From positions 434,001 to 498,000 of the forward strand of contig NZ_JACHIF010000002.1 in the NCBI RefSeq assembly GCF_014203045.1: a stretch of 64,000 bases of DNA, read 5' to 3'. The first letter of the stretch is position 1. Each line of letters starts with the position of its first letter. Position numbers and translations under genes: made by a program. Origin of the DNA: Prosthecobacter dejongeii (GTDB lineage Bacteria; Verrucomicrobiota; Verrucomicrobiia; Verrucomicrobiales; Verrucomicrobiaceae). The notes below the pieces were generated by a model. It saw only the letters and a list, made by a program, of their open reading frames with translations, searched no databases and had not been told where the DNA came from. Shown here piece after piece: positions 1-64,000 of this stretch.

Positions 1-35
1 GATCTTCCTTTCCCCTCAGTTGTGCTCTTGAGAAG

Positions 36-875
36 ATGATTGTAAATGATAGCCAGCATCGCATGTCACTCGATCTCACCTCCATTGCCCTTATTGCCGG
101 GAACGGCATTTACCCAGAGACTTTTGTCAAAGCCGCGCGCCGTGCGGGGGTGCAGCGCTTGGTGGTGGCGGCCTTTGTCAATGAGACAAAACCAGAGCTC
201 GCTGCCATGGTGGACGCCATCGAATGGTTCCGCGTGGGTCAGCTTAGCAAAATGATCTCCTTTTTTGTTAGGCAAGGCATCAAGCAAACGGTGATGGTGG
301 GGCAGATCGCACCCAAAAATCTTTTCGACCTACGGCCCGACTTGCGGTTGCTCATGATGCTAGCGCGGCTGAAGCAGCGGAATGCCGAGACCTTGTTCGG
401 TGCCATTAGCGATGAGATGGCCAAAGATGGCATCACGCTCCTACCTGCCACCACTTTTCTCGAAGACCTCATGCCGGCGCGTGGTCATGTCGCAGGTCCC
501 ACCATCAAAAAACGTCGTTGGGAGGATGCGGACTACGGTTTCCACATCGCCAAAGAAAGCAGCCGTCTGGACATCGGTCAGACGGTCGTGGTGAAAAATG
601 GGACCGTTTTGGCTGTGGAGGCCTTTGAAGGAACCAATGAAGCGGTCAAGCGTGGCGGGGCCATGGGAAAAGGCGGCGCAACGATGGTCAAGGTTTCTAA
701 ACCCAACCAGGACATGCGTTTTGATGTCCCTGTGATCGGCCCAGACACCATTCGCACGGCTGCGGAGGCAGGGGTGGATTTGATTGCGGTAGAGGCTGGA
801 AAAACTTTATTGTTAAGCCTGGAAGAACTGCGCCAAGAATGTCACCAGAGAAAGGTCGCAGTTATCGCTTTGTGA
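36..875 (+). CDS. lpxI: UDP-2,3-diacylglucosamine pyrophosphatase LpxI
   Basis: LpxI releases UMP from UDP-2,3-diacylglucosamine to make lipid X, a cytoplasmic/peripheral step of lipid A synthesis; it replaces LpxH in some phyla. The 279-residue product has the family's N-terminal LIAGNG loop (residues 19-24), a central MVGQIAPKNLF-like segment and the C-terminal FDVPVIGPDTI motif, followed by a GVDLIAVEAGKTLLL stretch. Length matches the LpxI (DUF1009) family. A later ATG at 63 would leave only nine residues before the core and may be the true start. The gene stands alone; the second lipid A gene of the window, lpxD, lies 24 kb away. Confidence 0.9.
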   Translation: MIVNDSQHRMSLDLTSIALIAGNGIYPETFVKAARRAGVQRLVVAAFVNETKPELAAMVDAIEWFRVGQLSKMISFFVRQGIKQTVMVGQIAPKNLFDLRPDLRLLMMLARLKQRNAETLFGAISDEMAKDGITLLPATTFLEDLMPARGHVAGPTIKKRRWEDADYGFHIAKESSRLDIGQTVVVKNGTVLAVEAFEGTNEAVKRGGAMGKGGATMVKVSKPNQDMRFDVPVIGPDTIRTAAEAGVDLIAVEAGKTLLLSLEELRQECHQRKVAVIAL

Positions 876-1010
876 TCTTACCGAGGGCTTTACTGGGCAT
901 AATTTTCTAAAAAGAGTGGTAAAGTCTTGATTTATCAGGGCAAAACCGGAAAAAATGAGCGCTTCCCGCTGTGGCGGGTCAAAAACCGAGTTCTTCTTAA
1001 CCAACCCCAT

Positions 1011-2639
1011 ATGTTACTCACAGCCCTCAAAGTTAAATTGGCCGCCATGGTCGCAGTTGCCGGTCTGAATACCGACGAAATGGACAAGCCAAGCGAGGCG
1101 TTCCAGGCCATCCTTAAGCAGCTCGAAGCTGACCAGAAAGCCGCCGCTGAGAAGCCGGGTGCTGGTCCAGACGTCAATGCCTCTTTCAACAACGCTCTCG
1201 CCAAGGTCAATGAACTGGCCAAAAACGGCGACAAAGATGCTCTGTATGCCTTGGGGCATTGGGGCGTGCTGAGCAACAGCAACGTGAACGAGATCATTGA
1301 GCTTTATCGCAAAGCCGCCGCCCAGGGCCAGGTCCTGGCCAAGGCTGAACTCGCCCAGGTGCTTCTGCAGGCCGCTCCTCAGGATCCTGAGCGCGTCGCG
1401 GAAGCCGTGAAGCTGATTCAGGAAGCTGAAGCTGCCAATAACAAAGTCGCACGTCGCCTTCTGGCGAATCTTCACATCGCCGGCATCGGTGGTGTGGAAA
1501 AAAGCGTGGATAAGGCCAAGGCTCTCCTCGAAAAAGGCAGTGCTGAAGGCGATGGCGAATCCACCCTCGGTCTTAGCCAACTATACGCAGCCGGCATTCC
1601 CGGATTGCCTAAAGACGAAGCCAAGTCCCTCGAATATCTCATCAAAGCCACTGAGCAGAAAAACGCTGTGGCCATGAGCACCTACGCTGCACGCCTTTTT
1701 GATGGCGATCCAGTCGTGGAAGGCAGCAAGCAATTGGTCAAAAAAGACCCTGAAGCAGCCATGAAGATGTTTGAAGATGCGGCTGCTACCGGCTTTGCCG
1801 CAGCGAACCGCCTCCTCGGTGCCATTTATGAAAGTGGTCTGGGTGGCAAAACCCGCGATCTGAAGAAGGCCGTCGAATATTTCACCAAAGCTGCAAACGC
1901 TAACGACGCCCAGGCTCTTTTCCGCCTCGGCAATTACTTCGAAGCAGGTCTCACTGAAGGCGAAGGCGAGAAGGCCGTCTCCGTGGTGCAGCAGAATGCC
2001 AAGAGCGCTCTGGATCTGTATCGCTTGGCTGCCCAGAACGGTCTTTCTGAAGCCTTCTTCAATGTGGGTGTCTATTATGAAACCGGCACCGTGGTGGACA
2101 AAGATCCTGAAAAGGCCTTCACCTTCCAGCTTCGTGCAGCCAATTCCGGCCTGCCTCAGGCTCAGCATCGCCTGGCCACTTATTACCAGAACGGCACGGG
2201 CGTCGCTCAAGACCTCGTCGCTGCCATGGGCTGGTATCAGCGTGCAGCGGGTGCTAACTTTGTGCTCAGCCAGATCGCTCTAGGCCAGATGTACGAAATC
2301 GGTGCGGGCACTCGCCCAGACCCGATCTCCGCATCTCAAATGTACCTCAATGCGGCTGAACAGGGAGCTCCTCTGGCCATGCTCCGCCTCGCTAGCCTGA
2401 ATGAGCGTGGTTTGCTGGATAAGGATAACAAGCCAAACCTCCCCCAGGCCTTGGCTTACGCCAAGCTGGCTATGGACGCCTCTAACAAGGCTGAGCTTGC
2501 CGTCAAATATCATGACGAACTGAAGGCTAAGATGACCGCTGCCCAGATCTCTGAGGCCACGAAAATCTATGATGGTAAGAAAAAGCCAGCCGCAACTCCA
2601 GCCACCCCGGCTAAGCCTACAGGTTCCGGCAAAAAGTAA
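1011..2639 (+). CDS. Sel1/TPR-like repeat protein
   Basis: This 542-residue protein is built almost wholly of Sel1-like helical repeats, recognisable by recurring A-x-x-x-L-G-x-x-Y-E-x-G-x-G and D-x-x-K-A-x-x-x-Y/W-x-x-A-A patterns. Such solenoids act as protein-protein interaction scaffolds; the partner is unknown. I chose the ATG at 1011 (MLLTALKVKLAAMVAVAG), which gives a short hydrophobic N-terminus that might be a weak signal or anchor; the frame is open upstream to 927 but that part is not protein-like. The tail is Ala/Pro/Lys-rich. A strong terminator follows at 2691. Confidence 0.8.
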   Translation: MLLTALKVKLAAMVAVAGLNTDEMDKPSEAFQAILKQLEADQKAAAEKPGAGPDVNASFNNALAKVNELAKNGDKDALYALGHWGVLSNSNVNEIIELYRKAAAQGQVLAKAELAQVLLQAAPQDPERVAEAVKLIQEAEAANNKVARRLLANLHIAGIGGVEKSVDKAKALLEKGSAEGDGESTLGLSQLYAAGIPGLPKDEAKSLEYLIKATEQKNAVAMSTYAARLFDGDPVVEGSKQLVKKDPEAAMKMFEDAAATGFAAANRLLGAIYESGLGGKTRDLKKAVEYFTKAANANDAQALFRLGNYFEAGLTEGEGEKAVSVVQQNAKSALDLYRLAAQNGLSEAFFNVGVYYETGTVVDKDPEKAFTFQLRAANSGLPQAQHRLATYYQNGTGVAQDLVAAMGWYQRAAGANFVLSQIALGQMYEIGAGTRPDPISASQMYLNAAEQGAPLAMLRLASLNERGLLDKDNKPNLPQALAYAKLAMDASNKAELAVKYHDELKAKMTAAQISEATKIYDGKKKPAATPATPAKPTGSGKK

Positions 2640-2690
2640 TTCAAAAAAAGAGCAAAATCAACTTGCCAACATTAGCGCCAACGCTAAGCT

Positions 2691-2726
2691 CCGGCTCCCC
2701 AAACCAGGGGAGCCGGTTTTCTTTTC
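2691..2726 (+). terminator. Rho-independent terminator of the Sel1 gene
   Basis: A perfect 10-bp GC-rich stem (CCGGCTCCCC paired with GGGGAGCCGG) with a six-base loop is followed by TTTTCTTTT. It lies about 50 bases after the Sel1-gene stop and just before the tRNA, separating the two transcripts. Confidence 0.9.
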
Positions 2727-2727
2727 C

Positions 2728-2803
2728 GGGGCATTAGCTCAGTTGGTAGAGCGCCTGCATGGCATGCAGGAGGTCAGCGGTTCGAACCCGCTATGCTCCA
2801 CCA
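2728..2803 (+). tRNA. tRNA-Ala (anticodon GGC)
   Basis: A 76-base cloverleaf: acceptor GGGGCAT/ATGCTCC with one G-U pair, D arm GCTC/GAGC with the AGTTGGTA loop, anticodon stem CCTGC/GCAGG enclosing loop ATGGCAT (anticodon GGC), variable AGGTC, T arm AGCGG-TTCGAAC-CCGCT, discriminator A and an encoded CCA end. Anticodon GGC reads GCC/GCU alanine codons. Confidence 0.96.
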
Positions 2804-2926
2804 AAAGGTGGTACATTAATAAATCGCCTTTTACTTCACGGCCCGTGCATTGCATCACCCCTCTTTATTTGCATTGTGCAGCTTCGTGGCCGATAGAGCC
2901 AGTCTGACTCCCCAACTAAAATAATT

Positions 2927-4636
2927 GTGAGCGAACCGAGACATTCCGAGCCCAAGAAAAAAGCATCCTTGCTGAGCCGCCTGAAGTCAGGCATCAAAAA
3001 AGCCATAGGACTGGGCGATAAAAAGCAAAAAACTCAGCCGACTGAAAAGGCGGAGCCCCATCGCATCGCCAAGATGTTTCCTCATGAGCCTCATGCACCT
3101 GAGGCCAAATCCGGCGAACGCCGCCGCGAACGTGAAGGCCCCCGCCGTGACCGTGGCCCACGCCCCGAGCGCAGTGGTGAAGACCGCGGTCCCCGCCCGC
3201 CTCGTTCTCCCCGTGCCGAAGGCCAGGGAGATCGCCCTCCACGCGCAGATCGTCCTGAAGGTAATCGTCCACCTCGTCGTGAACGGTCCGAAAGAGGTGA
3301 CCGCCCAGAGCGCGGTGGCGAGCGCCCCCGCCGTGGTGAACGGCCCGCCCGTGAGCGTGATGCTGGCGATGCCAAGCCACGCGAAAACTTTGCAGCACTC
3401 CCACCTCCGCCTGCGCCTCCCGTGCCGGAAGGTCCATACCCAGAAGCGTTTCAAGTTCTTGGCCTCAGTGATGCCGTTCTGGCAGCCATTCGTGAGACTG
3501 GATACGAAAAGCCTACTCAGATCCAGGAACGTGCAATTCCCGTCGTGCTGGAAGGCAAAGATGTGGTCGGTGCTTCCCAGACCGGAACAGGTAAAACCGC
3601 AGCTTTTTCTCTACCTACCCTGAGCCGTCTCGGTGCTCCTGGCGGCTTCCGCTGCCTCGTGCTGGAGCCGACTCGTGAGCTTGCTGCCCAGGTGGTGGAG
3701 CAGTTTGAAAAATACGGCAAACATACCGGGCTGCGTGTACTTTTGGTGCATGGCGGAGTGGGTTATGAGAAGCAGCGTAAGGGCTTGCAGCAGGGCGTGG
3801 ATGTGGTCGTGGCTACTCCAGGACGTTTGTTGGACTTCATGCAGGATGGTACGGCAAATCTGGACAATCTGGAAGTCTTGATCCTCGATGAAGTGGACCG
3901 CATGCTGGACATGGGTTTCCTGCCAGACGTCCGTCGAATCGTCGAGCGCACGCCGAAGTCACGTCAGACACTGTTTTTCTCGGCCACCATGCCGCCCCAG
4001 ATTCAGACGCTGGCAGAGTTTGCTCTGAAGGACCCCGTAAGCATTGAGATCGGCATTCGTTTTTCCCCTGCGGAAACCGTCAGCCACTACATGTATCCCG
4101 TGGCGAGCGATCAGCGTCAGGAACTCCTTCTGGCCATTCTCAAGCAGACTCACATTGACAGCCTTATGATCTTCACCCGCACGAAAGCGCAGGCAGATCA
4201 GATCTATGCAGCGGTGAAAGAGCAGGGCACCTACAAGGTGGCCGTCATGCACTCCGACATTCGCCAGAGCGAGCGTGAACGCGCCCTCAAAGGCTTCCGT
4301 GAAGGCGAGTTCGAGGTCATCGTGGCCACGGATCTCGCGGCGCGTGGTCTGGATGTCAGCGGCGTCACCCATGTCATCAACTACATGGTACCAGAGAACT
4401 CCGAAGACTACGTGCATCGCATTGGTCGCACGGGTCGTGCCCAAAAGGAGGGTGATGCCTACACCATGTTCAGCGCCGAGGAGTTGCCCTATGTGGCTAG
4501 CATTGAGCGCCTCATCAGCCAGAAGATTGAGCGCAAGAAATTGGAAGGCTTCAGCTACAAATACACCACCGTTCTGGATGAAGAGGACAAGGCTCGCGCC
4601 ATCCTTCATGGCCGTGGCAAGAAGAAGCGGCGGTAG
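2927..4636 (+). CDS. DEAD-box ATP-dependent RNA helicase (RhlE-like)
   Basis: A 569-residue RNA helicase with a GTG start. After a roughly 165-residue Arg/Pro/Glu-rich, probably disordered RNA-binding extension come the Q motif (GYEKPTQIQ), Walker A (SQTGTGKTA), PTREL, TPGR, motif II written DEVD rather than DEAD, SAT in motif III, and C-terminal lobe motifs ARGLD and HRIGRTGR. The core resembles RhlE, which remodels rRNA or mRNA, but here the basic extension is N-terminal instead of C-terminal. The tail ends in GRGKKKRR. Motif II with valine is an uncommon but conservative change. It follows the tRNA by about 120 bases and seems monocistronic. Confidence 0.92.
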   Translation: MSEPRHSEPKKKASLLSRLKSGIKKAIGLGDKKQKTQPTEKAEPHRIAKMFPHEPHAPEAKSGERRREREGPRRDRGPRPERSGEDRGPRPPRSPRAEGQGDRPPRADRPEGNRPPRRERSERGDRPERGGERPRRGERPARERDAGDAKPRENFAALPPPPAPPVPEGPYPEAFQVLGLSDAVLAAIRETGYEKPTQIQERAIPVVLEGKDVVGASQTGTGKTAAFSLPTLSRLGAPGGFRCLVLEPTRELAAQVVEQFEKYGKHTGLRVLLVHGGVGYEKQRKGLQQGVDVVVATPGRLLDFMQDGTANLDNLEVLILDEVDRMLDMGFLPDVRRIVERTPKSRQTLFFSATMPPQIQTLAEFALKDPVSIEIGIRFSPAETVSHYMYPVASDQRQELLLAILKQTHIDSLMIFTRTKAQADQIYAAVKEQGTYKVAVMHSDIRQSERERALKGFREGEFEVIVATDLAARGLDVSGVTHVINYMVPENSEDYVHRIGRTGRAQKEGDAYTMFSAEELPYVASIERLISQKIERKKLEGFSYKYTTVLDEEDKARAILHGRGKKKRR

Positions 4637-4652
4637 TCTGCTTTCTTTCCAG

Positions 4653-4681
4653 GCGCGGCTCTTCCATTGAAGACCGCGCTT
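4653..4681 (+). terminator. possible weak terminator hairpin after the helicase gene
   Basis: GCGCGG and CCGCGC, extended by TCTTC/GAAGA around a short loop with one bulged base, form a stable hairpin 16 bases after the helicase stop. There is no good T-run, so termination is only plausible. Confidence 0.4.
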
Positions 4682-4716
4682 GCATCAACGGTGGCTGGTG
4701 CGAATGCCTCCCGCCG

Positions 4717-5472
4717 ATGTTCGCTCATCTGACACGATTTCGAGAATCCGCCACGGTGGCCCACGTGCTGCCGCTGGCGGTTTTTATGTTATTGAACAGC
4801 GTCCCCGGCTGGTTTCGAATCGAGAACCCTGAGCTGCCTTGGTATCGGCAGGCGCCCGAGCATTGGCTTTATCCTCTCCAGACGTTTTTGACGGGAGGCC
4901 TGCTCCTCTTTTTTGCGCGTCATTATCGTCTCGCTCCATGGCGTGGACTTGGTTTGGCCGCCGTGCTTGGTCTGATCGGCATCGCTTTCTGGGTCGCGCC
5001 AGCATGGCTATATGAGCGGCTGGTCGCTTCAGGCACACCGTTACCCGGCTGGGTGGAGTGGCTAGGCTTGGTGGAGCGGAAAGAGGGCTTCAATCCCGAA
5101 GTGCTCAGTGCCTGGCCAGCGTGGCAAGGGGCCTCCCTCGGCATGCGTTTTGTCCGCATGGTGGTGGTGGTGCCATTGATTGAAGAGATCTTTTGGCGTG
5201 GCTTCCTCATGCGTTACATCGGGGCAGGGGAGCGTGACTGGCAGCAGATTCCCTTTGGCCTTCACTCCTGGCGGGTCTTTGGGGTGGTGACACTGCTGGT
5301 GATGCTAGCGCACAACCCGGTGGATTACCTGGGGGCGTTTGTTTGGGGGGGGTTGGTGTATTTCGTGGCTGTGCGGACGAAAAGCCTAGGGGCCTGCGTG
5401 TTCATGCATGCGGTGGGAAATTTAGCCTTGGGGCTTTACGTATGTCAGACCCGCCAGTGGGGTTTTTGGTAA
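4717..5472 (+). CDS. CAAX prenyl protease-related membrane protein (CPBP family, PEP-CTERM-associated type)
   Basis: A 251-residue multi-spanning protein with the CPBP intramembrane protease signatures: the EE-x-x-x-R motif in LIEEIFWRGF, a middle AHNPVDYLGAF segment, and a C-terminal HAVGN motif in a helix. Members of this subtype (known as CAAX protease-related, TIGR03008-like) are found in genomes with exosortase/PEP-CTERM sorting, and this window encodes a PEP-CTERM protein at 25739-30949. No exosortase is visible here. The substrate is unknown. Its ATG lies 80 bases after the helicase stop. Confidence 0.75.
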   Translation: MFAHLTRFRESATVAHVLPLAVFMLLNSVPGWFRIENPELPWYRQAPEHWLYPLQTFLTGGLLLFFARHYRLAPWRGLGLAAVLGLIGIAFWVAPAWLYERLVASGTPLPGWVEWLGLVERKEGFNPEVLSAWPAWQGASLGMRFVRMVVVVPLIEEIFWRGFLMRYIGAGERDWQQIPFGLHSWRVFGVVTLLVMLAHNPVDYLGAFVWGGLVYFVAVRTKSLGACVFMHAVGNLALGLYVCQTRQWGFW

Positions 5473-5528
5473 TTCTGCCATAAGACTTGCCACTGGGGGT
5501 TAAATGTTAAAAGCTCGCGCCCCAATTC

Positions 5529-6791
5529 ATGAGTCAGTCTGCCGCGCCCCAAGAAATCACCCGTCTCCGGGACCTTTCCTCCCACCAAAAAAAGTCGGGG
5601 CTAGCTGCCTGGTTAGGCTGGCTGTTCGATGGGTTGGACATGCACATCTACACGCTGGTGGCCACGCCCTTCGTCGCAGCCCTACTGATGAAGGATGGCA
5701 TCGCAGCCCCCTCGGGGGAGGTGGATACAAAGGCTTCCATCATTCAGGCCGCCTTCTTGGTGGGCTGGGCCCTGGGCGGTGGGGTGTTCGGCTGGATTGG
5801 CGATCGCCTGGGCCGAAGCCGCACGCTGGTGCTCACCATTCTTTTTTACGCGGGTTTTACCGGACTCTCCTACTTCTGTACCGAGTGGTGGCATCTGTTG
5901 ATCTGCCGTTTCTTGTCCGCTTTGGGCATCGGTGGTGAATGGGCCGTGGGGGCCTCTTTACTGTCTGAAACTTGGCCGAAGAAATGGCGGCCCTGGATCG
6001 CTGCCACACTGCAAACGGCCGTGAATATGGGCGTCCTTCTGGCCTGCCTAGCCGGGTGGCTGCTGAAGGATGACGAAAGCCATCGCACCATTTTCCTGGT
6101 CGGTATTCTACCGGCATTGCTAACTCTGTGGATTCGCAAGGCCGTGCCTGAAACGGAGGAGTGGGAGGAGGCCCGCAAAGGTACCAAACCCCCACGCATT
6201 GGAGAGCTTTTTGGCAAACAGGTGGCCGGGACGACTTGGCGTGTGATGATCATTTGTGCGGTTTCCCTCACGGCTCACTGGGCCTTCATGTTCTGGCAGC
6301 AGAGCCTCATACGCGCCCTACCGGAGGTCAAAAATTTAACGGGTCCAGAGCAGACGAACGCGGTGGTCGTAGCCCTGATGTACATCATGGTGGGCTCCAT
6401 CATCGGCAACTACGTGGCGGGAGCTGCGGCGAAGATCATGGGCTACCGCCGTGCCATCACGCTGATGCTGCTGGCCTATGGCATCTGCATGCTGACGGCC
6501 TTTTCGCAGACGTGGACACACCAGCAGATGCTTTGGTGGTATGCCGTCATTGGTTTGTGCCAAGGGGTCTTTGGCCTCTTCACCATGTGCCTGCCGCCGC
6601 TCTTTCCCACGCTGCTGCGTACCACTGGGGCGGGCTTCTGCTACAACATTGGCCGCATCGTCGCCGCCGCAGGCACAGTGATGTTCAAGCTCTACGTGCC
6701 CGTGGGCGACTATCGCCTCGCACTCTACTACGCAGGCTTGCTCTTCATCCCCGCCGCCGCCATCGCGCTGCTGCTGCCGGAGGAGGAGTGA
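5529..6791 (+). CDS. MFS transporter (sugar/organic acid type)
   Basis: A 420-residue major facilitator with about 12 hydrophobic segments. The loop 2-3 signature is GDRLGRSRTL, preceded by the start motif GWLFDGLDMHIYTL in which the first-helix aspartates are characteristic of the organic acid/sialic acid transporter branches (AAHS/SHS). A second-half signature is weaker (GYRRA). The substrate cannot be told from sequence and no catabolic genes are adjacent. It begins 56 bases after the CPBP gene and is followed by the toxin-antitoxin pair. Confidence 0.82.
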   Translation: MSQSAAPQEITRLRDLSSHQKKSGLAAWLGWLFDGLDMHIYTLVATPFVAALLMKDGIAAPSGEVDTKASIIQAAFLVGWALGGGVFGWIGDRLGRSRTLVLTILFYAGFTGLSYFCTEWWHLLICRFLSALGIGGEWAVGASLLSETWPKKWRPWIAATLQTAVNMGVLLACLAGWLLKDDESHRTIFLVGILPALLTLWIRKAVPETEEWEEARKGTKPPRIGELFGKQVAGTTWRVMIICAVSLTAHWAFMFWQQSLIRALPEVKNLTGPEQTNAVVVALMYIMVGSIIGNYVAGAAAKIMGYRRAITLMLLAYGICMLTAFSQTWTHQQMLWWYAVIGLCQGVFGLFTMCLPPLFPTLLRTTGAGFCYNIGRIVAAAGTVMFKLYVPVGDYRLALYYAGLLFIPAAAIALLLPEEE

Positions 6792-6833
6792 GGTGGAGAT
6801 TGATTTTTGGAATTGAGTGACTAGGTTCTCTTT

Positions 6834-7064
6834 ATGCCAGTGACTTTGGACACTCTCTACGCCTCTGCATGCGGGCTGCCTGTCATAGATCAAGGGCAAC
6901 TGGTCTCATTGCTTTTGGCTGATCTCTCCGCGGGCTTGGTCGAAACTCAAGATGAGGAGCTGGAAGCGATGGCGGATGAGCGTGAGGCTGAAATGGATAC
7001 GGATCCAGCAGCCACACTTTCCCACGAGGACCTGCTACATTTCATCAACAGCCGCCGCCAGTGA
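6834..7064 (+). CDS. putative antitoxin (addiction module component family)
   Basis: A 76-residue acidic protein resembling the short addiction-module antitoxins (Pfam Unstab_antitox type): an N-terminal helical segment, a Leu-rich LVSLLLADLSAGL stretch and an acidic ELEAMADEREAEM region. Its stop overlaps the start of the ParE/RelE-like toxin by four bases, the typical layout of such pairs. The antitoxin would bind and neutralise the toxin and probably repress the operon. Identification rests mostly on context and composition. Confidence 0.7.
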   Translation: MPVTLDTLYASACGLPVIDQGQLVSLLLADLSAGLVETQDEELEAMADEREAEMDTDPAATLSHEDLLHFINSRRQ

Positions 7065-7354
7065 AGGTGGTTTATCACAGGCTGGTGCAGGCAGACTTAG
7101 ATCAGGCCTGGCACTACTACGAAGACGCCTCTGCTGGCTTGGGCGATCAGTTTTTTGCGGAGTTTTTGGAGATGATTGCGGCCATTCAGCGGCACCCTCA
7201 GCGCTGGGGTTTTGCCAGCCGAGGGCGTCGTCTGGCCCAGTTCAAACGCTTCCCTTACAAAAAAATGCTGTACCGCGTGGAGGCTGAGCGGATTAAAGTG
7301 CTCGTCGTAAAGCATCAAAAGCGTCGTCCTTCGTATGGAGATGGACGTTACTGA
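7061..7354 (+). CDS. ParE/RelE-family toxin
   Basis: A 97-residue basic protein with the ParE/RelE fold signature: the N-terminal A-D-L-D-Q-A-W-x-Y-Y-E pattern, a central F-x-x-x-I-x-x-H-P-x-x-W segment and the C-terminal FPYKKMLYRVE...KVLVVKHQKRRP strand pair. It starts with GTG overlapping the antitoxin stop. Members poison gyrase (ParE) or cleave mRNA on the ribosome (RelE); which applies cannot be decided. All key parts look intact, so the pair may be active. Confidence 0.85.
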   Translation: MKVVYHRLVQADLDQAWHYYEDASAGLGDQFFAEFLEMIAAIQRHPQRWGFASRGRRLAQFKRFPYKKMLYRVEAERIKVLVVKHQKRRPSYGDGRY

Positions 7355-7383
7355 TTTTTCGCTGCCTTCTCTTCTGACATCTC

Positions 7384-7818
7384 ATGTTCAAACTCCTCCT
7401 CCATCTCCTCTTCGGCAGCATCTTTGTGTATGCAGGGGCGGTGAAGGCTTGGGATCCAGGGCTGTTTGTGATGGATGTGCGCAGCTTTGATCTGCTGCCA
7501 GATCCGTATGCGGCCTGGTTGGCCATGTTTCTACCCTGGCTGGAGATCTTCTCCGGGCTGGCGGTGATCACGGGTGTCTTGCGCAAGGGCGGTCTGTTAG
7601 TCTTGAATGCCAGCTTGCTGGCCTTTTTGGTGGCCATCGGCATCTCCTGGTATCGGGGCATCGACATCCAGTGCGGCTGCTTCGGCAGCAGTGAGGCCAG
7701 CAGCAACTATGCTGAACTCATCGTTCGCGATCTCGTCCTGCTCGCCCTGGGGCTTTATCTCCAGATCAAAGGTGGTCGGAAGGTCACTTCGTCGCCTTCT
7801 TCTTCGCCGGTGGTTTGA
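7384..7818 (+). CDS. MauE/DoxX-like redox-associated membrane protein
   Basis: A 144-residue protein with four predicted helices and a CGCFG motif, as in the MauE branch of the DoxX family, which is linked to disulfide or quinone redox chemistry in the cytoplasmic membrane. The short FGSIFVYAGAVKAWDP start and the loop FDLLPDP are also typical. Its Ser-rich last residues overlap the 3' end of the opposite-strand beta-lactamase-like gene by 35 bases. It has no adjacent mau genes, so a methylamine role is not supported. Confidence 0.78.
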   Translation: MFKLLLHLLFGSIFVYAGAVKAWDPGLFVMDVRSFDLLPDPYAAWLAMFLPWLEIFSGLAVITGVLRKGGLLVLNASLLAFLVAIGISWYRGIDIQCGCFGSSEASSNYAELIVRDLVLLALGLYLQIKGGRKVTSSPSSSPVV

Positions 7819-8953
7819 CCTCCACGCCGGCGGCTTCCATGACGATTTTTTGGAAGGCATCGCGGGGTTTGCCGCTGTCGGGAACGAGGACATTTTGCAC
7901 CAGGAAGACGGTGACGATGCCGTGTTCCGCATCCACCCAGCCATTGGTGGCAAAGGCACCGCCGTGGCCGAAGCTGCCGACTGGCATGGCTCCGCACACA
8001 CGCTGGTCGGGGCGGTTCACCTGCCAGCCAAAGGCATAGGGCAGGGGACGGTCACCTGCGGTGGTGGGGGTGGTCATCTCCTGGATGGATTTGGCCGTGA
8101 GCAGGCGCACGCCGTCCAGTTCGCCACCGGCGGCGATCAGGGCATAAAAGCGGCCCATGTCAGCCGCAGTGGAAAATAGACCACCACCGGGCTCTGGCGT
8201 GCGGCGGACTTCGGCATCGCTGGTGACAAAGGGATTGAAGGCACGCTGCAACTCATGCGTGTCTTCATTCATCGTATAGGTGCCGGGAATGCGGGCACGC
8301 AGGGCATCATCTGGATAAAAGCCAGTGTCCTTCATGCCCAGCGGCTCAAAGATGCGTGTGCGCAGAAAGTCAGCGTAACTCAGGCCGGAGGCGATCTCGA
8401 CAATGCGGCCGCTGACGGTGGGGCCAAACCCGTACTCGTAGTCACTGCCGGGCTGAAAGGCCAGGGGGGCTTTGAGCAGCTCGTTCACATAAGCCTTCAG
8501 TGACGAGGCCCCGTCCGTCGCCTTGCGCGGAGGAAAGGCGATACCCGCCGTATGGCTCAGCAGGTGCCGCAGGGTGATGGCTTTCTCCGGGGCTGTTCCA
8601 TCGGCCAGCTTCGCTTCACCCAGGGCGGGAAGCCATTTGGCGGCAGGCTCATCCAGCGACAGCTTGCCCTCTTCCACCAGGATCATGACCGCCGTCGCAT
8701 TGATGGACTTGGTCATGGAGGCGATCCAAAACAGCGCATCTTTGCCCATGGCCTTGCCTTGGGAAATGTTGGCCAGTCCAACAGCTTCGTGATGCACCAC
8801 TTTGCCCTTTTCCATCACCAGCGTCACGATCCCCGCCGCCTGCTTCGCCTTCACCGCTGCTTCCATCGCGGGCTTGATGGCTTCGAGCTTGGTGGTGTCG
8901 AGAGCCGGGAGAAGGCTGGGAAAGAGGGCGAGGAGGAGAAAAGCGCGAAGCAT
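7784..8953 (-). CDS. secreted beta-lactamase-family serine hydrolase
   Basis: A 389-residue protein of the class C beta-lactamase/penicillin-binding-like hydrolase family. I chose the ATG at 8953, which gives a clean signal peptide (MLRAFLLLALFPSLLPA); the frame is open to 9085 but that part is not signal-like. The catalytic S-x-x-K is SMTK in FWIASMTKS, a Tyr-containing second motif lies in DYEYGFGP, and the third motif is HGG in FGHGGAF. Such proteins are often esterases or D-aminopeptidases rather than antibiotic-resistance enzymes. It ends in a Lys/Pro-rich tail and is convergent with the MauE-like gene. Confidence 0.88.
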   Translation of the reverse strand: MLRAFLLLALFPSLLPALDTTKLEAIKPAMEAAVKAKQAAGIVTLVMEKGKVVHHEAVGLANISQGKAMGKDALFWIASMTKSINATAVMILVEEGKLSLDEPAAKWLPALGEAKLADGTAPEKAITLRHLLSHTAGIAFPPRKATDGASSLKAYVNELLKAPLAFQPGSDYEYGFGPTVSGRIVEIASGLSYADFLRTRIFEPLGMKDTGFYPDDALRARIPGTYTMNEDTHELQRAFNPFVTSDAEVRRTPEPGGGLFSTAADMGRFYALIAAGGELDGVRLLTAKSIQEMTTPTTAGDRPLPYAFGWQVNRPDQRVCGAMPVGSFGHGGAFATNGWVDAEHGIVTVFLVQNVLVPDSGKPRDAFQKIVMEAAGVEVKPPAKKKATK

Positions 8954-9143
8954 TTGGCATGAACGCACGCCGATGACAGGGTATTGCAGCACATGGAGTG
9001 TGATGAGATTTCGGAAATTTATCCGACCCTGACCCTCTGTCGCATCACATCTATTTAACGGCCCGATGATAAAGACGAACGTCAATGTGATTCCGTCGTT
9101 ATTGGTGAAGGTTGCGGTGTCCGGTGGCGCCGCGTTTTACGGA

Positions 9144-9240
9144 CGCAACCCCTTTGGGGTTGATCGAAGAGCACATGTCTGATGCCTTGGAGACCCAGGG
9201 TTGTGCCAACCCTGGGCTGAATGCCACAAGCCCTTTGGGC
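9144..9240 (+). repeat. palindromic intergenic repeat unit, copy 1
   Basis: A 97-base unit with three short palindromes in order: AACCCCTTTGGGGTT (9147-9161), CCCAGGGTT-gtgcc-AACCCTGGG (9194-9216) and AAGCCCTTTGGGCTT (9228-9242). It is nearly identical to copy 3 at 9432, differing by one indel and a few substitutions. It lies in a non-coding stretch between two minus-strand genes. Confidence 0.88.
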
Positions 9241-9297
9241 TTGGGGGAAAGGGCGAAAGGTGAGTAATGACGGAGGTTGTTGGCCGTCAGGTTTTTT

Positions 9298-9393
9298 AAG
9301 CCCAAGGGGCTTGTGTATTTGAGCCCAAGGTTGGAACAACCTTGGGATAGGACGATGATGTGAATCGATGAAGGGCGAACCTCAAAGAGGTTC
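9298..9393 (-). repeat. palindromic intergenic repeat unit, copy 2, inverted and diverged
   Basis: The three palindromes occur in reverse order: AAGCCCAAGGGGCTT (9298-9312), CCCAAGGTT-ggaac-AACCTTGGG (9324-9346) and AACCTCAAAGAGGTT (9378-9392). This matches the reverse complement of copies 1 and 3 with compensating changes that keep the hairpin arms paired. Confidence 0.75.
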
Positions 9394-9431
9394 TGTCCAA
9401 GGTGGGATGAGGGAGCGATTCGACAGAAGGC

Positions 9432-9527
9432 CGCAACCCCTTTGGGGTTGATCGAAGAGCACATGTCTGATGCCTGGAGACCCAGGGTTGTGCCAACCCT
9501 GGGCTGAATTCCATAAGCCCTTTGGGC
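9432..9527 (+). repeat. palindromic intergenic repeat unit, copy 3
   Basis: A 96-base near-identical copy of the unit at 9144, in the same orientation, with the same three palindromes. From 9528 to 9635 I see no further structure. Confidence 0.88.
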
Positions 9528-9635
9528 ATGATCTTTGTCTGCAGACCATATTCAAACCTGATCCAGGGTGTAAATCCAAAGCCACAAAGAAGAATCCAAT
9601 GAGCGAGGATGGCCGTCCCGTTCAAAGCGACTAAG

Positions 9636-9674
9636 TCAAACAAAAACCCCTGGCTCACGAATGAACCAGGGGTT
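9636..9674 (-). terminator. Rho-independent terminator of the aminotransferase gene
   Basis: On the minus strand AACCCCTGG and CCAGGGGTT pair across a 12-base loop and run into TTTTTG. It sits 24 bases after the aminotransferase stop codon. Confidence 0.85.
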
Positions 9675-9697
9675 GAACAACGAATGGTTAGGCCTGA

Positions 9698-10876
9698 CTA
9701 CTTCCCGGCGCGCACCTCATTCACGAACTCTTCCATGAGGTCCATCGCCTTGACGATGAGCTCGGGGGCGGTGGCGTAGCAGCAGCGGACGAAGCCTTCA
9801 CCAGCAGCACCGAAGGCGGTGCCGGGGACGACGGCGACGCTCTTTTTCTCGAGCAGGCCGATGGCGAATTCCTTGCTGGTGAGGCCAGTGCTGCGGATCT
9901 CCGGGAAGACGTAAAACGCTCCTCCGGGATTGAAGCAGTGCAGGCCCATGCCATTAAGGCGGCTGACGATGACGTTGCGGCGCTGCTCGTAGCTTTGACG
10001 CATGTCTTCATAGGCACTGGCACCCATTTTCAGGGCTTCGATGCCGGCCACCTGGCTGAGGATGGGGGCGCAGAGCATGCAGTACTGGTGCACCTTCATC
10101 ATGGCCTCGATGAGCGGGGCGGGGGCGCAGGCATAACCGAGGCGCCAGCCCGTCATGGCAAAGGCCTTACTGAAGCCGTGCAGGAGCACGGTACGCTCGC
10201 GCATGCCGGGGTATTCGACGATGCTCTTGTGCTGCTGGTTGTCATAAAGCAACTCGCAGTAGATCTCGTCAGTGAAGACTAACAAATCATGCTTCACGGC
10301 CAGGGCGGCGATCTTCTCCAGCTCCTCAGGTGGCATGACGCCGCCAGTGGGGTTGGTGGGGAAGTTCAGGGCGATGACCTTGGTCTTCGGCGTGATGGCT
10401 TTCTCCACATCCGCCGCCATGAGGGCGAATTTGTTTTCCTCCCGCGTCTCGACCACCACGGGCACGCCGTAGGCCATCTTGATGCTGGGGGAGTAGGAGA
10501 CGTAGCAGGGCTCGTGATAGATGACTTCGTCGCCAGGGTTCAGCATCGCACGGAAGGCGATGTCGAGAGCTTCGGAAACGCCGACGGTGACCAAGATCTC
10601 CTTTTTGGGATCGTAGGTCATGCGGAATTGGTTCTCCACGTAGCCACTGATGGCGACACGTAGAGATTCCAGACCGAGGTTGGAGGTGTAGCTGGTCTGT
10701 CCCTTTTCCAGAGAGCGGATGGCCGCTTCACGGATGGGCCAGGGAGTGGGTTTGTCCGGCTCACCGACGCCCAGCGAAATCACATCGCTGCGGCCGATGA
10801 CCAGCTCGAAAAAGTCCCGGATGCCAGAGCGCGGAAGGTCGCGGATCTGGGTCGAAAGTTTGCTGTTGTAATCCAT
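9698..10876 (-). CDS. PLP-dependent class I/II aminotransferase
   Basis: A 392-residue fold-type I aminotransferase. The Schiff-base lysine is K237 in GFSKAFAMTGWRLGY; N175 in NFPTNPTGG and D203 in FTDEIY are the usual PLP contacts, and the C-terminal arginine region R-x-C-Y is present. It most resembles the aspartate/aromatic or MalY/PatA-like branch, but the substrate cannot be fixed. It is the second gene of an operon, 24 bases after an Lrp/AsnC regulator gene, which suggests control by an amino acid. Confidence 0.9.
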   Translation of the reverse strand: MDYNSKLSTQIRDLPRSGIRDFFELVIGRSDVISLGVGEPDKPTPWPIREAAIRSLEKGQTSYTSNLGLESLRVAISGYVENQFRMTYDPKKEILVTVGVSEALDIAFRAMLNPGDEVIYHEPCYVSYSPSIKMAYGVPVVVETREENKFALMAADVEKAITPKTKVIALNFPTNPTGGVMPPEELEKIAALAVKHDLLVFTDEIYCELLYDNQQHKSIVEYPGMRERTVLLHGFSKAFAMTGWRLGYACAPAPLIEAMMKVHQYCMLCAPILSQVAGIEALKMGASAYEDMRQSYEQRRNVIVSRLNGMGLHCFNPGGAFYVFPEIRSTGLTSKEFAIGLLEKKSVAVVPGTAFGAAGEGFVRCCYATAPELIVKAMDLMEEFVNEVRAGK

Positions 10877-10900
10877 TTGGTTGGGCCTCTCAAACTAAGG

Positions 10901-11380
10901 TCATGGACTGACGGGCAGACGTTCTTCATCATCTCCGGAGTTCGCGAGGAACCCGGACTGCTTGTAGGCCTTCAACTGGAAGTGGGTGGCCGTGGAGAGC
11001 ACACCGCCGAGGGTGCTCAGTTTTTCTGCCACGAAGTTCGCGACATCAAGGAGGTCCTTGCCCTCGACGAGCACGGCGAGATCATAGCCGCCGCTCATGA
11101 GGAAGCACTCGCGCACTTGGTCGAATTTGGCAATGCGCTTGGCCAGACGGTCAAAGCCTCCTTCGCGCTCGGGGGTGATACGCACTTCGATCAGGGCCGT
11201 GACTCCGCGATGGCCAGCCTTGTGCTTGTCCACCACGGCGTTGTAACCCAGGATCGTCTTATCCGCCTCCGCCGCTCGCATCTTGCGCACGACTTCGTCT
11301 TCAGTGAGGCCCAGAATTTGGGCCAGCTCGCTGGTGGAGCGGTTTGAGTTGATTTGGAGGAGTTGAATCAGGGGATCCAT
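10901..11380 (-). CDS. Lrp/AsnC-family transcriptional regulator
   Basis: A 159-residue protein with an N-terminal helix-turn-helix (LLQINSNRSTSELAQILGLTEDEV region, residues 7-30) and a C-terminal RAM/ACT-like ligand-binding and oligomerisation domain (from about residue 62). Lrp-type factors sense amino acids and often regulate the neighbouring gene; here the aminotransferase gene follows directly in the same direction. The upstream gap (11381-11434) probably holds the operon promoter. Confidence 0.9.
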   Translation of the reverse strand: MDPLIQLLQINSNRSTSELAQILGLTEDEVVRKMRAAEADKTILGYNAVVDKHKAGHRGVTALIEVRITPEREGGFDRLAKRIAKFDQVRECFLMSGGYDLAVLVEGKDLLDVANFVAEKLSTLGGVLSTATHFQLKAYKQSGFLANSGDDEERLPVSP

Positions 11381-11434
11381 GGGAAGCGCAATTTAACGCA
11401 CCTCTGAACTCCTGCACAAAGTTTGTTTAACTTC

Positions 11435-12439
11435 TCACAAAGGCTTTCCAGGAAGCAAAAGGATCACCAAAGGGGGCAGGCTAATGCAGACATCGGCCCA
11501 AACACGGAAGGCCTCCATGGATAGTCTTTGACGCAGGTGCCATAGAATTTCCAGACTCACGAGACCTGCCCACACTGCCATCGTGAGCAGTAGCAGGCTG
11601 GAGGACAAATAACCTAACGACATAGCCGCAAGACCCAAGGTGGTGAGGACCAGTGACCCCCGCAATGTGCCCTGAGTCCGCACGCGGGTATCATCGGTGC
11701 CGATTTCACGGGCATTGATGGTGGCCAAGTTGCTGATGAAAAGCAGACCCAGCAGGATGAGTTCCATCCACGTTTCAGGCCCCTCGCTTCCGAGAGTGTG
11801 AAAGCGGGTCCAGGTGGTGCAGCCGAAAGCAAACAAGATCCCTGCGGCCATTTCTTTGCGGAAGTAATTTTCCAGATGTTCATGCCAGCGCAGACTGATG
11901 AGGATGGCCGTGCCTGTAGCAATGAGGAGGGAAACAGTCACTCGAATCTCGAATGAAAGGGGTAGCGCATTGATAAAGAATAATAGCAAAAGAATGCCTG
12001 CCTGGAGCAGCCAGCGCCGCACACGGATGCTGGTCACGGAGTAGAGGACTAGGTAGATGGCAATGGGGAGCACCTGGGTGAGAGAGTGCGCCAGCAGGCC
12101 CGAGGGCACCACCCACAGGGCTAACCAAGCCAAATATGCCATGCCTGCGGGGAGCGCCACCAGGACCAGCGGCCAGCGGAAACGGCGGTAAAACAGGTGG
12201 CGGATGCTCAGGCTCTCCTCCGGCACTCCCCAGGCATCCAGCACGCGATCTGCCAAGTAGATGAGCCACACAGCTAGGCCCAGGCCTGGAAGAACCCCCG
12301 GCATGAGGGCAAAGTCATCCAGTTTAGCCAGCGCTGCCAGCCAGAGCATGGCCACCAGGGGGGCCTCCAGGCTGAGCGTGTGCGGCCACAGCCATGCGGG
12401 GGTGCGTGGGGAAGGGGAGAAGTGGGGGGCGGCAGGCAA
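11435..12439 (-). CDS. UbiA-like multi-spanning membrane protein
   Basis: A 334-residue protein with about nine hydrophobic segments. The LIYLADRVLDAWG sequence and the later NLATINAREIGTDD segment recall the two aspartate-rich regions of UbiA-type prenyltransferases, though the canonical N-D-x-x-D form is altered, so catalytic activity is uncertain. It may be a UbiA-like protein of unknown substrate. It is divergent from the glycosyltransferase at 12532, and the two genes share a short upstream region of about 90 bases. Confidence 0.6.
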   Translation of the reverse strand: MPAAPHFSPSPRTPAWLWPHTLSLEAPLVAMLWLAALAKLDDFALMPGVLPGLGLAVWLIYLADRVLDAWGVPEESLSIRHLFYRRFRWPLVLVALPAGMAYLAWLALWVVPSGLLAHSLTQVLPIAIYLVLYSVTSIRVRRWLLQAGILLLLFFINALPLSFEIRVTVSLLIATGTAILISLRWHEHLENYFRKEMAAGILFAFGCTTWTRFHTLGSEGPETWMELILLGLLFISNLATINAREIGTDDTRVRTQGTLRGSLVLTTLGLAAMSLGYLSSSLLLLTMAVWAGLVSLEILWHLRQRLSMEAFRVWADVCISLPPLVILLLPGKPL

Positions 12440-12531
12440 GCGCAGACATGAAGGCCGCTAGCGAAGGATTGCAAACAGAGAGACTTTTCCGTTTCCATTT
12501 CGTCATTCCTCCTCTTCCATCCTCCTTAGAC

Positions 12532-13314
12532 ATGCCGTACCCGCTTTCCATCGCCATCATCTCTAAAAATGAGGAGGCCAATCTGCGCCGCTGCCTAGCC
12601 AGCACGGTGGGTTTGGCGGAGGAAATCGTGATCGTGGACAGTGGCAGCACCGATGGAACCGCCGCTGTGGCTGCCGAGTACGGCGCACGTTTTGCCTACC
12701 AGGAGTGGCTGGGGTTTTCAGATCAAAAGAACCTCTGCAACAGCTTTTGCACCCAACCCTGGATCTTAGCCCTGGATTGTGATGAAGAACTTTCACCCGA
12801 GTTGTTAGCCTCCATCCGCGCTTTTTTTGACCAGGGCTTGGCCAGCCGTTTTGACGCTGCTTGGATGGCCCGGCGCGTTTGGTTCCTTGGCCGCTGGATT
12901 CGTCATGGCGACTGGTACCCGGACAAAAAGGTGCGCCTGTTCCGGCGCGACAAGGGGCGCTGGGAAGGCCATGAAAATAGCCAGGTGCATGAGCGACTGG
13001 TGGTGGACGGGCCACACACCACGCTGAAGGGGGATCTTTATCATTACTCCTTCACCGACATGGCTCACTACCTGGACAAACATTTGGTTTATACCGATGT
13101 CTTTGCCGATCATGAAAAGGCGTCTGGACGCGGCTGGTCCGTGGTGGCTGTGGCCTTCAGGCCCTGGTGGCGCTTTGTCCGCGCTTATCTTTTGCGGCGC
13201 GGTTTTCTGGATGGGTTCCCCGGATTTTGGATCGCTGTGGCGACTGCTTTTTTTACCTTCATGCGCTACAGCCGGGCTTATGAGGCGAAGCTAGCCCAAA
13301 AGTCAGCGAAATAA
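12532..13314 (+). CDS. family 2 glycosyltransferase, lipopolysaccharide-core type (WaaE/KdtX-like)
   Basis: A 260-residue GT-A glycosyltransferase. The N-terminus SIAIISKNEEANLRRCL, the DSGSTDGT nucleotide-sugar loop and the ALDCDEEL acidic motif are typical of the WaaE-like branch that adds glucose to the inner core of lipopolysaccharide. A C-terminal hydrophobic patch suggests membrane contact. I chose the ATG at 12532 because the upstream part of the open frame is not protein-like. The acceptor is inferred only from family; no other core-assembly genes adjoin. Confidence 0.83.
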   Translation: MPYPLSIAIISKNEEANLRRCLASTVGLAEEIVIVDSGSTDGTAAVAAEYGARFAYQEWLGFSDQKNLCNSFCTQPWILALDCDEELSPELLASIRAFFDQGLASRFDAAWMARRVWFLGRWIRHGDWYPDKKVRLFRRDKGRWEGHENSQVHERLVVDGPHTTLKGDLYHYSFTDMAHYLDKHLVYTDVFADHEKASGRGWSVVAVAFRPWWRFVRAYLLRRGFLDGFPGFWIAVATAFFTFMRYSRAYEAKLAQKSAK

Positions 13315-13356
13315 GCAAAGTGCTTGCTCGCTGGCCCGCATGGCCCACCATCCGCC

Positions 13357-15006
13357 GTGCTCTCCCGCCATTTTCTTTGTTTCAGTGCTCTTATATTGCT
13401 CCTGGCCAGTTGCATCGGCCCGCCCAAGGCCCCGCAGGTGCGGGAGCCCGCGTGGACGTGGCCTGGGCTGACCGAAAGGCGTGTAGGCGTGAATCTGGAA
13501 CGTGCTGCGGAGGCCTGGGACGCCCTGCAAAACCCACGGACCACCCGCAAAGAAAAACGGGAGGCTGAGGCTGCCTATGAGCGTGCCCTGGGCTTCATGC
13601 TGAAAGACTGGTCCCGTGGCGAGCTGCCACGGGACTGGCAGACAGGCAGCGTCTTTCAAGGTAAAAAGGGCAGTTATGCGGTCAATCTCCAGCCCGGCCC
13701 AGGAAATCCCCTGGAGGTCTCGCCTGCCAGCCTGGACCGCCTTATCTTAGCGGAAAAGGTGCGCATTGCGCGGGATTGTGAACCTGTCATTGAGCCTGGC
13801 CTTGGGGTGCCTGTCGTCGGGCAGGTGCTGCATTCAGAGGAACTTGCAGCGAAGTACCCCATGATGCCTCTGAATGGGGCACAACTGACGCTGACGGCCG
13901 TTCTGGAATTTGATCCCCCCCAGGCCGATCTGCCGCGAGCCTGCCATCTGCATTTTTACAATCCGCTGCGTCAGCCGAAGGCGACGGTGGCTGGGCGCAA
14001 TACCACGCTGGCGGCTAACTACACAGCCTCCAAGGAACTGGCGCTCAATGATGGTTTCCTGCGCCGCTTTTCCCTCACCGGCCTGCTGTTTCCAGACAAA
14101 GTTCTGAACGATGCCGAGCTCTATCGCCTGGAAATTTATGATCCCAAACGCATCCCTGTGGTCTTCGTGCATGGGCTGATGTCAGACCCCCACATCTGGT
14201 ACAACACGATCAACGCCATCTACTCCGATCCCGAGCTGCGGGCGCACTACCAGCCCTGGTACTTCCTTTACCCCTCCGGCATGGCCGTGCCTTCCACCTC
14301 CTGGCAACTCCGCCGATCACTGGAACAGGCCCGCGCAAGGCTGGATCCAGAAGGCGATGACCCCGGCATGAATCGAATGGTCATGGTGGGCCACAGCATG
14401 GGCGGCCTTCTTAGCCGCATGCAGACCATTGACAGTGGTGATGGCATCTGGAACGCCTATTTTAACTGCGAGGCGGAAAAGCTCAGAGTCTCTAAGTCCA
14501 CCCTGCAGCGCCTCAAGAACACACTGCGTTTTGAAAAGCAGCCGTACATCAAGCGGCTCATATTCATCGCAGTGCCACATAAGGGAAGCTCCATGGCAGA
14601 TCGCGGCATCGTCTCGCGTCTTTCTACTCTTATTCGTCTGCCCACAGATTCCATGGTCTTAGCAAAGGAGATCGTCACCGGGAACATTGATTCCCTGACC
14701 CCGCAGATGCGTGACTGGGGTACGTTTGGTTTTGTCAGCCTAGGCACACTCTCGCCCCGGCATCCCTATTTGAAAGCGCTGAATGCACAGCCCATCCCGG
14801 TGCCGCATCACAGCATCGTCGGCCAGTTTGGCAAAGGACCGCTGGAAGACAGCAGCGACCGCGTGGTGCCCTACTCCAGTTCCCACCTTTCCACGGGCAC
14901 AGAACTCGTGGTGCCCTACTGGCATGGTTGTGTGGAAAAACCCGAGGTCATCGCCGAGGTGAAGCTCCGACTCAAACAGCACCTGCGGGAAAGCGGGAAA
15001 CTCTAG
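13357..15006 (+). CDS. lipoprotein alpha/beta hydrolase, lipase-like
   Basis: A 549-residue protein. With GTG at 13357 the N-terminus is MLSRHFLCFSALILLLASC, a textbook lipoprotein signal with the acylated cysteine at residue 19. A roughly 250-residue N-terminal region of unknown fold precedes an alpha/beta-hydrolase domain containing the oxyanion HG (VVFVHGLMSDP), the nucleophile elbow GHSMGG, a DSSDRVVPY acid region and a late His in SSSHLSTG. The layout recalls PGAP1/triacylglycerol lipase-type enzymes acting at the envelope. It starts about 40 bases after the glycosyltransferase stop and is convergent with the histidine kinase gene. Confidence 0.82.
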   Translation: MLSRHFLCFSALILLLASCIGPPKAPQVREPAWTWPGLTERRVGVNLERAAEAWDALQNPRTTRKEKREAEAAYERALGFMLKDWSRGELPRDWQTGSVFQGKKGSYAVNLQPGPGNPLEVSPASLDRLILAEKVRIARDCEPVIEPGLGVPVVGQVLHSEELAAKYPMMPLNGAQLTLTAVLEFDPPQADLPRACHLHFYNPLRQPKATVAGRNTTLAANYTASKELALNDGFLRRFSLTGLLFPDKVLNDAELYRLEIYDPKRIPVVFVHGLMSDPHIWYNTINAIYSDPELRAHYQPWYFLYPSGMAVPSTSWQLRRSLEQARARLDPEGDDPGMNRMVMVGHSMGGLLSRMQTIDSGDGIWNAYFNCEAEKLRVSKSTLQRLKNTLRFEKQPYIKRLIFIAVPHKGSSMADRGIVSRLSTLIRLPTDSMVLAKEIVTGNIDSLTPQMRDWGTFGFVSLGTLSPRHPYLKALNAQPIPVPHHSIVGQFGKGPLEDSSDRVVPYSSSHLSTGTELVVPYWHGCVEKPEVIAEVKLRLKQHLRESGKL

Positions 15007-15029
15007 TCGAGGGGGCACTCCGCTTTCTC

Positions 15030-16241
15030 TCAGATCCCCACGGACAGTGGCAGCGTGAAATGAAAGTGGCTGCCCCTGCCAAACTCACTGCTGACTTCGA
15101 TCTGCCCTCCATGCGCCTCAACGATGGCTTTGCAAAAGGCCAGTCCCAGCCCGGTGGAGTCTTTCGTGAGCGCGTCTGGATTGACTCGGTAACCTTCATT
15201 GAAGATCAAACCCACATGATCTTGCCGGATTCCGATGCCGCTATCCACCACACTAAAACGCACTTGTGTGGACGCATGAGGTTTGGCGACATCTTGAATC
15301 TGAACCGTGACTCGACCTTGAGCAGGAGTGAATTTAATGGCGTTGCTGATCAAGTTCGCCAGAACTCGCACGATCTTGTCATGGTCCACCGAAAGCCATG
15401 ATTCACTGCTGCAGGTGTGAGTGAGTTCGATTTTCTTTTGGAGCGCCAGGATGACCGTTTGATCCAGAGCTGCTGATAAAAGGTCTGCCGCTTTCGCTGG
15501 GCGTAAATGCAGCGCCGCTTTGCCCAGATGATGGACGTTACCGATGTCCAGCATCTGATCCACCATGCCAGCGATGAGAAGACCGTTCCGGTGCGCCATC
15601 TCCAGATATTCTTTCTGGTCTTCATTCACCTCGCCAAACTGCTCGATGGCCTGGAGACTGAGCATCATCGAATTCAACGGGGTGCGCAGATCATGCCGAT
15701 TCGCTCGATTGATCTTCGCCCGATTTTTTTCCAGTTCATTGAGAGCCGCATAGTCCTCCTGCGCTCGGTTTAAGGCAGACCTGAGTTGAATCTCGCTAGT
15801 GACTTGCAGCGCGAGCATGCGCAAGATTTCCACGTCTGAGGCAGACCAAACATGAGGTTTGTAGTCAATGGCGCAAAACGCGCCAAAGGGCAGGCCGAGC
15901 TCATTGATCAAAGGAAACCCGGCATAGGCTAGAACACCCACCTCCGTGACCACCGGATTATCCAGCGTCAAAGGGTGTTCGCGCGTATCATTGATGATCA
16001 AAGGCGTGTCTAGCCTAACCACATGCGCGCAAATGGAATGGGAAATGGGGGTTTCCTGCACGCCGACGAGAGGCCCTGAAAGCACACAGCGCGAAGGGAA
16101 GACCTGACGGTCCTGTTCGACGATCGAAACCAGTGCCACAGGGATGCCCAAGGTGCTGATGGCAAGACTCGTTAAGCGATCAAAAAATGATGCTTCAGTT
16201 GACACTAAATCTTGAGCTAAAGGAAGTGGGGCTTTTTCCAC
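15030..16241 (-). CDS. GAF-domain sensor histidine kinase
   Basis: A 403-residue soluble kinase. Residues 15-160 form a GAF domain (with the ISHSICAHVV and YAGFPL segments seen in GAF-kinase proteins); then a coiled segment, the H-box NRHDLRTPLNSM with the phospho-acceptor histidine at about 180, and a HATPase_c domain with N box (NLISNAIKFTP), DSGIGI and GLGLAFCKAIVEAHGG. No transmembrane helix is present, so it senses a cytoplasmic signal. No response regulator gene is next to it, making it an orphan kinase. Confidence 0.9.
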   Translation of the reverse strand: MEKAPLPLAQDLVSTEASFFDRLTSLAISTLGIPVALVSIVEQDRQVFPSRCVLSGPLVGVQETPISHSICAHVVRLDTPLIINDTREHPLTLDNPVVTEVGVLAYAGFPLINELGLPFGAFCAIDYKPHVWSASDVEILRMLALQVTSEIQLRSALNRAQEDYAALNELEKNRAKINRANRHDLRTPLNSMMLSLQAIEQFGEVNEDQKEYLEMAHRNGLLIAGMVDQMLDIGNVHHLGKAALHLRPAKAADLLSAALDQTVILALQKKIELTHTCSSESWLSVDHDKIVRVLANLISNAIKFTPAQGRVTVQIQDVAKPHASTQVRFSVVDSGIGIRQDHVGLIFNEGYRVNPDALTKDSTGLGLAFCKAIVEAHGGQIEVSSEFGRGSHFHFTLPLSVGI

Positions 16242-16460
16242 AAAGTTAATTTGTCATCTAAGTCTGTTGGTAGGAAAAAGCGAATCCTTTCTAATTTAGT
16301 GCACTTTGCAATTGGACGCTCATTCTTGGGAGGGGGGCTTTGTCCAAAGATTCTCAAGGCCCATGCTTAGCATTCACTTCGCCTTCCTTCGAGAAACCAT
16401 TGCCAACACCCGCAAACGACTGCAAACAACGGCCAACCCCGCTTTTCCTCCTCTTACCGC

Positions 16461-16820
16461 ATGTTTACCACTGGCCAAAAAGTCGTCTGCATCAACGATC
16501 AATTCGAGCCCTGGGTCTATGACCTCTACCGCGCCCTGCCCAAGAAAGGCCGCGCCTACACCATCCGGTCCATCTCCGTAGGACGCTCGAACCCCAAGTT
16601 CAGCGTCAATGACGATGCCGAGCTGAAGCTGACCGATGCCGAATTCGACATCCTTGTACTGCTGAAGGAACTGCAAAATCCCGAAGACCCGCACTCCTCG
16701 GTGAAGCAAGAACTCGGCTTCCGGTCCGAGCGCTTCGCCCCGCTGGAGGAAGACAGCGAGGAAGTGGAAGACGAGGCCGAAGAACTCATCGGCGCTGGAG
16801 CCGCCACCAAAGGCTGGTAA
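16461..16820 (+). CDS. conserved hypothetical protein
   Basis: I do not recognise this 119-residue protein. Its first 60 residues (starting MFTTGQKVVCINDQFEPW) look like a compact beta-rich domain, and the rest is strongly acidic (EEDSEEVEDEAEE). It may be co-transcribed with the ArsC/Spx-like gene that begins 20 bases downstream. The 220 bases upstream (16242-16460) show no gene. Confidence 0.65.
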   Translation: MFTTGQKVVCINDQFEPWVYDLYRALPKKGRAYTIRSISVGRSNPKFSVNDDAELKLTDAEFDILVLLKELQNPEDPHSSVKQELGFRSERFAPLEEDSEEVEDEAEELIGAGAATKGW

Positions 16821-16840
16821 CTTTTAGTCCCCTCTTTTGT

Positions 16841-17203
16841 ATGCTGAAAGTCTATGCCTATCAGGGTTGCTCCACCTGCAAAAATGCCCTCAAGTGGCTG
16901 AAGGCCCAGGGCATCGCCCATCAGGAAATCGCTATCCGCGAGACCCCGCCGACGGTGCCCGAGCTGCGCTCCATGCTCGCGGCTAAAGGTGATGACCTCC
17001 GCCCCCTTTTCAACACCTCCGGCCAGGACTACCGCGCCCTCGGCATGAAGGACAAACTGCCTGCGATGTCCACCGACGAAGCCCTGGCCATGCTCGCGGA
17101 GAATGGTAATCTGGTGAAGCGCCCCTTCGCGCTGGATGAGACGGCAGGTGTGCATCTGGTGGGCTTCAAAGAGAAGGAGTGGGCGGCGGCGCTGAAGCGT
17201 TAA
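16841..17203 (+). CDS. ArsC/Spx/MgsR-family thioredoxin-fold protein
   Basis: A 120-residue protein of the arsenate reductase-like family. The N-terminal active-site-like motif is C-S-T-C-K (residues 10-14), followed by a KWLKAQGI helix, an IRETPPT segment and a C-terminal LVKRPFAL segment with the conserved RP. Two cysteines spaced CxxC fit the Spx/MgsR/YffB branch rather than true ArsC. It could be a redox-sensing regulator or a glutathione-dependent reductase; arsenic genes are absent nearby. Confidence 0.82.
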   Translation: MLKVYAYQGCSTCKNALKWLKAQGIAHQEIAIRETPPTVPELRSMLAAKGDDLRPLFNTSGQDYRALGMKDKLPAMSTDEALAMLAENGNLVKRPFALDETAGVHLVGFKEKEWAAALKR

Positions 17204-17239
17204 GATCATTTCGATCTACGCACAATTCGTGCATCTTGC

Positions 17240-17267
17240 TTGTTGCGCATATGCTAATGTGTAATGT
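17240..17267 (+). promoter_or_regulatory. candidate promoter of the restriction-modification genes
   Basis: In the AT-rich gap before the R-M genes, TTGTTG (17240-17245) and TAATGT (17262-17267) sit 16 bases apart, a plausible sigma-70-type promoter about 30 bases ahead of the restriction gene. This is only a sequence match. Confidence 0.25.
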
Positions 17268-17297
17268 CCATCTATTTAAATTTTTCCTTTCCATAGT

Positions 17298-17948
17298 ATG
17301 CATAGTCGCCCCTTTGATCGCGAAGAACACGTCTATCGTAATGACGCTTTCGCTGAGTTGGTTAAAGACGGGGTCCGTTTTTTCAATGGCACGCCCGTTT
17401 TAGAATTGCCACCACAAGAGCGCTTTTGCGGCACAGGCGTTTATGCAATTTATTATACAGGAAAGTCTTCGATCTACGGGAAGTATGGCAAACTAAATCG
17501 GCTCTCCTACGGATATCCAATTTATGTCGGAAAGGCAGTTCCCAAAGGCTGGCGACAAGCACGCACCTCACATCTGAAAACAGATCGTTCAACTGAACTC
17601 TATCTGCGGCTTCGAGAGCACAGCCACAACATTGCAAAGGCCCCCGATCTCAATCCGAAGGATTTCATGTGTCGGTTCGTCATTTTTGAAGGTGACGGAT
17701 CGGACATGATTAGCACGGTTGAGGCCGCTCTGATCAAGATTACTCAACCTCTGTGGAATACTGTAGTGGATGGCTTTGGAAACCATACTCCGGGGAATGG
17801 CCGATTTGAGCAGGCCCGCAGCGCTTGGGATGTGATTCATCCAGGACGTGCTTGGGCCGATAAGTGCAAAGGTATAGCTGCGAAGCCGGAAGTGATCATT
17901 GAGCGCGTAAAGAAGCATCTCAGCACGCTAGGAGGCTCCGTAGTATGA
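17298..17948 (+). CDS. Eco29kI-type GIY-YIG restriction endonuclease
   Basis: A 216-residue type II restriction enzyme. The GIY-YIG core is GVYAIYYTG (47-55) and YPIYVGK (73-79). The residues I recall as catalytic in R.Eco29kI occur at the same numbers: Y49, Y76, R104, H108, E142 and N154, so the enzyme is probably active. Family members cut CCGCGG. The stop overlaps the methyltransferase start by four bases, as in the eco29kI locus where R precedes M. The gene is AT-richer than its surroundings, pointing to transfer. Confidence 0.93.
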   Translation: MHSRPFDREEHVYRNDAFAELVKDGVRFFNGTPVLELPPQERFCGTGVYAIYYTGKSSIYGKYGKLNRLSYGYPIYVGKAVPKGWRQARTSHLKTDRSTELYLRLREHSHNIAKAPDLNPKDFMCRFVIFEGDGSDMISTVEAALIKITQPLWNTVVDGFGNHTPGNGRFEQARSAWDVIHPGRAWADKCKGIAAKPEVIIERVKKHLSTLGGSVV

Positions 17949-19180
17949 GATCGGTAGAAATCTTCTCTGGTGCTGGTGGTCTTGCCAAAGGGCTTGATCT
18001 GGTCGGGTTTGATCATGCTGCGTTTGTCGAGTGGAATAAGGATGCTTGCTCCTCGCTCCGTCTTAATTTTTCACCGGAGAGGGTCTATTGTGGAGACATC
18101 AAAGACTACGACTTTAGTAAGTTGGGTCAGGTAGATGTCGTGGCAGGTGGACCACCTTGCCAGCCGTTCTCTTTGGGGGGCAAGCATCAGGCGAACTTGG
18201 ATCACCGGGATATGTTTCCATATGCGATTAGATCCATTGAAGTCCTTCAGCCCAAGCTCTTTATCTTCGAAAACGTGAAGGGCCTTCTCCGCGAATCTTT
18301 TGCCGACTATTTCTCATACATTTTGTTCCGCCTCGGGCATCCATGCTTGTCAGCGGAGCATGGCATTGATTGGCGCGATCACTTGAATGAGTTATTGGCG
18401 ATTAGTCCGCGCGCCAATAAAGGCACCAGATACAGTATATCGCACCGTCTGGTGAACGCAGCCGACTACGGTGTCCCCCAGTGTCGTGAGCGCGTTATCA
18501 TCGTCGGCGTGAGAGAGGATATTGATCAAAAATGGCAATTCCCCAAGGCGACTCATACCGAAGAACGGCTACTCTATGATCAATATGTGACAGGAGAGTA
18601 TTGGGACCGTCACCGGGTTCCCCAAAGCGAGAGGCCTCAACTCAGCCCTTCGCTCGCTGGAAGGATTGAAGCTATCAAAAGAGACTACGTTCTCTTTGCT
18701 CCCGAGGGAGAGCCTTGGAGAACAACCCGTGATGTCTTGGGAGATGTGCCTCATCCCAACGAAAACCATGGCATCCCAGATCATATTTTTCGCGACGGTG
18801 CCCGAAGTTATCCCGGGCACACCGGCAGTTGTTATGATCTTCCAGCCAAGACCATTAAAGCCGGAGGACACGGTGTACCTGGAGGTGAAAACATGATCCG
18901 CTACCCCGATGGCAGCATTCGGTATTTCACGGTCTTCGAGGCCAAACGCATCCAGACATTCCCTGACGACTACGTAATTACTGGCGCATGGGGCGAAGCC
19001 TTGCGCCAGATTGGAAATGCGGTGCCTGTTAAACTGGCGGAATGTCTTGGTAACGCTGCCAAAACTTTATTAACGACGCCCGCTAGTCATAGGCAGCCAC
19101 CAGAACAAAATTTGGTTGGGCGTCGAATGGCAATGGGATCAGCTTCTGAGAAATTTTCACCATCCCTTGCGCTTACATAA
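17945..19180 (+). CDS. DNA (cytosine-5-)-methyltransferase, partner of the Eco29kI-type enzyme
   Basis: A 411-residue C5-cytosine methyltransferase. Motif I is FSGAGG (7-12), motif IV GGPPCQPFS with the nucleophile C72, motif VI ENVKG, motif VIII QCRERVIIVG and motif X RQIGNAVP, with a target-recognition region between VIII and X. It would protect the host at the sites cut by the upstream nuclease, presumably CCGCGG. At least five CCGCGG sites occur in this window (3184, 40725, 44966, 47199, 63980), so loss of this enzyme should be harmful. The last 40 residues past motif X are a low-similarity tail. Confidence 0.95.
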   Translation: MRSVEIFSGAGGLAKGLDLVGFDHAAFVEWNKDACSSLRLNFSPERVYCGDIKDYDFSKLGQVDVVAGGPPCQPFSLGGKHQANLDHRDMFPYAIRSIEVLQPKLFIFENVKGLLRESFADYFSYILFRLGHPCLSAEHGIDWRDHLNELLAISPRANKGTRYSISHRLVNAADYGVPQCRERVIIVGVREDIDQKWQFPKATHTEERLLYDQYVTGEYWDRHRVPQSERPQLSPSLAGRIEAIKRDYVLFAPEGEPWRTTRDVLGDVPHPNENHGIPDHIFRDGARSYPGHTGSCYDLPAKTIKAGGHGVPGGENMIRYPDGSIRYFTVFEAKRIQTFPDDYVITGAWGEALRQIGNAVPVKLAECLGNAAKTLLTTPASHRQPPEQNLVGRRMAMGSASEKFSPSLALT

Positions 19181-19210
19181 TCTGCGCAGAAGCATTTCTT
19201 TGTATTCATA

Positions 19211-20545
19211 ATGAATCCTGACTTTACCACCATTGCCAGTGATAAGGCGGCTGGCTTATTCCCATCCTATATTGATTATATCAGATTTCCGCGTTTTCGC
19301 AATTTAGCGGCCAATGCCAGAGTTGATTTTGAATTTCCAATTACTGCATTTGTTGGGCAAAATGGCTGCGGTAAAAGCTCAGCCCTACAGGCGCTCTTTG
19401 GAGTACCCAAAGGCAAGTCTGTTAGTACTTATTGGTTCACGACCGCACTGGACCCAATTGAAAATCTAAGGCCAGAAGATCGGCATTGTTTCGTTTATTC
19501 ATACAATGGCACTGGAGATGAAGTAGTTAAGAGAAGAATCAACAAAAAAGGACAGCCAGACCTTTTCGACACTAGTGAACCAATTGCGGCATATGGAATG
19601 ACGATGGGGGTGCGGCACCCTCCAGTCGAAAAAGAGGTAATCTATATTAACTTTAGAGCCATTCCAAATGCCTTCGAAAAAGCGTTTCACAGAGTACGAC
19701 CGCCTACGCCGGGCATTCAGGGCCATTTGCGAATGCGCTCAAAAGTGTTAAGAAATGCCCTCGATAAGCAGTATGACTATCGCTTCTCAATAGAGTCGCG
19801 GCCTCAAGAATTTGTGATCCGTGAGGATATGCTTAGGGTTGCAGAGAAAATTTTGGGACGAAGTTACAGGGGCGCAAAGGTAGTGAAACACGCGCTTTTT
19901 GGAGAACCTGGTTATTCGGTTTTTTTAGAGACGGAGAAGGCGAAGTATACAGATGCATTTGCTGGCAGTGGAGAGTCGGCAGTTATGCTTTTACTACATG
20001 AACTGAGCTACGCAAAAAAAGGTTCCTTGCTACTGTTAGATGAACCGGAGACTTCATTGCATCCTGGTGCGCAGGAGGAACTCATGCGCTATCTGGCAAG
20101 CATTTGCATCAAGCAAAGAATTCAAATTGTGTTTTGTACGCACTCGCCAACTTTGATCAATGGCTTACCTCCAGCAGCCATAAAAGTATTTTCACCTGAC
20201 CCAAGCGGAACGTTTAGAATTGTACAAGGCGTTAGCTCTAGAGAGGCATTTGGATACATTGGACATCAAATCAGTGACAAGATGACCCTGAGAGTGGAAG
20301 ACAGGTTAGCTCAAATGATTCTGCAAAGAGTAATCGACGACGAAGTTGTGCCATGTGCGCACATGTTCGACATTTGCTTTATACCTGGAGGGTGTGATGA
20401 GATGAAAAAAGACTCAGTGGTTTTTTCTAGTCATGATCAGAAAAATGTCGTTATGATTTTAGATGGTGGTAAAAAACCGTCTGGTCCTTTAATGGATCCT
20501 TCAATGATCCCCAATTCTCAATATGAGGATTTATATTGGGGATAA
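19211..20545 (+). CDS. OLD-like AAA ATPase, N-terminal part of a frameshifted ATPase-Toprim protein
   Basis: A 444-residue ABC-type ATPase with Walker A GQNGCGKSS (49-57), a signature-like GSGESAVM and Walker B LLLLDEPETSLHPG (D near 277) followed by the H-loop THSPT. After residue 360 the start of a Toprim nuclease domain appears: RVEDRLA, then IPGGCDE, then VVMILDGG, where the second acid of the usual D-x-D is missing. The frame ends at 20545 inside that domain, and the remainder continues in another frame at 20536. It starts 30 bases after the methyltransferase gene and shares its AT-rich composition, so it probably belongs to the defence island. Confidence 0.85.
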   Translation: MNPDFTTIASDKAAGLFPSYIDYIRFPRFRNLAANARVDFEFPITAFVGQNGCGKSSALQALFGVPKGKSVSTYWFTTALDPIENLRPEDRHCFVYSYNGTGDEVVKRRINKKGQPDLFDTSEPIAAYGMTMGVRHPPVEKEVIYINFRAIPNAFEKAFHRVRPPTPGIQGHLRMRSKVLRNALDKQYDYRFSIESRPQEFVIREDMLRVAEKILGRSYRGAKVVKHALFGEPGYSVFLETEKAKYTDAFAGSGESAVMLLLHELSYAKKGSLLLLDEPETSLHPGAQEELMRYLASICIKQRIQIVFCTHSPTLINGLPPAAIKVFSPDPSGTFRIVQGVSSREAFGYIGHQISDKMTLRVEDRLAQMILQRVIDDEVVPCAHMFDICFIPGGCDEMKKDSVVFSSHDQKNVVMILDGGKKPSGPLMDPSMIPNSQYEDLYWG

Positions 20546-20991
20546 ATAAGATCTTTGATGATGCCATTGAGGCGATGACGGAGCTAAAAATGAAGACTTT
20601 ATGCTTGCCTTCGGATGGAGGTGACCAGGCACCTAATTTGCGGCAGAGTCAGCAGCGTGACATCAAGCGGCGATTTATCGAATTCTACAGAACGAGAGTA
20701 TTCTATTTACCAGAAATAGATCCTGAAGATTGTATCTGGGATGACGATACTGCTTGGAGGCTTTTTGAAATGTTTTTCGGCAGTAAAGGCTTAGATGAAT
20801 TTAAAGTAGAGTTGATGCAATTAAAAACCAAAAAAAAGTTTGAACAGCTAAGTTCAAAAATTTGCTCTAGAAGTGATGGCTTAACAATTGACGCGATTCA
20901 TCGGATGTTCATCACAAAATGGGCCGTACAGAAGCCTTCAAGCTATAAGGAAATTCAATCACTGCTCCAAGATGTCAAAAAGCTCATTTAA
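20536..20991 (+). CDS. C-terminal part of the OLD-like Toprim protein in a shifted frame
   Basis: This 151-residue reading has no good start of its own (TTG inside the preceding gene). Its beginning, KIFDDAIEAM...KTLCLP, and the following VFYLPEIDPEDCIWDD read as the continuation of the upstream Toprim domain, where OLD proteins have an LP...E-N-Y/L segment. One extra G in the run at 20538-20541 would fuse both parts into a protein of about 595 residues, a usual OLD-family size. Either a sequencing/assembly indel, a real inactivating mutation, or frameshifting could explain it. Confidence 0.7.
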   Translation: MGINKIFDDAIEAMTELKMKTLCLPSDGGDQAPNLRQSQQRDIKRRFIEFYRTRVFYLPEIDPEDCIWDDDTAWRLFEMFFGSKGLDEFKVELMQLKTKKKFEQLSSKICSRSDGLTIDAIHRMFITKWAVQKPSSYKEIQSLLQDVKKLI

Positions 20992-21030
20992 GAGTGCTTC
21001 TGTATTGGGGCCTGAATTCGATTTCCTACC

Positions 21031-21429
21031 ATGGCTGAATGCACCGACTTTTCCTGCAATGTCTGTGGTTTCAAAATCGAGTCTTGGAGCGATGGACATC
21101 CTTATTTGACGGATGGTTCGGGCAAACGCCACTTCTTTTATCATCCTGGGGATGAAGATGAGTGTCGCGAATTTTACCAGAAGGAGATGGGGCGTCTGAG
21201 GGTGGTCGAAAAAGACTATCTGGCTTTTTGGAGAGATCGAGGGGGCTGTGAGGTGAGCTTGATTTGCCTGCATTGTGGGCGGCAGACGCAGCGTGATCCG
21301 GAACGTGACACGATGCGTTGTACACACTGCCGCCGCAATGAACTAATGGACACTCAGGAACTGGAGGGCCGGAGCTGCCCGAAGTGTAAGAGAGGAGCTT
21401 TCTGCGGTGAGTTTGGCGGAATCTCTTGA
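21031..21429 (+). CDS. zinc-knuckle protein of unknown function
   Basis: A 132-residue soluble protein with several C-x-x-C pairs: CNVC near the start, CLHC followed by CTHC in the middle, and CPKC near the end, plus a final C-G. These would form two or more zinc ribbons. The middle has an acidic FYHPGDEDECREF segment. I do not recognise a specific family. It lies at the downstream edge of the AT-rich defence island; composition is intermediate, so it could belong either to the island or to the host backbone. Confidence 0.65.
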   Translation: MAECTDFSCNVCGFKIESWSDGHPYLTDGSGKRHFFYHPGDEDECREFYQKEMGRLRVVEKDYLAFWRDRGGCEVSLICLHCGRQTQRDPERDTMRCTHCRRNELMDTQELEGRSCPKCKRGAFCGEFGGIS

Positions 21430-21526
21430 GTCAGACCCGCCCTCACAAATCCTTCAAACGCGATCTGGCACTGCAATCCGATAGACAAGTTCCGGGTGGC
21501 ACGTTACAACGGGCCATTCTCCAACC

Positions 21527-22249
21527 ATGAAAGCACGTTTCCTCATTCCTGCCTTTGCCGCGCTGGCCTTCGCCGTCTCCGCTGCTGAACCTGTCCAGAT
21601 TTTTAATGGCAAAGACCTCACGGGCTGGGAGGGGAACAAGGATCTCTGGAGCGTGCAGGAGGGGACCATCACGGGCATCACGCCACCGGACCCGGCGGAC
21701 CCGACCAAGGGCATCATCAAGCATAACACCTTCCTCGTCTGGAAAGGCGGCACGGTGGGGGACTTTGAGCTGACCTTCAAATACCGCATCGAGAAGGGCA
21801 ATTCCGGCGTGCAGTATCGCAGCAAGGAACTCGCTGCCGGTACTTTTGGCCCAGTGCTCAGCGGTTACCAGGCCGACTTTGAAGCGGGCAAGAAATACAG
21901 CGGTATTCTCTACGAGGAAAAGGGCCGTGGCATCCTGGCCCTGCGCGGGGAAAAGACGGTGATCAAGCCAGCGGCTGACGGTGGCAAAAAGACCGTGGTC
22001 GAAAAAGCCGGCACGGTGGGTGATAGCGAAGCGATCCAGGCCAGCATCAAAAGCGAAGACTGGAACGAGTACAAGATCGTCGCCAAGGGCAACCACGTGC
22101 AGCATTTCATCAATGGTCAGCAGACCATCGACGTCACGGATGAAGACGCCGCCAATGCGCCGAAGGAAGGCCTGCTGGGCCTGCAGATCCACCAGGGCCC
22201 GCCGATGAAGGTGCAGTTCAAGGATTTCAACCTGGTCCCCTTGAAGTAG
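21527..22249 (+). CDS. secreted DUF1080 / 3-keto-disaccharide hydrolase-like protein
   Basis: A 240-residue secreted protein with a signal peptide (MKARFLIPAFAALAFAVSAA) and one DUF1080 domain, a concanavalin-like beta-sandwich. Typical signatures are FNGKDLTGWEG, the DFELTFKYRIEKGNSGVQYRS strand pair, WNEYKIVAKGNHVQHFING and the closing GLLGLQIHQGPPMKVQFKDF. Members bind or hydrolyse modified sugars and are greatly expanded in Verrucomicrobiota and Planctomycetota. The specific glycan is unknown. Confidence 0.9.
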   Translation: MKARFLIPAFAALAFAVSAAEPVQIFNGKDLTGWEGNKDLWSVQEGTITGITPPDPADPTKGIIKHNTFLVWKGGTVGDFELTFKYRIEKGNSGVQYRSKELAAGTFGPVLSGYQADFEAGKKYSGILYEEKGRGILALRGEKTVIKPAADGGKKTVVEKAGTVGDSEAIQASIKSEDWNEYKIVAKGNHVQHFINGQQTIDVTDEDAANAPKEGLLGLQIHQGPPMKVQFKDFNLVPLK

Positions 22250-22288
22250 GCATTGCCTATGCTGCCGGGCTGTCTTTAATCTACCGTT

Positions 22289-23023
22289 ATGTCTACACGC
22301 CCCCATTTGGTCAGAGCCGCGTTTCTCCTCCTGGTGACCATGGTGCTTTCCTGCACCGCTGCCCAGGCCCAGAATGAATACATCATTTGTTCTGGCGGCC
22401 CGGCTTTGAGAAAGTGGGAAGACCTGCGCCAGCCCGCGCAGCAGCATGATCGGTGGTGGGGAAACTTCGTCCGCCCGGCCCGTGTGCGCATGCAGGAACT
22501 GCAGCGCACCCAGCCGAAGGGCACCATCATCACCTGGCTGGTGTATCGGGATGCCTACCTGCGCCGTGCGGGGGAGGATCGCGATCCGCTGACCAGCCAC
22601 GTGGAGTCCGTGCAGAGCACCTACGGCATCAATCTGGTGTGGTTCCGCACAAAGGAAGACGTGATCAATTACATCAACCGGGGCGGCGGTTCCGTGTCCC
22701 GTGCCCGCAGCAAGATTTCGGGTTTTGAATTCTTCGGCCACTCGAACAAGTACTGCTTCCTCTTTGATTACAGCTCGGACGTGTATGCTGCCTCCACCAC
22801 TTGGCTGCATGAAAATGATTTGCCACGACTGCATCGCAGCGCCTTTGCCCGTGGGGCCTATTGCCAGAGCTGGGGCTGCCACACTGGGGAAAGCATGAGC
22901 CGGGCCTGGAAACGGGCCACAGGGGCGCCGATGATCGGCGCGATCGGCAAGACGGACTACTCCTTCATGCACCTGCGCGGTTGGAAGGTGGCGTTGGGCC
23001 AGGGCGGACGCTGGACGCAGTAG
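22289..23023 (+). CDS. secreted protein with caspase/CHAT-like His-Cys motifs
   Basis: A 244-residue protein with a signal peptide ending about residue 27. Near residues 145-200 it carries FEFFGHSN (H151) and, 46 residues on, CQSWGCHTGES (C197). This spacing and the hydrophobic strand before each resemble the His/Cys dyad of clan CD peptidases (caspase, CHAT, gingipain), so a peptidase-like fold is possible. No known family is recognised with certainty. It follows the DUF1080 gene by 39 bases in the same direction. Confidence 0.6.
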   Translation: MSTRPHLVRAAFLLLVTMVLSCTAAQAQNEYIICSGGPALRKWEDLRQPAQQHDRWWGNFVRPARVRMQELQRTQPKGTIITWLVYRDAYLRRAGEDRDPLTSHVESVQSTYGINLVWFRTKEDVINYINRGGGSVSRARSKISGFEFFGHSNKYCFLFDYSSDVYAASTTWLHENDLPRLHRSAFARGAYCQSWGCHTGESMSRAWKRATGAPMIGAIGKTDYSFMHLRGWKVALGQGGRWTQ

Positions 23024-23117
23024 GGCCTGGGCAGGTTTTGGACAATGGCGGCGGAAATCCCAAATTCGTTTTGCCCTCGCGGTTGTTTCGTGGCAAAGGC
23101 GTCACAGCACTTAGCGC

Positions 23118-24128
23118 ATGAACTACGCCGACCTCCATCGCATCTACCACCAGCCTTTCTTCGATCTCCTCAAGCAGGCCCGTGCCGTCCATGAAGAGCA
23201 CTGGACTGGCAATGAGGTGCAGCTATGCACTCTACTGAGCATCAAGACGGGTGGTTGCAGCGAAGACTGTGGCTACTGCGCCCAGAGCGCCCGCTACACC
23301 ACGGGAGTGCAGGCGGAGAAACTGATGGAGAAGGCCGATGTCATGGAGCGCGCACGGGCAGCCCGGGCCAGTGGCTCCACTCGCTTTTGCATGGGCGCTG
23401 CCTGGAAAGGTGTGCGCGTGGGCACCCAGAAGTTTGACCAGGTGGTGGACATCGTGAAAGACGTGGCCACGCTGGGCATGGAAGTGTGCGTGACCCTGGG
23501 CCAACTGGGCGCTGAGGAAGCCGCTGTTCTCAAAGAAGCCGGCGTCACTGCCTACAACCACAACATTGACACGAGCCCAGAGCACTACCCGAACATCGTC
23601 AGCACCCACACCTTTGAGGACCGCCTCAGCACCATCCGCCATGCGCAGGATGCCGGCATGTCCGTCTGCGCTGGTGGTATTCTGGGCCTGGGCGAAACCA
23701 TCGAGGACCGCCTGAAAATGCTGGAAGTGCTCAGCAATTTCAATCCGCATCCGGAAAGCGTGCCGATCAATGCCCTGATGCCCATGAAAGGCACCCCGCT
23801 GGGTAACAACGTGCAGGTGGACAGCTTCTCCCTGGTGCGCATGATCGCCGTCACCCGCATCGCCATCCCGCGTGCGAAGGTCCGCCTCAGCGCAGGCCGA
23901 ACCAATCTCAGCCGCGAAGCACAGGCCCTGGCCTTCTTTGCGGGTGCGAACTCCATCTTCTACGGTGATAAGCTGCTGACGGCGGCCAATCCCCAGGCGC
24001 AGGAAGACCTGGCCCTCATTCAGGCACTGGGCCTCAGCGCCCAGCAGCCCAACCCGGACATGAGCGCCCCGGTGGCCGATGAAGTGCGGGAGCTGGCCCC
24101 GGCCTGCCACGTCACCTGTGGTGCGTAA
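23118..24128 (+). CDS. bioB: biotin synthase BioB
   Basis: BioB inserts sulfur into dethiobiotin, the last step of biotin synthesis. The 336-residue radical-SAM enzyme has the CxxxCxxC cluster ligands C47, C51 and C54 (GGCSEDCGYCAQS), the NHNIDT motif, and the GGILGLGE SAM-binding segment, plus RLSAGR near the end with the [2Fe-2S]-ligand arginine. A strong terminator follows. No other biotin genes are adjacent, and no BirA-type operator was recognised. Confidence 0.96.
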   Translation: MNYADLHRIYHQPFFDLLKQARAVHEEHWTGNEVQLCTLLSIKTGGCSEDCGYCAQSARYTTGVQAEKLMEKADVMERARAARASGSTRFCMGAAWKGVRVGTQKFDQVVDIVKDVATLGMEVCVTLGQLGAEEAAVLKEAGVTAYNHNIDTSPEHYPNIVSTHTFEDRLSTIRHAQDAGMSVCAGGILGLGETIEDRLKMLEVLSNFNPHPESVPINALMPMKGTPLGNNVQVDSFSLVRMIAVTRIAIPRAKVRLSAGRTNLSREAQALAFFAGANSIFYGDKLLTAANPQAQEDLALIQALGLSAQQPNPDMSAPVADEVRELAPACHVTCGA

Positions 24129-24158
24129 TAGCAGCACTGACCTCTTCCTTATTCATGA

Positions 24159-24186
24159 AAGGCCTTCCTTCGCGAAGGCCTTTTTT
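24159..24186 (+). terminator. Rho-independent terminator of bioB
   Basis: AAGGCCTTC and GAAGGCCTT pair across a six-base loop and are followed by TTTTTT. It lies 30 bases after the bioB stop. Confidence 0.92.
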
Positions 24187-24316
24187 GTGGGCAAACGCCG
24201 AGGCCTCAAGTCCCTGACTCTGGGGGGAGATACAGATCCAAAAAAGACTTGGGTTTAAATATGCAAATACAATGCAATAAATGTAATGCTCTTGTCATCA
24301 ACCAAACATCTTTTTT

Positions 24317-24359
24317 CTGTCTCCCATCCGTTAGGCTTCAAGCTTAAATGGGGAGACAG
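24317..24359. other. hairpin in the bioB-lpxD gap
   Basis: CTGTCTCCCAT (24317-24327) pairs with ATGGGGAGACAG (24348-24359) with one bulged G. No T-run follows on either strand, so it is not a normal terminator. It could be an RNA leader element of lpxD or the remnant of a repeat. The rest of the 364-base gap (24129-24492) shows no gene. Confidence 0.45.
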
Positions 24360-24492
24360 TGTCAGCCTTGGAGATTTCGTGAGTGCTGGTTAAAGATCCA
24401 GAAAAGTCAGATTTGATCGGCGGAAAAAAACGTTGTTTTTGCTTCAACTCGCTCTCGCCTTTGTGGCCAGATTGTGAGAGAGGGCGGCCCCC

Positions 24493-25530
24493 ATGAACAT
24501 CGCCCTTTCTGAATTAGCTGAACTTTTGGAAGGCCAACTTCTCTCTGGCAGTCCAGACACCCGCATCACGGGCTTCGCCTCTCTCAAAGAAGCCGCAGCC
24601 GGGGACCTGAGCTTTTTTTATGATGCCCGCTATCGGGATAAGCTGGCGGCCACCCACGCTACGGCGGTGCTGGTACCCAAGGGGATGGAAGGCTGCCCAG
24701 ACAAAGTGGCGTGCATCGCGGTGGAGGATCCATCCCGCGCTTTTGAGAAAGTGGTGGATACTTATGGCTTCCACGCGGCAGCTTTTGAGGCAGGCATTCA
24801 TCCTCGCGCCGTGATTGCGGAGGGTGTGAAGGCGGACCTCAGCAAGATCTCCGTCGCTGCCTGCGCCGTGATCGAAACCGGGGCTGAAATCGGCGACGGG
24901 GCCGAGATTGGTGCGGGTTGTTTTGTCGGTCGCAATGCCGTCATCGGGGCCGGGACGAAGCTATTTGCGAATGTGACCGTGCATGAGGCTTGCGAGCTGG
25001 GCGAGCGCGTCATTCTGCACTCCGGTGTGGTCATCGGTGCCGATGGTTTTGGTTATGAATTTGAAAAAGGCCGGCATCGCAAAGTCCGCCAGGCAGGCAT
25101 TGTGCAGATTGATAACGATGTGGAAATCGGTGCTGGGACCATGGTGGACCGCGCCCGTTTTGGCCGCACCTGGATCGGTGAAGGCACGAAGATTGATAAC
25201 CTGGTGCAGATCGGCCACAATGTAGTCATTGGAAAGCATTGCATCCTGGTGGCTGGCACGGCCATCGCCGGCAGCGCCATCATTGGCGACTACGTGGTCA
25301 TCGCTGCTCAGTCGGGCGTGGCGGGGCATGTCAGCGTGGGGTCCTTCGTGACGCTGGGCGGGCGCAGTGGGGTGACGAAAGATATCCCTGCGGGCAAGGC
25401 TACGTACATGGGCTTCCCGGCGGTGCCGGTGATGGATGAACGCCGCCGCTTGGCCAGTATCAATCGCCTTCCGCATCTCTCCGCCCGAGTGAAGGCTCTG
25501 GAAAAAGATGGCAGCGTAGAGGAGGCGTGA
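24493..25530 (+). CDS. lpxD: UDP-3-O-acylglucosamine N-acyltransferase LpxD
   Basis: LpxD adds the second 3-hydroxyacyl chain in lipid A synthesis. The 345-residue protein has the N-terminal uridine-binding domain (residues 1-100), then a left-handed beta helix of about ten hexapeptide repeats (IGDGAEIGAG, AVIGAGTK, VEIGAGT), the catalytic-site region QIGHNVVIGKH with the conserved histidine, and the GVAGHVSVG turn. A short C-terminal helix ends in EKDGSVEEA. Length is usual for the family. Here the gene is alone and not in the usual lpxD-fabZ-lpxA cluster. Confidence 0.95.
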   Translation: MNIALSELAELLEGQLLSGSPDTRITGFASLKEAAAGDLSFFYDARYRDKLAATHATAVLVPKGMEGCPDKVACIAVEDPSRAFEKVVDTYGFHAAAFEAGIHPRAVIAEGVKADLSKISVAACAVIETGAEIGDGAEIGAGCFVGRNAVIGAGTKLFANVTVHEACELGERVILHSGVVIGADGFGYEFEKGRHRKVRQAGIVQIDNDVEIGAGTMVDRARFGRTWIGEGTKIDNLVQIGHNVVIGKHCILVAGTAIAGSAIIGDYVVIAAQSGVAGHVSVGSFVTLGGRSGVTKDIPAGKATYMGFPAVPVMDERRRLASINRLPHLSARVKALEKDGSVEEA

Positions 25531-25738
25531 TTCCCAAGCAGCGAGCAAGCCGTCAGACCCTGACGGCTATTGATACGATTGTGCCAGATGTGGTCTCGTG
25601 TAGCGAGGACCTCACATCCTGGCATAGGCGCTGCTAAACAGTTGGTTACCCCCCCAACTGTCACACTCGCGAAAGCGGCCATTCCGGCTCAGGGATGTCC
25701 ACGGTCATGAGGGACGGGCAGGGAACCCACCGTGAACC

Positions 25739-28700
25739 ATGAAGCGCCTCTTTTTGACCCTGCTGCTGAGCTTTTCTGTGCCCTCTTTGGGGCAGCTCAT
25801 CTTTGACGGAAATACCGGAACGACTGGAGTGCAAAACGGGGCTGGCGTGTGGGACACGAGCACGGCGAACTGGTGGAGCCCGACACTCCTTTCCAACACC
25901 ACCTGGAACGATGGACTGGCCCAGTTTGGCAGTTCCTCCAGCGCCGTGGGCGGCACCATCACGGTCAATTCGGCGATCAATGCGACAGGTCTGGATTTTC
26001 TACCGCTGAGCGCCGCCCCCACCACGACAAACCAGGCCTATCATTTCAGCGGCACGGGTTCGCTGAACCTCACGGGCTCGGCACCGATCATCAACATTGG
26101 CAATCTGAGCACCTCCGGCAGCAGCACGGCGGTCTCGGCGGTGAACTTTTTGCTACCGGTGAATGCCAGCAATCTGACGATTCAGAAAAACAGCGGCACA
26201 GCCATCGGGTTCGTCCGCTTTACCGCGAACAATACCGGCCTCACGGGCTTGCTGACGCTGAAGGGGGATGCGGGCGGTATCTTTTTAGGCTTCGGTTCAC
26301 AGACCATTTTCCCCAATCTCACCGCCGTGGTGGTGGAGTCCAATTCCGTGGTGCAACTGACAGGCACGGATGTCACCTACAATGTCCCTTTCCGCATTGC
26401 CGGAGGTGGTGGCACGACCAACTGGGGGGCTATCCGCATGGACTCCAGCGTCACGCTTGCTGGGGGGGTGGCCCTCATTGGCGATGCACGCATCCATACG
26501 CACACGAATGTGATTAACTCATTCATCACTTCGCCCATCACGGAGATGGGCGGCAGCTACTCCTTCACGCGCACCGCCCTGCTTCCCACCACCGCCACGG
26601 CGGCCCTATCCATGACCTACACGGCGGCGAATACTTACACAGGCTCGACGAACTTTGGCCGCGCTGTGGTGCCCGCTTTCCCTACCTTGCCAGTCTCGGC
26701 GGAGGGCGGGCTCAACGTGCTCGATTTTTCTGCCACCGGCGCACCCGCTTCAGATATCTTTTACAATGGCGTGACACCGGGTGCCCTGAACCTCTTTGGC
26801 GGTCATGCGCTGACCACGGTGATGAGGCTGCGTGGCAAGGATGGTGTGACCAACAGCCAAACGTTTAGCGATGTGACGGTGGCGCAGAATCGCTCAGAGA
26901 TTGAACTCATCTCGGGCACGGGTGGCTCCATGAATCTGGCGTTGGGCGCCGTGAGCAGGACTGGCAACGGGGTGCTTTCCATCAAGGCACCTAGTTCTGG
27001 CAGCATTACGACGACAACGCCCACTCCCTTCCTGGGAGCCTGGGCCACCTTCACCAGCGCCAGTGGCAGCAGTTCCTGGGCGGCAGCTCCGACAGGGACA
27101 CTCACAAGTTTCACAGGTGATACGGTGCATGGCACCGGCACCGTCCAAGCCGATGCCCCGGCGGCGAACCTCCAGGTGGGCAATGCCTCCACTCAGGTGG
27201 TGACCTTTGGTGCTAGCACAACAAACCTGAATACGGTTTCTATGACGGATACATGGTTAGGTCGTTCTCTGGAAATGGCAGCCGGGCAGACCTTGCGGCT
27301 GGGCGCAGTCGGTGGCATTCAGGCTGTCAGCGCTGCCTATGGACTGACGGTGAATGGGGGCAAGCTGACAGCGGGTGGGGCAGATAATGCCGTGGGGCAA
27401 GTGATCCTAACCAACTTTTCAACTTCGGATCTGACTGTGAATTCCGTGATGGAGAACAATGGCACTGGGGCGGTGAGCGTGCTGCTGAATGGTCCGGGCA
27501 AGACGGTGCTGGCCGGGGCCAATACCTACACCGGGCAGACGACGGTGAACAGTGGCAGTCTAGAGATACGCCACGGTTTGGCCCTGGGTACGGGGGCTGG
27601 ATATACGCAAGTCCTCACCGGGGCTTCGCTGCTGCTTTCCGGCGGCATCAGCACGGCGGAGCAAATCATCCTTTCAGGCCGTGGTGTGGATCTGGCTGGA
27701 GCCTTGCGGAATGTCAGCGGCATAAATACCATCACTACCCAGACCGTGGCCCTCACGAATACCCGTATTCAGTCGGATGCCGGGGAACTGATCCTGAGTC
27801 CCGCCGGCGGTGCGACGGCGGTTTCCATCTCCGCTGCTACCGTGCCCATCACCTTTGGCGGGGCAGGCAACATCACCGTGACAGGGAGGGTCAATACGAC
27901 GACCTCTACTTCAGCGATCACGAAGGAAGGAACGGGGACTCTGATCCTGGGGGGAGATAACCTTTTTTCGGGCACGGTCACGATCTCGGCAGGCACGCTG
28001 CGCATCACGCATAACAATGCGTTAGGCACTGTGGGAACGAGTGCGACAACAACGGTGAGCAGCGGGGCCGCCCTGGAGTTGAGTGGCGGCATCACCACGC
28101 CTGAAACCATGACCGTCAGCGGGACGGGGGTCGGAAATCAGGGGGCGATCCGCAGCTTGAGCGGCAGCAACACGATGGCTGGAACGGTGACTTTGGGAGC
28201 GAACCTGCGACTCCAGGCCGAGTCGGGCAGCACTCTGAACTTTGATGTGGCTAGCGGGAACTCGATCCTGCACTCCGGCACGGCCAGCATCGCAGTCACC
28301 TTTGCAGGCAATGGCACCATCAATGTCGCAGATCCCATCGCCAAAACAGGCACGGGCACACTGGGGGTGACCAAGAGTGGCAATGGGACTACCAATATTC
28401 GTGGGGCCAGCCCTACCGTGAATGGCAGTATCACGGCCAATGGTGGCATTTTGAACCTGGATTTTGCCAATGCGCCGGTGGCCACGGTGGACAACCTTTT
28501 GGGTTCAGGGGCACCTGCCATTTTCAGCGGCGGAGTGCTGCAGGTGACGGGCCGGAGCGGCGGCACGGTGGGCCAAGCTTTTGGCGCGGTGACCGTCAGT
28601 CCGGGCAGCGGTGAACTGCGGGTGGTACAAAATGGCGGCATGAACGTGAATGTGGCCCTGGGGGCTATCAGTCGCCCATCTGCCGCAGGCATGCTGCGGT

Positions 28701-30949
28701 TCACGCCCGGCAGCAGCGGCACGCTGACCACCACGGGCGGAGCGGACAATGCAGTGCTGACGAGTGACAGCATGGCCTTTGCCACCGTGGGCGCTAGCGA
28801 CTGGGCTGCAACGGGCGTGCTGAGCGGTGGTGTGCGCAACATTGTAGGCCTTTCCACCCTCGCTGGGGGATATACAAATACTTCAGGCGGTGCGCTCTCC
28901 GGTCACGCCGATGTGACCACGCCGACGGTGAGTGTGCCAGATAATCTAACCACAAGCACGGTGCGGTTTAACACGTCAGGTGGCAGCGCGGTGACGATTG
29001 CTGCGGGGAAAGTTCTCACCACTGGAGGCATCCTGGTCGGGGAGGGGGCCGGAGCAGCGGATGTGACCCTCAGTGGCGGGACCCTGCGCAGTAGTTCCAC
29101 TAATATCTCTTCTGCGGTAGCGGATCTGATGGTGATCCAGAATAACACGGCGGCGGGTTTGATCATCAGCTCGGTCATTGCTAACAACGCCACCGCCAGT
29201 GCCAGCACTGGCTTCACAAAAACGGGGCCGGGGACGGTTTATCTGGATACGGTTTCCCACACTTACACGGGCACCACACGAATCGTGAATGGCATGCTGC
29301 ATCTTCGCTCGGGCAATATTTCGGCTAGCTCGGAAGTGACGTTAGGCGCAGGCAGCACCAGTGGGGTGCTGAAGCTAGGCAGCGGCAGCACAGCCGTTTC
29401 TTTGGCGGTGGACTGGCTGCGCACGGATGGCACCGGCACGGGCAATGCCGTGGTGGGTGGTGCCACGGCTTATTCCACTTTCACCCTGGATAACAACACC
29501 GTGGCCAGTGACTTTCGTGCGGGCATGCTGGGTGGTGCTGGGGTGAATGAAGACAATCTAAACTTCCGCCTCATCACAGGTGGTTCCCTGGTGGCGACTC
29601 TGGGCCCTGCCAATACTTACAAGGGGAAAACCACGATGCTGGCTGGTGTCATTGAAGCCACTTTCCTTGCGAATGCAGGGCTGCCCAGTTCACTGGGGCG
29701 GGGCGACCAGAATTCGGAATCCGCCATCCTTGACATGAGTGGAGCCACCGTGACTGGAGCGACCGTGCAAGCTGTTTCAACGCTGCGCTACATCGGCAGT
29801 GTGGATTCTGTGACGGATCGCATCATTCGAATCACCAATGCGGATGTAATCGCCGATACTTTTTCCGTCTTGGCGAATCTGGAAAACACTGGCACCGGCA
29901 CGGTGAAGTTCACCAGTCAGTTCCTTTCGGAAGGCAGCAACACAGCGCCGCGCACGTTGCGCCTGGGCGGCACACAAGTCGGCGCAAATGAGATTGTCGG
30001 CATCAGCAACGCTGCCATAGCGACGACGGGCATTGAGAAATACGGCGCCGGCTCATGGACCCTCACAGGCGACAGCCCGCACACGGGCAGCACAACCGTG
30101 AGCAATGGCTTGCTCCAGCTTGGCAATGGAGGCACGACAGGCAGTGTGGCCAGCACAGAGATCTTTCTGAACGCCACAACGGCGATCCTCAGTACCAAAC
30201 GCAGTAACACTCTCACCATGCAGCAGGCCATCACGGGCACCGGCACTCTGCGAATTGACAACACCACGACGGGGGTCACTCGCCTAACCAGTGATGCCAA
30301 TGCCTATGGCAATACGGTGGTGCAAAGCGGCAGTCTTTTGGCCAACAATGCTTCAGCTCTTAGCTCGGCCACCGGTACGGGGCCAGTGTGGGTCCATCCT
30401 GGCGCGACTCTTGGTGGCACGGGCCGCATCGCCCCAGCTTTGAATCACTCCATCACGATTGTGGCGGGCACGCTCAGCGTCGGGGACTCCACCTTGCCGA
30501 GTCCAACGGCGGCAGATCTGATCCTGGCCACCAGTGGCACCGGCAGTCTGTCCTTACAGGCAGGATCCGTTTTTGCTTTTGATCTCTTCAGTGGCGCGGG
30601 TTTAGGCAACAATACGCTGACGAGCACGGCGGCGGACCTGGCGGTGATCCTGGGTCGGGTCAGCCTCGGCACGGACATCACGCTGAGGGTCAGCAATCCG
30701 AACGGGATGACGGGTTTTGCTGCGAATGATTCCTGGAAGATCTTCGACTGGTCAGGTCTTACAGAGCCTGTCAGCGGCAGCTTCACTTCCCTAGATCTTC
30801 CCGCTCTCAGTGCTGGGCTTACCTGGGATCTCAGCGAGCTTTACACCGGTGGCATCCTCAGCATCGCCCTGGTGCCTGAGCCTTCAAGGCTGGTGCTGGT
30901 GATGTTTGGTTTTGCTGCCTTGTTGGTTAGGCGTTGTCGGGTTGGCTGA
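25739..30949 (+). CDS. giant autotransporter-type beta-strand repeat protein with PEP-CTERM tail
   Basis: A 1736-residue secreted protein. After a signal peptide (MKRLFLTLLLSFSVPSLGQ) it is Gly/Thr/Ser-rich and carries many repeats of the autotransporter-associated beta-strand type, such as LxxTGTGTLxLxGxNTYTGxTTVxxGxL, which form a beta-helical stalk. The C-terminus is VPEP followed by a hydrophobic segment and an Arg cluster (RRCR), the PEP-CTERM sorting signal recognised by an exosortase. It is probably displayed on the surface or in the extracellular matrix. No autotransporter beta-barrel is present, so export is not by type Va secretion. Its last 23 bases overlap the convergent gene. Confidence 0.92.
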   Translation: MKRLFLTLLLSFSVPSLGQLIFDGNTGTTGVQNGAGVWDTSTANWWSPTLLSNTTWNDGLAQFGSSSSAVGGTITVNSAINATGLDFLPLSAAPTTTNQAYHFSGTGSLNLTGSAPIINIGNLSTSGSSTAVSAVNFLLPVNASNLTIQKNSGTAIGFVRFTANNTGLTGLLTLKGDAGGIFLGFGSQTIFPNLTAVVVESNSVVQLTGTDVTYNVPFRIAGGGGTTNWGAIRMDSSVTLAGGVALIGDARIHTHTNVINSFITSPITEMGGSYSFTRTALLPTTATAALSMTYTAANTYTGSTNFGRAVVPAFPTLPVSAEGGLNVLDFSATGAPASDIFYNGVTPGALNLFGGHALTTVMRLRGKDGVTNSQTFSDVTVAQNRSEIELISGTGGSMNLALGAVSRTGNGVLSIKAPSSGSITTTTPTPFLGAWATFTSASGSSSWAAAPTGTLTSFTGDTVHGTGTVQADAPAANLQVGNASTQVVTFGASTTNLNTVSMTDTWLGRSLEMAAGQTLRLGAVGGIQAVSAAYGLTVNGGKLTAGGADNAVGQVILTNFSTSDLTVNSVMENNGTGAVSVLLNGPGKTVLAGANTYTGQTTVNSGSLEIRHGLALGTGAGYTQVLTGASLLLSGGISTAEQIILSGRGVDLAGALRNVSGINTITTQTVALTNTRIQSDAGELILSPAGGATAVSISAATVPITFGGAGNITVTGRVNTTTSTSAITKEGTGTLILGGDNLFSGTVTISAGTLRITHNNALGTVGTSATTTVSSGAALELSGGITTPETMTVSGTGVGNQGAIRSLSGSNTMAGTVTLGANLRLQAESGSTLNFDVASGNSILHSGTASIAVTFAGNGTINVADPIAKTGTGTLGVTKSGNGTTNIRGASPTVNGSITANGGILNLDFANAPVATVDNLLGSGAPAIFSGGVLQVTGRSGGTVGQAFGAVTVSPGSGELRVVQNGGMNVNVALGAISRPSAAGMLRFTPGSSGTLTTTGGADNAVLTSDSMAFATVGASDWAATGVLSGGVRNIVGLSTLAGGYTNTSGGALSGHADVTTPTVSVPDNLTTSTVRFNTSGGSAVTIAAGKVLTTGGILVGEGAGAADVTLSGGTLRSSSTNISSAVADLMVIQNNTAAGLIISSVIANNATASASTGFTKTGPGTVYLDTVSHTYTGTTRIVNGMLHLRSGNISASSEVTLGAGSTSGVLKLGSGSTAVSLAVDWLRTDGTGTGNAVVGGATAYSTFTLDNNTVASDFRAGMLGGAGVNEDNLNFRLITGGSLVATLGPANTYKGKTTMLAGVIEATFLANAGLPSSLGRGDQNSESAILDMSGATVTGATVQAVSTLRYIGSVDSVTDRIIRITNADVIADTFSVLANLENTGTGTVKFTSQFLSEGSNTAPRTLRLGGTQVGANEIVGISNAAIATTGIEKYGAGSWTLTGDSPHTGSTTVSNGLLQLGNGGTTGSVASTEIFLNATTAILSTKRSNTLTMQQAITGTGTLRIDNTTTGVTRLTSDANAYGNTVVQSGSLLANNASALSSATGTGPVWVHPGATLGGTGRIAPALNHSITIVAGTLSVGDSTLPSPTAADLILATSGTGSLSLQAGSVFAFDLFSGAGLGNNTLTSTAADLAVILGRVSLGTDITLRVSNPNGMTGFAANDSWKIFDWSGLTEPVSGSFTSLDLPALSAGLTWDLSELYTGGILSIALVPEPSRLVLVMFGFAALLVRRCRVG

Positions 30950-31418
30950 TCAGGGCGGCTGTTGCAGCCCTGCGTGGTCGACATGTTTCCCAAAGACACA
31001 GCAGCCAGCCTGAGACAAGCAGGTAAAGCATGAAGCCTGAGTTGAGGCGAAGAGTGTCTGGGCCGGATTCAGCAGTGGCCTGTTGCAGAAGTTTCGGACC
31101 CAAATGATACAGTGCCAAAGAAAGGGCGATGATGCCTGTCATAAGCACCAGGGTGACGAGGCGTGTACGCCTTTCCATCCAGATGGAAACCGCCGCCGCA
31201 TACACCACCAGGCAGGGAAGGATGGCTGTCACCAGGGCTAGTGAGGCCGCCCAAGCCGGGGAACTGGATCGAGATGACCAGGAGCCCATCATGAACATCA
31301 TCAACCACAAGCCCACAGCTGTCATGGCGCAGGGGGCGATGATGAGGATCGTCACGGCCGACTTCCAGGCCACAACATGGTAGGGCAAGTGGGGAGGAGC
31401 GGGAGAACGGTGAGTCAT
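30927..31418 (-). CDS. hypothetical four-helix membrane protein
   Basis: A 163-residue protein with four hydrophobic segments and a short basic C-terminal tail (CRPRRAATAAL). No family is recognised. It is downstream of the vWA membrane protein gene with only a few bases between them, so they are likely co-transcribed, and its stop lies inside the end of the PEP-CTERM gene on the other strand. Confidence 0.7.
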   Translation of the reverse strand: MTHRSPAPPHLPYHVVAWKSAVTILIIAPCAMTAVGLWLMMFMMGSWSSRSSSPAWAASLALVTAILPCLVVYAAAVSIWMERRTRLVTLVLMTGIIALSLALYHLGPKLLQQATAESGPDTLRLNSGFMLYLLVSGWLLCLWETCRPRRAATAALISQPDNA

Positions 31419-31424
31419 GGAGTG

Positions 31425-34007
31425 CTACTTTTTCTGAGGAACGATCAGTTCCCAGATAGCCTGCACATGCTCCCAGCGGCGGATGGCCAAGTCCACTAGG
31501 AAGAGGAACAGCAGGGTCATGATGAGTGAGGGCCAGAGTTCAATGTACTGCACCGCACGGGTCTGGCTGAGATCGGGCACCTGGCCGGGCTGTAGGACCT
31601 TCCCTCCAGTAATTTGTGTGGCCTGCTGGAGGAGGGATTCATTCACCGTGCCAAGGCTGGCCTCGCTGCCGGGATTGTGGACAAGACCTGCCGAGACCAT
31701 CTCGGCCCCGCTTTGGGCGCGGATGAGATAAACACCGGGTTGGTCAGGGCGAAAACTGCCTTCATAACGACCAGGTCCGGTTTGGCCTAACGAAAGGTTT
31801 TGCACAGGTCTCAAGGGGGCTCCGAGCGCATCGGCTGCCACAAAAAAAACTTCTGCCTGCACGCGGGCATCATTGGCCCGCGTGCCTGCATCTTCTTCCA
31901 GGTCCACTTGCAGCAGGGCATCATCCCCGCGCATCTCGGTGGCCAGGTCCATGTGGCGGCCCTGCGGAGGTCGGGCAGTCTCGCGCAGGAGCTGCGACCA
32001 GAAGCGGCTGAAGTCCGGCCAGCGCACGATCCAAAGGGAGGCCCAGCGGCTTTTCGCGTCGCTCGTGAAGGCGGTGACCTTGCCCAGGCCAAAGCGCCAG
32101 TGGGCTAGCAGGGGATCGCCCGTATCGGTTAGCAAAGGGACTTGGGCGGTGGATTTGCGGATGGTCTTGACGTAGCCTAGCAGGTCTGGCGAAGTCCATT
32201 TGTCAAAACCGGCCAGCATGGGGTGCTTTTCCACCAGGTTCGGGATGAAGGGTTCCTCCCGCATCATGCGGCCCGTGTGCATGAGGGTGTCCTGAGTGAA
32301 AATGCGGCTGATGCTGCTAGCATCCGTGGTGGTGTAGGACTGGCCACCGCCGCTGCTGGCGATGGCTTGTAGCAGCGCCACATGCGATCCTTCACCGATG
32401 GAGACGGTGGAAATGGTGATGCCCTCACCCCGGCACTGGGCGGCCATGGCCTCATAGCCCGTGCCGGAGGTCTGGCCATCCGTGAGGATGATCATGTGCT
32501 TCACCTTGGCCTTCACCCGGCGCAGGGATTCGCGGGCCTGTTCAAAGGCGGGCTGCAGATTCGTGCCACCGCCTGAGGCCACCGAGGAAATCTGCCCCGC
32601 GAGGGTGGCGGTGGAGGTCAGCCGGGTCATCGGGGCCACCACGTGGGCCTCGCTGTCGAAGGCATAAATGCCGATGAAGTCATTCCGCCCCAGTACCTCG
32701 GCGGTGGCGATGGAGGCGCTTTTGGCCATCTCCAGCTTCTCTCCCGCCATGGAGCCGGACCGGTCCATCACGATGGCCACGGCAGCGCTTTGTTTTTCCT
32801 CTTCATCGGGCGCTTTCAGCCTAACGGGAAGGATGTCATCAATGGGCGTCTTGTAGAAACCACCCAGGCCGAAGCTGTTGGGCCCGCCGAGCATGAGGAA
32901 GCCGCCGCCTAGCTTGTCCACATAATCGCGCATGGCATTCATGGCCCCTTCACCGAGCAAGTGGGCGGGGACATCGCTGAGGATGATGCCGTCGTAACCG
33001 GAGAGTTGATCCAGCGTGCTGGGGATGTTGCCAGGCTGCCGGAGATCCAGCTCGATACCTTCTTTGGCCATGGCCTGTTGCAGGTAGGTGGCCTCGCCCA
33101 CTTCGCTATCGAGATAAAGCAAGCGCAGGCGACCGCGTACGTCCACCAGTGTTAGAGCACTGTTGTTAGCCGGGATCGAATCCGCAGATATGCCTTCCAG
33201 CACGGCACGGTATTTGAAAGTGTCGCGTGTTGCTGGAGTGCGGGTGAAGGTTTCCGTCAGGGGCTGGCCAGGCTTTAGGGTGACGGGTCTTTGCTCTACC
33301 TGAATGCCGTTTTCGAAAAGCTTCAGCGTGCCTTGCGCCTCCAGGGTGGATTCCAGATGGGCGGTGAGTTTCAGTGTGGCGCCTTCATTTAGGCGGCTGC
33401 GGCTGGCCACCAGCTCGCGCACCCGTGCATCGGGCTTGCGCGGTCCTGCCACGGGGATGGCGTGAATGCGCACCCCAGAGACACTGGCCTGACGTGCGGC
33501 CTCTAACAGGCGGCCCCGGGTTTCATGCCCGTCTCCAATGAGGACGATGTCCCGGCTGGCCCCGGCGGGGAAAAGCGCCTGCGCGTAGTCCACGGCGGCA
33601 GTGTAGTGGCTGTCGCCTCCATGAGCCTTGAGAAAAGGAGTGATGTCAGGCTTTGGCCCTTCGGGCAGTAGGGCAGGCTCATCTCCCAGCAGCACCACGA
33701 AGCTTTCTGCCTCTGTTCCCAGACTGCCTTGCAGGCGGCGTGCCTCAGAGAGCCCTTTTTCGATGCCTTCCGCTCCCATGCTCTGGCTTGCATCCAGAAT
33801 GATGCCCAGGGCCTTTTTACCTGTCGGGGAAACTCGCGCTGGACCCGCTAAGGCCACTAAGGCAAGCATGATGCCGACCGCGCGCACGACCAGGAGCAAT
33901 CGTTTGCGCAAGCCCTCCATGGGATGTGTGGACTGGTTTTCAAACCACAGCAGCAAAGCCAAGGCGGGCAGGGCTAGCAGCAAGAGTTTCGGTGATTCCC
34001 AGTCCAT
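31425..34007 (-). CDS. membrane protein with two vWA domains and a glutamine-amidotransferase-like domain
   Basis: An 860-residue protein. Two N-terminal helices precede a first vWA-like domain (MIDAS-like LDASQSMG near residue 91). Then come a beta-rich segment, a class I glutamine-amidotransferase-like fold (LGGGFLMLGGPNSFGLGGFY) without a clear catalytic Cys, and a second vWA domain with a full MIDAS (MDRSGSM). A final helix and short positive tail (VPQKK) close the protein. This arrangement is known from Bacteroidota, Planctomycetota and Verrucomicrobiota membrane proteins, related to aerotolerance (Bat) systems; its role is not established. Confidence 0.8.
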   Translation of the reverse strand: MDWESPKLLLLALPALALLLWFENQSTHPMEGLRKRLLLVVRAVGIMLALVALAGPARVSPTGKKALGIILDASQSMGAEGIEKGLSEARRLQGSLGTEAESFVVLLGDEPALLPEGPKPDITPFLKAHGGDSHYTAAVDYAQALFPAGASRDIVLIGDGHETRGRLLEAARQASVSGVRIHAIPVAGPRKPDARVRELVASRSRLNEGATLKLTAHLESTLEAQGTLKLFENGIQVEQRPVTLKPGQPLTETFTRTPATRDTFKYRAVLEGISADSIPANNSALTLVDVRGRLRLLYLDSEVGEATYLQQAMAKEGIELDLRQPGNIPSTLDQLSGYDGIILSDVPAHLLGEGAMNAMRDYVDKLGGGFLMLGGPNSFGLGGFYKTPIDDILPVRLKAPDEEEKQSAAVAIVMDRSGSMAGEKLEMAKSASIATAEVLGRNDFIGIYAFDSEAHVVAPMTRLTSTATLAGQISSVASGGGTNLQPAFEQARESLRRVKAKVKHMIILTDGQTSGTGYEAMAAQCRGEGITISTVSIGEGSHVALLQAIASSGGGQSYTTTDASSISRIFTQDTLMHTGRMMREEPFIPNLVEKHPMLAGFDKWTSPDLLGYVKTIRKSTAQVPLLTDTGDPLLAHWRFGLGKVTAFTSDAKSRWASLWIVRWPDFSRFWSQLLRETARPPQGRHMDLATEMRGDDALLQVDLEEDAGTRANDARVQAEVFFVAADALGAPLRPVQNLSLGQTGPGRYEGSFRPDQPGVYLIRAQSGAEMVSAGLVHNPGSEASLGTVNESLLQQATQITGGKVLQPGQVPDLSQTRAVQYIELWPSLIMTLLFLFLVDLAIRRWEHVQAIWELIVPQKK

Positions 34008-34135
34008 GTGTGTCTCATGTGAATGCTAGGGGGGGAATGAGACACTTCCAAGCAGCAAGTGCAGGTAGATGAGGGAATAGGCCTGGCTTGGTTCCTTTCT
34101 TGCCGAAACCTGGCGGGACGGCTTACTCTCTGGCC

Positions 34136-35368
34136 ATGCACATTCCGTCTCTCATCGAATCAAAGCGTGAAGGGGGCGAACTGTCGCGGGAGCAAATTTC
34201 AGGTCTCATAGCGGCCTTCACCCGAGGAGACATGCCAGACTACCAGATGAGCGCGCTGGCGATGGCCATTTTTTTCAAAGGCATGAGCGGGGCTGAAACG
34301 ACCGCGCTGACAGAGGCCATGTTGCACAGCGGCTCCGTCCTGCAGTGGCCCGAGGCTGCACCCATGCGGGTGGATAAACATTCCACGGGTGGTATTGGAG
34401 ATAAAACCTCCCTCGTCCTCGCACCCCTGCTGGCCTGCGATGGCGTGTGGGTGCCTATGATCTCCGGGCGCGGTCTTGGCATCACCGGCGGCACTTTGGA
34501 TAAGCTGGAGTCCATCCCCGGCTTTCGCACCCAGTTCAGCGAATCCGAAATCTACAAGACCCTGCCTATCACTGGCTGCCTGATGGTCGGCCAGACGGCG
34601 AACATTTGCCCGGCGGATAAGAAGCTTTACGCCCTCCGCGATGTCACGGGCACGGTGCAGAGCATCCCGCTCATCACCGCCAGCATCCTGTGCAAAAAAT
34701 TAGCGGAGGGTCTGAATCGGCTGATCCTGGATGTGAAATACGGCAGTGGGGCCTTCATGCAGACGGAATCTCAGGCCCATGAACTGGCGCAGAGTCTAGT
34801 CACCGTCGGGCGGGCACTCGGGGTGCGGGCCAGTGTCCGGCTCAGTTGCATGGATGAGGCCACGGGCGAATCTGCGGGGAATGCCCTGGAAGTCATCGAA
34901 TGTGTGCGCTGCCTCCAGGGCCAGGGGCCGCCGGATCTGGAAGCTCTCGTTCTGGACCTGGCGTGTGCGGTTTCCATATCCTCCCGGGCCGAACTGGCGA
35001 AGATGCTGCGGGACGGGCGTGCCTGGGCCAAGTTTCAGCAGATGGTGGAGGTGCAGGGCGGTAAGGCCGATAGCCTGGAGCAGATGCAAAACATCCACCG
35101 CGTGCCCGTGATTCATGAAATGAAGGCGACCGCAAGTGGTCGCTTGATGAAGTTGGATGCGGGTACTTTAGGGCGAGCCGTGCTGGAACTGGGGGCCGGA
35201 CGGGTGCTGGCTAGCGACCCTGTGGACCCGACTGTGGGTGTGGACCAACTGCGCAAAGTCGGCCAGGAAATCCATGTCGGTGAGGTGTTGCTGCGCATCC
35301 ACGCGCGCAGCCAAGCTGCGGCGGAGGCGGCAGAAAAGCGGATTTTGACTGGAATCCTGATCGAATGA
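34136..35368 (+). CDS. deoA: thymidine/pyrimidine-nucleoside phosphorylase
   Basis: Phosphorolysis of thymidine or uridine to base and sugar-1-phosphate. The 410-residue protein (ATG at 34136; the TTG at 34088 gives an unlikely extension) has the all-alpha domain and the phosphate-binding region VDKHSTGGIGDKTSL, the GRGLGITGGTLDKLES signature, DVKYGSGAFM and a C-terminal barrel-sandwich domain. Residues match the PyNP/DeoA family; which base is preferred cannot be told from sequence. No deoxyribose-phosphate genes are adjacent. Confidence 0.92.
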   Translation: MHIPSLIESKREGGELSREQISGLIAAFTRGDMPDYQMSALAMAIFFKGMSGAETTALTEAMLHSGSVLQWPEAAPMRVDKHSTGGIGDKTSLVLAPLLACDGVWVPMISGRGLGITGGTLDKLESIPGFRTQFSESEIYKTLPITGCLMVGQTANICPADKKLYALRDVTGTVQSIPLITASILCKKLAEGLNRLILDVKYGSGAFMQTESQAHELAQSLVTVGRALGVRASVRLSCMDEATGESAGNALEVIECVRCLQGQGPPDLEALVLDLACAVSISSRAELAKMLRDGRAWAKFQQMVEVQGGKADSLEQMQNIHRVPVIHEMKATASGRLMKLDAGTLGRAVLELGAGRVLASDPVDPTVGVDQLRKVGQEIHVGEVLLRIHARSQAAAEAAEKRILTGILIE

Positions 35369-35466
35369 CCCCAACGGGCTTCTCTCGAAAATGAAAAAGG
35401 TCGCTCAGCTCGGTTGGAGAAATCATTCGCCCTGAACGCTTTGTGTTCTATGCTGACTAACCCCTA

Positions 35467-36000
35467 ATGCACACGGAGTACGATATCCAATACGCCCTGG
35501 AAAACACCCAGGTGCTACACGAGCCTGACCGCCGGATAGATACCTTTGGTTCCACCCAGTTTGAGTTTCAACTGGTGACCGAACTCATGGACAGCGTGAA
35601 CACCACGCGCATCCGCCAGGGCAAGTTGACGGCTGAAAAGCCTCTCATTTTGCGTCCTGATCCGGCAGCAATCGCTGACTTTGATTTTGATGGTTTTGGT
35701 CCCCAAGGAGACGCCTTTGGCGAGTTTCTCAAAGCCAACCTACACCGTCTCGCCATCCTGAAATATGGCTTTAAATTTAAGATGGACGACATGACTGAAG
35801 ACCTCGTCCATGAGCCCATGGAGGCGGTCTGTGGTAAGCTTCTGGAGGACATTCGTGTCTCAGGCAACCCCATGCGCGCGGTGATTTCCGGTGTGGATGA
35901 TACTTGGGAAATCTGCCTGCTGAAATTCACGGTGGAGATGATCGAGAAGTCTCAGAAAATCAATCTTTTCGACTTTAAGCGTCGCGGCCTCTTGGGCTAG
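35467..36000 (+). CDS. conserved hypothetical protein, first gene of the accA operon
   Basis: A 177-residue soluble protein I do not recognise. It has an N-terminal DIQYALENTQVLHEP segment, a central acidic DFDFDGFGPQGDAFGEFL loop and a C-terminal helix ending FDFKRRGLLG. It lies 18 bases ahead of the LysM protein gene, which in turn is 14 bases ahead of accA, so all three are probably one operon. Confidence 0.65.
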   Translation: MHTEYDIQYALENTQVLHEPDRRIDTFGSTQFEFQLVTELMDSVNTTRIRQGKLTAEKPLILRPDPAAIADFDFDGFGPQGDAFGEFLKANLHRLAILKYGFKFKMDDMTEDLVHEPMEAVCGKLLEDIRVSGNPMRAVISGVDDTWEICLLKFTVEMIEKSQKINLFDFKRRGLLG

Positions 36001-36018
36001 CACGCGTTTTCCTCCCCT

Positions 36019-36945
36019 ATGGCCAAAGCGCAGCTCAAGCTCCTGCTCTTCCTCATCGTCCTGGGTATCACGCTGGGCAGCATGGCTGCGGCCTACTACA
36101 TTTACGATAAAATCTTGCGTCCAGACAAACGTATCCAGGCAGAGCTCGCCACCATCAAAAAAAGTGATCTCCCACCAGTAGATCCAGGTGCGAAACGATT
36201 CGACGCCGCCATTGAACTCATCAAAGCCGGCCGCATCGAAGAGGGCAGGGATGGTCTTTTCAAGCTGGTAACGCAGTTTCCCGCCTCCCCTACCTGTATA
36301 GAGGCCAAGCGGATCATCGGTGAGATCAATCTGGACCAGCTTTTTGCCTCAGAATCCAAAACGGGAAAAAAAGACTACATCGTCCAGCCGGGGGATTCCC
36401 TGGCCCTGATTGCGAACAAACAGGGCACCACGCTGGACATGCTCATCCGCCTCAACGGGCTCATGGGCACTGTCTTGCAGCCAGGAGATCATCTTTCCAT
36501 CTTGCCCATGGACTTCAGTATCCGGGTCGATGTGTCCGAGAAAACTGTCACACTCTGGCGGAAGGTGGGGGAAAAAGAATTCTTCTTCAAAGAATACCAT
36601 GCGACGGACGTTCGCCTGCCACCTGGGCTACGAGTGCCTGTGGAAAACGGCATGGAAATCAAAGGCAAAGCCGCCATGCTGGACGGCAAGGCCATTCTTT
36701 CTACCGACCCTCGCTACACGGAGGCTGACAAGTGGTTACCTGGCAGTCGCGGTGTAAGGACAGACATTTTACTGCGCACGCCTCCGCCTGCTAAACCTCC
36801 TGTTGCCTCCACCCCGGCACCGACTGAGCCTGGAATCCCTGATTTAGACGATGCCCCTGAACCCGGTGTTTTCCTGTCCCGAGAGGACCTGGAAGAAATG
36901 TTTGCCCTGGTGCGCAATGGCTCCAAACTCTACTTTATTCGTTAA
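36019..36945 (+). CDS. LysM protein with degenerate L,D-transpeptidase domain
   Basis: A 308-residue membrane-anchored protein: an N-terminal transmembrane helix (residues 8-28), a short TPR-like helical segment, a LysM domain (YIVQPGDSLALIANKQGTTLDMLIRLNG region, about 120-165), then a YkuD-like domain with the VDVSEKTVTLW start and the FLSREDLEEMFALV and GSKLYFI end. The catalytic HG...S-x-GC-R core is absent and the only cysteine in the protein is outside it, so it is unlikely to be a transpeptidase. It is probably a peptidoglycan-binding protein. A proline-rich linker precedes the final segment. Confidence 0.75.
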   Translation: MAKAQLKLLLFLIVLGITLGSMAAAYYIYDKILRPDKRIQAELATIKKSDLPPVDPGAKRFDAAIELIKAGRIEEGRDGLFKLVTQFPASPTCIEAKRIIGEINLDQLFASESKTGKKDYIVQPGDSLALIANKQGTTLDMLIRLNGLMGTVLQPGDHLSILPMDFSIRVDVSEKTVTLWRKVGEKEFFFKEYHATDVRLPPGLRVPVENGMEIKGKAAMLDGKAILSTDPRYTEADKWLPGSRGVRTDILLRTPPPAKPPVASTPAPTEPGIPDLDDAPEPGVFLSREDLEEMFALVRNGSKLYFIR

Positions 36946-36959
36946 TCGCCCCTTTTTAC

Positions 36960-37919
36960 ATGAAACACGTCCTGGAATTCGAAAAGCCCGTCGTCAAACT
37001 CCGCGAAGAGATCGAAGAGGCTAAAAAGAAATTTGCGGCTAAGCCCAGCGACAAGCTGGCCAGTCAGATCTCAGACATGGAGAAAAAGGCAGAAAGCCTC
37101 CTGCGCGAAATCCATTCCAATCTCAATCCCTGGCAGCGCGTGCAAATCTCTCGTCATACCAATCGCCCCTTCATGCTGGATTACGTGAAGCATTGCTGCG
37201 AAGACTTTACCGAATTGCACGGAGACCGTCACATCGGTGATGACCAAGCCATGCCGGCAGGTTTTGCCACGTGGGGTGGAAAAAAAGTCGTCGTTATTGG
37301 CCACCAGAAAGGCCGTGACACTAAGGAAAATCTGCTCCGTAACTTTGGCAGTGCTCATCCTGAAGGTTACCGCAAGGCCCTCCGCCTCATGCGTATGGCC
37401 GAGAAATTTGGCCTGCCTATCGTCACTCTCATTGACACACCCGGGGCCTTCCCAGGCATCGGTGCGGAAGAACGTAACATCGCCGAAGCTATCGCTTTTA
37501 ACCTACGCGAGATGATGCTTTTGCGCACCCCCATCGTCGCCGTCGTTATCGGCGAAGGCGGCTCTGGAGGTGCCTTGGGCATTGGCGTGGCCGACAAAGT
37601 GCTCATGATGGAAAACGCCTACTACAGCGTCATCAGTCCAGAAGGGTGTGCGGCTATTCTTTGGAAACATCGCGAACATGCTCCCGAGGCCGCTTCTGCT
37701 TTAAAACTCAGTGCGCAGGATCTTTCCAAACTGGGCATCATTGATGGCATCGTTCCAGAGCCTGCGGGGGGTGCTCACAATGACCATTACGTCACCGCCA
37801 TGTCCCTGAAAGATGCCGTCCTGAATGCCATCGCTGAGCTGGAAAAACTGAGTATCCCAGACCTTCTCGAAGGTCGTTACCAGAAGTTCCGCGCTCTGGG
37901 TAAGTTCACTGAGAACTGA
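36960..37919 (+). CDS. accA: acetyl-CoA carboxylase carboxyltransferase subunit alpha
   Basis: AccA forms with AccD the carboxyltransferase that makes malonyl-CoA for fatty acid synthesis. The 319-residue protein has a coiled N-terminal region (EIEEAKKKFA), the PEGYRKALRLMRMAEKFGLP segment, the DTPGAFPGIGAEERN motif and the GEGGSGGALGIGVADKV oxyanion loop, all typical. accD is not next to it. A terminator follows about 30 bases downstream. Confidence 0.96.
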   Translation: MKHVLEFEKPVVKLREEIEEAKKKFAAKPSDKLASQISDMEKKAESLLREIHSNLNPWQRVQISRHTNRPFMLDYVKHCCEDFTELHGDRHIGDDQAMPAGFATWGGKKVVVIGHQKGRDTKENLLRNFGSAHPEGYRKALRLMRMAEKFGLPIVTLIDTPGAFPGIGAEERNIAEAIAFNLREMMLLRTPIVAVVIGEGGSGGALGIGVADKVLMMENAYYSVISPEGCAAILWKHREHAPEAASALKLSAQDLSKLGIIDGIVPEPAGGAHNDHYVTAMSLKDAVLNAIAELEKLSIPDLLEGRYQKFRALGKFTEN

Positions 37920-37947
37920 TCTGTCGCCTTCGGTCGCGGATCTTGTA

Positions 37948-37975
37948 GGGGCGGCAGATTTGCCGCCCCTTTTTT
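37948..37975 (+). terminator. Rho-independent terminator of the accA operon
   Basis: A perfect 9-bp stem GGGGCGGCA/TGCCGCCCC with a GATT loop is followed by TTTTTT. Confidence 0.95.
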
Positions 37976-38087
37976 GTGCCACTTTGCCTAACAAGATGTT
38001 TGGAAAAGAGGCGAGAGGGACAGGGCAAAAGCGGGGGATCACTTCGCCACGTGGAGTGGTTCGTAAAAAACAACACTCCTCCGGAAT

Positions 38088-38561
38088 TTACAGCACCGCC
38101 ATTACCTGGGCCAGATGCTCTTCGGGTTTCACCTTTGGGAAAACGGCTTTGATCTTACCGTCAGGCCCGATGACAAAAGTGGTCCGTTCTGTGCCCATGT
38201 ACTTTTTGCCATACATGCTCTTCTCCACCCAGACGCCGTAGGCATTGACGATGGCCTGATCTTCATCGCTGAGGATGGGGAAGGGGAGAGCGTGTTTTTT
38301 GATGAATTTTTCGTGGCTCTTCACGCTGTCGATGCTCACCCCAAAGACCTTCGCCTTGGCGCTGATATCCGCCCAGCCATCGCGCAAGGCGCAGGCCTGT
38401 TTGGTGCAGCCGGGTGTGTCGTCCTTCGGGTAGAAATAGAGAACAACGGTTTCCCCCGTGAGATCGCTGAGTTTGACTTTTGCCCCAGGGGCATAGTCCC
38501 CGCCGACGACGGCAGCGTGAAACGCGGGTGCTTTGGAACCGAGAGTGAGTGTGGAAGCCAT
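38088..38561 (-). CDS. bcp: thioredoxin-dependent peroxiredoxin BCP
   Basis: A 157-residue atypical 2-Cys peroxiredoxin that reduces hydrogen and organic peroxides using thioredoxin. The active-site region is YPKDDTPGCTKQACAL, with the peroxidatic cysteine in PGCT and the resolving cysteine five residues later, typical of BCP. It also has the VYGVWVEKSMYGKKYMGTERTTF segment. It is monocistronic and divergent from the icd gene. Confidence 0.95.
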   Translation of the reverse strand: MASTLTLGSKAPAFHAAVVGGDYAPGAKVKLSDLTGETVVLYFYPKDDTPGCTKQACALRDGWADISAKAKVFGVSIDSVKSHEKFIKKHALPFPILSDEDQAIVNAYGVWVEKSMYGKKYMGTERTTFVIGPDGKIKAVFPKVKPEEHLAQVMAVL

Positions 38562-38733
38562 GCGGGTGAAAACGGATCAAGGCGCAGTCCAGACGCGAAA
38601 AATGCGCTGGGTGGTGTCTGGAGCGCGATTGAGCTACGGAAATCCAGAGAAAAGAAGCACGTTTTCTGCGCATTTCATCTGCTTGCCGGGCACCTTGACC
38701 GTTGCGCTCAGCGGCAGGTGCGTCTAGCTCTGA

Positions 38734-40980
<2,247 letters not shown>

Positions 40981-41019
40981 GCTTGGCCTTGGCGGGTGTT
41001 AATCACGCCTTTCTTCGAG

Positions 41020-41051
41020 AAACCCGTCGCCCACAAGGTGACGGGTTTTTT
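41020..41051 (+). terminator. Rho-independent terminator of icd
   Basis: AAACCCGTCGCC pairs with GGTGACGGGTTT (one G-U) around a short CACAA loop, and T residues follow. It lies 40 bases after the icd stop. Confidence 0.92.
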
Positions 41052-41217
41052 GTGGGAGTCTCCAGGCTTGCGAGATTAAGCTGTCAAAGTGGAATGAACT
41101 TGTCCTTTAGGCTCAGGCCCATTCGTCATGAATTTGAAATCGGGCACTGGCAAGACGGTCACGGCGACTTGAGGCAGGCTCGCCTAACGAAAAATCCAAC
41201 CAGAAAGAAACACCGCA

Positions 41218-41652
41218 ATGAGAGTCATGGTCATTATCAAAGCAACGAAGAACTCGGAAGCTGGCGTGATGCCGAGTGAGGAACTCCTAACGGCAATGGG
41301 CAAGTTCAATGAAGAACTGGTGGCCGCCGGAGTGATGCTGGCTGGCGACGGCCTGCACCCTAGCCACAAGGGTAAACGAGTGAGGTTTTCCGGTGGGCAG
41401 CGAACCATCATGGATGGTCCCTTTGCAGAGACAAAGGAACTGATCGCCGGTTACTGGATATGGCAGGTGAAGTCTATGGACGAGGCCCTGGAATGGATGA
41501 AGCGCTGCCCGGATCCCATGCCCGGTGAAGAGTCTGAGGTGGAACTGCGCCCCTTGTTTGAGATGGAAGATTTTGGCGAGGAACTGACCCCGGAACTGCG
41601 CGAACAGGAAGACCGCCTCCGCACCGAACTGGAACGCCAGCAGGGGGTGTAA
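41218..41652 (+). CDS. YCII/DGPF-domain protein
   Basis: A 144-residue small protein of the YciI-like DGPF family: an N-terminal MRVMVIIKATKNSE strand, the MDGPFAETKELIAGYWIWQVKS motif that names the family, and a ferredoxin-like fold. Members are often encoded near ECF sigma factors, but none is present here. Function is unknown; an enzymatic or stress role has been suggested for the family. The C-terminal tail is strongly charged. Confidence 0.85.
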   Translation: MRVMVIIKATKNSEAGVMPSEELLTAMGKFNEELVAAGVMLAGDGLHPSHKGKRVRFSGGQRTIMDGPFAETKELIAGYWIWQVKSMDEALEWMKRCPDPMPGEESEVELRPLFEMEDFGEELTPELREQEDRLRTELERQQGV

Positions 41653-41735
41653 AGTCCCACGTAAGCGCTTCTTTGAGAGCCAATCCAGACTTACAGAGGT
41701 TGTGTTGTTATGGTATGTGTGATGGTATGGCGACG

Positions 41736-41990
41736 ATGTCTCACCGCACTACCTTCGCTCTTGATGACGCCACAACCTTGCGCATCGGCAGCCTCTCCAA
41801 GCTCTGGAGAGTTTCCAAGGCAGAAGTCGTGCGACGAGCCGTATCTCAGGCAGAGGTAGAGACTACAAAAGCGAATCCAATAGCCTTGCTGCTACAGCTT
41901 CATGAGTCTGGTGAGGGACTTTCTCCCAAAAGAGCCCAAAGCTATCCGGCTGAAATTCGCGAGGACCGCCACCAGTGGAGAGGCCTATGA
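41736..41990 (+). CDS. putative ribbon-helix-helix antitoxin (VapB/CopG-like)
   Basis: An 84-residue protein with an N-terminal strand HRTTFALDDAT and the helix SKLWRVSKAEVVRRAVS, which fits a ribbon-helix-helix DNA-binding fold. Its stop overlaps the start of the PIN-domain gene by four bases (ATGA). The start is uncertain: in-frame ATGs also occur at 41715 and 41727. It would neutralise the PIN toxin and repress the operon. Confidence 0.7.
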   Translation: MSHRTTFALDDATTLRIGSLSKLWRVSKAEVVRRAVSQAEVETTKANPIALLLQLHESGEGLSPKRAQSYPAEIREDRHQWRGL

Positions 41991-42357
41991 TCTGCCTTGA
42001 TACCAACTATCTCAGTCTTGGACTTGTCGCTGGCAGTCGTGACAGCTTGGAGTTGATTCAGTGGGCACAGGCAGGGAGGTGCAGATCACTCCGATACCAG
42101 CCTGGTATGAGTTTATCTGCGGTCCAGTGAGTCCCGCTCAGATTTCTGCCATGAGGGCCTTTTTGCATCAGGTGGTACTTTTTGGCGAGAGTTACGCCAT
42201 CGAAGCTGCCCGTCTTTTCAACGCAGCAGCTCGCAAGAGATCCTTGCGAGTGGATGCCATGATCGCTGCAACTGCGACCGTCGAAGGTGCTATCCTGGCA
42301 ACTAACAATAGAAAAGATTTCGGGGTCTTCACGGCCTGCGGATTGCAGCTTTTCTGA
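41987..42357 (+). pseudogene. VapC-like PIN-domain toxin gene, split by an apparent frameshift
   Basis: The ATG overlapping the antitoxin stop opens a frame beginning MICLDTNYLSLGL, the first PIN aspartate (LDTN), which runs out after about 30 meaningful residues. The second part (PIPAWYEFICGP, LRVDAMIAATA, LATNNRKDF) continues from about 42076 in another frame and carries the other PIN acids. Adding one G at 42074-42076 (GGG to GGGG) joins them into a 123-residue PIN domain, the normal VapC size. As written, no full toxin would be made. Confidence 0.75.
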
Positions 42358-42421
42358 GGCTGTAATCCTCGCGAAATCACGGCATGAGGGAATAAAGCGC
42401 CCCTCACGCCCTCCTAAAACC

Positions 42422-43408
42422 ATGCAATTTTCTTTTCGCGTGGGTTCACGTGCTCATGCTGCGACCGCGATGGCCCTGCTCGGTCTTTTGGGTCTAACCG
42501 GATGTGTGACCTCAAGTCACCGCACCCCGGATCCCGTGGTGGATGCGATGTCGCGCGACCGCACCGTGCAACTGCAGATCTTTCTGGATGGCCAACGTTT
42601 CGGCCCAGGGGTGGTGGATGGCCACCCAGGTGAATTCACCAGCAAGGCCCTGGCGCTTTACCGGGAGTCTCAGGGCCTGCCGCACCAGGTGACACCAGAT
42701 GTCAGCGGCATCGTCCCCTACACCACCTATGCCATCACGGCAGAGGATCTGGGGCGCCTGGGAACGATGGCAAAGGAGCCTGCCGCGCAGGCCCAGCAAA
42801 AGACACTCCCCTACACGAGCCTTGCAGAGCTCATCGCTGAGCGTTTTCACACCACCGTGGTATTCGTGGCCGAATTGAATCCTGGCCGCCCAATAGATTC
42901 GCTGACCGTGGGGGAGGTGATCCGCGTGCCCAATGTCCAGCGACCTTTACGTGTGGATGCCTATCCCTCCAGTTATTCCAAGCAGGCTACTTCTGCGACG
43001 GAATCACGGCGCGTGGTGGTGGATACGCGGCTGCGCATGCTGCGGGTGTCGGAAGGGGCGCGTCTGCTGGCCGCCTTTCCCCTGACGCCGGGTTCGGACG
43101 AGCATCCGGCCCCGATGGGGGAATGGAAGATCACCGGGGCAGTGCCCTGGCCCTGGTACCGTTACGATGAAGGTGTGCTGAAACGCGGGGAGCGCACCGA
43201 AACCTTTTACAACCTGCCGCCCGGGCCCAACAGTCCCGTGGGCATCTTGTGGACCGGGCTGAACCGCCCCGGCGTCGGCATCCACGGCACCGCCTTCCCA
43301 GAGACGATTGGGCGCTCCGGCAGCCACGGCTGCATCCGTCTCTCCAATTGGGATGCCGCCACCTTCTACACGCTGGTTCACAAAGGCATGGCCGTCACCA
43401 TTCAGTGA
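42422..43408 (+). CDS. L,D-transpeptidase lipoprotein
   Basis: A 328-residue protein with a lipoprotein signal (LLGLTGC) from the ATG at 42422. A putative peptidoglycan-binding segment (residues 45-120, DGQRFGPGVVDGHPGEF), then a LysM-like stretch, precede a YkuD domain with GIHGT, and the catalytic S-H-G-C-I-R (SGSHGCIRLSN) near the C-terminus. It cross-links peptidoglycan or attaches lipoproteins to it at the outer membrane side. It looks catalytically intact, in contrast to the related protein at 36019. Confidence 0.92.
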   Translation: MQFSFRVGSRAHAATAMALLGLLGLTGCVTSSHRTPDPVVDAMSRDRTVQLQIFLDGQRFGPGVVDGHPGEFTSKALALYRESQGLPHQVTPDVSGIVPYTTYAITAEDLGRLGTMAKEPAAQAQQKTLPYTSLAELIAERFHTTVVFVAELNPGRPIDSLTVGEVIRVPNVQRPLRVDAYPSSYSKQATSATESRRVVVDTRLRMLRVSEGARLLAAFPLTPGSDEHPAPMGEWKITGAVPWPWYRYDEGVLKRGERTETFYNLPPGPNSPVGILWTGLNRPGVGIHGTAFPETIGRSGSHGCIRLSNWDAATFYTLVHKGMAVTIQ

Positions 43409-43506
43409 CCGGCCTGGCCCGTCTGACAACCGGAGATTTGGGGCGGAGGCCACGTCCTTGCTTGCTTCCCGCGCGGCTCGGTTCTAAAACGGCGTTCACA
43501 CCATCC

Positions 43507-43965
43507 ATGATCCTCGATACCCTCGAAAACGCTGCCCGTTACGAAGTCCTGTCGCCACGCTTTGCCCAGGCCTTTGCCTACCTGCGCGGCGTGGATGGCA
43601 CCCAGGAACTGGGCCGGGTGGACATCGCGGGCGATGACGTCTTTGCCATCGTCCAGACTTACACCACCAAGCCACAGGAAAAAGCCCTGTTCGAGGCTCA
43701 CCGGAAGTATATTGACGTGCAGTTCATCCACTCCGGTCGTGAAACCATCCTGTGGGCACCTTTGGCCACCATGAAGGAAGAGACAAGGGCTTACACCCCA
43801 GAGAAAGAAGCTGCTCTGTGGAAGCTGGTCCCAGATGTCACCCCGCTGCATCTGAGCGCAGGCCATTTTGCCATTCTCTACCCAGAAGATGCCCACGCAC
43901 CCTGCGTGGAGTGGGATACTCCCAGCGAAGTCTTCAAGGTCGTCGTGAAAGTGGCCGTGGACTGA
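43507..43965 (+). CDS. YhcH/YjgK/YiaL-family protein
   Basis: A 152-residue cupin-like protein of the DUF386 family, from the ATG at 43507. Typical segments are FEAHRKYIDVQFIHSGRE and HFAILYPEDAHAPC with metal-binding His/Glu residues. Related proteins are involved in sialic acid or uronate metabolism (for example YhcH with nanA), but no such operon is present here. The gene starts about 100 bases after the transpeptidase stop. Confidence 0.88.
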   Translation: MILDTLENAARYEVLSPRFAQAFAYLRGVDGTQELGRVDIAGDDVFAIVQTYTTKPQEKALFEAHRKYIDVQFIHSGRETILWAPLATMKEETRAYTPEKEAALWKLVPDVTPLHLSAGHFAILYPEDAHAPCVEWDTPSEVFKVVVKVAVD

Positions 43966-43988
43966 GCCTATTCAGTTGAGTTACAGCC

Positions 43989-44022
43989 CTCATTTTCCCT
44001 CCAAATCGCGGGGGGAAATGAG
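43989..44022. other. hairpin downstream of the YhcH-like gene
   Basis: CTCATTTTCCCTCC and GGGGGGAAATGAG can pair with one bulge around a seven-base loop. No T-run is adjacent, so termination is only possible. Confidence 0.35.
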
Positions 44023-44146
44023 CAGATGAAGGGCCAATACAAAGCTCGCTGACACAGTGAAAAAGACCGAGAAGTTTTTTTCGGGTTAAATAATCCTTTG
44101 CACCCTGCCAAACTCCGCTACTTTGCGCGCCCTTTTCCCCGACCAA

Positions 44147-45031
44147 ATGGAACCCCCAAAGAACATCCTCCGACTCGGCCTGCCGAATGGCAGTCTCCAG
44201 GAGCCGACGCTTGAACTCTTGAAGCGCGCAGGGTTCCATGTGGTGGTTTCCTCCCGCTCTTATCGCCCCACCGTGGATGACAAGCAGCTTGAGCTGCGTC
44301 TCCTGCGCGCCCAGGAAATCGGCCGTTATGTGGACCATGGTTTCCTAGACTGCGGCATCACCGGCAAGGACTGGATCGCGGAGAACAAGGCCGATATTGA
44401 AGTGCTGGCCGAGTTCAATTACAGCCGAGCCACCTCCAATGCCACCCGCTGGGTGCTGGTGGTGCCGGAAGATTCCCCCATCCAGTCCGTCAAGGACCTG
44501 GAAGGCAAGCGCATCGCCACAGAAGCTGTGGGCCTGACGCAGACCTACCTGGAAAAAAACGGCGTCAAAGCCGAAGTCGAATTTAGCTGGGGTGCGACGG
44601 AAGTGAAAGTGCCAGAGCTCGTGGATGCCATCGTGGACATCACCGAGACGGGCAGCTCCCTCCGCGCCAATAAGCTACGGATCGTGGACACCCTGATGGA
44701 GAGTTATCCGCAGTTCGTGTCCAGCAAAGCGGCCTTCCAAGATGAATGGAAGCGCCAGAAGATGGAAACGCTCGTCCTGCTGCTGAAAGGCGCACTGGAG
44801 GCTCGCGACAAGGTCGGCCTCAAGATGAACGTGCCATCCGCCGCCCTGAAGGAGGTTGTCGCCAGCCTGCCCGCAGAGCGTTCCCCCACCATTTCTCAGC
44901 TCGCCAATGCGGACTGGGTTGCCGTCGAGACGGTCATTGCGGAATCCGTCGTGCGGGAGATCATCCCGCGGCTCAAATCTCTCGGTGCCGAGGGCATCGT
45001 GGAATATCCGCTAAACAAAGTCATCCCCTAG
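44147..45031 (+). CDS. hisG: ATP phosphoribosyltransferase HisG, long form
   Basis: First step of histidine synthesis, joining ATP and PRPP. The 294-residue protein from ATG 44147 is the long type with a C-terminal regulatory ACT-like domain, so it needs no HisZ. Signatures include [18 protein letters not shown], the [10 protein letters not shown] loop, and the PRPP-binding [19 protein letters not shown]. The His-feedback domain spans roughly residues 225-294. The other his genes are not in this window. Confidence 0.95.
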
Positions 45032-45061
45032 GATGACGCAAGAACACAGGAGAACACAGAC

Positions 45062-45166
45062 ATGGGATCGCTGAAAAAGCGCAGAAAGACGAAGATCAAC
45101 AAGCACAAGCGCAAGAAGCGCATGCGCGCGAACCGTCACAAGAAGCGTTTGCGCTATAAGTCCTAA
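45062..45166 (+). CDS. tiny basic AURKAIP1/COX24 (mS38)-like protein
   Basis: A 34-residue, extremely basic protein beginning MGSLKKRRKTKINKHKRKKR and ending HKKRLRYKS. The K-K-R-R-K-x-K-x-x-K-H-K-R-x-K pattern is the AURKAIP1/COX24 domain of mitochondrial ribosomal protein mS38, also found as a stand-alone small protein in some bacteria. A purine-rich AGGAG lies about 10 bases before the ATG. It probably binds rRNA, but this is inferred. It is 30 bases after hisG and could be co-transcribed. Confidence 0.8.
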   Translation: MGSLKKRRKTKINKHKRKKRMRANRHKKRLRYKS

Positions 45167-45237
45167 GCGCTAGCCTCGGTTACATGATGTGCCACCGTTC
45201 CGCGAAGAGAAACATTCGATTCGCTGACGGGGGTACT

Positions 45238-46980
45238 ATGTCCCGAAATAGTCGCCGACTTCGAGTCTGCCTGCTAGGTCTGTTTGTCCCGCTCTCTGGG
45301 GTGGGAAAAACGGGCCATGAGCAGGCAGACTTGTCTTTACCTCCCCTGGCCAGTCCCCCGGCGCTGCATTTGCAGCGTGATGGAGAGCGCGTGGCTGAGG
45401 CGCTGGCTCACTACACCAGTGCTCTCCAGTTTGAAAACTCCGGTAAGCTCCGAGAGGCGTTGGATCATTATCTAGCCGCCCTGGCTGTAGATCCTGCCAA
45501 TCCCGACCTAGCCATGCACACGGCCGAGCTGGCCTACAGCTTCAAGGGCCGCAAGGAGGCTCTGGCCATTTTACAAAAGGCCGTGCAGGACAGCTCAGAC
45601 ATCCCTGCACCGTATCTGAACCTGGCCCGTTTTTGTGCTACCTACGCTCCAGACGATCCTTTTGAAAATGATCGCGCGCGGCAGACGCTGGACACGGCCT
45701 TGCAGAAATTCCCGAAGAAAGCGGAGGTTTATGGCTTTGCGGCAGTGACTTACCTCACTCAGGGATCGCGTGCAGATGCCATCGCTGTGATGGAAAAGGC
45801 GCTGCGCCAGGAGATTCCGGAACCTGCATTTTGGCTGACCCTCGGTAAAGCAGCGCAGCAGATCTGGCCTTTGGCCCAGGCTGAAATGCGCGAGGAGCAT
45901 GTGGCCCGGGTAAATGCCTATTATGCCAAGGCGCTGCGCCACGCGCCAGGTGCCAAGCACGAAGCTGTGCAACTGGAAGTGGCCCAATACTACCTGCTAA
46001 GCAATCAACTGCCTGAAGCACGAGGCTTGTGTGAAAAGATGGTGGCTCAAAATGGCAATCTCCAGGCCCGAAAACTCCTTCATCGCCTCCATGATGCGTT
46101 TGGAGAGAAGGATAAGGCTTTGGCTCAATTGATCGAGATTGTGAAAGCGGACCCGAAGGATGTGGAGCAGCGTCGGTTGTTGGCCAGTGCTTATGAATCG
46201 CGAGATGACTTTGCCAATGCGGTTCCTCACCTGGAGGCGGCTATCCAGATCGGCGGAGGTGAAGGAGAAGACTACCTCTACCTGGGCGAGTTACTTCTGC
46301 GGGCTCAGCTTTTTGATAAGGTGATTCAGTTGAGCCAGCGCAGTGTGAAGTTGTTCCCAGATCAGGCTATGTTTTACGTTCAGGCCGCTCTTGCTCAACG
46401 CTCATTGCAGCGGTGGGGCAAAGCCATTGAGGCCTTTGAGGAAGCGGATAAAATGGCTGAAGGTGGGCAGGGGGAGCTGATCAATCACCGCTTCTACTTT
46501 CAATATGGCATCACCTTAGAACGAGGTGGACGTCATGAAGATGCGGGGCGCATCTTTGAAAAATCCATCACGCTCACACCAAAAGACGAGGTGGAGGCCG
46601 CTGCCAACACCATGAATTACCTGGGTTACATGTGGCTCGAGCTGGACCGCCATTTGGACAAGGCTGGCGAGCTGATCCTCAAGGCCAACGAATTGGAGCC
46701 TGACAATGCTGCCTACATTGACAGCTTGGGCTGGTGGCATTTCAAAAAAGGGGATTACCCCAATGCCGTCAAAGAATTGCAGCGCGCGATCACTCTCCTG
46801 TCTGAATTACAGCCGGATGATGCGGAGATCATTGAGCATCTGGGCCAAGTGTATCTCAAGATGAATGAGCTGGATAAAGCCCGTGAGCAGTTTGAAAAAG
46901 CCCGCTCGCTGCAGCCCACCGATGCACGCGTGCAAAAGCGCATCCTTGAAGGATTGAAAAAGACTGGAGTGAAGCCTTAA
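45238..46980 (+). CDS. tetratricopeptide repeat protein
   Basis: A 580-residue protein with many TPR helical pairs (for example ALDHYLAALAVDPANPDLAMHTAELAY near residue 75, EAADKMAEGG, and the final AREQFEKARSLQPTDARV). The ATG at 45238 gives a hydrophobic basic N-terminus, a probable signal; upstream ATGs at 45184/45187 give a longer, less likely start. A scaffold role in the envelope is likely; the partner is unknown. Confidence 0.82.
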   Translation: MSRNSRRLRVCLLGLFVPLSGVGKTGHEQADLSLPPLASPPALHLQRDGERVAEALAHYTSALQFENSGKLREALDHYLAALAVDPANPDLAMHTAELAYSFKGRKEALAILQKAVQDSSDIPAPYLNLARFCATYAPDDPFENDRARQTLDTALQKFPKKAEVYGFAAVTYLTQGSRADAIAVMEKALRQEIPEPAFWLTLGKAAQQIWPLAQAEMREEHVARVNAYYAKALRHAPGAKHEAVQLEVAQYYLLSNQLPEARGLCEKMVAQNGNLQARKLLHRLHDAFGEKDKALAQLIEIVKADPKDVEQRRLLASAYESRDDFANAVPHLEAAIQIGGGEGEDYLYLGELLLRAQLFDKVIQLSQRSVKLFPDQAMFYVQAALAQRSLQRWGKAIEAFEEADKMAEGGQGELINHRFYFQYGITLERGGRHEDAGRIFEKSITLTPKDEVEAAANTMNYLGYMWLELDRHLDKAGELILKANELEPDNAAYIDSLGWWHFKKGDYPNAVKELQRAITLLSELQPDDAEIIEHLGQVYLKMNELDKAREQFEKARSLQPTDARVQKRILEGLKKTGVKP

Positions 46981-46993
46981 AACGCAACACCGT

Positions 46994-47362
46994 TTACTCC
47001 CCCATAGGCAGGGCGTGAGCTTTGAGGTCTTCCAGATTGACCCATTCGATGGCTGAAGAATGCGTGGCTTCTAAGCAGACTTTGGGGGCCACTCCTGCAT
47101 CAAAAGCTTCTTTCCAACGTGTCACGCAAAGGCACCAGCGGTCACCGGGCTGAAGACCTGGGAAATCCCATTGAGGCGCAGGGGCCATGAGGTCATTGCC
47201 GCGGGACCGGGAGAAGAGTAGAAACTCCTCAGTGACCTGAACGCATACGGTGTGCAGCCCCACATCGCCCGCCCCGGTACGGCAGTAACCATCCCGGTAA
47301 AACCCGGTCATGGGTTGAGTACAGCAACACTGGAGATTTTGGCCGAGGACGTTTGTGGGCAT
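46994..47362 (-). CDS. DUF2237 family protein
   Basis: A 122-residue protein matching the DUF2237 family over its whole length: NVLGQNLQCC, TGFYRDGYCRTGAGDVGLHTVC, EEFLLFSRSRGNDL, FPGLQPGDRWCLCVTRW and VCLEATHSSA. Several conserved cysteines suggest metal binding or redox. Function is unknown. It is convergent with the TPR gene and lies downstream of the long TPR gene at 47399. Confidence 0.95.
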   Translation of the reverse strand: MPTNVLGQNLQCCCTQPMTGFYRDGYCRTGAGDVGLHTVCVQVTEEFLLFSRSRGNDLMAPAPQWDFPGLQPGDRWCLCVTRWKEAFDAGVAPKVCLEATHSSAIEWVNLEDLKAHALPMGE

Positions 47363-47398
47363 AACGGGGAGGGAGAAATGGTGAATCTACGAAACGGA

Positions 47399-49936
47399 TC
47401 ACTTAGTGTCCCAAATGAAGTGCTCTAGGCGAATGCGGGTGGAGAGTTCCTTGGCTTCCGCTGCGCGGTCACCGGTCGAGAGCGCAATCTTTTCCGCTAA
47501 GCGTGCTGCGGCTTCCCATTCTTTAGTGGTCTCAAGCAGGTCAATGCCGAAGAAGCCTGCACGATAGTACCAACGAAATTCTGCGGGGTTGGTAGGCCCG
47601 GTAAAGCCGCTGGCTTGGACCACATTGTAGCAGGCTTCGAGGGCTTCATTGGTCAATCCTGCTGCGTTCAAGACTGCGGCTAGAGTGTAGCCTGCGCGAG
47701 CGCTCCACAGGTAGGTCAGGTCATCCTCCTTCAGCAGTTGGCGCAGGGCGGTGACCGCTTTATCCAGTTGAGCCGGGTCGGTCTTACCCAAAAGCATAAG
47801 GATTTCTGCCCGCTCACAGGTGAGGGATCGGCGCATGTCTTCGGGCAGATTTTTTTCAGTGAGCAGGCTGTCGAGTAATTTTAGAGCCTCGGCTTCTTGG
47901 CCAGCGCGGCGTTTGGCCAGTGCCTGCTGTTGACGGGCGGGAATGCTGAGTGGGCCGCCGCGTTCCGCTAATTCCTGCCAGAGATTGATGGCTGATTCGC
48001 GGCCTTCATCGCTCATCATGGAGATGGCCGCCATACCAGCGAAGTAGAGCGCCGTATCTGCATACGCGGAGGTGGAGTAAGTTTGGGCCACCAGTTCAAA
48101 TTCAGTGCGTGCACTGGCGAAGTTTTCCAGACGGTAAAAAGCATCGGCGATTTTCATGCGTACCGCCGCCGATTGGGGGGCTTCTGGCCATTGTTTGAGA
48201 AAGTCAGCCCCGGCTTCTGTGAGGGCTTTAAGCTGCCCCTGCTTGTCTAGCATCCAGAGACGCGTGACGGCGATTTGTTGAAGCTGACTTTCGGTAGCAC
48301 CCGAGAGGCTGGCGGCTGATTGAAGGCTGTCTTCACTGGCGGCGAAATCGGTCGGGATTTGAGTCAGCAGAAATTCTGCCAAAGCGATGTGGGCCTGGAT
48401 GAGACGTGGGTGACCAGCATGTTTTTGAATGAAGGTGCGCAGGGCCTCCGCAGCGCTGGCTTGGGAACGCGTAGCGAGGTCTAGAGCTTGGTCTAACTCC
48501 AAATCCGCTGCGGTGTCCCCAGACTTGACTGTGGCGGCAGTGCCGGCGCTGACGGTTTCCAGTTGGCTAAGGAGGCTTTGATACATCGCCGCTTCTCCGG
48601 CCCGTAGGGTCGCCACGCCCGCGTTGTAAAGAGCGGCCCGGCGTTCTGCCAGGGTGACAGCGACGTTGGCTGCAGCCTGGAAGAGTTCGGCGGCTTGGGC
48701 GTAGTCCCCTCGGGTAAAAGCGGTACCCCCCGTGACGAAATCCACCATGGCAGACTGTCCGGCTCCATAGCGTTGGCGCCATTGGTTGGCCAGGGCAGTG
48801 ACGCGTCCGTCTGCTTTCATCGCCCCATAGGTCTCCAGGGCTAAGCGCATGGCCTCAGCTCCTCGAGGATGCCCATGATAAAGTTGCACCATGGCCTCCA
48901 GCAGCCCAAGGCCCTCCATCGTTCGCTTTTGACTCAGCAGCCAGCGGGACATGAGCAGCATGGCATGTCCACGAAAAGTTTGGGTCGAAACCAGCGGTTG
49001 CAACGCTTGCTTTTGGACCGTGTTGCCTTCCGTGATCCAGCGCAGGGCCGCATCTGGCGGCAGTAAGTGCCCGGAATCTGTCTCCAAAGCGCGGGCGAGG
49101 AGATCGAAGGCATCTGTCCACAGCAGGCTATCCACAGTGTTGTCTAAAAACTGGACCAAAGACTCGATGCACTCGACGGCTCTGCCCTGCCGCAGGCGGG
49201 TTTCAGCCAGCAACACCGCTGCCGCATGGTGAAGGCGTTCTCCACCTCCTGAGGAGGCAACAAGACTCGTCAGGAGGGCTTCAGCCTCCGGATATCGAGC
49301 CAATTCCATGAAAGCGCGGGCACGTAACATGTCTGCTGTGGGTTCACCGATTTCACGGGGCAGTGCGGCTAGATCATCCAGCGCGGGTTGGTAGTTGCCA
49401 GAATTGAGGTCCAGTTCATCCAGCATGAGGCGCGCGCGCCGTGCTGTTTCAGGTGAAGCCGAGCGGCGTAGGATCACCAAAAGATCACGTGCCTGAGAGG
49501 CCTGTTGCAGGGCTAACCAAACTTGAGCGAGCAAAAGCTGCTCTTGGCTGGTGGCCTCCTCGGCCTCAAGGCGGGTTTCCAAAGTTTGTCGCGCGGCGTC
49601 CAGTTCCCCGGCGACGACATGCGCCTGAGCTTTCCAAAAAGGTTTATTGGGCACCTGCTCCTGCGCCAATAGAGCTAGGGCGGCACGGCCATCTTTAGCA
49701 CGTACCCAGGATTCGACCGCTAGGCCCGCCAGGGTGAGTCGGTCCGTACTCGTCCAGTCCTTTTGCTCCAGCAGACGGGCCGCTTTGGTCGCAGCAACGC
49801 CTGGCAATCCATCAGTAAGGGCTTGGCGCGCAAGACGGAATTCACCATTGTCCTGCAACTCCGCTGCCAGCAAAGGCAGCGTGCTGGCCCAGCAAAGGAC
49901 CTGGAGGCATAGGAAAGATCGTCGGGCGCAGCGCAT
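47399..49936 (-). CDS. large secreted TPR-repeat protein
   Basis: An 845-residue protein with a signal peptide (cleavage near residue 24, LPLLAAEL) and TPR-like helix pairs over most of its length (for example FLKQWPEAPQSAAVRMKIADAFYRL region and TYSTSAYADTALYFAG). The repeats resemble YfgC/BamD-like TPR tracts of tol-pal-type proteins. It starts only 90 bases after the stop of the upstream metalloprotease gene, so the two may be co-transcribed. Confidence 0.82.
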   Translation of the reverse strand: MRCARRSFLCLQVLCWASTLPLLAAELQDNGEFRLARQALTDGLPGVAATKAARLLEQKDWTSTDRLTLAGLAVESWVRAKDGRAALALLAQEQVPNKPFWKAQAHVVAGELDAARQTLETRLEAEEATSQEQLLLAQVWLALQQASQARDLLVILRRSASPETARRARLMLDELDLNSGNYQPALDDLAALPREIGEPTADMLRARAFMELARYPEAEALLTSLVASSGGGERLHHAAAVLLAETRLRQGRAVECIESLVQFLDNTVDSLLWTDAFDLLARALETDSGHLLPPDAALRWITEGNTVQKQALQPLVSTQTFRGHAMLLMSRWLLSQKRTMEGLGLLEAMVQLYHGHPRGAEAMRLALETYGAMKADGRVTALANQWRQRYGAGQSAMVDFVTGGTAFTRGDYAQAAELFQAAANVAVTLAERRAALYNAGVATLRAGEAAMYQSLLSQLETVSAGTAATVKSGDTAADLELDQALDLATRSQASAAEALRTFIQKHAGHPRLIQAHIALAEFLLTQIPTDFAASEDSLQSAASLSGATESQLQQIAVTRLWMLDKQGQLKALTEAGADFLKQWPEAPQSAAVRMKIADAFYRLENFASARTEFELVAQTYSTSAYADTALYFAGMAAISMMSDEGRESAINLWQELAERGGPLSIPARQQQALAKRRAGQEAEALKLLDSLLTEKNLPEDMRRSLTCERAEILMLLGKTDPAQLDKAVTALRQLLKEDDLTYLWSARAGYTLAAVLNAAGLTNEALEACYNVVQASGFTGPTNPAEFRWYYRAGFFGIDLLETTKEWEAAARLAEKIALSTGDRAAEAKELSTRIRLEHFIWDTK

Positions 49937-50025
49937 GGAGCTTTACGCTAGAACAGAAGTGGCCGTTTTGCCAACGTGTTCCACCACGGAAAGCTCAGGA
50001 GGGATAACGAAGGGAATGGGAAGAT

Positions 50026-52707
50026 TTACTCGTCCAACCCTCTTTTGATCTTGTAGCGGAGAAAGGCTGTGTGGGCCGCATTGGCATTCAACGGTGCAGC
50101 ATTCAGGCGCGTGCGGATGTCTTCAATCTCACCCAAGGCCACCGCTTGGGCCGCTGGCAGGTAGGCCCCGTAATTGACGATCCGCAGCAGGCGATCCACA
50201 TACTCACTCTGCAAGTCCTGGCGCAAGCTGCTAGGTCCCGTGGCGGGATCATTGAGAAAAATGGCATCCGTTAGCCGATCCATGACTTGGCTCAGCGGCA
50301 CCTCATTGCCATAGAGGGCACTGTCCAGAATGCGCTGCTGAGTCTCATTGTGGAGCAAGTGGTCTAACAAAGACTTTTGCAAGAGGCTAATGCGTTCATG
50401 CAGCTTAGGATCTTCATCTTCCTTGCGGAAATTAAACCCACGCCGCTGTTGCTGAAGGTGGGCGATGAGGTCTGCGGGCACGTCCCAGGCATCTGGAGCA
50501 AAAGCATATTTAGCTAGGGCATCCAGAGCTGCTTCTTGCTTGGCCTTCTCCACGGGTGTGTAAGGTTTTTTACCCGGCGCTTGGCCCACAAAGGCACGCT
50601 CCACATACACCCCGCCCACATAGCGCGTCATGGCGACGAGCGCATCGGCCGATTCACGCGTGAGGGCGACGTACGACTGAGTCAGACTGTGCCAGCTTTC
50701 GCCTTCACGGGGCTCTTTACTCAGGAGGTCTTTCAGGCGAGCTTTCACCAAGTCGCAGCGCTGAATCCCGTAGGTAATAGGGTCCCCACTCATGTCATAA
50801 ATCATTGCCCGTGGATCAATGCCCTTGCCAGCGCGGCGCATGTCATCGGCATCGTTGCCAAAGGCCAGTTCTGGCTGATGAGAGTGCGCGGCGATTTTTT
50901 GCAGCCGCTTCGATTCCTCGGCGGGATCTTCCAAAGATTCACTGTAGCCGAACTCAATGGCCCAATGGTCATAAGGCCCTGGTTTGGTGATGTAATATTC
51001 CCCCTGCGGAACGCCCTGGGGGGCGATATTTGCCGGCATGTAATCCATGACAGAGCCAGTGAGGCCAGTCTTGGAAGTGATCTCTTTCTTATGAATTTCC
51101 GTGGCATCGTAGAGATGGCTGGCACGGAAGTTATGGTTCAATCCCAGCGTGTGCCCTACTTCATGCAGGATGAGTTTGATCAAGGCCTCGCGCGTCAGAT
51201 CTTTCATCTCCGTCTCACTTGCTCCTCGCAGGCGAAGGGCGGCATTGCCAAACAACAGACCTTGCTGGGCAAACTGACCGTCCTGGCACAGTTCGGCTTC
51301 TTTCCCTTGGAAAACGGGTGCTTCCTTATCCTCTGCTGTGGCTAGGCCTAGCTCCGTGAATAGGCGCTGACTACGCAAACGATTGGTGAGGAAGCTAAAC
51401 TCTAGCATGATGTCTGCTCCCAGGATCTGTCCCGTCCGTGGATTTACAAAGCTGGGCCCGTATCCTCCGAAAGGTGGGTTGGGGGAGGAGGTCCAGCGCA
51501 GCACGTTGTAGTTAATGTCGCCCGCATCCCAGGTGGCATTGTCAGGCTGCTGTTTCACCACGATGGCATCCTTGAAGCCTGCCGTTTCAAAGGCTTGATT
51601 CCAGCGCAGTGTCGCCTCGCGGATGAGATCTCGCAGTTCGACCGGGGTGGTATTCTCAATCCAAAAAACGATGGGCTGCACAGGCTCGCTAAGCTCAGTG
51701 CCGGGCTTTTGTTTGACCAAATTCCAGCGGTGAATGACATCCCGGAAAGGCGTGGCTGCGGTGCTGGTCATATCCGTAACCTGCGTGCTAAAGTAGCCGA
51801 TGCGTGGATCGTCAAAACGGGGTTTGAAATCATTTATCGGCATGCGGATGAGATTGTGCTGAACGCGTATGCTCACATAGCGTGGGTCAGTGATTTCATC
51901 CGCCGTCACCTTGCCATCATTAGCCCAGCCTGGAGATGGGTTTTCATACACATATTCCACCTGAATGGCGGTGTTGTCTGGATAACCATTGATGCGACCG
52001 AGTTTCGTTTTGGTTTCCGATAACTTTCCTAATACGGCTTTGCTGGAATCGCCACCCGATGGATACTTCACCATCAGGAGACTCTCGCGCAGAAACAAGT
52101 TTGTGGCGGAGATCAGATAACCATTGGCATCTTCAGCCACCACAGGTTCGCTGGAAAGAATGGCGTGGGAGGTATTGGCCTTGGCTGCGCGCGCCAGAGG
52201 GCTTTGCGGATCAAAATAAAAGGCGGTGTTTTCAGCAATGAATTCGATGCGGTCAAAGGTCCGGCTAATGCGGAAGATGCGCTCACTGCCGTATTGCCCT
52301 CGATTGTGTCCAGCCTGGACGACCCCATCCATGGTTTGATTGAAGTAGATGAACTCAGGACCGATCTGGTCCTTCTTCACATACAGGTGCAGGGTGCCTT
52401 TTTCCCGATCCAGGTAAAATTCAAAGAGCCCGGTGACGTGCTGGTGCCCTTTGGTGACCTCAGCCAAAGTCTTCTTTTTGACTGCGGCTACAGTGGTAGG
52501 CGCTAGTGCGGGTTTGGCGGGTTCTTCGGGCTTTTTTTCGGCCTCTGGTTTTTTCTCCGGTTCAGGTTTGGGATCTGGCTTGGGGTCAGGTTTAGGCTCC
52601 GGCTTTCCCGGAGCGGGGGTAGGCGCAGGGGGAGCGGGTTTGGGCGGTGTTTCCGCCGCAGAGAGTGGAGCTGCCAGGCAGACGAGGGAGAGCAAAAGCA
52701 GACGCAT
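50026..52707 (-). CDS. secreted zinc-dependent metalloprotease (DUF5117/DUF4953 type)
   Basis: An 893-residue exported zincin from the ATG at 52707, which gives a signal peptide (MRLLLLSLVCLAAPLSAAET). The next 55 residues are a Pro/Lys/Glu linker of KPDPKPDPKP type. A DUF5117-like beta domain precedes the catalytic domain, where HEVGHTLGLNH is the extended HExxHxxGxxH zinc site, and a C-terminal DUF4953-like helical domain follows. The open frame continues 88 residues upstream but those overlap trpF and are not signal-like. Substrate unknown; possibly degrades proteins at the surface. Confidence 0.9.
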   Translation of the reverse strand: MRLLLLSLVCLAAPLSAAETPPKPAPPAPTPAPGKPEPKPDPKPDPKPEPEKKPEAEKKPEEPAKPALAPTTVAAVKKKTLAEVTKGHQHVTGLFEFYLDREKGTLHLYVKKDQIGPEFIYFNQTMDGVVQAGHNRGQYGSERIFRISRTFDRIEFIAENTAFYFDPQSPLARAAKANTSHAILSSEPVVAEDANGYLISATNLFLRESLLMVKYPSGGDSSKAVLGKLSETKTKLGRINGYPDNTAIQVEYVYENPSPGWANDGKVTADEITDPRYVSIRVQHNLIRMPINDFKPRFDDPRIGYFSTQVTDMTSTAATPFRDVIHRWNLVKQKPGTELSEPVQPIVFWIENTTPVELRDLIREATLRWNQAFETAGFKDAIVVKQQPDNATWDAGDINYNVLRWTSSPNPPFGGYGPSFVNPRTGQILGADIMLEFSFLTNRLRSQRLFTELGLATAEDKEAPVFQGKEAELCQDGQFAQQGLLFGNAALRLRGASETEMKDLTREALIKLILHEVGHTLGLNHNFRASHLYDATEIHKKEITSKTGLTGSVMDYMPANIAPQGVPQGEYYITKPGPYDHWAIEFGYSESLEDPAEESKRLQKIAAHSHQPELAFGNDADDMRRAGKGIDPRAMIYDMSGDPITYGIQRCDLVKARLKDLLSKEPREGESWHSLTQSYVALTRESADALVAMTRYVGGVYVERAFVGQAPGKKPYTPVEKAKQEAALDALAKYAFAPDAWDVPADLIAHLQQQRRGFNFRKEDEDPKLHERISLLQKSLLDHLLHNETQQRILDSALYGNEVPLSQVMDRLTDAIFLNDPATGPSSLRQDLQSEYVDRLLRIVNYGAYLPAAQAVALGEIEDIRTRLNAAPLNANAAHTAFLRYKIKRGLDE

Positions 52708-52766
52708 GGTGGCAAGGAACGCACCAGGGGTCTGTTGTCTTGGGCTGAGAAATGGGAAAAATGGAT

Positions 52767-53417
52767 TTAGCCCAATTTTGCCTCTTGGATGAATTCTGCG
52801 ACTAAGGCGAGGTCCTTGATCCCGGGGCCTGATTCTACCCCACTGGCCACGTCCACACCTGCTGGGTGAGTTTGCTGGATGGCCTGCCGCACATTCGCAG
52901 GCGTAAGGCCGCCTGAGAGGATGATCTTTTTTTCCGGAAACTCCTCCTGGGCAATGACGGCCAACTCCCACGGGAATGTTTCGCCGCTGCCGCCATAAAG
53001 ACCAGGGTTGTAGGCATCCAGCAAAACGGTTTCACAGGGATATTCGCCAATTTGGGCCAAGGAGGCCCGATCCCGAATCTGAAGGGCCTTGATGACATGA
53101 GCTCCTGCGTCCAGAAGACGACCTACCTCAGCAGGAGATTCGTCACCATGAAGTTGCAAGATGTCCACCAAGGCCTCTTGCATGAGCTGGTCCAGCAGGG
53201 CGGCATCTGGATTCACCATGACTGCGACCAGGCAGGTCTCAGCACGGACGTTTGGCAGCCACAGGGCTGCTTTTTCTACGGGCAGGTAACGTTTAGACTT
53301 GGGCCAAAAGTTGATGCCTAGGGCATCCGCTCCGAGCGTGATGATGTCGCGAGCCTGTTGTTCCTGGGTGATGCCGCAAATTTTGACGGCGGGGGGAGTG
53401 GAAAGGTCAGGAAACAT
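52767..53417 (-). CDS. trpF: phosphoribosylanthranilate isomerase TrpF
   Basis: Amadori rearrangement step of tryptophan synthesis. The 216-residue TIM barrel has the N-terminal KICGIT motif with the catalytic cysteine, GFINFWPKSKRY-type loop (GINFWPKSKR), LQLHGDE, and the late LSGGLTPANV and GVDVASGVE phosphate-binding motifs, with an aspartate in DAYNPG as general acid. It overlaps the end of the upstream receiver-like gene by 11 bases; other trp genes are absent. Confidence 0.95.
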   Translation of the reverse strand: MFPDLSTPPAVKICGITQEQQARDIITLGADALGINFWPKSKRYLPVEKAALWLPNVRAETCLVAVMVNPDAALLDQLMQEALVDILQLHGDESPAEVGRLLDAGAHVIKALQIRDRASLAQIGEYPCETVLLDAYNPGLYGGSGETFPWELAVIAQEEFPEKKIILSGGLTPANVRQAIQQTHPAGVDVASGVESGPGIKDLALVAEFIQEAKLG

Positions 53418-53877
53418 GAGAGGGCGGTGACGATTGACTCGAAGAAGAGATGATATTGTGGCCAGGAAGCAGACCTGCCGTGAGAGACAGTAGGAGGTCT
53501 AACTTAGGAGGATAAGGCATAACGCCTCGCACGCGGGCATCGCGCATTAAATTTGGGTGACTGGCCGTGTCTTCGTTGCGGACCATGAGGATCACAGGGG
53601 GGGCCGTGTGGCTACCTGGGTGAGCAAGGGGGTAGGCACGGCTGAGCAGCCGATCCAGCAGGATGCCGCTCATATCCGGTAAGTTGACTGAGAAAATGAA
53701 AAGCTGGTATGGCCGCCGTAGGGCCAACTCGAAGGCGCTCTCTGCCGAAGGGGTTTCGTCCACCTCACATTGACGGAAAGAGGTAAGGGCCTCCCGGATC
53801 ACCCGGCGGAACGGCAGGCTTTCCTCCGCCAACAAAACGCGTGGCGGCGGGGAAGTCGTGGGTAAAGAACTTTCCAT
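53407..53877 (-). CDS. degenerate response-regulator receiver protein
   Basis: A 156-residue protein from the ATG at 53877 that follows the CheY pattern: VLLAEES at the usual acidic pocket (EE instead of DD), FIFSVNLPDMSG where the phospho-accepting aspartate is serine 63, and VILMVRNED and PYPPK at the later Thr and Lys positions, the latter altered. So it is unlikely to be phosphorylated normally and may act as a pseudo-receiver. It is the first gene of an overlapping pair with trpF. No output domain is present; the Ser-rich tail is disordered. Confidence 0.7.
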   Translation of the reverse strand: MESSLPTTSPPPRVLLAEESLPFRRVIREALTSFRQCEVDETPSAESAFELALRRPYQLFIFSVNLPDMSGILLDRLLSRAYPLAHPGSHTAPPVILMVRNEDTASHPNLMRDARVRGVMPYPPKLDLLLSLTAGLLPGHNIISSSSQSSPPSHVS

Positions 53878-53998
53878 TATCGAGAAGCGCAGTAAGATTC
53901 TCAGGTTTACAATTTCAATCAAGAGGCATAAATCATGCTCAGGAGGTTCCTGTGCATTTTGCGCGAGCCTCAAGCCAGCCTAGGCACTACGCAACGAC

Positions 53999-54697
53999 AT
54001 GACTGAACTGATTTCTAAAGGAGGACCTCTGGTGTGGCTATTGATGGCCTGCATGGGGTTTTCCATCGCTATTTTTCTGGAGCGTCTCGCTTATTATCAC
54101 CGGGTGAGCATGAACATTGGTGAATTCCTCGCCGGTCTCGCCGCTTTGATTCGCAAGAGGAACTATGCAGAAGCCTTGCAGGAAGCCCTGGCCACCCGGG
54201 TGCCCGCAGGCCGTGTCATCCATGCCGCACTGCTGCGTCATCATGCGCCGCGCAGTCAATTAAAAGAGATCGTGCAGGAGGCGGGCCAGCTTGAGGTGCC
54301 ACGCCTAGAACGTTATTTGGGCATTCTGAATGCCATTGCTCATGTGGGGCCACTGGTGGGCCTCCTTGGCACCGTCATTGGCTTGCTGGATAGTTTTACC
54401 AATCTTTCCTCTGCCAATGGCATCACCACCCCGGCTGAAGTGGCGCGTGGGGTGTATCAAAGTCTCATCACTTCGGCTCTAGGCCTGGTGGTGGCTATTC
54501 CCGCCTACCTTTGTTATGCCTTTCTCAGCGCTCGTTCCCGCTCCATCATGCATGATCTGGAGCGGGCAGGGGTGGAGATTGTGAATCTCATCGAAGACGC
54601 CAAGACCACGGACAACATCGTAGAATTCCGCCAAGCGGCGGTGGATGAATCTGCTCATGGTCAGGTGAAAGGACGCTCGCGCAGTCAGCGTGGCTAA
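53999..54697 (+). CDS. exbB: MotA/TolQ/ExbB proton channel protein
   Basis: A 232-residue protein with three membrane segments (residues 10-28, about 112-135 and 155-178). The second and third carry the GLLGTVIGL and TSALGLVVAIPAYL signatures of TolQ/ExbB, forming the pentameric proton channel around ExbD. It is the first gene of a four-gene operon (ExbD, TonB-like and zinc-ribbon). It energises outer-membrane processes using proton motive force. Divergent from the receiver-like gene. Confidence 0.9.
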   Translation: MTELISKGGPLVWLLMACMGFSIAIFLERLAYYHRVSMNIGEFLAGLAALIRKRNYAEALQEALATRVPAGRVIHAALLRHHAPRSQLKEIVQEAGQLEVPRLERYLGILNAIAHVGPLVGLLGTVIGLLDSFTNLSSANGITTPAEVARGVYQSLITSALGLVVAIPAYLCYAFLSARSRSIMHDLERAGVEIVNLIEDAKTTDNIVEFRQAAVDESAHGQVKGRSRSQRG

Positions 54698-54729
54698 GTT
54701 AAGATCTGACGGCATCCTACCTGCCAACG

Positions 54730-55146
54730 ATGAAGCTCGAAAGCCACCTGCCGAGGCAAAGTCCCTGGCTCTACATTACGCCGCTGCTGAATGCCGTTCT
54801 GCTGCTGCTGGTGTATTATCTTCTTAGCCGAGGATTTGTGATTGAATCCGGCATCAATGTGGAAAAACCACGTTCTTCCAGTCGGTTGACTGGTTTTGAC
54901 CACGCTCACATCATTACGATTGCCCCAGGCAATGAGGTGCCCATGTATTTTGATGGTCGGCGGGTGACTTTTGAGGAACTGACACAGCGCTTGGTAGATG
55001 GTCGCTCAGGCGAACGCCGCGTGATCATTCACCATGATCGCCAAGCACCCAGTGGGCGTGTGGTGGAGGTGATCAATCTCGCGCAAGAACTCGGATTTGA
55101 AGCCGCGCTTTCCACCACTCCCTCACCTGCGCCTCTGGTGCCATGA
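54730..55146 (+). CDS. exbD: ExbD/TolR-like protein
   Basis: A 138-residue protein with one N-terminal helix (residues 14-37) and a periplasmic domain. The usual aspartate at the start of the helix is not evident: the helix begins with WLYITPLLNAVLLLLVYYLL, so proton coupling may be changed. The periplasmic part (VTFEELTQRLVDGRSGERRVIIHHDRQAPSG) fits the TolR/ExbD fold. It ends in a 4-base overlap with the next gene. Confidence 0.78.
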   Translation: MKLESHLPRQSPWLYITPLLNAVLLLLVYYLLSRGFVIESGINVEKPRSSSRLTGFDHAHIITIAPGNEVPMYFDGRRVTFEELTQRLVDGRSGERRVIIHHDRQAPSGRVVEVINLAQELGFEAALSTTPSPAPLVP

Positions 55147-55871
55147 AGCAGGAACGCCTACTCACCTTTGACTGGCATTCGAATGACCGCAGTGTCGTTC
55201 GGATGGGCCTAGCACTGCTAGTCACGGTGGTGGCCCTCGTGAGCATGTTCATTGTTTTTCGAGTGGTGACGCCTGAGTCACGTCATGTGGATGTGCGCCC
55301 CCAACGTGTCCTCTTGCTAAATCCGAATGAACCTGCTGAGCGGGCGCTCATTCATCAGGCCATGGATCGCAGCTTTGGCATGTTACCCTCTGAGACTGCG
55401 GTAACGGGACCTCTCAAGGCCCTGAAAATGCCGGCTTTCACTCCCAGCTACACCAAGCATGAACTGAAGCTGAAGCCGGTGCCTTCAGGCCTAGCTGCTA
55501 GCAGCCGCGTGAGGCCATTTGCTCTGGACATGGATGTGCTGCCCCCTTTGCCTGCTGCGGAGCCTGCCGCAAAGGCACCACCGGTTAAGAGGTCCGTTCT
55601 CCGGGCTGTGGTCGAAGGGCCGATGGCAGAGCGAGCACCGAAAAATTTGGAAATACCTCAAGTTCCGCTGGCCGATATCACCCGCCCTCGATTTCAGGTG
55701 GCGGTAGGTCGCCTCGGCCAGGTTCTGGTCGCATTGCCTCTGAGTGCTTCAGACGATACTGTCATCAATCAAAAGCTGCATCAAGCCATCACTCAAATGC
55801 ATTTCTCTCCGTCTGAGAAAGACATGGAGTGGGGGCAGATCTCCTTTCGGTGGGAGGGGAAGGCTCCATGA
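55143..55871 (+). CDS. TonB-like energy-coupling protein, divergent
   Basis: A 242-residue protein with a single N-terminal membrane helix (residues 20-44), a proline-rich segment (PLPAAEPAAKAPPVKR, 138-155) and a C-terminal domain of about 80 residues (FQVAVGRLGQVLVALPLSASDDTVINQKLHQAI). This helix-linker-domain plan plus location after ExbB and ExbD suggests a TonB-like coupling protein, but the C-terminal domain has no clear TonB Y-P motif. It overlaps both neighbours by four bases. Confidence 0.6.
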   Translation: MKQERLLTFDWHSNDRSVVRMGLALLVTVVALVSMFIVFRVVTPESRHVDVRPQRVLLLNPNEPAERALIHQAMDRSFGMLPSETAVTGPLKALKMPAFTPSYTKHELKLKPVPSGLAASSRVRPFALDMDVLPPLPAAEPAAKAPPVKRSVLRAVVEGPMAERAPKNLEIPQVPLADITRPRFQVAVGRLGQVLVALPLSASDDTVINQKLHQAITQMHFSPSEKDMEWGQISFRWEGKAP

Positions 55872-56110
55872 TCGGGATCGGCCTCGCCCAGCTCATCATG
55901 CTGGTCATGCTTATCGGCGTGACTTCAGTCTGTGGGCTGTGGTTTTACACCTTTTGGCGGGAGCAACGTCGCGAGGCCAAACGCCGCCGCATTGCCATCC
56001 TGTGCCGCATCTGCGGCTGTACTTACGCCATTCCGAAAAAGGGCAGTCCCATCACGATTTGTCCTTCTTGCGGAAGTAAAAATGAGCGGGGTGGTTTACC
56101 GCCAATTTAG
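55868..56110 (+). CDS. small membrane protein with a zinc ribbon
   Basis: An 80-residue protein with one N-terminal helix, a highly basic stretch (REQRREAKRRRI) and a C-terminal zinc ribbon CRICGC...CPSCGS. It is the last gene of the exbB-exbD-tonB-like operon, with a 4-base overlap. The function is unknown; the ribbon would face the cytoplasm if the basic stretch marks the inside. Confidence 0.75.
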   Translation: MIGIGLAQLIMLVMLIGVTSVCGLWFYTFWREQRREAKRRRIAILCRICGCTYAIPKKGSPITICPSCGSKNERGGLPPI

Positions 56111-56123
56111 AATTTGGTTAGGC

Positions 56124-56155
56124 CAAAAAAAGACCCGACCTTGTGGGTCGGGTCT
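56124..56155 (-). terminator. Rho-independent terminator of the lipoprotein gene
   Basis: On the minus strand AGACCCGACC pairs with GGTCGGGTCT, followed by seven T residues. It is 32 bases after the stop of the gene at 56187. There is no equivalent T-run for the plus-strand operon. Confidence 0.9.
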
Positions 56156-56186
56156 AGAAGTCGTCTGTGATCAGAAGGTGACCGTG

Positions 56187-57860
56187 TTAGCGAAGGTTTT
56201 CGTCCTTCTCGACTTCAAACTGCACTTCGGGAATAGTCTCGGAAATGCCACTCTTACGCACCACCACTCGCACGGGTTTACCTTGGGTGGAAGGCTCACT
56301 GGCAAGGATGATTGCGTCATCTGGCGATGAGTTTGAAAGGGTAGGATTGTACAGCCACGTAGTGGTTGCATTGAGGACAGTTTCATCCACTAAACCTTCG
56401 GAGGTGAGAACGTCGAGAGTGGCAGGAAATGTCCCATTGTGCTCCAGCGCGTATTTCATCAACGCGAGTCCAATCTGGCGGCCTTCATTGCCCACTTTCA
56501 TTTGCCGTGCTTTCTCTTGGGTCAAATTAAAGGTAGGCACAGCCATGGAGGAAACCACCGCTAGGTAGCTGATAGCACCTAGGGTGGAACTGTCGCTCAT
56601 GGCGATGGCTAGATTTGCCACGCCGAGGGTGCCTTCAGCTTCATTGGATGAGCACGCGGCCTGCCCTTGGTTAAGATACGGCGTGATGAAATTGAGCACC
56701 TTGCTAACGGTGTTTTTGTAGTCCTCGGATTCTTCTGAACTGGCGATGCTTTTCAGCGCCGTTTCTCGCAGTGTCTTCAGCAAGGTGGGGGAAAGGTAGA
56801 TCGCGGAGTTGCCTTTTTCCGGCAAGCCGGTCCAGGCCGTTTTGAATTCCAAATCGCCAGTGACGAGGCCTTTGCCTTCCACTGCCGCAGCTAGGAATGC
56901 CGGGCGGGTGGCCACCAGGAGGCGGTCGGTCTTGCTGTCAAAGCGCAGAACGGGCTGAAAATCCATCGGCGCAGGGCCCACTGGGGCGCGCATGCTGACG
57001 GTGAGGATGCCGTCTTTTTCAAGAACTTCGACAGGCAATGCAGGGTTGCTAAGCATCGGCATGAACTGCTTTTTAAGCGGTTCCAGCAACCAGCCGATGC
57101 GATCTGCTACCAGCAAGGCATCCATGCCTGGAAGTGGAAATTCAGCGTTTGGAAGAATGAGTTGTTGCTCGGGATAAACCTTCACGTGAAGCGCCAGTCG
57201 AGCATCGAGCTTTTCAATCAATTCTCGCAGTGTGATGCCCAGTGTGGGGATCGGCTGTGCTAGAGGAGCCTCGGCTTCCGCGCGAGCTTTTTCAGGCACC
57301 ATGCCCAAGAAACTGTTTAGGGTTTCCGTGCCCAGTGTCTTTAAATGGATAGGAAACTCCAGGGAAAGATCTGTGCCTTGAGGGGCGGTCTGATGAATCA
57401 AAAAGGGCTCAGCCAGACCGCCGTTAAGCGTCATCAGCCCCTTCCGTCCTCCTGGCATGTAGGCATAAGTGCGGGAGTGGTAGTTGCCTGAATCCAGACG
57501 ACGCGAGCTGCCGCCAACAGCCTTCACACTGTCCAGTCCCAGTTCCTTGAAAATCCGAGTGACGGAAAAGTCTTTTGGCAGGTCCTTGCGCTGCTCTTCA
57601 GGCACGCTTTTGAGGGCTTCATCCAGCAGTGTGGCGATCAGGCTCACGAGCCCTTCTTGATCGGCATAGTTAAATGAAGTTCCACCCAGTTCCAAATGCG
57701 GGATCACCTTCATGAAGTGAGGCGAGGCATTCTCTGTGATGAGAGGCACGCTAGGCACCACTGGCGTGACAGGTGCGGCTGAGATGACTGCGGGTGGAGT
57801 TTTATTGCACTGAGCCAGCAGGCAGACTGCGGCAAGGCTGAGGAGCGATGTTCTTTTCAT
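56187..57860 (-). CDS. lipoprotein with a pseudopilin-like C-terminal domain
   Basis: A 557-residue protein with a lipobox (LLAQC at residues 14-18). The first 380 residues are of unknown fold. The last 150 (AVPTFNLTQEKARQMKVGNEGRQIGLALMKY then NGTFPATLDVL, and a closing WLYNP) look like the periplasmic part of a type II secretion pseudopilin (GspG-like), minus the N-methylated helix. So this appears to be a lipid-anchored protein with a pseudopilin-like head. A strong terminator follows. Confidence 0.7.
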   Translation of the reverse strand: MKRTSLLSLAAVCLLAQCNKTPPAVISAAPVTPVVPSVPLITENASPHFMKVIPHLELGGTSFNYADQEGLVSLIATLLDEALKSVPEEQRKDLPKDFSVTRIFKELGLDSVKAVGGSSRRLDSGNYHSRTYAYMPGGRKGLMTLNGGLAEPFLIHQTAPQGTDLSLEFPIHLKTLGTETLNSFLGMVPEKARAEAEAPLAQPIPTLGITLRELIEKLDARLALHVKVYPEQQLILPNAEFPLPGMDALLVADRIGWLLEPLKKQFMPMLSNPALPVEVLEKDGILTVSMRAPVGPAPMDFQPVLRFDSKTDRLLVATRPAFLAAAVEGKGLVTGDLEFKTAWTGLPEKGNSAIYLSPTLLKTLRETALKSIASSEESEDYKNTVSKVLNFITPYLNQGQAACSSNEAEGTLGVANLAIAMSDSSTLGAISYLAVVSSMAVPTFNLTQEKARQMKVGNEGRQIGLALMKYALEHNGTFPATLDVLTSEGLVDETVLNATTTWLYNPTLSNSSPDDAIILASEPSTQGKPVRVVVRKSGISETIPEVQFEVEKDENLR

Positions 57861-57970
57861 GCGTTATGAGACCTGACTAATGAATGCCCTTATCGCCTAC
57901 TCAGGGTTACAGGAAGTAAAATATTGAGGGAAAATTCCAAGGGGTCTCCGTGCCTCTGATACAAACACGC

Positions 57971-60900
57971 TCAGGGTGTAGGGAGTGACTCAAAGATGAG
58001 CTGACCAGTCCTGATCGGTGCATTGCGTGGGGTGACCGGAGGATCCGTTTCCAGATTGGGGGCATCTGGCAAGGTGAAAGGGCCCACGGCTTTATTGAGG
58101 TGAGGAATCCACAATGCCTGCCCGGCAATGGGACGTAAGATGTTTCGCGATGAAGGGGCTGACGGGGCTGTGCTGAATTGACCACTGACATTAAACAAAC
58201 CGGTGGTCGGCATCCAGCTCAGGTTCAATTTGGGGAGAGGGCCACTCTTGTTTACGGTGGGGATGATGCGTCCTGTTTTTTCCAACCGCATCGGAATGGC
58301 CACTTCATTTTCTAACATGCCTCCCGCCGCCAGAGCGAAAGTGCCATTGGGGGACTTGGTAGTGAAGTCAAACTGGCCGTTGAGCAGGGGAAGTGTTTTG
58401 GTGAGGGGATACAAACTTCCTTCGGCGGTGAGTGTTGATAAGGCAATCTGGCTGTACAGACGGTCTGTGGGGTCTGAGGGCAGGTAGGTTTTATTCCAGT
58501 CTAAAAGGGTTTCAGCGGTGAAATCAACACCCGGAAAGGCCAAGAGGCCCTGGACGGATCCTCGGCGATTGTAGAGGGGCGTATGCAGTGTCGTGGCCCA
58601 ACCACTCTCTTCACCTGAACGGATCAAACTGACGCCACTGCTGCCCGTGAATGGCGTGCTATCTGGTAACCTTCCAGTCCACTTGACGACTCCTGAATTC
58701 TCGACGGTCATGGCCAAAAAGCCGTTGCTTCCTGGCACTGTAAAATCAAGAGGGTAGCCTGGATAGTTCCCTTGTAGTACAAAGTGATGCCGGGCTTTTT
58801 TACCCTCTTCGAGCAAGCTAGTCGGGTTAGCAATCTGGCGCAGGCCCGTGATGATGGCCTGGCCATCATTGTATTGGACCATGAGTCCGGCCAGTATGTT
58901 ACCCTCAATGCCAAAACCGACCACAGTCGGGTTGCCTGGGGAAACTAAAAACTGTTTAGAGATCCCAACTGGCGGTGTCGCCTCCGTTGTCATTCCATAG
59001 GGTAGGGGATAAGGGAAATCCGTCGGAAGATCATCCGGTGGTGCGCTGATGATTTGGCCTGTGATGCCTCGGCTCCGGCCTGCGGTGAGTAAAGACCCAG
59101 AAAAAGTGCCACTACGGGTGACGGTCACCGTCAGTCGCCCCCCTAGACCACGCCCGGAATCATGAGCTGTTCTTCTTTCGATATAAGCATGGTAGGTGCC
59201 TGCCACTCCAGGATCGAAAGGTTCAATCCGCCAAACAGTCTCGAAGGGCGATCCTGTGCCGACCGCATTGGTCGCTGTGACGGTGACCTTATACTCTCGG
59301 GGGCCTTTGCTAGCGGCCGCGTGATAAATTTGCCCGGTGATTTCACCAGAACCCGGACTGGTTTGTTTCAGCCCCGGAGGTAGCCCAGTGATGGTGAAGG
59401 TCGTGGCAGCATAGTTTTGGTCTGTTGCGCGAAGAGCAATAGAGGGACGTTCCAGCACTCGCGAAGGTCGAAAGGAAAAAGGAATAACCTGAGGAACTTT
59501 GACCAGATCTAGAAAGGTTTCATCCGTCACAGCACTGGCGGTGCCAGATGGCGACTTCACCGTCACGCGGCATTGATAATATCCCTTTTCGGTGAGGCCT
59601 TTCACCTTCACACCCAATCTTTGCCCTTGGGTATTTGAAAAGGTGTCTCCATCCGAGATTTCAACACCATCCTTCAGCCACTGATATTCCAGATAGCCGA
59701 GCGAGCCATCCACGTCACACGGAATGGCGGTGCCAGTGCCAGGAACGATGACGAGAGAGGCGACATGCCGCTTGACCTTGGCTCGATGAAATAGGGGGCC
59801 TCGCAATGTCGTGCTGCCAGACTTTAGCTCGATGGAGTAATCATACCCATAGCCCTGGTGGTCGCCATTGAGATACACAGTGCCCTGCGTATGGACTGTC
59901 TGCCAACTGCTGGTGGGATAGTCACCCCGATAAAGACGATAACTGACAGGTGCCTCACCCAAAACCCGAAACGAGGCTTGGTTTAACGTCGTCGTATTGA
60001 TCTCAGCAGCAGGGTAACTCACAAATTGGAGGTCTCCTACGGGGACTCCGGTACCAGTCAGATGAATGACATGCGGACTAGCCCAGCGGCCCGGTGCATC
60101 CAAGATTAAGCGAGCATTTTTGATTCCATCACTCTTCGGGTTAAACGTGATCGTGAGGTTTTGGGAAGCTCCTGCTTCCAAAGGGTAAGCGTGTGAGGAT
60201 GAAGTCCAGTTTCCCAAAGACGCGATGAAGTCGCCGGCGTTAGTTCCTTCGATCCTGGCAAAAACACCGTCCAAATTCCGGCTATCTGCATTCGTAATTG
60301 TGACGGTCTGAGTGAGTTCTGCCCGGAGGGTGACTTGGCCGTAATCAGGCAGGGCTGTGTCGTGAGGAATGGCAACACTTCCTGCCTGAGTTACAGCGTA
60401 TTGCCATGGCTCACTAAGGGCAGCCGTGGCGATAGGAAGGATGATGGGCACGGCCTGAGGATGATCGTGGGTGACCTTCAGCGAGGCTGTGCCTGAACCT
60501 GCGGCATCCGGGGCATAACGAATCGCGAAAGTGCTGGTTTGACCGATGCCCAGGCTTGTTGGCAATGGCGTCAATATTTCCAGTCCTGGGATGGTGGATT
60601 CTAACAGCTCGGCACTCAGGCCCGTCGCCGGGTGGTTGCCTGAGTTTTCCAATCGCAATTGAGCTTCGATCTGGCGTCCAAGAATGGAGGCTAGATGGAG
60701 GGTCGTTACGGGGGAAGGCACTTCATTCTTGATTTCAGACAACTGCAACACAGGTGCTGGGCCATCGCCGATCAGGAGAACCTCAAAAACGGGTGTTTGC
60801 GGATCGTTGGTCTGAACGGTTAGCCGTGCGGTTTTTCTGCCGATGCTAAGAGGCTTAAATTTCACCAACAGTGGTACACTCTTTGCAACCTCCAGTGTTT

Positions 60901-62245
60901 GAGGTGTCGCAAAGCTGGTGCTAAACTCCGCTGCTTGGTCTCCTGTCAATGTGAGCGCCAAGATCTCCAAAGGGGCATCCCCACTGTTTCCCAGATAAAT
61001 GAGATTTTGTGTTTCGTAGCCAATTTGAGTGGAGTGGAATGTCATTGCTTGCCCATCCAACTGACTGACACCGCCACTTGGCCACGCGGATAAAGTGGGC
61101 TTGGCTGGGCGTGATGGCAAAGGTTCGGAAAGCTGCAGGAGCCAGGATTCACGAAGGCCATCCGAATTCACTCCACTGCCTGTCAAAGTCATTCCATCGG
61201 GACTAGCATCGTGGATTTCATTGAACTGCCAACCGGGTAGGTCGAAGTGATAATGAGCCGTCAATTCGTCTTTGAGTCTGACTCTTGCGCCATTGGGATG
61301 CCAAATGCAGGCTTCGCTAGAAACCTCCGCTGGGGAGGTCTCCATCTGGATGGAACCAAAACAAGTGCCATTATCCAGGACCGCAGTGGGCATGGCTTGG
61401 TGACCACGGCCAGAAAGAGGTTGCCCCAGTCTCGCGCGCTGTGCGGGTGTCTTCGTAAAGTCCCAGCGACAGGCTTGTGTATAAACAGACCCATTGTTTT
61501 CAGTGTAGGCCGTGACTGCCCATTGAACCTGGGGCGAGAGATTGGCCCCGCTCGGTTTGCCATGATAGTCGAGATAATAGTGAGCGTGCTCGATGGCTTC
61601 ACCGAAGGGGGGAAAGATGCCGAGGGAGGAGCGTGTCAATGTCACCCAATGCCCTGTCTCAGAGCTGACGGATCCTTCCCATTCGATTTCTTCACCCGAT
61701 GGAGTTCGACGCGGCAGTCGCTCAAAAATTCCGGTGGCCAAGTCTAACCGAAAGGAGTGCGTGACCTCCATGGACTGCGATATGCGTCCTGAAATGTGAT
61801 AACGTAATACCACCGTTCCAGCGACCTTTCCATCGCCATAAAAACTGGCCTTCGTCCAACGCAAAAAAGTTTCGTTGAGAGCCAGCTGGAAAGGAGGGAG
61901 CGGTGTCAGTGTGGAGGCCTCTCGGTTGTAAATGTAGGCTGCATCCCGCGATGCAGAACAGGCGAGGATCCGCTGGCCGTCACTGCTAATGTCCAAAGTG
62001 ATGGAGGCCGGGGATGGCAACTGCTGCCAGCCTGTCAAAGCGGACCAATAAACCGATTTTAAAGCGCCTTCCGCTCCCGAGCTAGCTGCCAGGACGGCTT
62101 CAGAGCCACTGCGTGCCAGTTTGAGCGGACCGACGATGGTTTCTTGTGCGCTCGTTCGCCCGAGGGCGATGAACTCAGCCTCCTGTCCGTGGGCAGCAGA
62201 CAGGCAGATGCCCAGAAGAAAAACAAGACTGCTTAGAGCTGCCAT
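57971..62245 (-). CDS. giant secreted protein with HYDIN/choice-of-anchor-D and Ig-like domains
   Basis: A 1424-residue exported protein (signal peptide MAALSSLVFLLGICLSAAHG from ATG 62245). The N-terminal ~390 residues look like a beta-propeller/lyase-like region. Then come two ASPM-SPD2-HYDIN (choice-of-anchor D) domains (NLIYLGNSGDAPLEIL and similar; VEVAKSVPLLVKFKPLSIG), a fibronectin/Ig-like region (YLEYQWLKDGVEISDGDTF), a putative Ig domain (YAATTFTITGLPPGL), and a C-terminal repeat tract. This is typical of surface/extracellular proteins in the PVC group. No PEP-CTERM tail is seen. The next upstream gene is rnhB, about 80 bases away. Confidence 0.82.
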   Translation of the reverse strand: MAALSSLVFLLGICLSAAHGQEAEFIALGRTSAQETIVGPLKLARSGSEAVLAASSGAEGALKSVYWSALTGWQQLPSPASITLDISSDGQRILACSASRDAAYIYNREASTLTPLPPFQLALNETFLRWTKASFYGDGKVAGTVVLRYHISGRISQSMEVTHSFRLDLATGIFERLPRRTPSGEEIEWEGSVSSETGHWVTLTRSSLGIFPPFGEAIEHAHYYLDYHGKPSGANLSPQVQWAVTAYTENNGSVYTQACRWDFTKTPAQRARLGQPLSGRGHQAMPTAVLDNGTCFGSIQMETSPAEVSSEACIWHPNGARVRLKDELTAHYHFDLPGWQFNEIHDASPDGMTLTGSGVNSDGLRESWLLQLSEPLPSRPAKPTLSAWPSGGVSQLDGQAMTFHSTQIGYETQNLIYLGNSGDAPLEILALTLTGDQAAEFSTSFATPQTLEVAKSVPLLVKFKPLSIGRKTARLTVQTNDPQTPVFEVLLIGDGPAPVLQLSEIKNEVPSPVTTLHLASILGRQIEAQLRLENSGNHPATGLSAELLESTIPGLEILTPLPTSLGIGQTSTFAIRYAPDAAGSGTASLKVTHDHPQAVPIILPIATAALSEPWQYAVTQAGSVAIPHDTALPDYGQVTLRAELTQTVTITNADSRNLDGVFARIEGTNAGDFIASLGNWTSSSHAYPLEAGASQNLTITFNPKSDGIKNARLILDAPGRWASPHVIHLTGTGVPVGDLQFVSYPAAEINTTTLNQASFRVLGEAPVSYRLYRGDYPTSSWQTVHTQGTVYLNGDHQGYGYDYSIELKSGSTTLRGPLFHRAKVKRHVASLVIVPGTGTAIPCDVDGSLGYLEYQWLKDGVEISDGDTFSNTQGQRLGVKVKGLTEKGYYQCRVTVKSPSGTASAVTDETFLDLVKVPQVIPFSFRPSRVLERPSIALRATDQNYAATTFTITGLPPGLKQTSPGSGEITGQIYHAAASKGPREYKVTVTATNAVGTGSPFETVWRIEPFDPGVAGTYHAYIERRTAHDSGRGLGGRLTVTVTRSGTFSGSLLTAGRSRGITGQIISAPPDDLPTDFPYPLPYGMTTEATPPVGISKQFLVSPGNPTVVGFGIEGNILAGLMVQYNDGQAIITGLRQIANPTSLLEEGKKARHHFVLQGNYPGYPLDFTVPGSNGFLAMTVENSGVVKWTGRLPDSTPFTGSSGVSLIRSGEESGWATTLHTPLYNRRGSVQGLLAFPGVDFTAETLLDWNKTYLPSDPTDRLYSQIALSTLTAEGSLYPLTKTLPLLNGQFDFTTKSPNGTFALAAGGMLENEVAIPMRLEKTGRIIPTVNKSGPLPKLNLSWMPTTGLFNVSGQFSTAPSAPSSRNILRPIAGQALWIPHLNKAVGPFTLPDAPNLETDPPVTPRNAPIRTGQLIFESLPTP

Positions 62246-62322
62246 TTTGTGGAAACTATGAGGGGGTGTTTGCAAGGTGTTCTTAGCAAACTTAGGTCAA
62301 TCGCACTTGATGCGCAAAGGCT

Positions 62323-62937
62323 TTAGAGCGCTAGTTCCAATTGGGCAACGGGGCGAAAACTGCGACGATGTTCTGGGCAGGGACCTAGCTTTTTGAGGGC
62401 GGCTTGATGGCTGGGAGTGGGATAGCCTTTGTGGATTTCGAATCCATATCCCGGATAGGTTTCGGCCAGTCGCAGCATGAGACGGTCGCGGCTGACTTTT
62501 GCAATGATGCTGGCGGCGGCGATGGAGTAGCTGAGGCTATCTCCTTTCACCAACGCTACCTGAGGCAGCGGGAAATCGCGCACAGGTTTGCCATCAATCA
62601 GCACAGCCGTGGGACGAGGATCCAACGCTAAAGCACAGCGCCTCATGCCTAACCAAGTGGCTTGTAAAATATTGATTCGGTCAATGTCTGCCACGGCAAT
62701 CATTTCACAGTGCCAGCGGATGCGGGGATCCGTGGTCAGTTCCTCATAAAGCTGCTCCCGTTTAGCCTCCGTCAGCTTCTTGGAATCATTCAAAATAGCA
62801 TGCTCAAAGTCCGGCGGTAAAATGACGGCGGCCACTGAAACCGGACCTGCCAAAGGGCCGCGTCCAGCCTCATCAATCCCGGCGATGAGGGGGTGGCCGG
62901 CGGCGCGGAGCATTTTTTCGTGATCGAGACTGGGCAT
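62323..62937 (-). CDS. rnhB: ribonuclease HII
   Basis: RNase HII cleaves the RNA strand of RNA-DNA hybrids, for example at single ribonucleotides in DNA. The 204-residue protein has the GIDEAGRGPLAGPV motif with the first two acidic catalytic residues, a NDSKKLTEAKRE segment, the VLIDG region with the next aspartate and ASIIAKVSRDR. From the ATG at 62937 (an upstream one at 62967 is possible). It is divergent from the ceramidase-like gene. Confidence 0.94.
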   Translation of the reverse strand: MPSLDHEKMLRAAGHPLIAGIDEAGRGPLAGPVSVAAVILPPDFEHAILNDSKKLTEAKREQLYEELTTDPRIRWHCEMIAVADIDRINILQATWLGMRRCALALDPRPTAVLIDGKPVRDFPLPQVALVKGDSLSYSIAAASIIAKVSRDRLMLRLAETYPGYGFEIHKGYPTPSHQAALKKLGPCPEHRRSFRPVAQLELAL

Positions 62938-63029
62938 GGAGGTCGCAACGTCCCCAGAGATCATCAAAAGTCAAAATGAGGTGACGAAGTCATGCAAAGC
63001 TGCACCACGAAAGATGTATTGTTCTTCTC

Positions 63030-64000
63030 ATGAGAAACCTGCTCCTCATCCTTGGTCTCTTCACCTCGGCCCTCTGTGCCCAGACACCTGCACCCACCTC
63101 CAGCATCCAGGCGGGTTTTGCCGAACGGGACATCACCCCCGGCATCGGCATGGAGCAACCCGGCGGCTATGGTAAATCCTACCACTTGAAGTTTCACGAT
63201 GCCTGCAAAGTGCGAGTGGCCCTCTTTGATGATGGCAAAAAGAAGGTGGCCTTGGTCGGGCTAGATACTCTGGTGGTGCCGCGCCAAGTGGTGCTGGATG
63301 CACGGGCCAGGATCGAAAAAGAGCTGGGTATTCCTGGGGATGGCATCATGATCGGGGCCTCGCATTCTCACTCTTCCGGGCCCGTGGGCATGGTGCTGCC
63401 AGGAGAGTATGACACAGCTTCGGAGTTGGTGAAAAAGCTGGCTTATGAAGAGTCTTCCTGCGCGGATGCAGGCTTTCTCCTGCGGGTAACAAACGAGATC
63501 GTGGAAGGGGTGCGTGCCGCCTCTCTAGCGCGAGTGCCTGCGCAGTTGTGCTTCGGGTTTGGTCATGAGGATAAGGTGGCCTTTAACCGCCGTCTGCGCA
63601 TGAAGAATGGCCAGAGCTGGAGCCACCCAGGGCCCGGCAATGCCGACATCATTGAGTATGCTGGGCCTATTGATCCTCAGGTGGGGGTCATCGGGGCCTG
63701 GGACATGCAGGGTCAGCTTCTCGGCGTCATGGTCAATTACGCCTGCCACGCCACGACCAACCCCGGTGGCATCTCGGCGAACTGGATCTACTACCTGGAA
63801 AAAACCATCCAGGGAGCGCTTGGTTCCAAAGCCCCAGTCGTTTTCATGCAGGGCGCTTGCGGTGATGTGACGCAGGTGGATAACCTCAGCACTGCGCGCC
63901 GACCCGGGCCCGAGGAGTGGGCGCAGCTCGTCGGTGGTCGTGTCGGGGCTGAAGCACTGAAGGTCCTTTTCAGCAGCCCCCGCGGTACCGAGGCCGTTTT
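63030..64000 (+). CDS. neutral/alkaline ceramidase-like protein, cut by the window end
   Basis: The first 323 residues of a secreted protein (signal peptide MRNLLLILGLFTSALCAQ) of the neutral/alkaline non-lysosomal ceramidase family, open at the window end. Conserved parts are FAERDITPGIGMEQPGGYG, GASHSHSSGP with the zinc histidines, the VNYACHATTNPG segment and FMQGACGDVTQ. In Verrucomicrobiota such proteins are often of unknown substrate; true ceramidase activity is not implied. Its beginning is 90 bases from rnhB. Confidence 0.9.
   Translation, partial: MRNLLLILGLFTSALCAQTPAPTSSIQAGFAERDITPGIGMEQPGGYGKSYHLKFHDACKVRVALFDDGKKKVALVGLDTLVVPRQVVLDARARIEKELGIPGDGIMIGASHSHSSGPVGMVLPGEYDTASELVKKLAYEESSCADAGFLLRVTNEIVEGVRAASLARVPAQLCFGFGHEDKVAFNRRLRMKNGQSWSHPGPGNADIIEYAGPIDPQVGVIGAWDMQGQLLGVMVNYACHATTNPGGISANWIYYLEKTIQGALGSKAPVVFMQGACGDVTQVDNLSTARRPGPEEWAQLVGGRVGAEALKVLFSSPRGTEAV

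What the first reader, a model, noticed from the sequence alone, without database searches (positions are those of the whole stretch)
20500..20991. OLD-like ATPase-nuclease split by a one-base frameshift in a G run
Two frames at 19211-20545 and 20536-20991 read as one OLD-type protein: the ATPase and the Toprim entry motifs (VEDRLA, IPGGCDE, ILDGG) lie in the first, and the rest of the Toprim in the second. One extra G at 20538-20541 gives about 595 residues. It may be a sequencing error, real inactivation of a costly defence gene, or frameshift expression. The second acid of the Toprim D-x-D is already missing.
Basis: partly seen in the sequence, partly recalled or inferred. Interest (0 to 1): 0.65.

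Follow-up and report, generated by a model that had tools for sequence, protein, structure and literature searches.

The report
Broken ATPase-nuclease beside restriction genes
A bacterial anti-virus-type ATPase-nuclease gene that follows a restriction-modification gene pair is cut in two by a frame slip inside its nuclease domain, while the ten relatives found elsewhere are whole and nearly all lie in gene clusters with a DNA methylation gene.

Summary
Frames 19211-20545 (444 aa) and 20536-20991 (151 aa) match the two ends of one ~595-residue ABC ATPase-Toprim protein. All 10 outside relatives found are single frames of 576-620 aa. The slip lies somewhere in 20527-20545; the G run is one candidate only. 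The missing second acid of D-x-D is not evidence of decay: an intact same-genus relative lacks it too, and the single mutant of a related enzyme still cuts (PMC6755086). The gene is third in an Eco29kI-type restriction-modification (R-M) operon. 9 of 10 relatives share a gene cluster with a cytosine methyltransferase, with varying restriction enzymes: an R-M-associated branch of the OLD superfamily. Its Toprim half most resembles PARIS and OLD Toprim structures, with modest scores. Among 71 ORFs (80.8 kb) compared with a close species, one has an out-of-frame stretch at its unaligned start and none has a break inside, so an error is less likely than a real, probably inactivating mutation. A same-genus genome carries the R-M pair without the gene. 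Programmed frameshifting has no support; two-chain expression is not excluded. No reads were available.

The parts
17298..17948 (+). Eco29kI-family (GIY-YIG) restriction endonuclease, first gene of the operon
   Evidence: PF09517 RE_Eco29kI, E 9.1e-68, whole profile 1-164; PADLOC REase_II E 7.8e-109
17945..19180 (+). C5-cytosine DNA methyltransferase, overlaps the endonuclease gene by 4 bases
   Evidence: PF00145 E 1.4e-57; PADLOC MTase_II E 8.8e-160
19211..20545 (+). First frame of the split gene: ABC ATPase domain plus the first part of the Toprim domain (444 aa)
   Evidence: PF13175 AAA_15 E 9.3e-20; 43% identity to intact relative residues 10-449
20536..20991 (+). Second frame: rest of the Toprim and the C-terminal helical part (151 aa from the first possible start codon; open from 20527)
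   Evidence: matches residues 477-593 of intact relative, E 4e-12; keeps all 4 family-invariant residues of this part, P, E, W, K
20527..20545 (+). Overlap of the two frames, where the slip must lie if it is a single event
   Evidence: stop codons of the two frames bound it
20507..20515 (+). Left arm of a perfect 9-base inverted repeat ending at the junction; meaning unknown
   Evidence: 22 such sites per 64 kb
20535..20543 (+). Right arm of the same inverted repeat, inside the overlap
17198..21431 (.). Stretch without a match in the collinear close relative G1167: the R-M island, plus a 132-aa ORF at 21031-21429 with no clear family
   Evidence: collinear blocks end at 17197 and resume at 21432

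Best explanation
The gene encodes one ABC ATPase-Toprim protein of the OLD superfamily, recruited as an accessory or backup effector to a type II, Eco29kI-like R-M operon. In this genome a real frame slip inside the Toprim domain has cut it after the D-x-D motif. The main product would be a 444-aa protein with a full ATPase but half a Toprim domain. It would lack the C-terminal part that in characterised OLD enzymes carries the second metal site and a catalytic lysine, so nuclease activity is most likely lost, while the endonuclease-methyltransferase pair remains whole. Shown: the split, intact relatives, R-M context, no comparable break inside neighbouring genes, the same R-M pair without the gene in a same-genus genome. 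Inferred: that the slip is a true mutation, that the product is inactive, and that the intact family acts as an effector coupled to R-M.
For: 10 of 10 relatives are uninterrupted frames of 576-620 aa. The junction lies within the modelled Toprim domain: the intact relative's C-terminal part (pLDDT 88.5) matches PARIS chain 8ux9_A Z 10.1, BpOLD Z 8.6, XccOLD Z 7.9, TsOLD Z 7.3. No frame break inside any of 71 ORFs (80.8 kb) compared with G1167; one out-of-frame stretch at the unaligned start of one ORF. R-M context: RE_Eco29kI and C5 methyltransferase upstream; 9 of 10 relatives with a C5 methyltransferase in the same cluster, against 0 of 6 distant-ATPase loci (4 of them under 4 kb) and 0 of 11 other stretches. 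Dispensable: same-genus G1245 has endonuclease 77% and methyltransferase 80% identical with no ATPase-Toprim in its 16-kb locus. The ATPase gene is 39-46% GC, lower than the pair (51-53%) and than all flanking 500-base windows (49-61%).
Against: No reads, so an assembly or sequencing error is not excluded. The second frame shows no decay: no further stop, all 4 invariant residues kept; overall 7 of 65 family-invariant positions differ, within the 0-13 seen for relatives left out one by one. That fits a recent mutation, an error, or two chains that still work together. L028, 1 of 10 relatives, has no methyltransferase in the 16 kb examined, though an HpaII-type enzyme lies near it.
Confidence: 0.6

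Rival explanations
1. The break is a sequencing or assembly error and the genome carries a whole ~595-aa ATPase-Toprim gene.
For: All 10 relatives found are whole; the second frame is undecayed; the overlap contains a short G run; 1 of 71 neighbouring ORFs shows an out-of-frame match at its unaligned start, which could be another frame difference.
Against: No frame break inside 71 ORFs and 80.8 kb compared with a close species. If errors are uniform, none in 80.8 kb gives an upper bound of about 7% for a 1.8-kb gene; counting the one doubtful start, about 12%. A run of four is short for homopolymer error (recalled).
Confidence: 0.22
2. The two frames are expressed as two chains: translation restarts at the TTG at 20536, and the chains form a working ATPase-Toprim complex, as ATPase and Toprim are separate proteins in PARIS.
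For: An AGGA lies 6 bases before the TTG; the frames overlap like coupled genes; the second frame is undecayed.
Against: 10 of 10 relatives are single chains. The break lies inside the Toprim, not between ATPase and Toprim as in PARIS. Ribosome-binding-like motifs precede 2 of 22 checked genes here, about the rate of random 20-mers (9.8%), so the motif carries little weight.
Confidence: 0.13
3. Programmed frameshifting, transcript slippage or phase variation makes a full-length protein from the gene as it stands.
For: The frames differ by one position and overlap; R-M genes in other bacteria use long repeat tracts for switching (search listing).
Against: No X-XXY-YYZ heptamer in the overlap by direct reading (the motif rule is recalled); the G run is 4 where PhasomeIt used at least 7 for G/C tracts in Campylobacter (PMC6321876, passages); none of the 10 relatives is split.
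Confidence: 0.05

Closest known systems
HEC-04 / IbfA (PADLOC PDLC04149; single ABC ATPase-Toprim defence protein)
   Same: Best PADLOC profile for the window's first frame (E 2.4e-32) and for the first relative; it hits 10 of 10 relatives (best 2.3e-37). Same ATPase-Toprim order; reported anti-phage activity (PMC12111858, abstract and passages).
   Different: The best stretch covers only the middle (window 195-420 to profile 156-377 of 494). HEC-04 was named from Hma loci; the loci here hold C5 methyltransferases and, in several, type II restriction enzymes.
OLD family nucleases, classes 1-3 (TsOLD 6p74, BpOLD 6nk8, XccOLD 6njv, GajA, Retron-Eco8)
   Same: Whole-model Foldseek top hit is TsOLD (E 1.1e-12, but TM only 0.31); Toprim part aligns with BpOLD Z 8.6 over 164 residues, TsOLD Z 7.3 over 126.
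   Different: Not stand-alone, no UvrD-like helicase or reverse transcriptase among the 8 window ORFs scanned; found instead with C5 methyltransferases.
PARIS AriA/AriB (class 4 OLD)
   Same: Toprim part of the intact relative matches PARIS chain 8ux9_A best (Z 10.1, rmsd 3.9, 168 residues); I take this chain as AriB because chain B is listed as AriA. AriA profiles hit 10 of 10 relatives.
   Different: PARIS keeps ATPase and Toprim apart or fused at the domain border; here one chain is cut inside the Toprim. I know of no tRNA cleavage shown for this family.
TOPRIM-linked OLD-ABC backup effectors of BREX and BREX-related systems (PMC12839542, passages)
   Same: Same idea: an ATPase-Toprim unit recruited to a modification-based defence locus.
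   Different: Host systems here are C5-methyltransferase R-M operons (Eco29kI, HpaII, MvaI/BcnI) and methyltransferase-GHKL-Vsr loci.

Membership tests
OLD superfamily (ABC ATPase-Toprim) | N-terminal ABC-type ATPase domain | tested here: met
   AAA_15 E 9.3e-20, AAA_21 E 1.8e-19 on the window frame; 10 of 10 relatives; fold match to OLD, PtuA and SMC/Rad50 heads
OLD superfamily (ABC ATPase-Toprim) | C-terminal Toprim fold with Glu and D-x-D | tested here: inconclusive
   Intact relatives: Glu 10 of 10, D-x-D 9 of 10; rows 1-11 of the fold comparison are PARIS, OLD or retron chains (Z 10.1-6.6) but unrelated Rossmann-like folds follow from Z 6.3, Foldseek E is only 4.8e-3, and no Pfam Toprim family hits. 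Window: Glu and first Asp kept, second Asp is Gly, domain split.
OLD superfamily (ABC ATPase-Toprim) | Two-metal nuclease activity | not testable with these tools
   needs protein
OLD classes 1-3 | ATPase and Toprim in one chain | tested here: not met
   Met by 10 of 10 relatives; not met by the window gene as sequenced
OLD class 2 (Gabija) / class 3 (retron) | UvrD-like helicase or reverse transcriptase in the operon | tested here: not met
   8 window ORFs scanned with Pfam: none is a helicase or reverse transcriptase
PARIS (class 4) | ATPase (AriA) and Toprim (AriB) separable at the domain border | tested here: not met
   The break lies after the D-x-D, inside the Toprim
HEC-04 / IbfA | Full-length match to the HEC-04 profile | tested here: inconclusive
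   Best profile of the library for the window frame, but only 156-377 of 494 positions in the best stretch; Toprim part 4.1e-06 at best, 5 of 10 relatives
Eco29kI-type type II R-M | GIY-YIG Eco29kI endonuclease with adjacent C5 methyltransferase | tested here: met
   about 67% identity to plasmid-borne annotated Eco29kI-family endonucleases over 97%
Eco29kI-type type II R-M | Cleavage and methylation specificity of Eco29kI | not testable with these tools
   needs enzyme assay

The most novel reading that the evidence does not exclude
Intact members are R-M-linked, PARIS-like guards: a fused ATPase-Toprim protein encoded in clusters with C5 methyltransferases senses that restriction has failed or been inhibited and then cuts tRNA or DNA to abort the infection. 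The same module has been attached in turn to Eco29kI, HpaII, MvaI/BcnI and methyltransferase-GHKL-Vsr loci. The window genome would be a lineage that silenced this costly guard and kept the ordinary R-M pair.
Probability: 0.15. Interest if true: 0.6.

Novelty: new variant of a known kind. Interest (0 to 1): 0.35.

Why it matters
The broken gene alone is an ordinary event. Its family is more useful: ATPase-Toprim proteins tied to cytosine methyltransferases and different type II restriction enzymes, a context that the OLD class schemes I saw (PMC10568477 and PMC12796447, passages only) do not list in those passages. If intact members act only when restriction fails, type II R-M operons would carry their own second line of defence, and natural copies with and without the module (L029, G1245, the window) would allow a direct test of its cost and benefit.

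Tried and rejected
Rejected: (1) the second frame as an unrelated gene, because it matches the C-terminus of 8 of 10 relatives. The Pfam hit DrrA_P4M for it (E 3.1e-4) is below that family's cut-off and was taken as chance. (2) Missing second acid as a sign of decay: an intact same-genus copy has T there, and single substitutions including D457A had no discernible effect on BpOLD cleavage (PMC6755086, passages). (3) The 9-base inverted repeat at the junction as proof of a palindrome-driven mutation: 22 such sites in 64 kb, and 0.42 expected in this gene by simple base shuffles against 1 seen. (4) Ribosome-binding site before the TTG as proof of restart.

Led nowhere: the first genome-contig scan with the single protein, the viral-contig scan, phage records, plasmid records (22 records with the window frame, 32 with the relative, all under 60% identity), and sequence search of the Toprim part against solved structures (no OLD hit). 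Four weaker phylum hits (G063, G383, G028, G287; 29-33% identity over part of the protein) were not counted as family members.

Frameshift survey: the first screen flagged 5 of 43 and 4 of 44 ORFs with more than one frame; set against the table these are, by my reading, antisense or out-of-frame ORFs or upstream extensions. In one search I dropped 5 of 76 rows under 75% identity (listed), leaving 71. Three of the 71 had unequal ends: two were re-read and are single-frame; the third (21443-22972) is antisense to two real genes, which are whole and in one frame in G1167 (99.6% and 98.4%). A more sensitive search found a second-frame match for 1 of 71 ORFs, at window coordinates -6847 to -5741 (left of the window), limited to its first ~50 residues; matches there fall in two further frames, which fits untranslated DNA before the true start, but a frame difference in either genome is not excluded.

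Literature: searches found no description of ATPase-Toprim proteins in C5 type II R-M operons among the listings and passages that I saw; no paper was read whole. The library lacks most subscription papers, and a 2020 survey of ABC ATPases that I recall was not held.

Full report
OBSERVATION. The first carries an ABC-type ATPase (AAA_15 E 9.3e-20). The second has no convincing family match of its own. The frame slip must lie between the stop of the second frame at 20524-20526 and that of the first at 20543-20545. The G run at 20538-20541 is inside this interval but is not singled out by any evidence here.

RELATIVES. I found ten outside relatives: G052, Mesonia oceanica and a gammaproteobacterial MAG, three more in the class of the Mesonia genome, and four in the window's own order, one of them in the same genus. 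All ten are uninterrupted single frames of 576-620 aa.

ACTIVE SITE. In the alignment the Toprim Glu is kept in all ten relatives and in the window. The D-x-D is D-G-D in 9 of 10, D-G-T in the intact same-genus L029, and D-G-G in the window. In BpOLD the single substitutions, D457A among them, had no discernible effect on cleavage, whereas triple changes abolished cleavage of linear DNA (PMC6755086, passages). Cran1, a class 5 OLD protein with reported nickase activity, is described with a Leu among its predicted metal-site residues (PMC12796447, passages). So the missing second acid is not evidence of decay. The four family-invariant residues of the C-terminal part (P, E, W, K) are all kept in the window's second frame, and over the whole protein the window differs at 7 of 65 invariant positions, against 0-13 for relatives left out in turn. 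By analogy with BpOLD (second metal site E508, catalytic K562) the conserved E and K may be the second metal ligand and the lysine. If so, the 444-aa product lacks them. This is inference.

FOLD. The model of an intact relative (595 aa, mean pLDDT 84.8) has TsOLD as Foldseek top hit (E 1.1e-12, TM 0.31 by query length). VIA rows are dominated by the ATPase part (SMC, Rad50, PtuA, Z 15-18; TsOLD Z 15.6 spanning residues 22-593 but with rmsd 12.3). The C-terminal 234 residues folded alone (pLDDT 88.5) give PARIS chains 8ux9_A Z 10.1 (168 residues, rmsd 3.9) and 8v46_D Z 9.1 (taken as AriB, since the other PARIS chains are listed as AriA), BpOLD Z 8.6, XccOLD Z 7.9, Retron-Eco8 Z 7.3, TsOLD Z 7.3 and GajA Z 6.6; the first eleven rows are all PARIS, OLD or retron proteins, and unrelated Rossmann-like folds start at row 12 with Z 6.3. 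Foldseek alone is weaker (best E 4.8e-3, XccOLD), and no Pfam Toprim family hits any of the ten. The Toprim assignment therefore rests on motifs, the HEC-01B and HEC-04 profile matches (6 and 5 of 10 members, best 1.2e-4 and 4.1e-6) and this fold comparison.

OPERON. Upstream lie an Eco29kI-family endonuclease (17298-17948) and a C5 methyltransferase (17945-19180) overlapping by four bases, both whole by profile coverage. The ATPase gene starts 30 bases after the methyltransferase and is poorer in G+C (39-46%, against 51-53% for the pair and 49-61% in the flanking 500-base windows). The close species G1167 is collinear on both sides, at 92.8% and 93.9% identity in the flanking blocks, but holds about 3 kb of other DNA between the blocks ending at 17197 and resuming at 21432; G190 holds about 1 kb there. 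So this is a variable site that holds an R-M island here. The nearest relatives of the R-M pair lack the ATPase-Toprim gene where it could be seen: G1245 (endonuclease 77%, methyltransferase 80%, 16-kb locus), G1268 (71% and 79%; contig ends about 2.2 kb after the methyltransferase) and G1448 (53% and 53%; contig ends 236 bases after the match). Only G1245 gives a wide view on both sides.

FAMILY CONTEXT. Of the ten relatives, nine have a C5 methyltransferase on the same strand in the same cluster: directly next to the ATPase-Toprim gene in four (L020, L021, L029, L030), one to three genes away in five (L007, L011, L018, L019, L027); L028 has none in 16 kb. Six of the nine were confirmed by Pfam, the others by similarity to these. 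The same query set found none in 6 loci of distant ATPases (four of them under 4 kb, so a weak control) and none in 11 other stretches of 8-20 kb, leaving out L055, which was fetched for its R-M pair. Partners differ: HpaII-type beside L027 and near L028; Vsr, a second methyltransferase and an MvaI/BcnI enzyme in L020; Vsr plus GHKL ATPase in L007, L018 and L019; GHKL in L011. In L021, L029 and L030 none of the 2, 3 and 3 further neighbours scanned belongs to a type II restriction family (one L030 neighbour is an Exo_endo_phos protein), so there the ATPase-Toprim protein may itself be the restricting partner. Methyltransferase-GHKL-Vsr neighbourhoods resemble those described for MORC and paraMORC (PMC2292703, passages). 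In BREX loci, TOPRIM-linked OLD ATPases have been called backup suicidal effectors (PMC12839542, passages).

ERROR OR MUTATION. Comparing 134 kb of the window's contig with 108 kb of G1167 gave 71 ORFs at 75% identity or more and 80,778 aligned coding bases (at least one of the 71 is antisense, and the two real genes it hid are whole). None shows a break inside. One ORF left of the window has out-of-frame matches confined to its first ~50 residues, which fits DNA before the true start but could be a frame difference. If errors were evenly spread, the upper bound for an error in this gene is about 7%, or about 12% if that one is counted. Low coverage at this spot cannot be ruled out without reads. 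A true mutation of a dispensable, possibly costly gene fits all results; the lack of decay says it is recent.

EXPRESSION ALTERNATIVES. By direct reading there is no slippery heptamer in the overlap, and the G run is shorter than the 7 used for switching tracts in Campylobacter (PMC6321876, passages). Restart at TTG 20536 has an AGGA 6 bases upstream, but such motifs precede only 2 of 22 checked genes here, close to the 9.8% of random 20-mers, so the motif carries little weight in this genome. Two-chain function remains possible.

VERDICT. Observation confirmed. The most likely reading is a recently broken accessory ATPase-Toprim gene of an R-M operon. The broken gene is ordinary. The wider family, R-M-linked and near PARIS and OLD proteins in fold, is the part worth following.

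Noticed in passing
20507-20515 and 20535-20543: Perfect 9-base inverted repeat whose right arm lies in the frame overlap, with (by reading) a smaller palindrome in the loop; possible footprint of a palindrome-templated mutation, but not significant by itself.
   Followed up: partly
window 19211-20545, alignment columns 139-195: Six of the seven departures from family-invariant residues (columns 139, 140, 182, 187, 191, 195) fall in one stretch, around INFRAIPNAFEKAFH; local relaxation or adaptation to another partner.
   Followed up: no
17198-21431: Variable site between an ArsC-like gene and a 3-keto-disaccharide hydrolase gene: R-M island here, about 3 kb of other genes in G1167, about 1 kb in G190.
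   Followed up: partly
whole window: Ribosome-binding-like motifs precede only 2 of 22 checked genes, close to the random rate; this lineage may often start translation without them.
   Followed up: partly
L020:358-6200: Locus with two C5 methyltransferases, ATPase-Toprim, Vsr and an MvaI/BcnI endonuclease in a row: possibly two R-M systems side by side.
   Followed up: partly
L011:1300-5385, L018:2767-7411, L019:4809-7814: In three loci the GHKL protein carries a HEF_HK domain, and in two of them (L011, L018) the next gene has a Response_reg_2 receiver domain: a two-component-like pair between methyltransferase and ATPase-Toprim.
   Followed up: no
L027:4092-5051: A Fic/Doc-family gene lies convergent to the intact ATPase-Toprim gene of this HpaII R-M locus.
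   Followed up: no
G1239:C8:34730-35752: The lpxD-like match of this same-genus genome contains one TGA inside the frame; error or pseudogene.
   Followed up: no
21031-21429: 132-aa cysteine-rich ORF just after the split gene, in the stretch without a match in G1167, with only weak zinc-ribbon matches.
   Followed up: no
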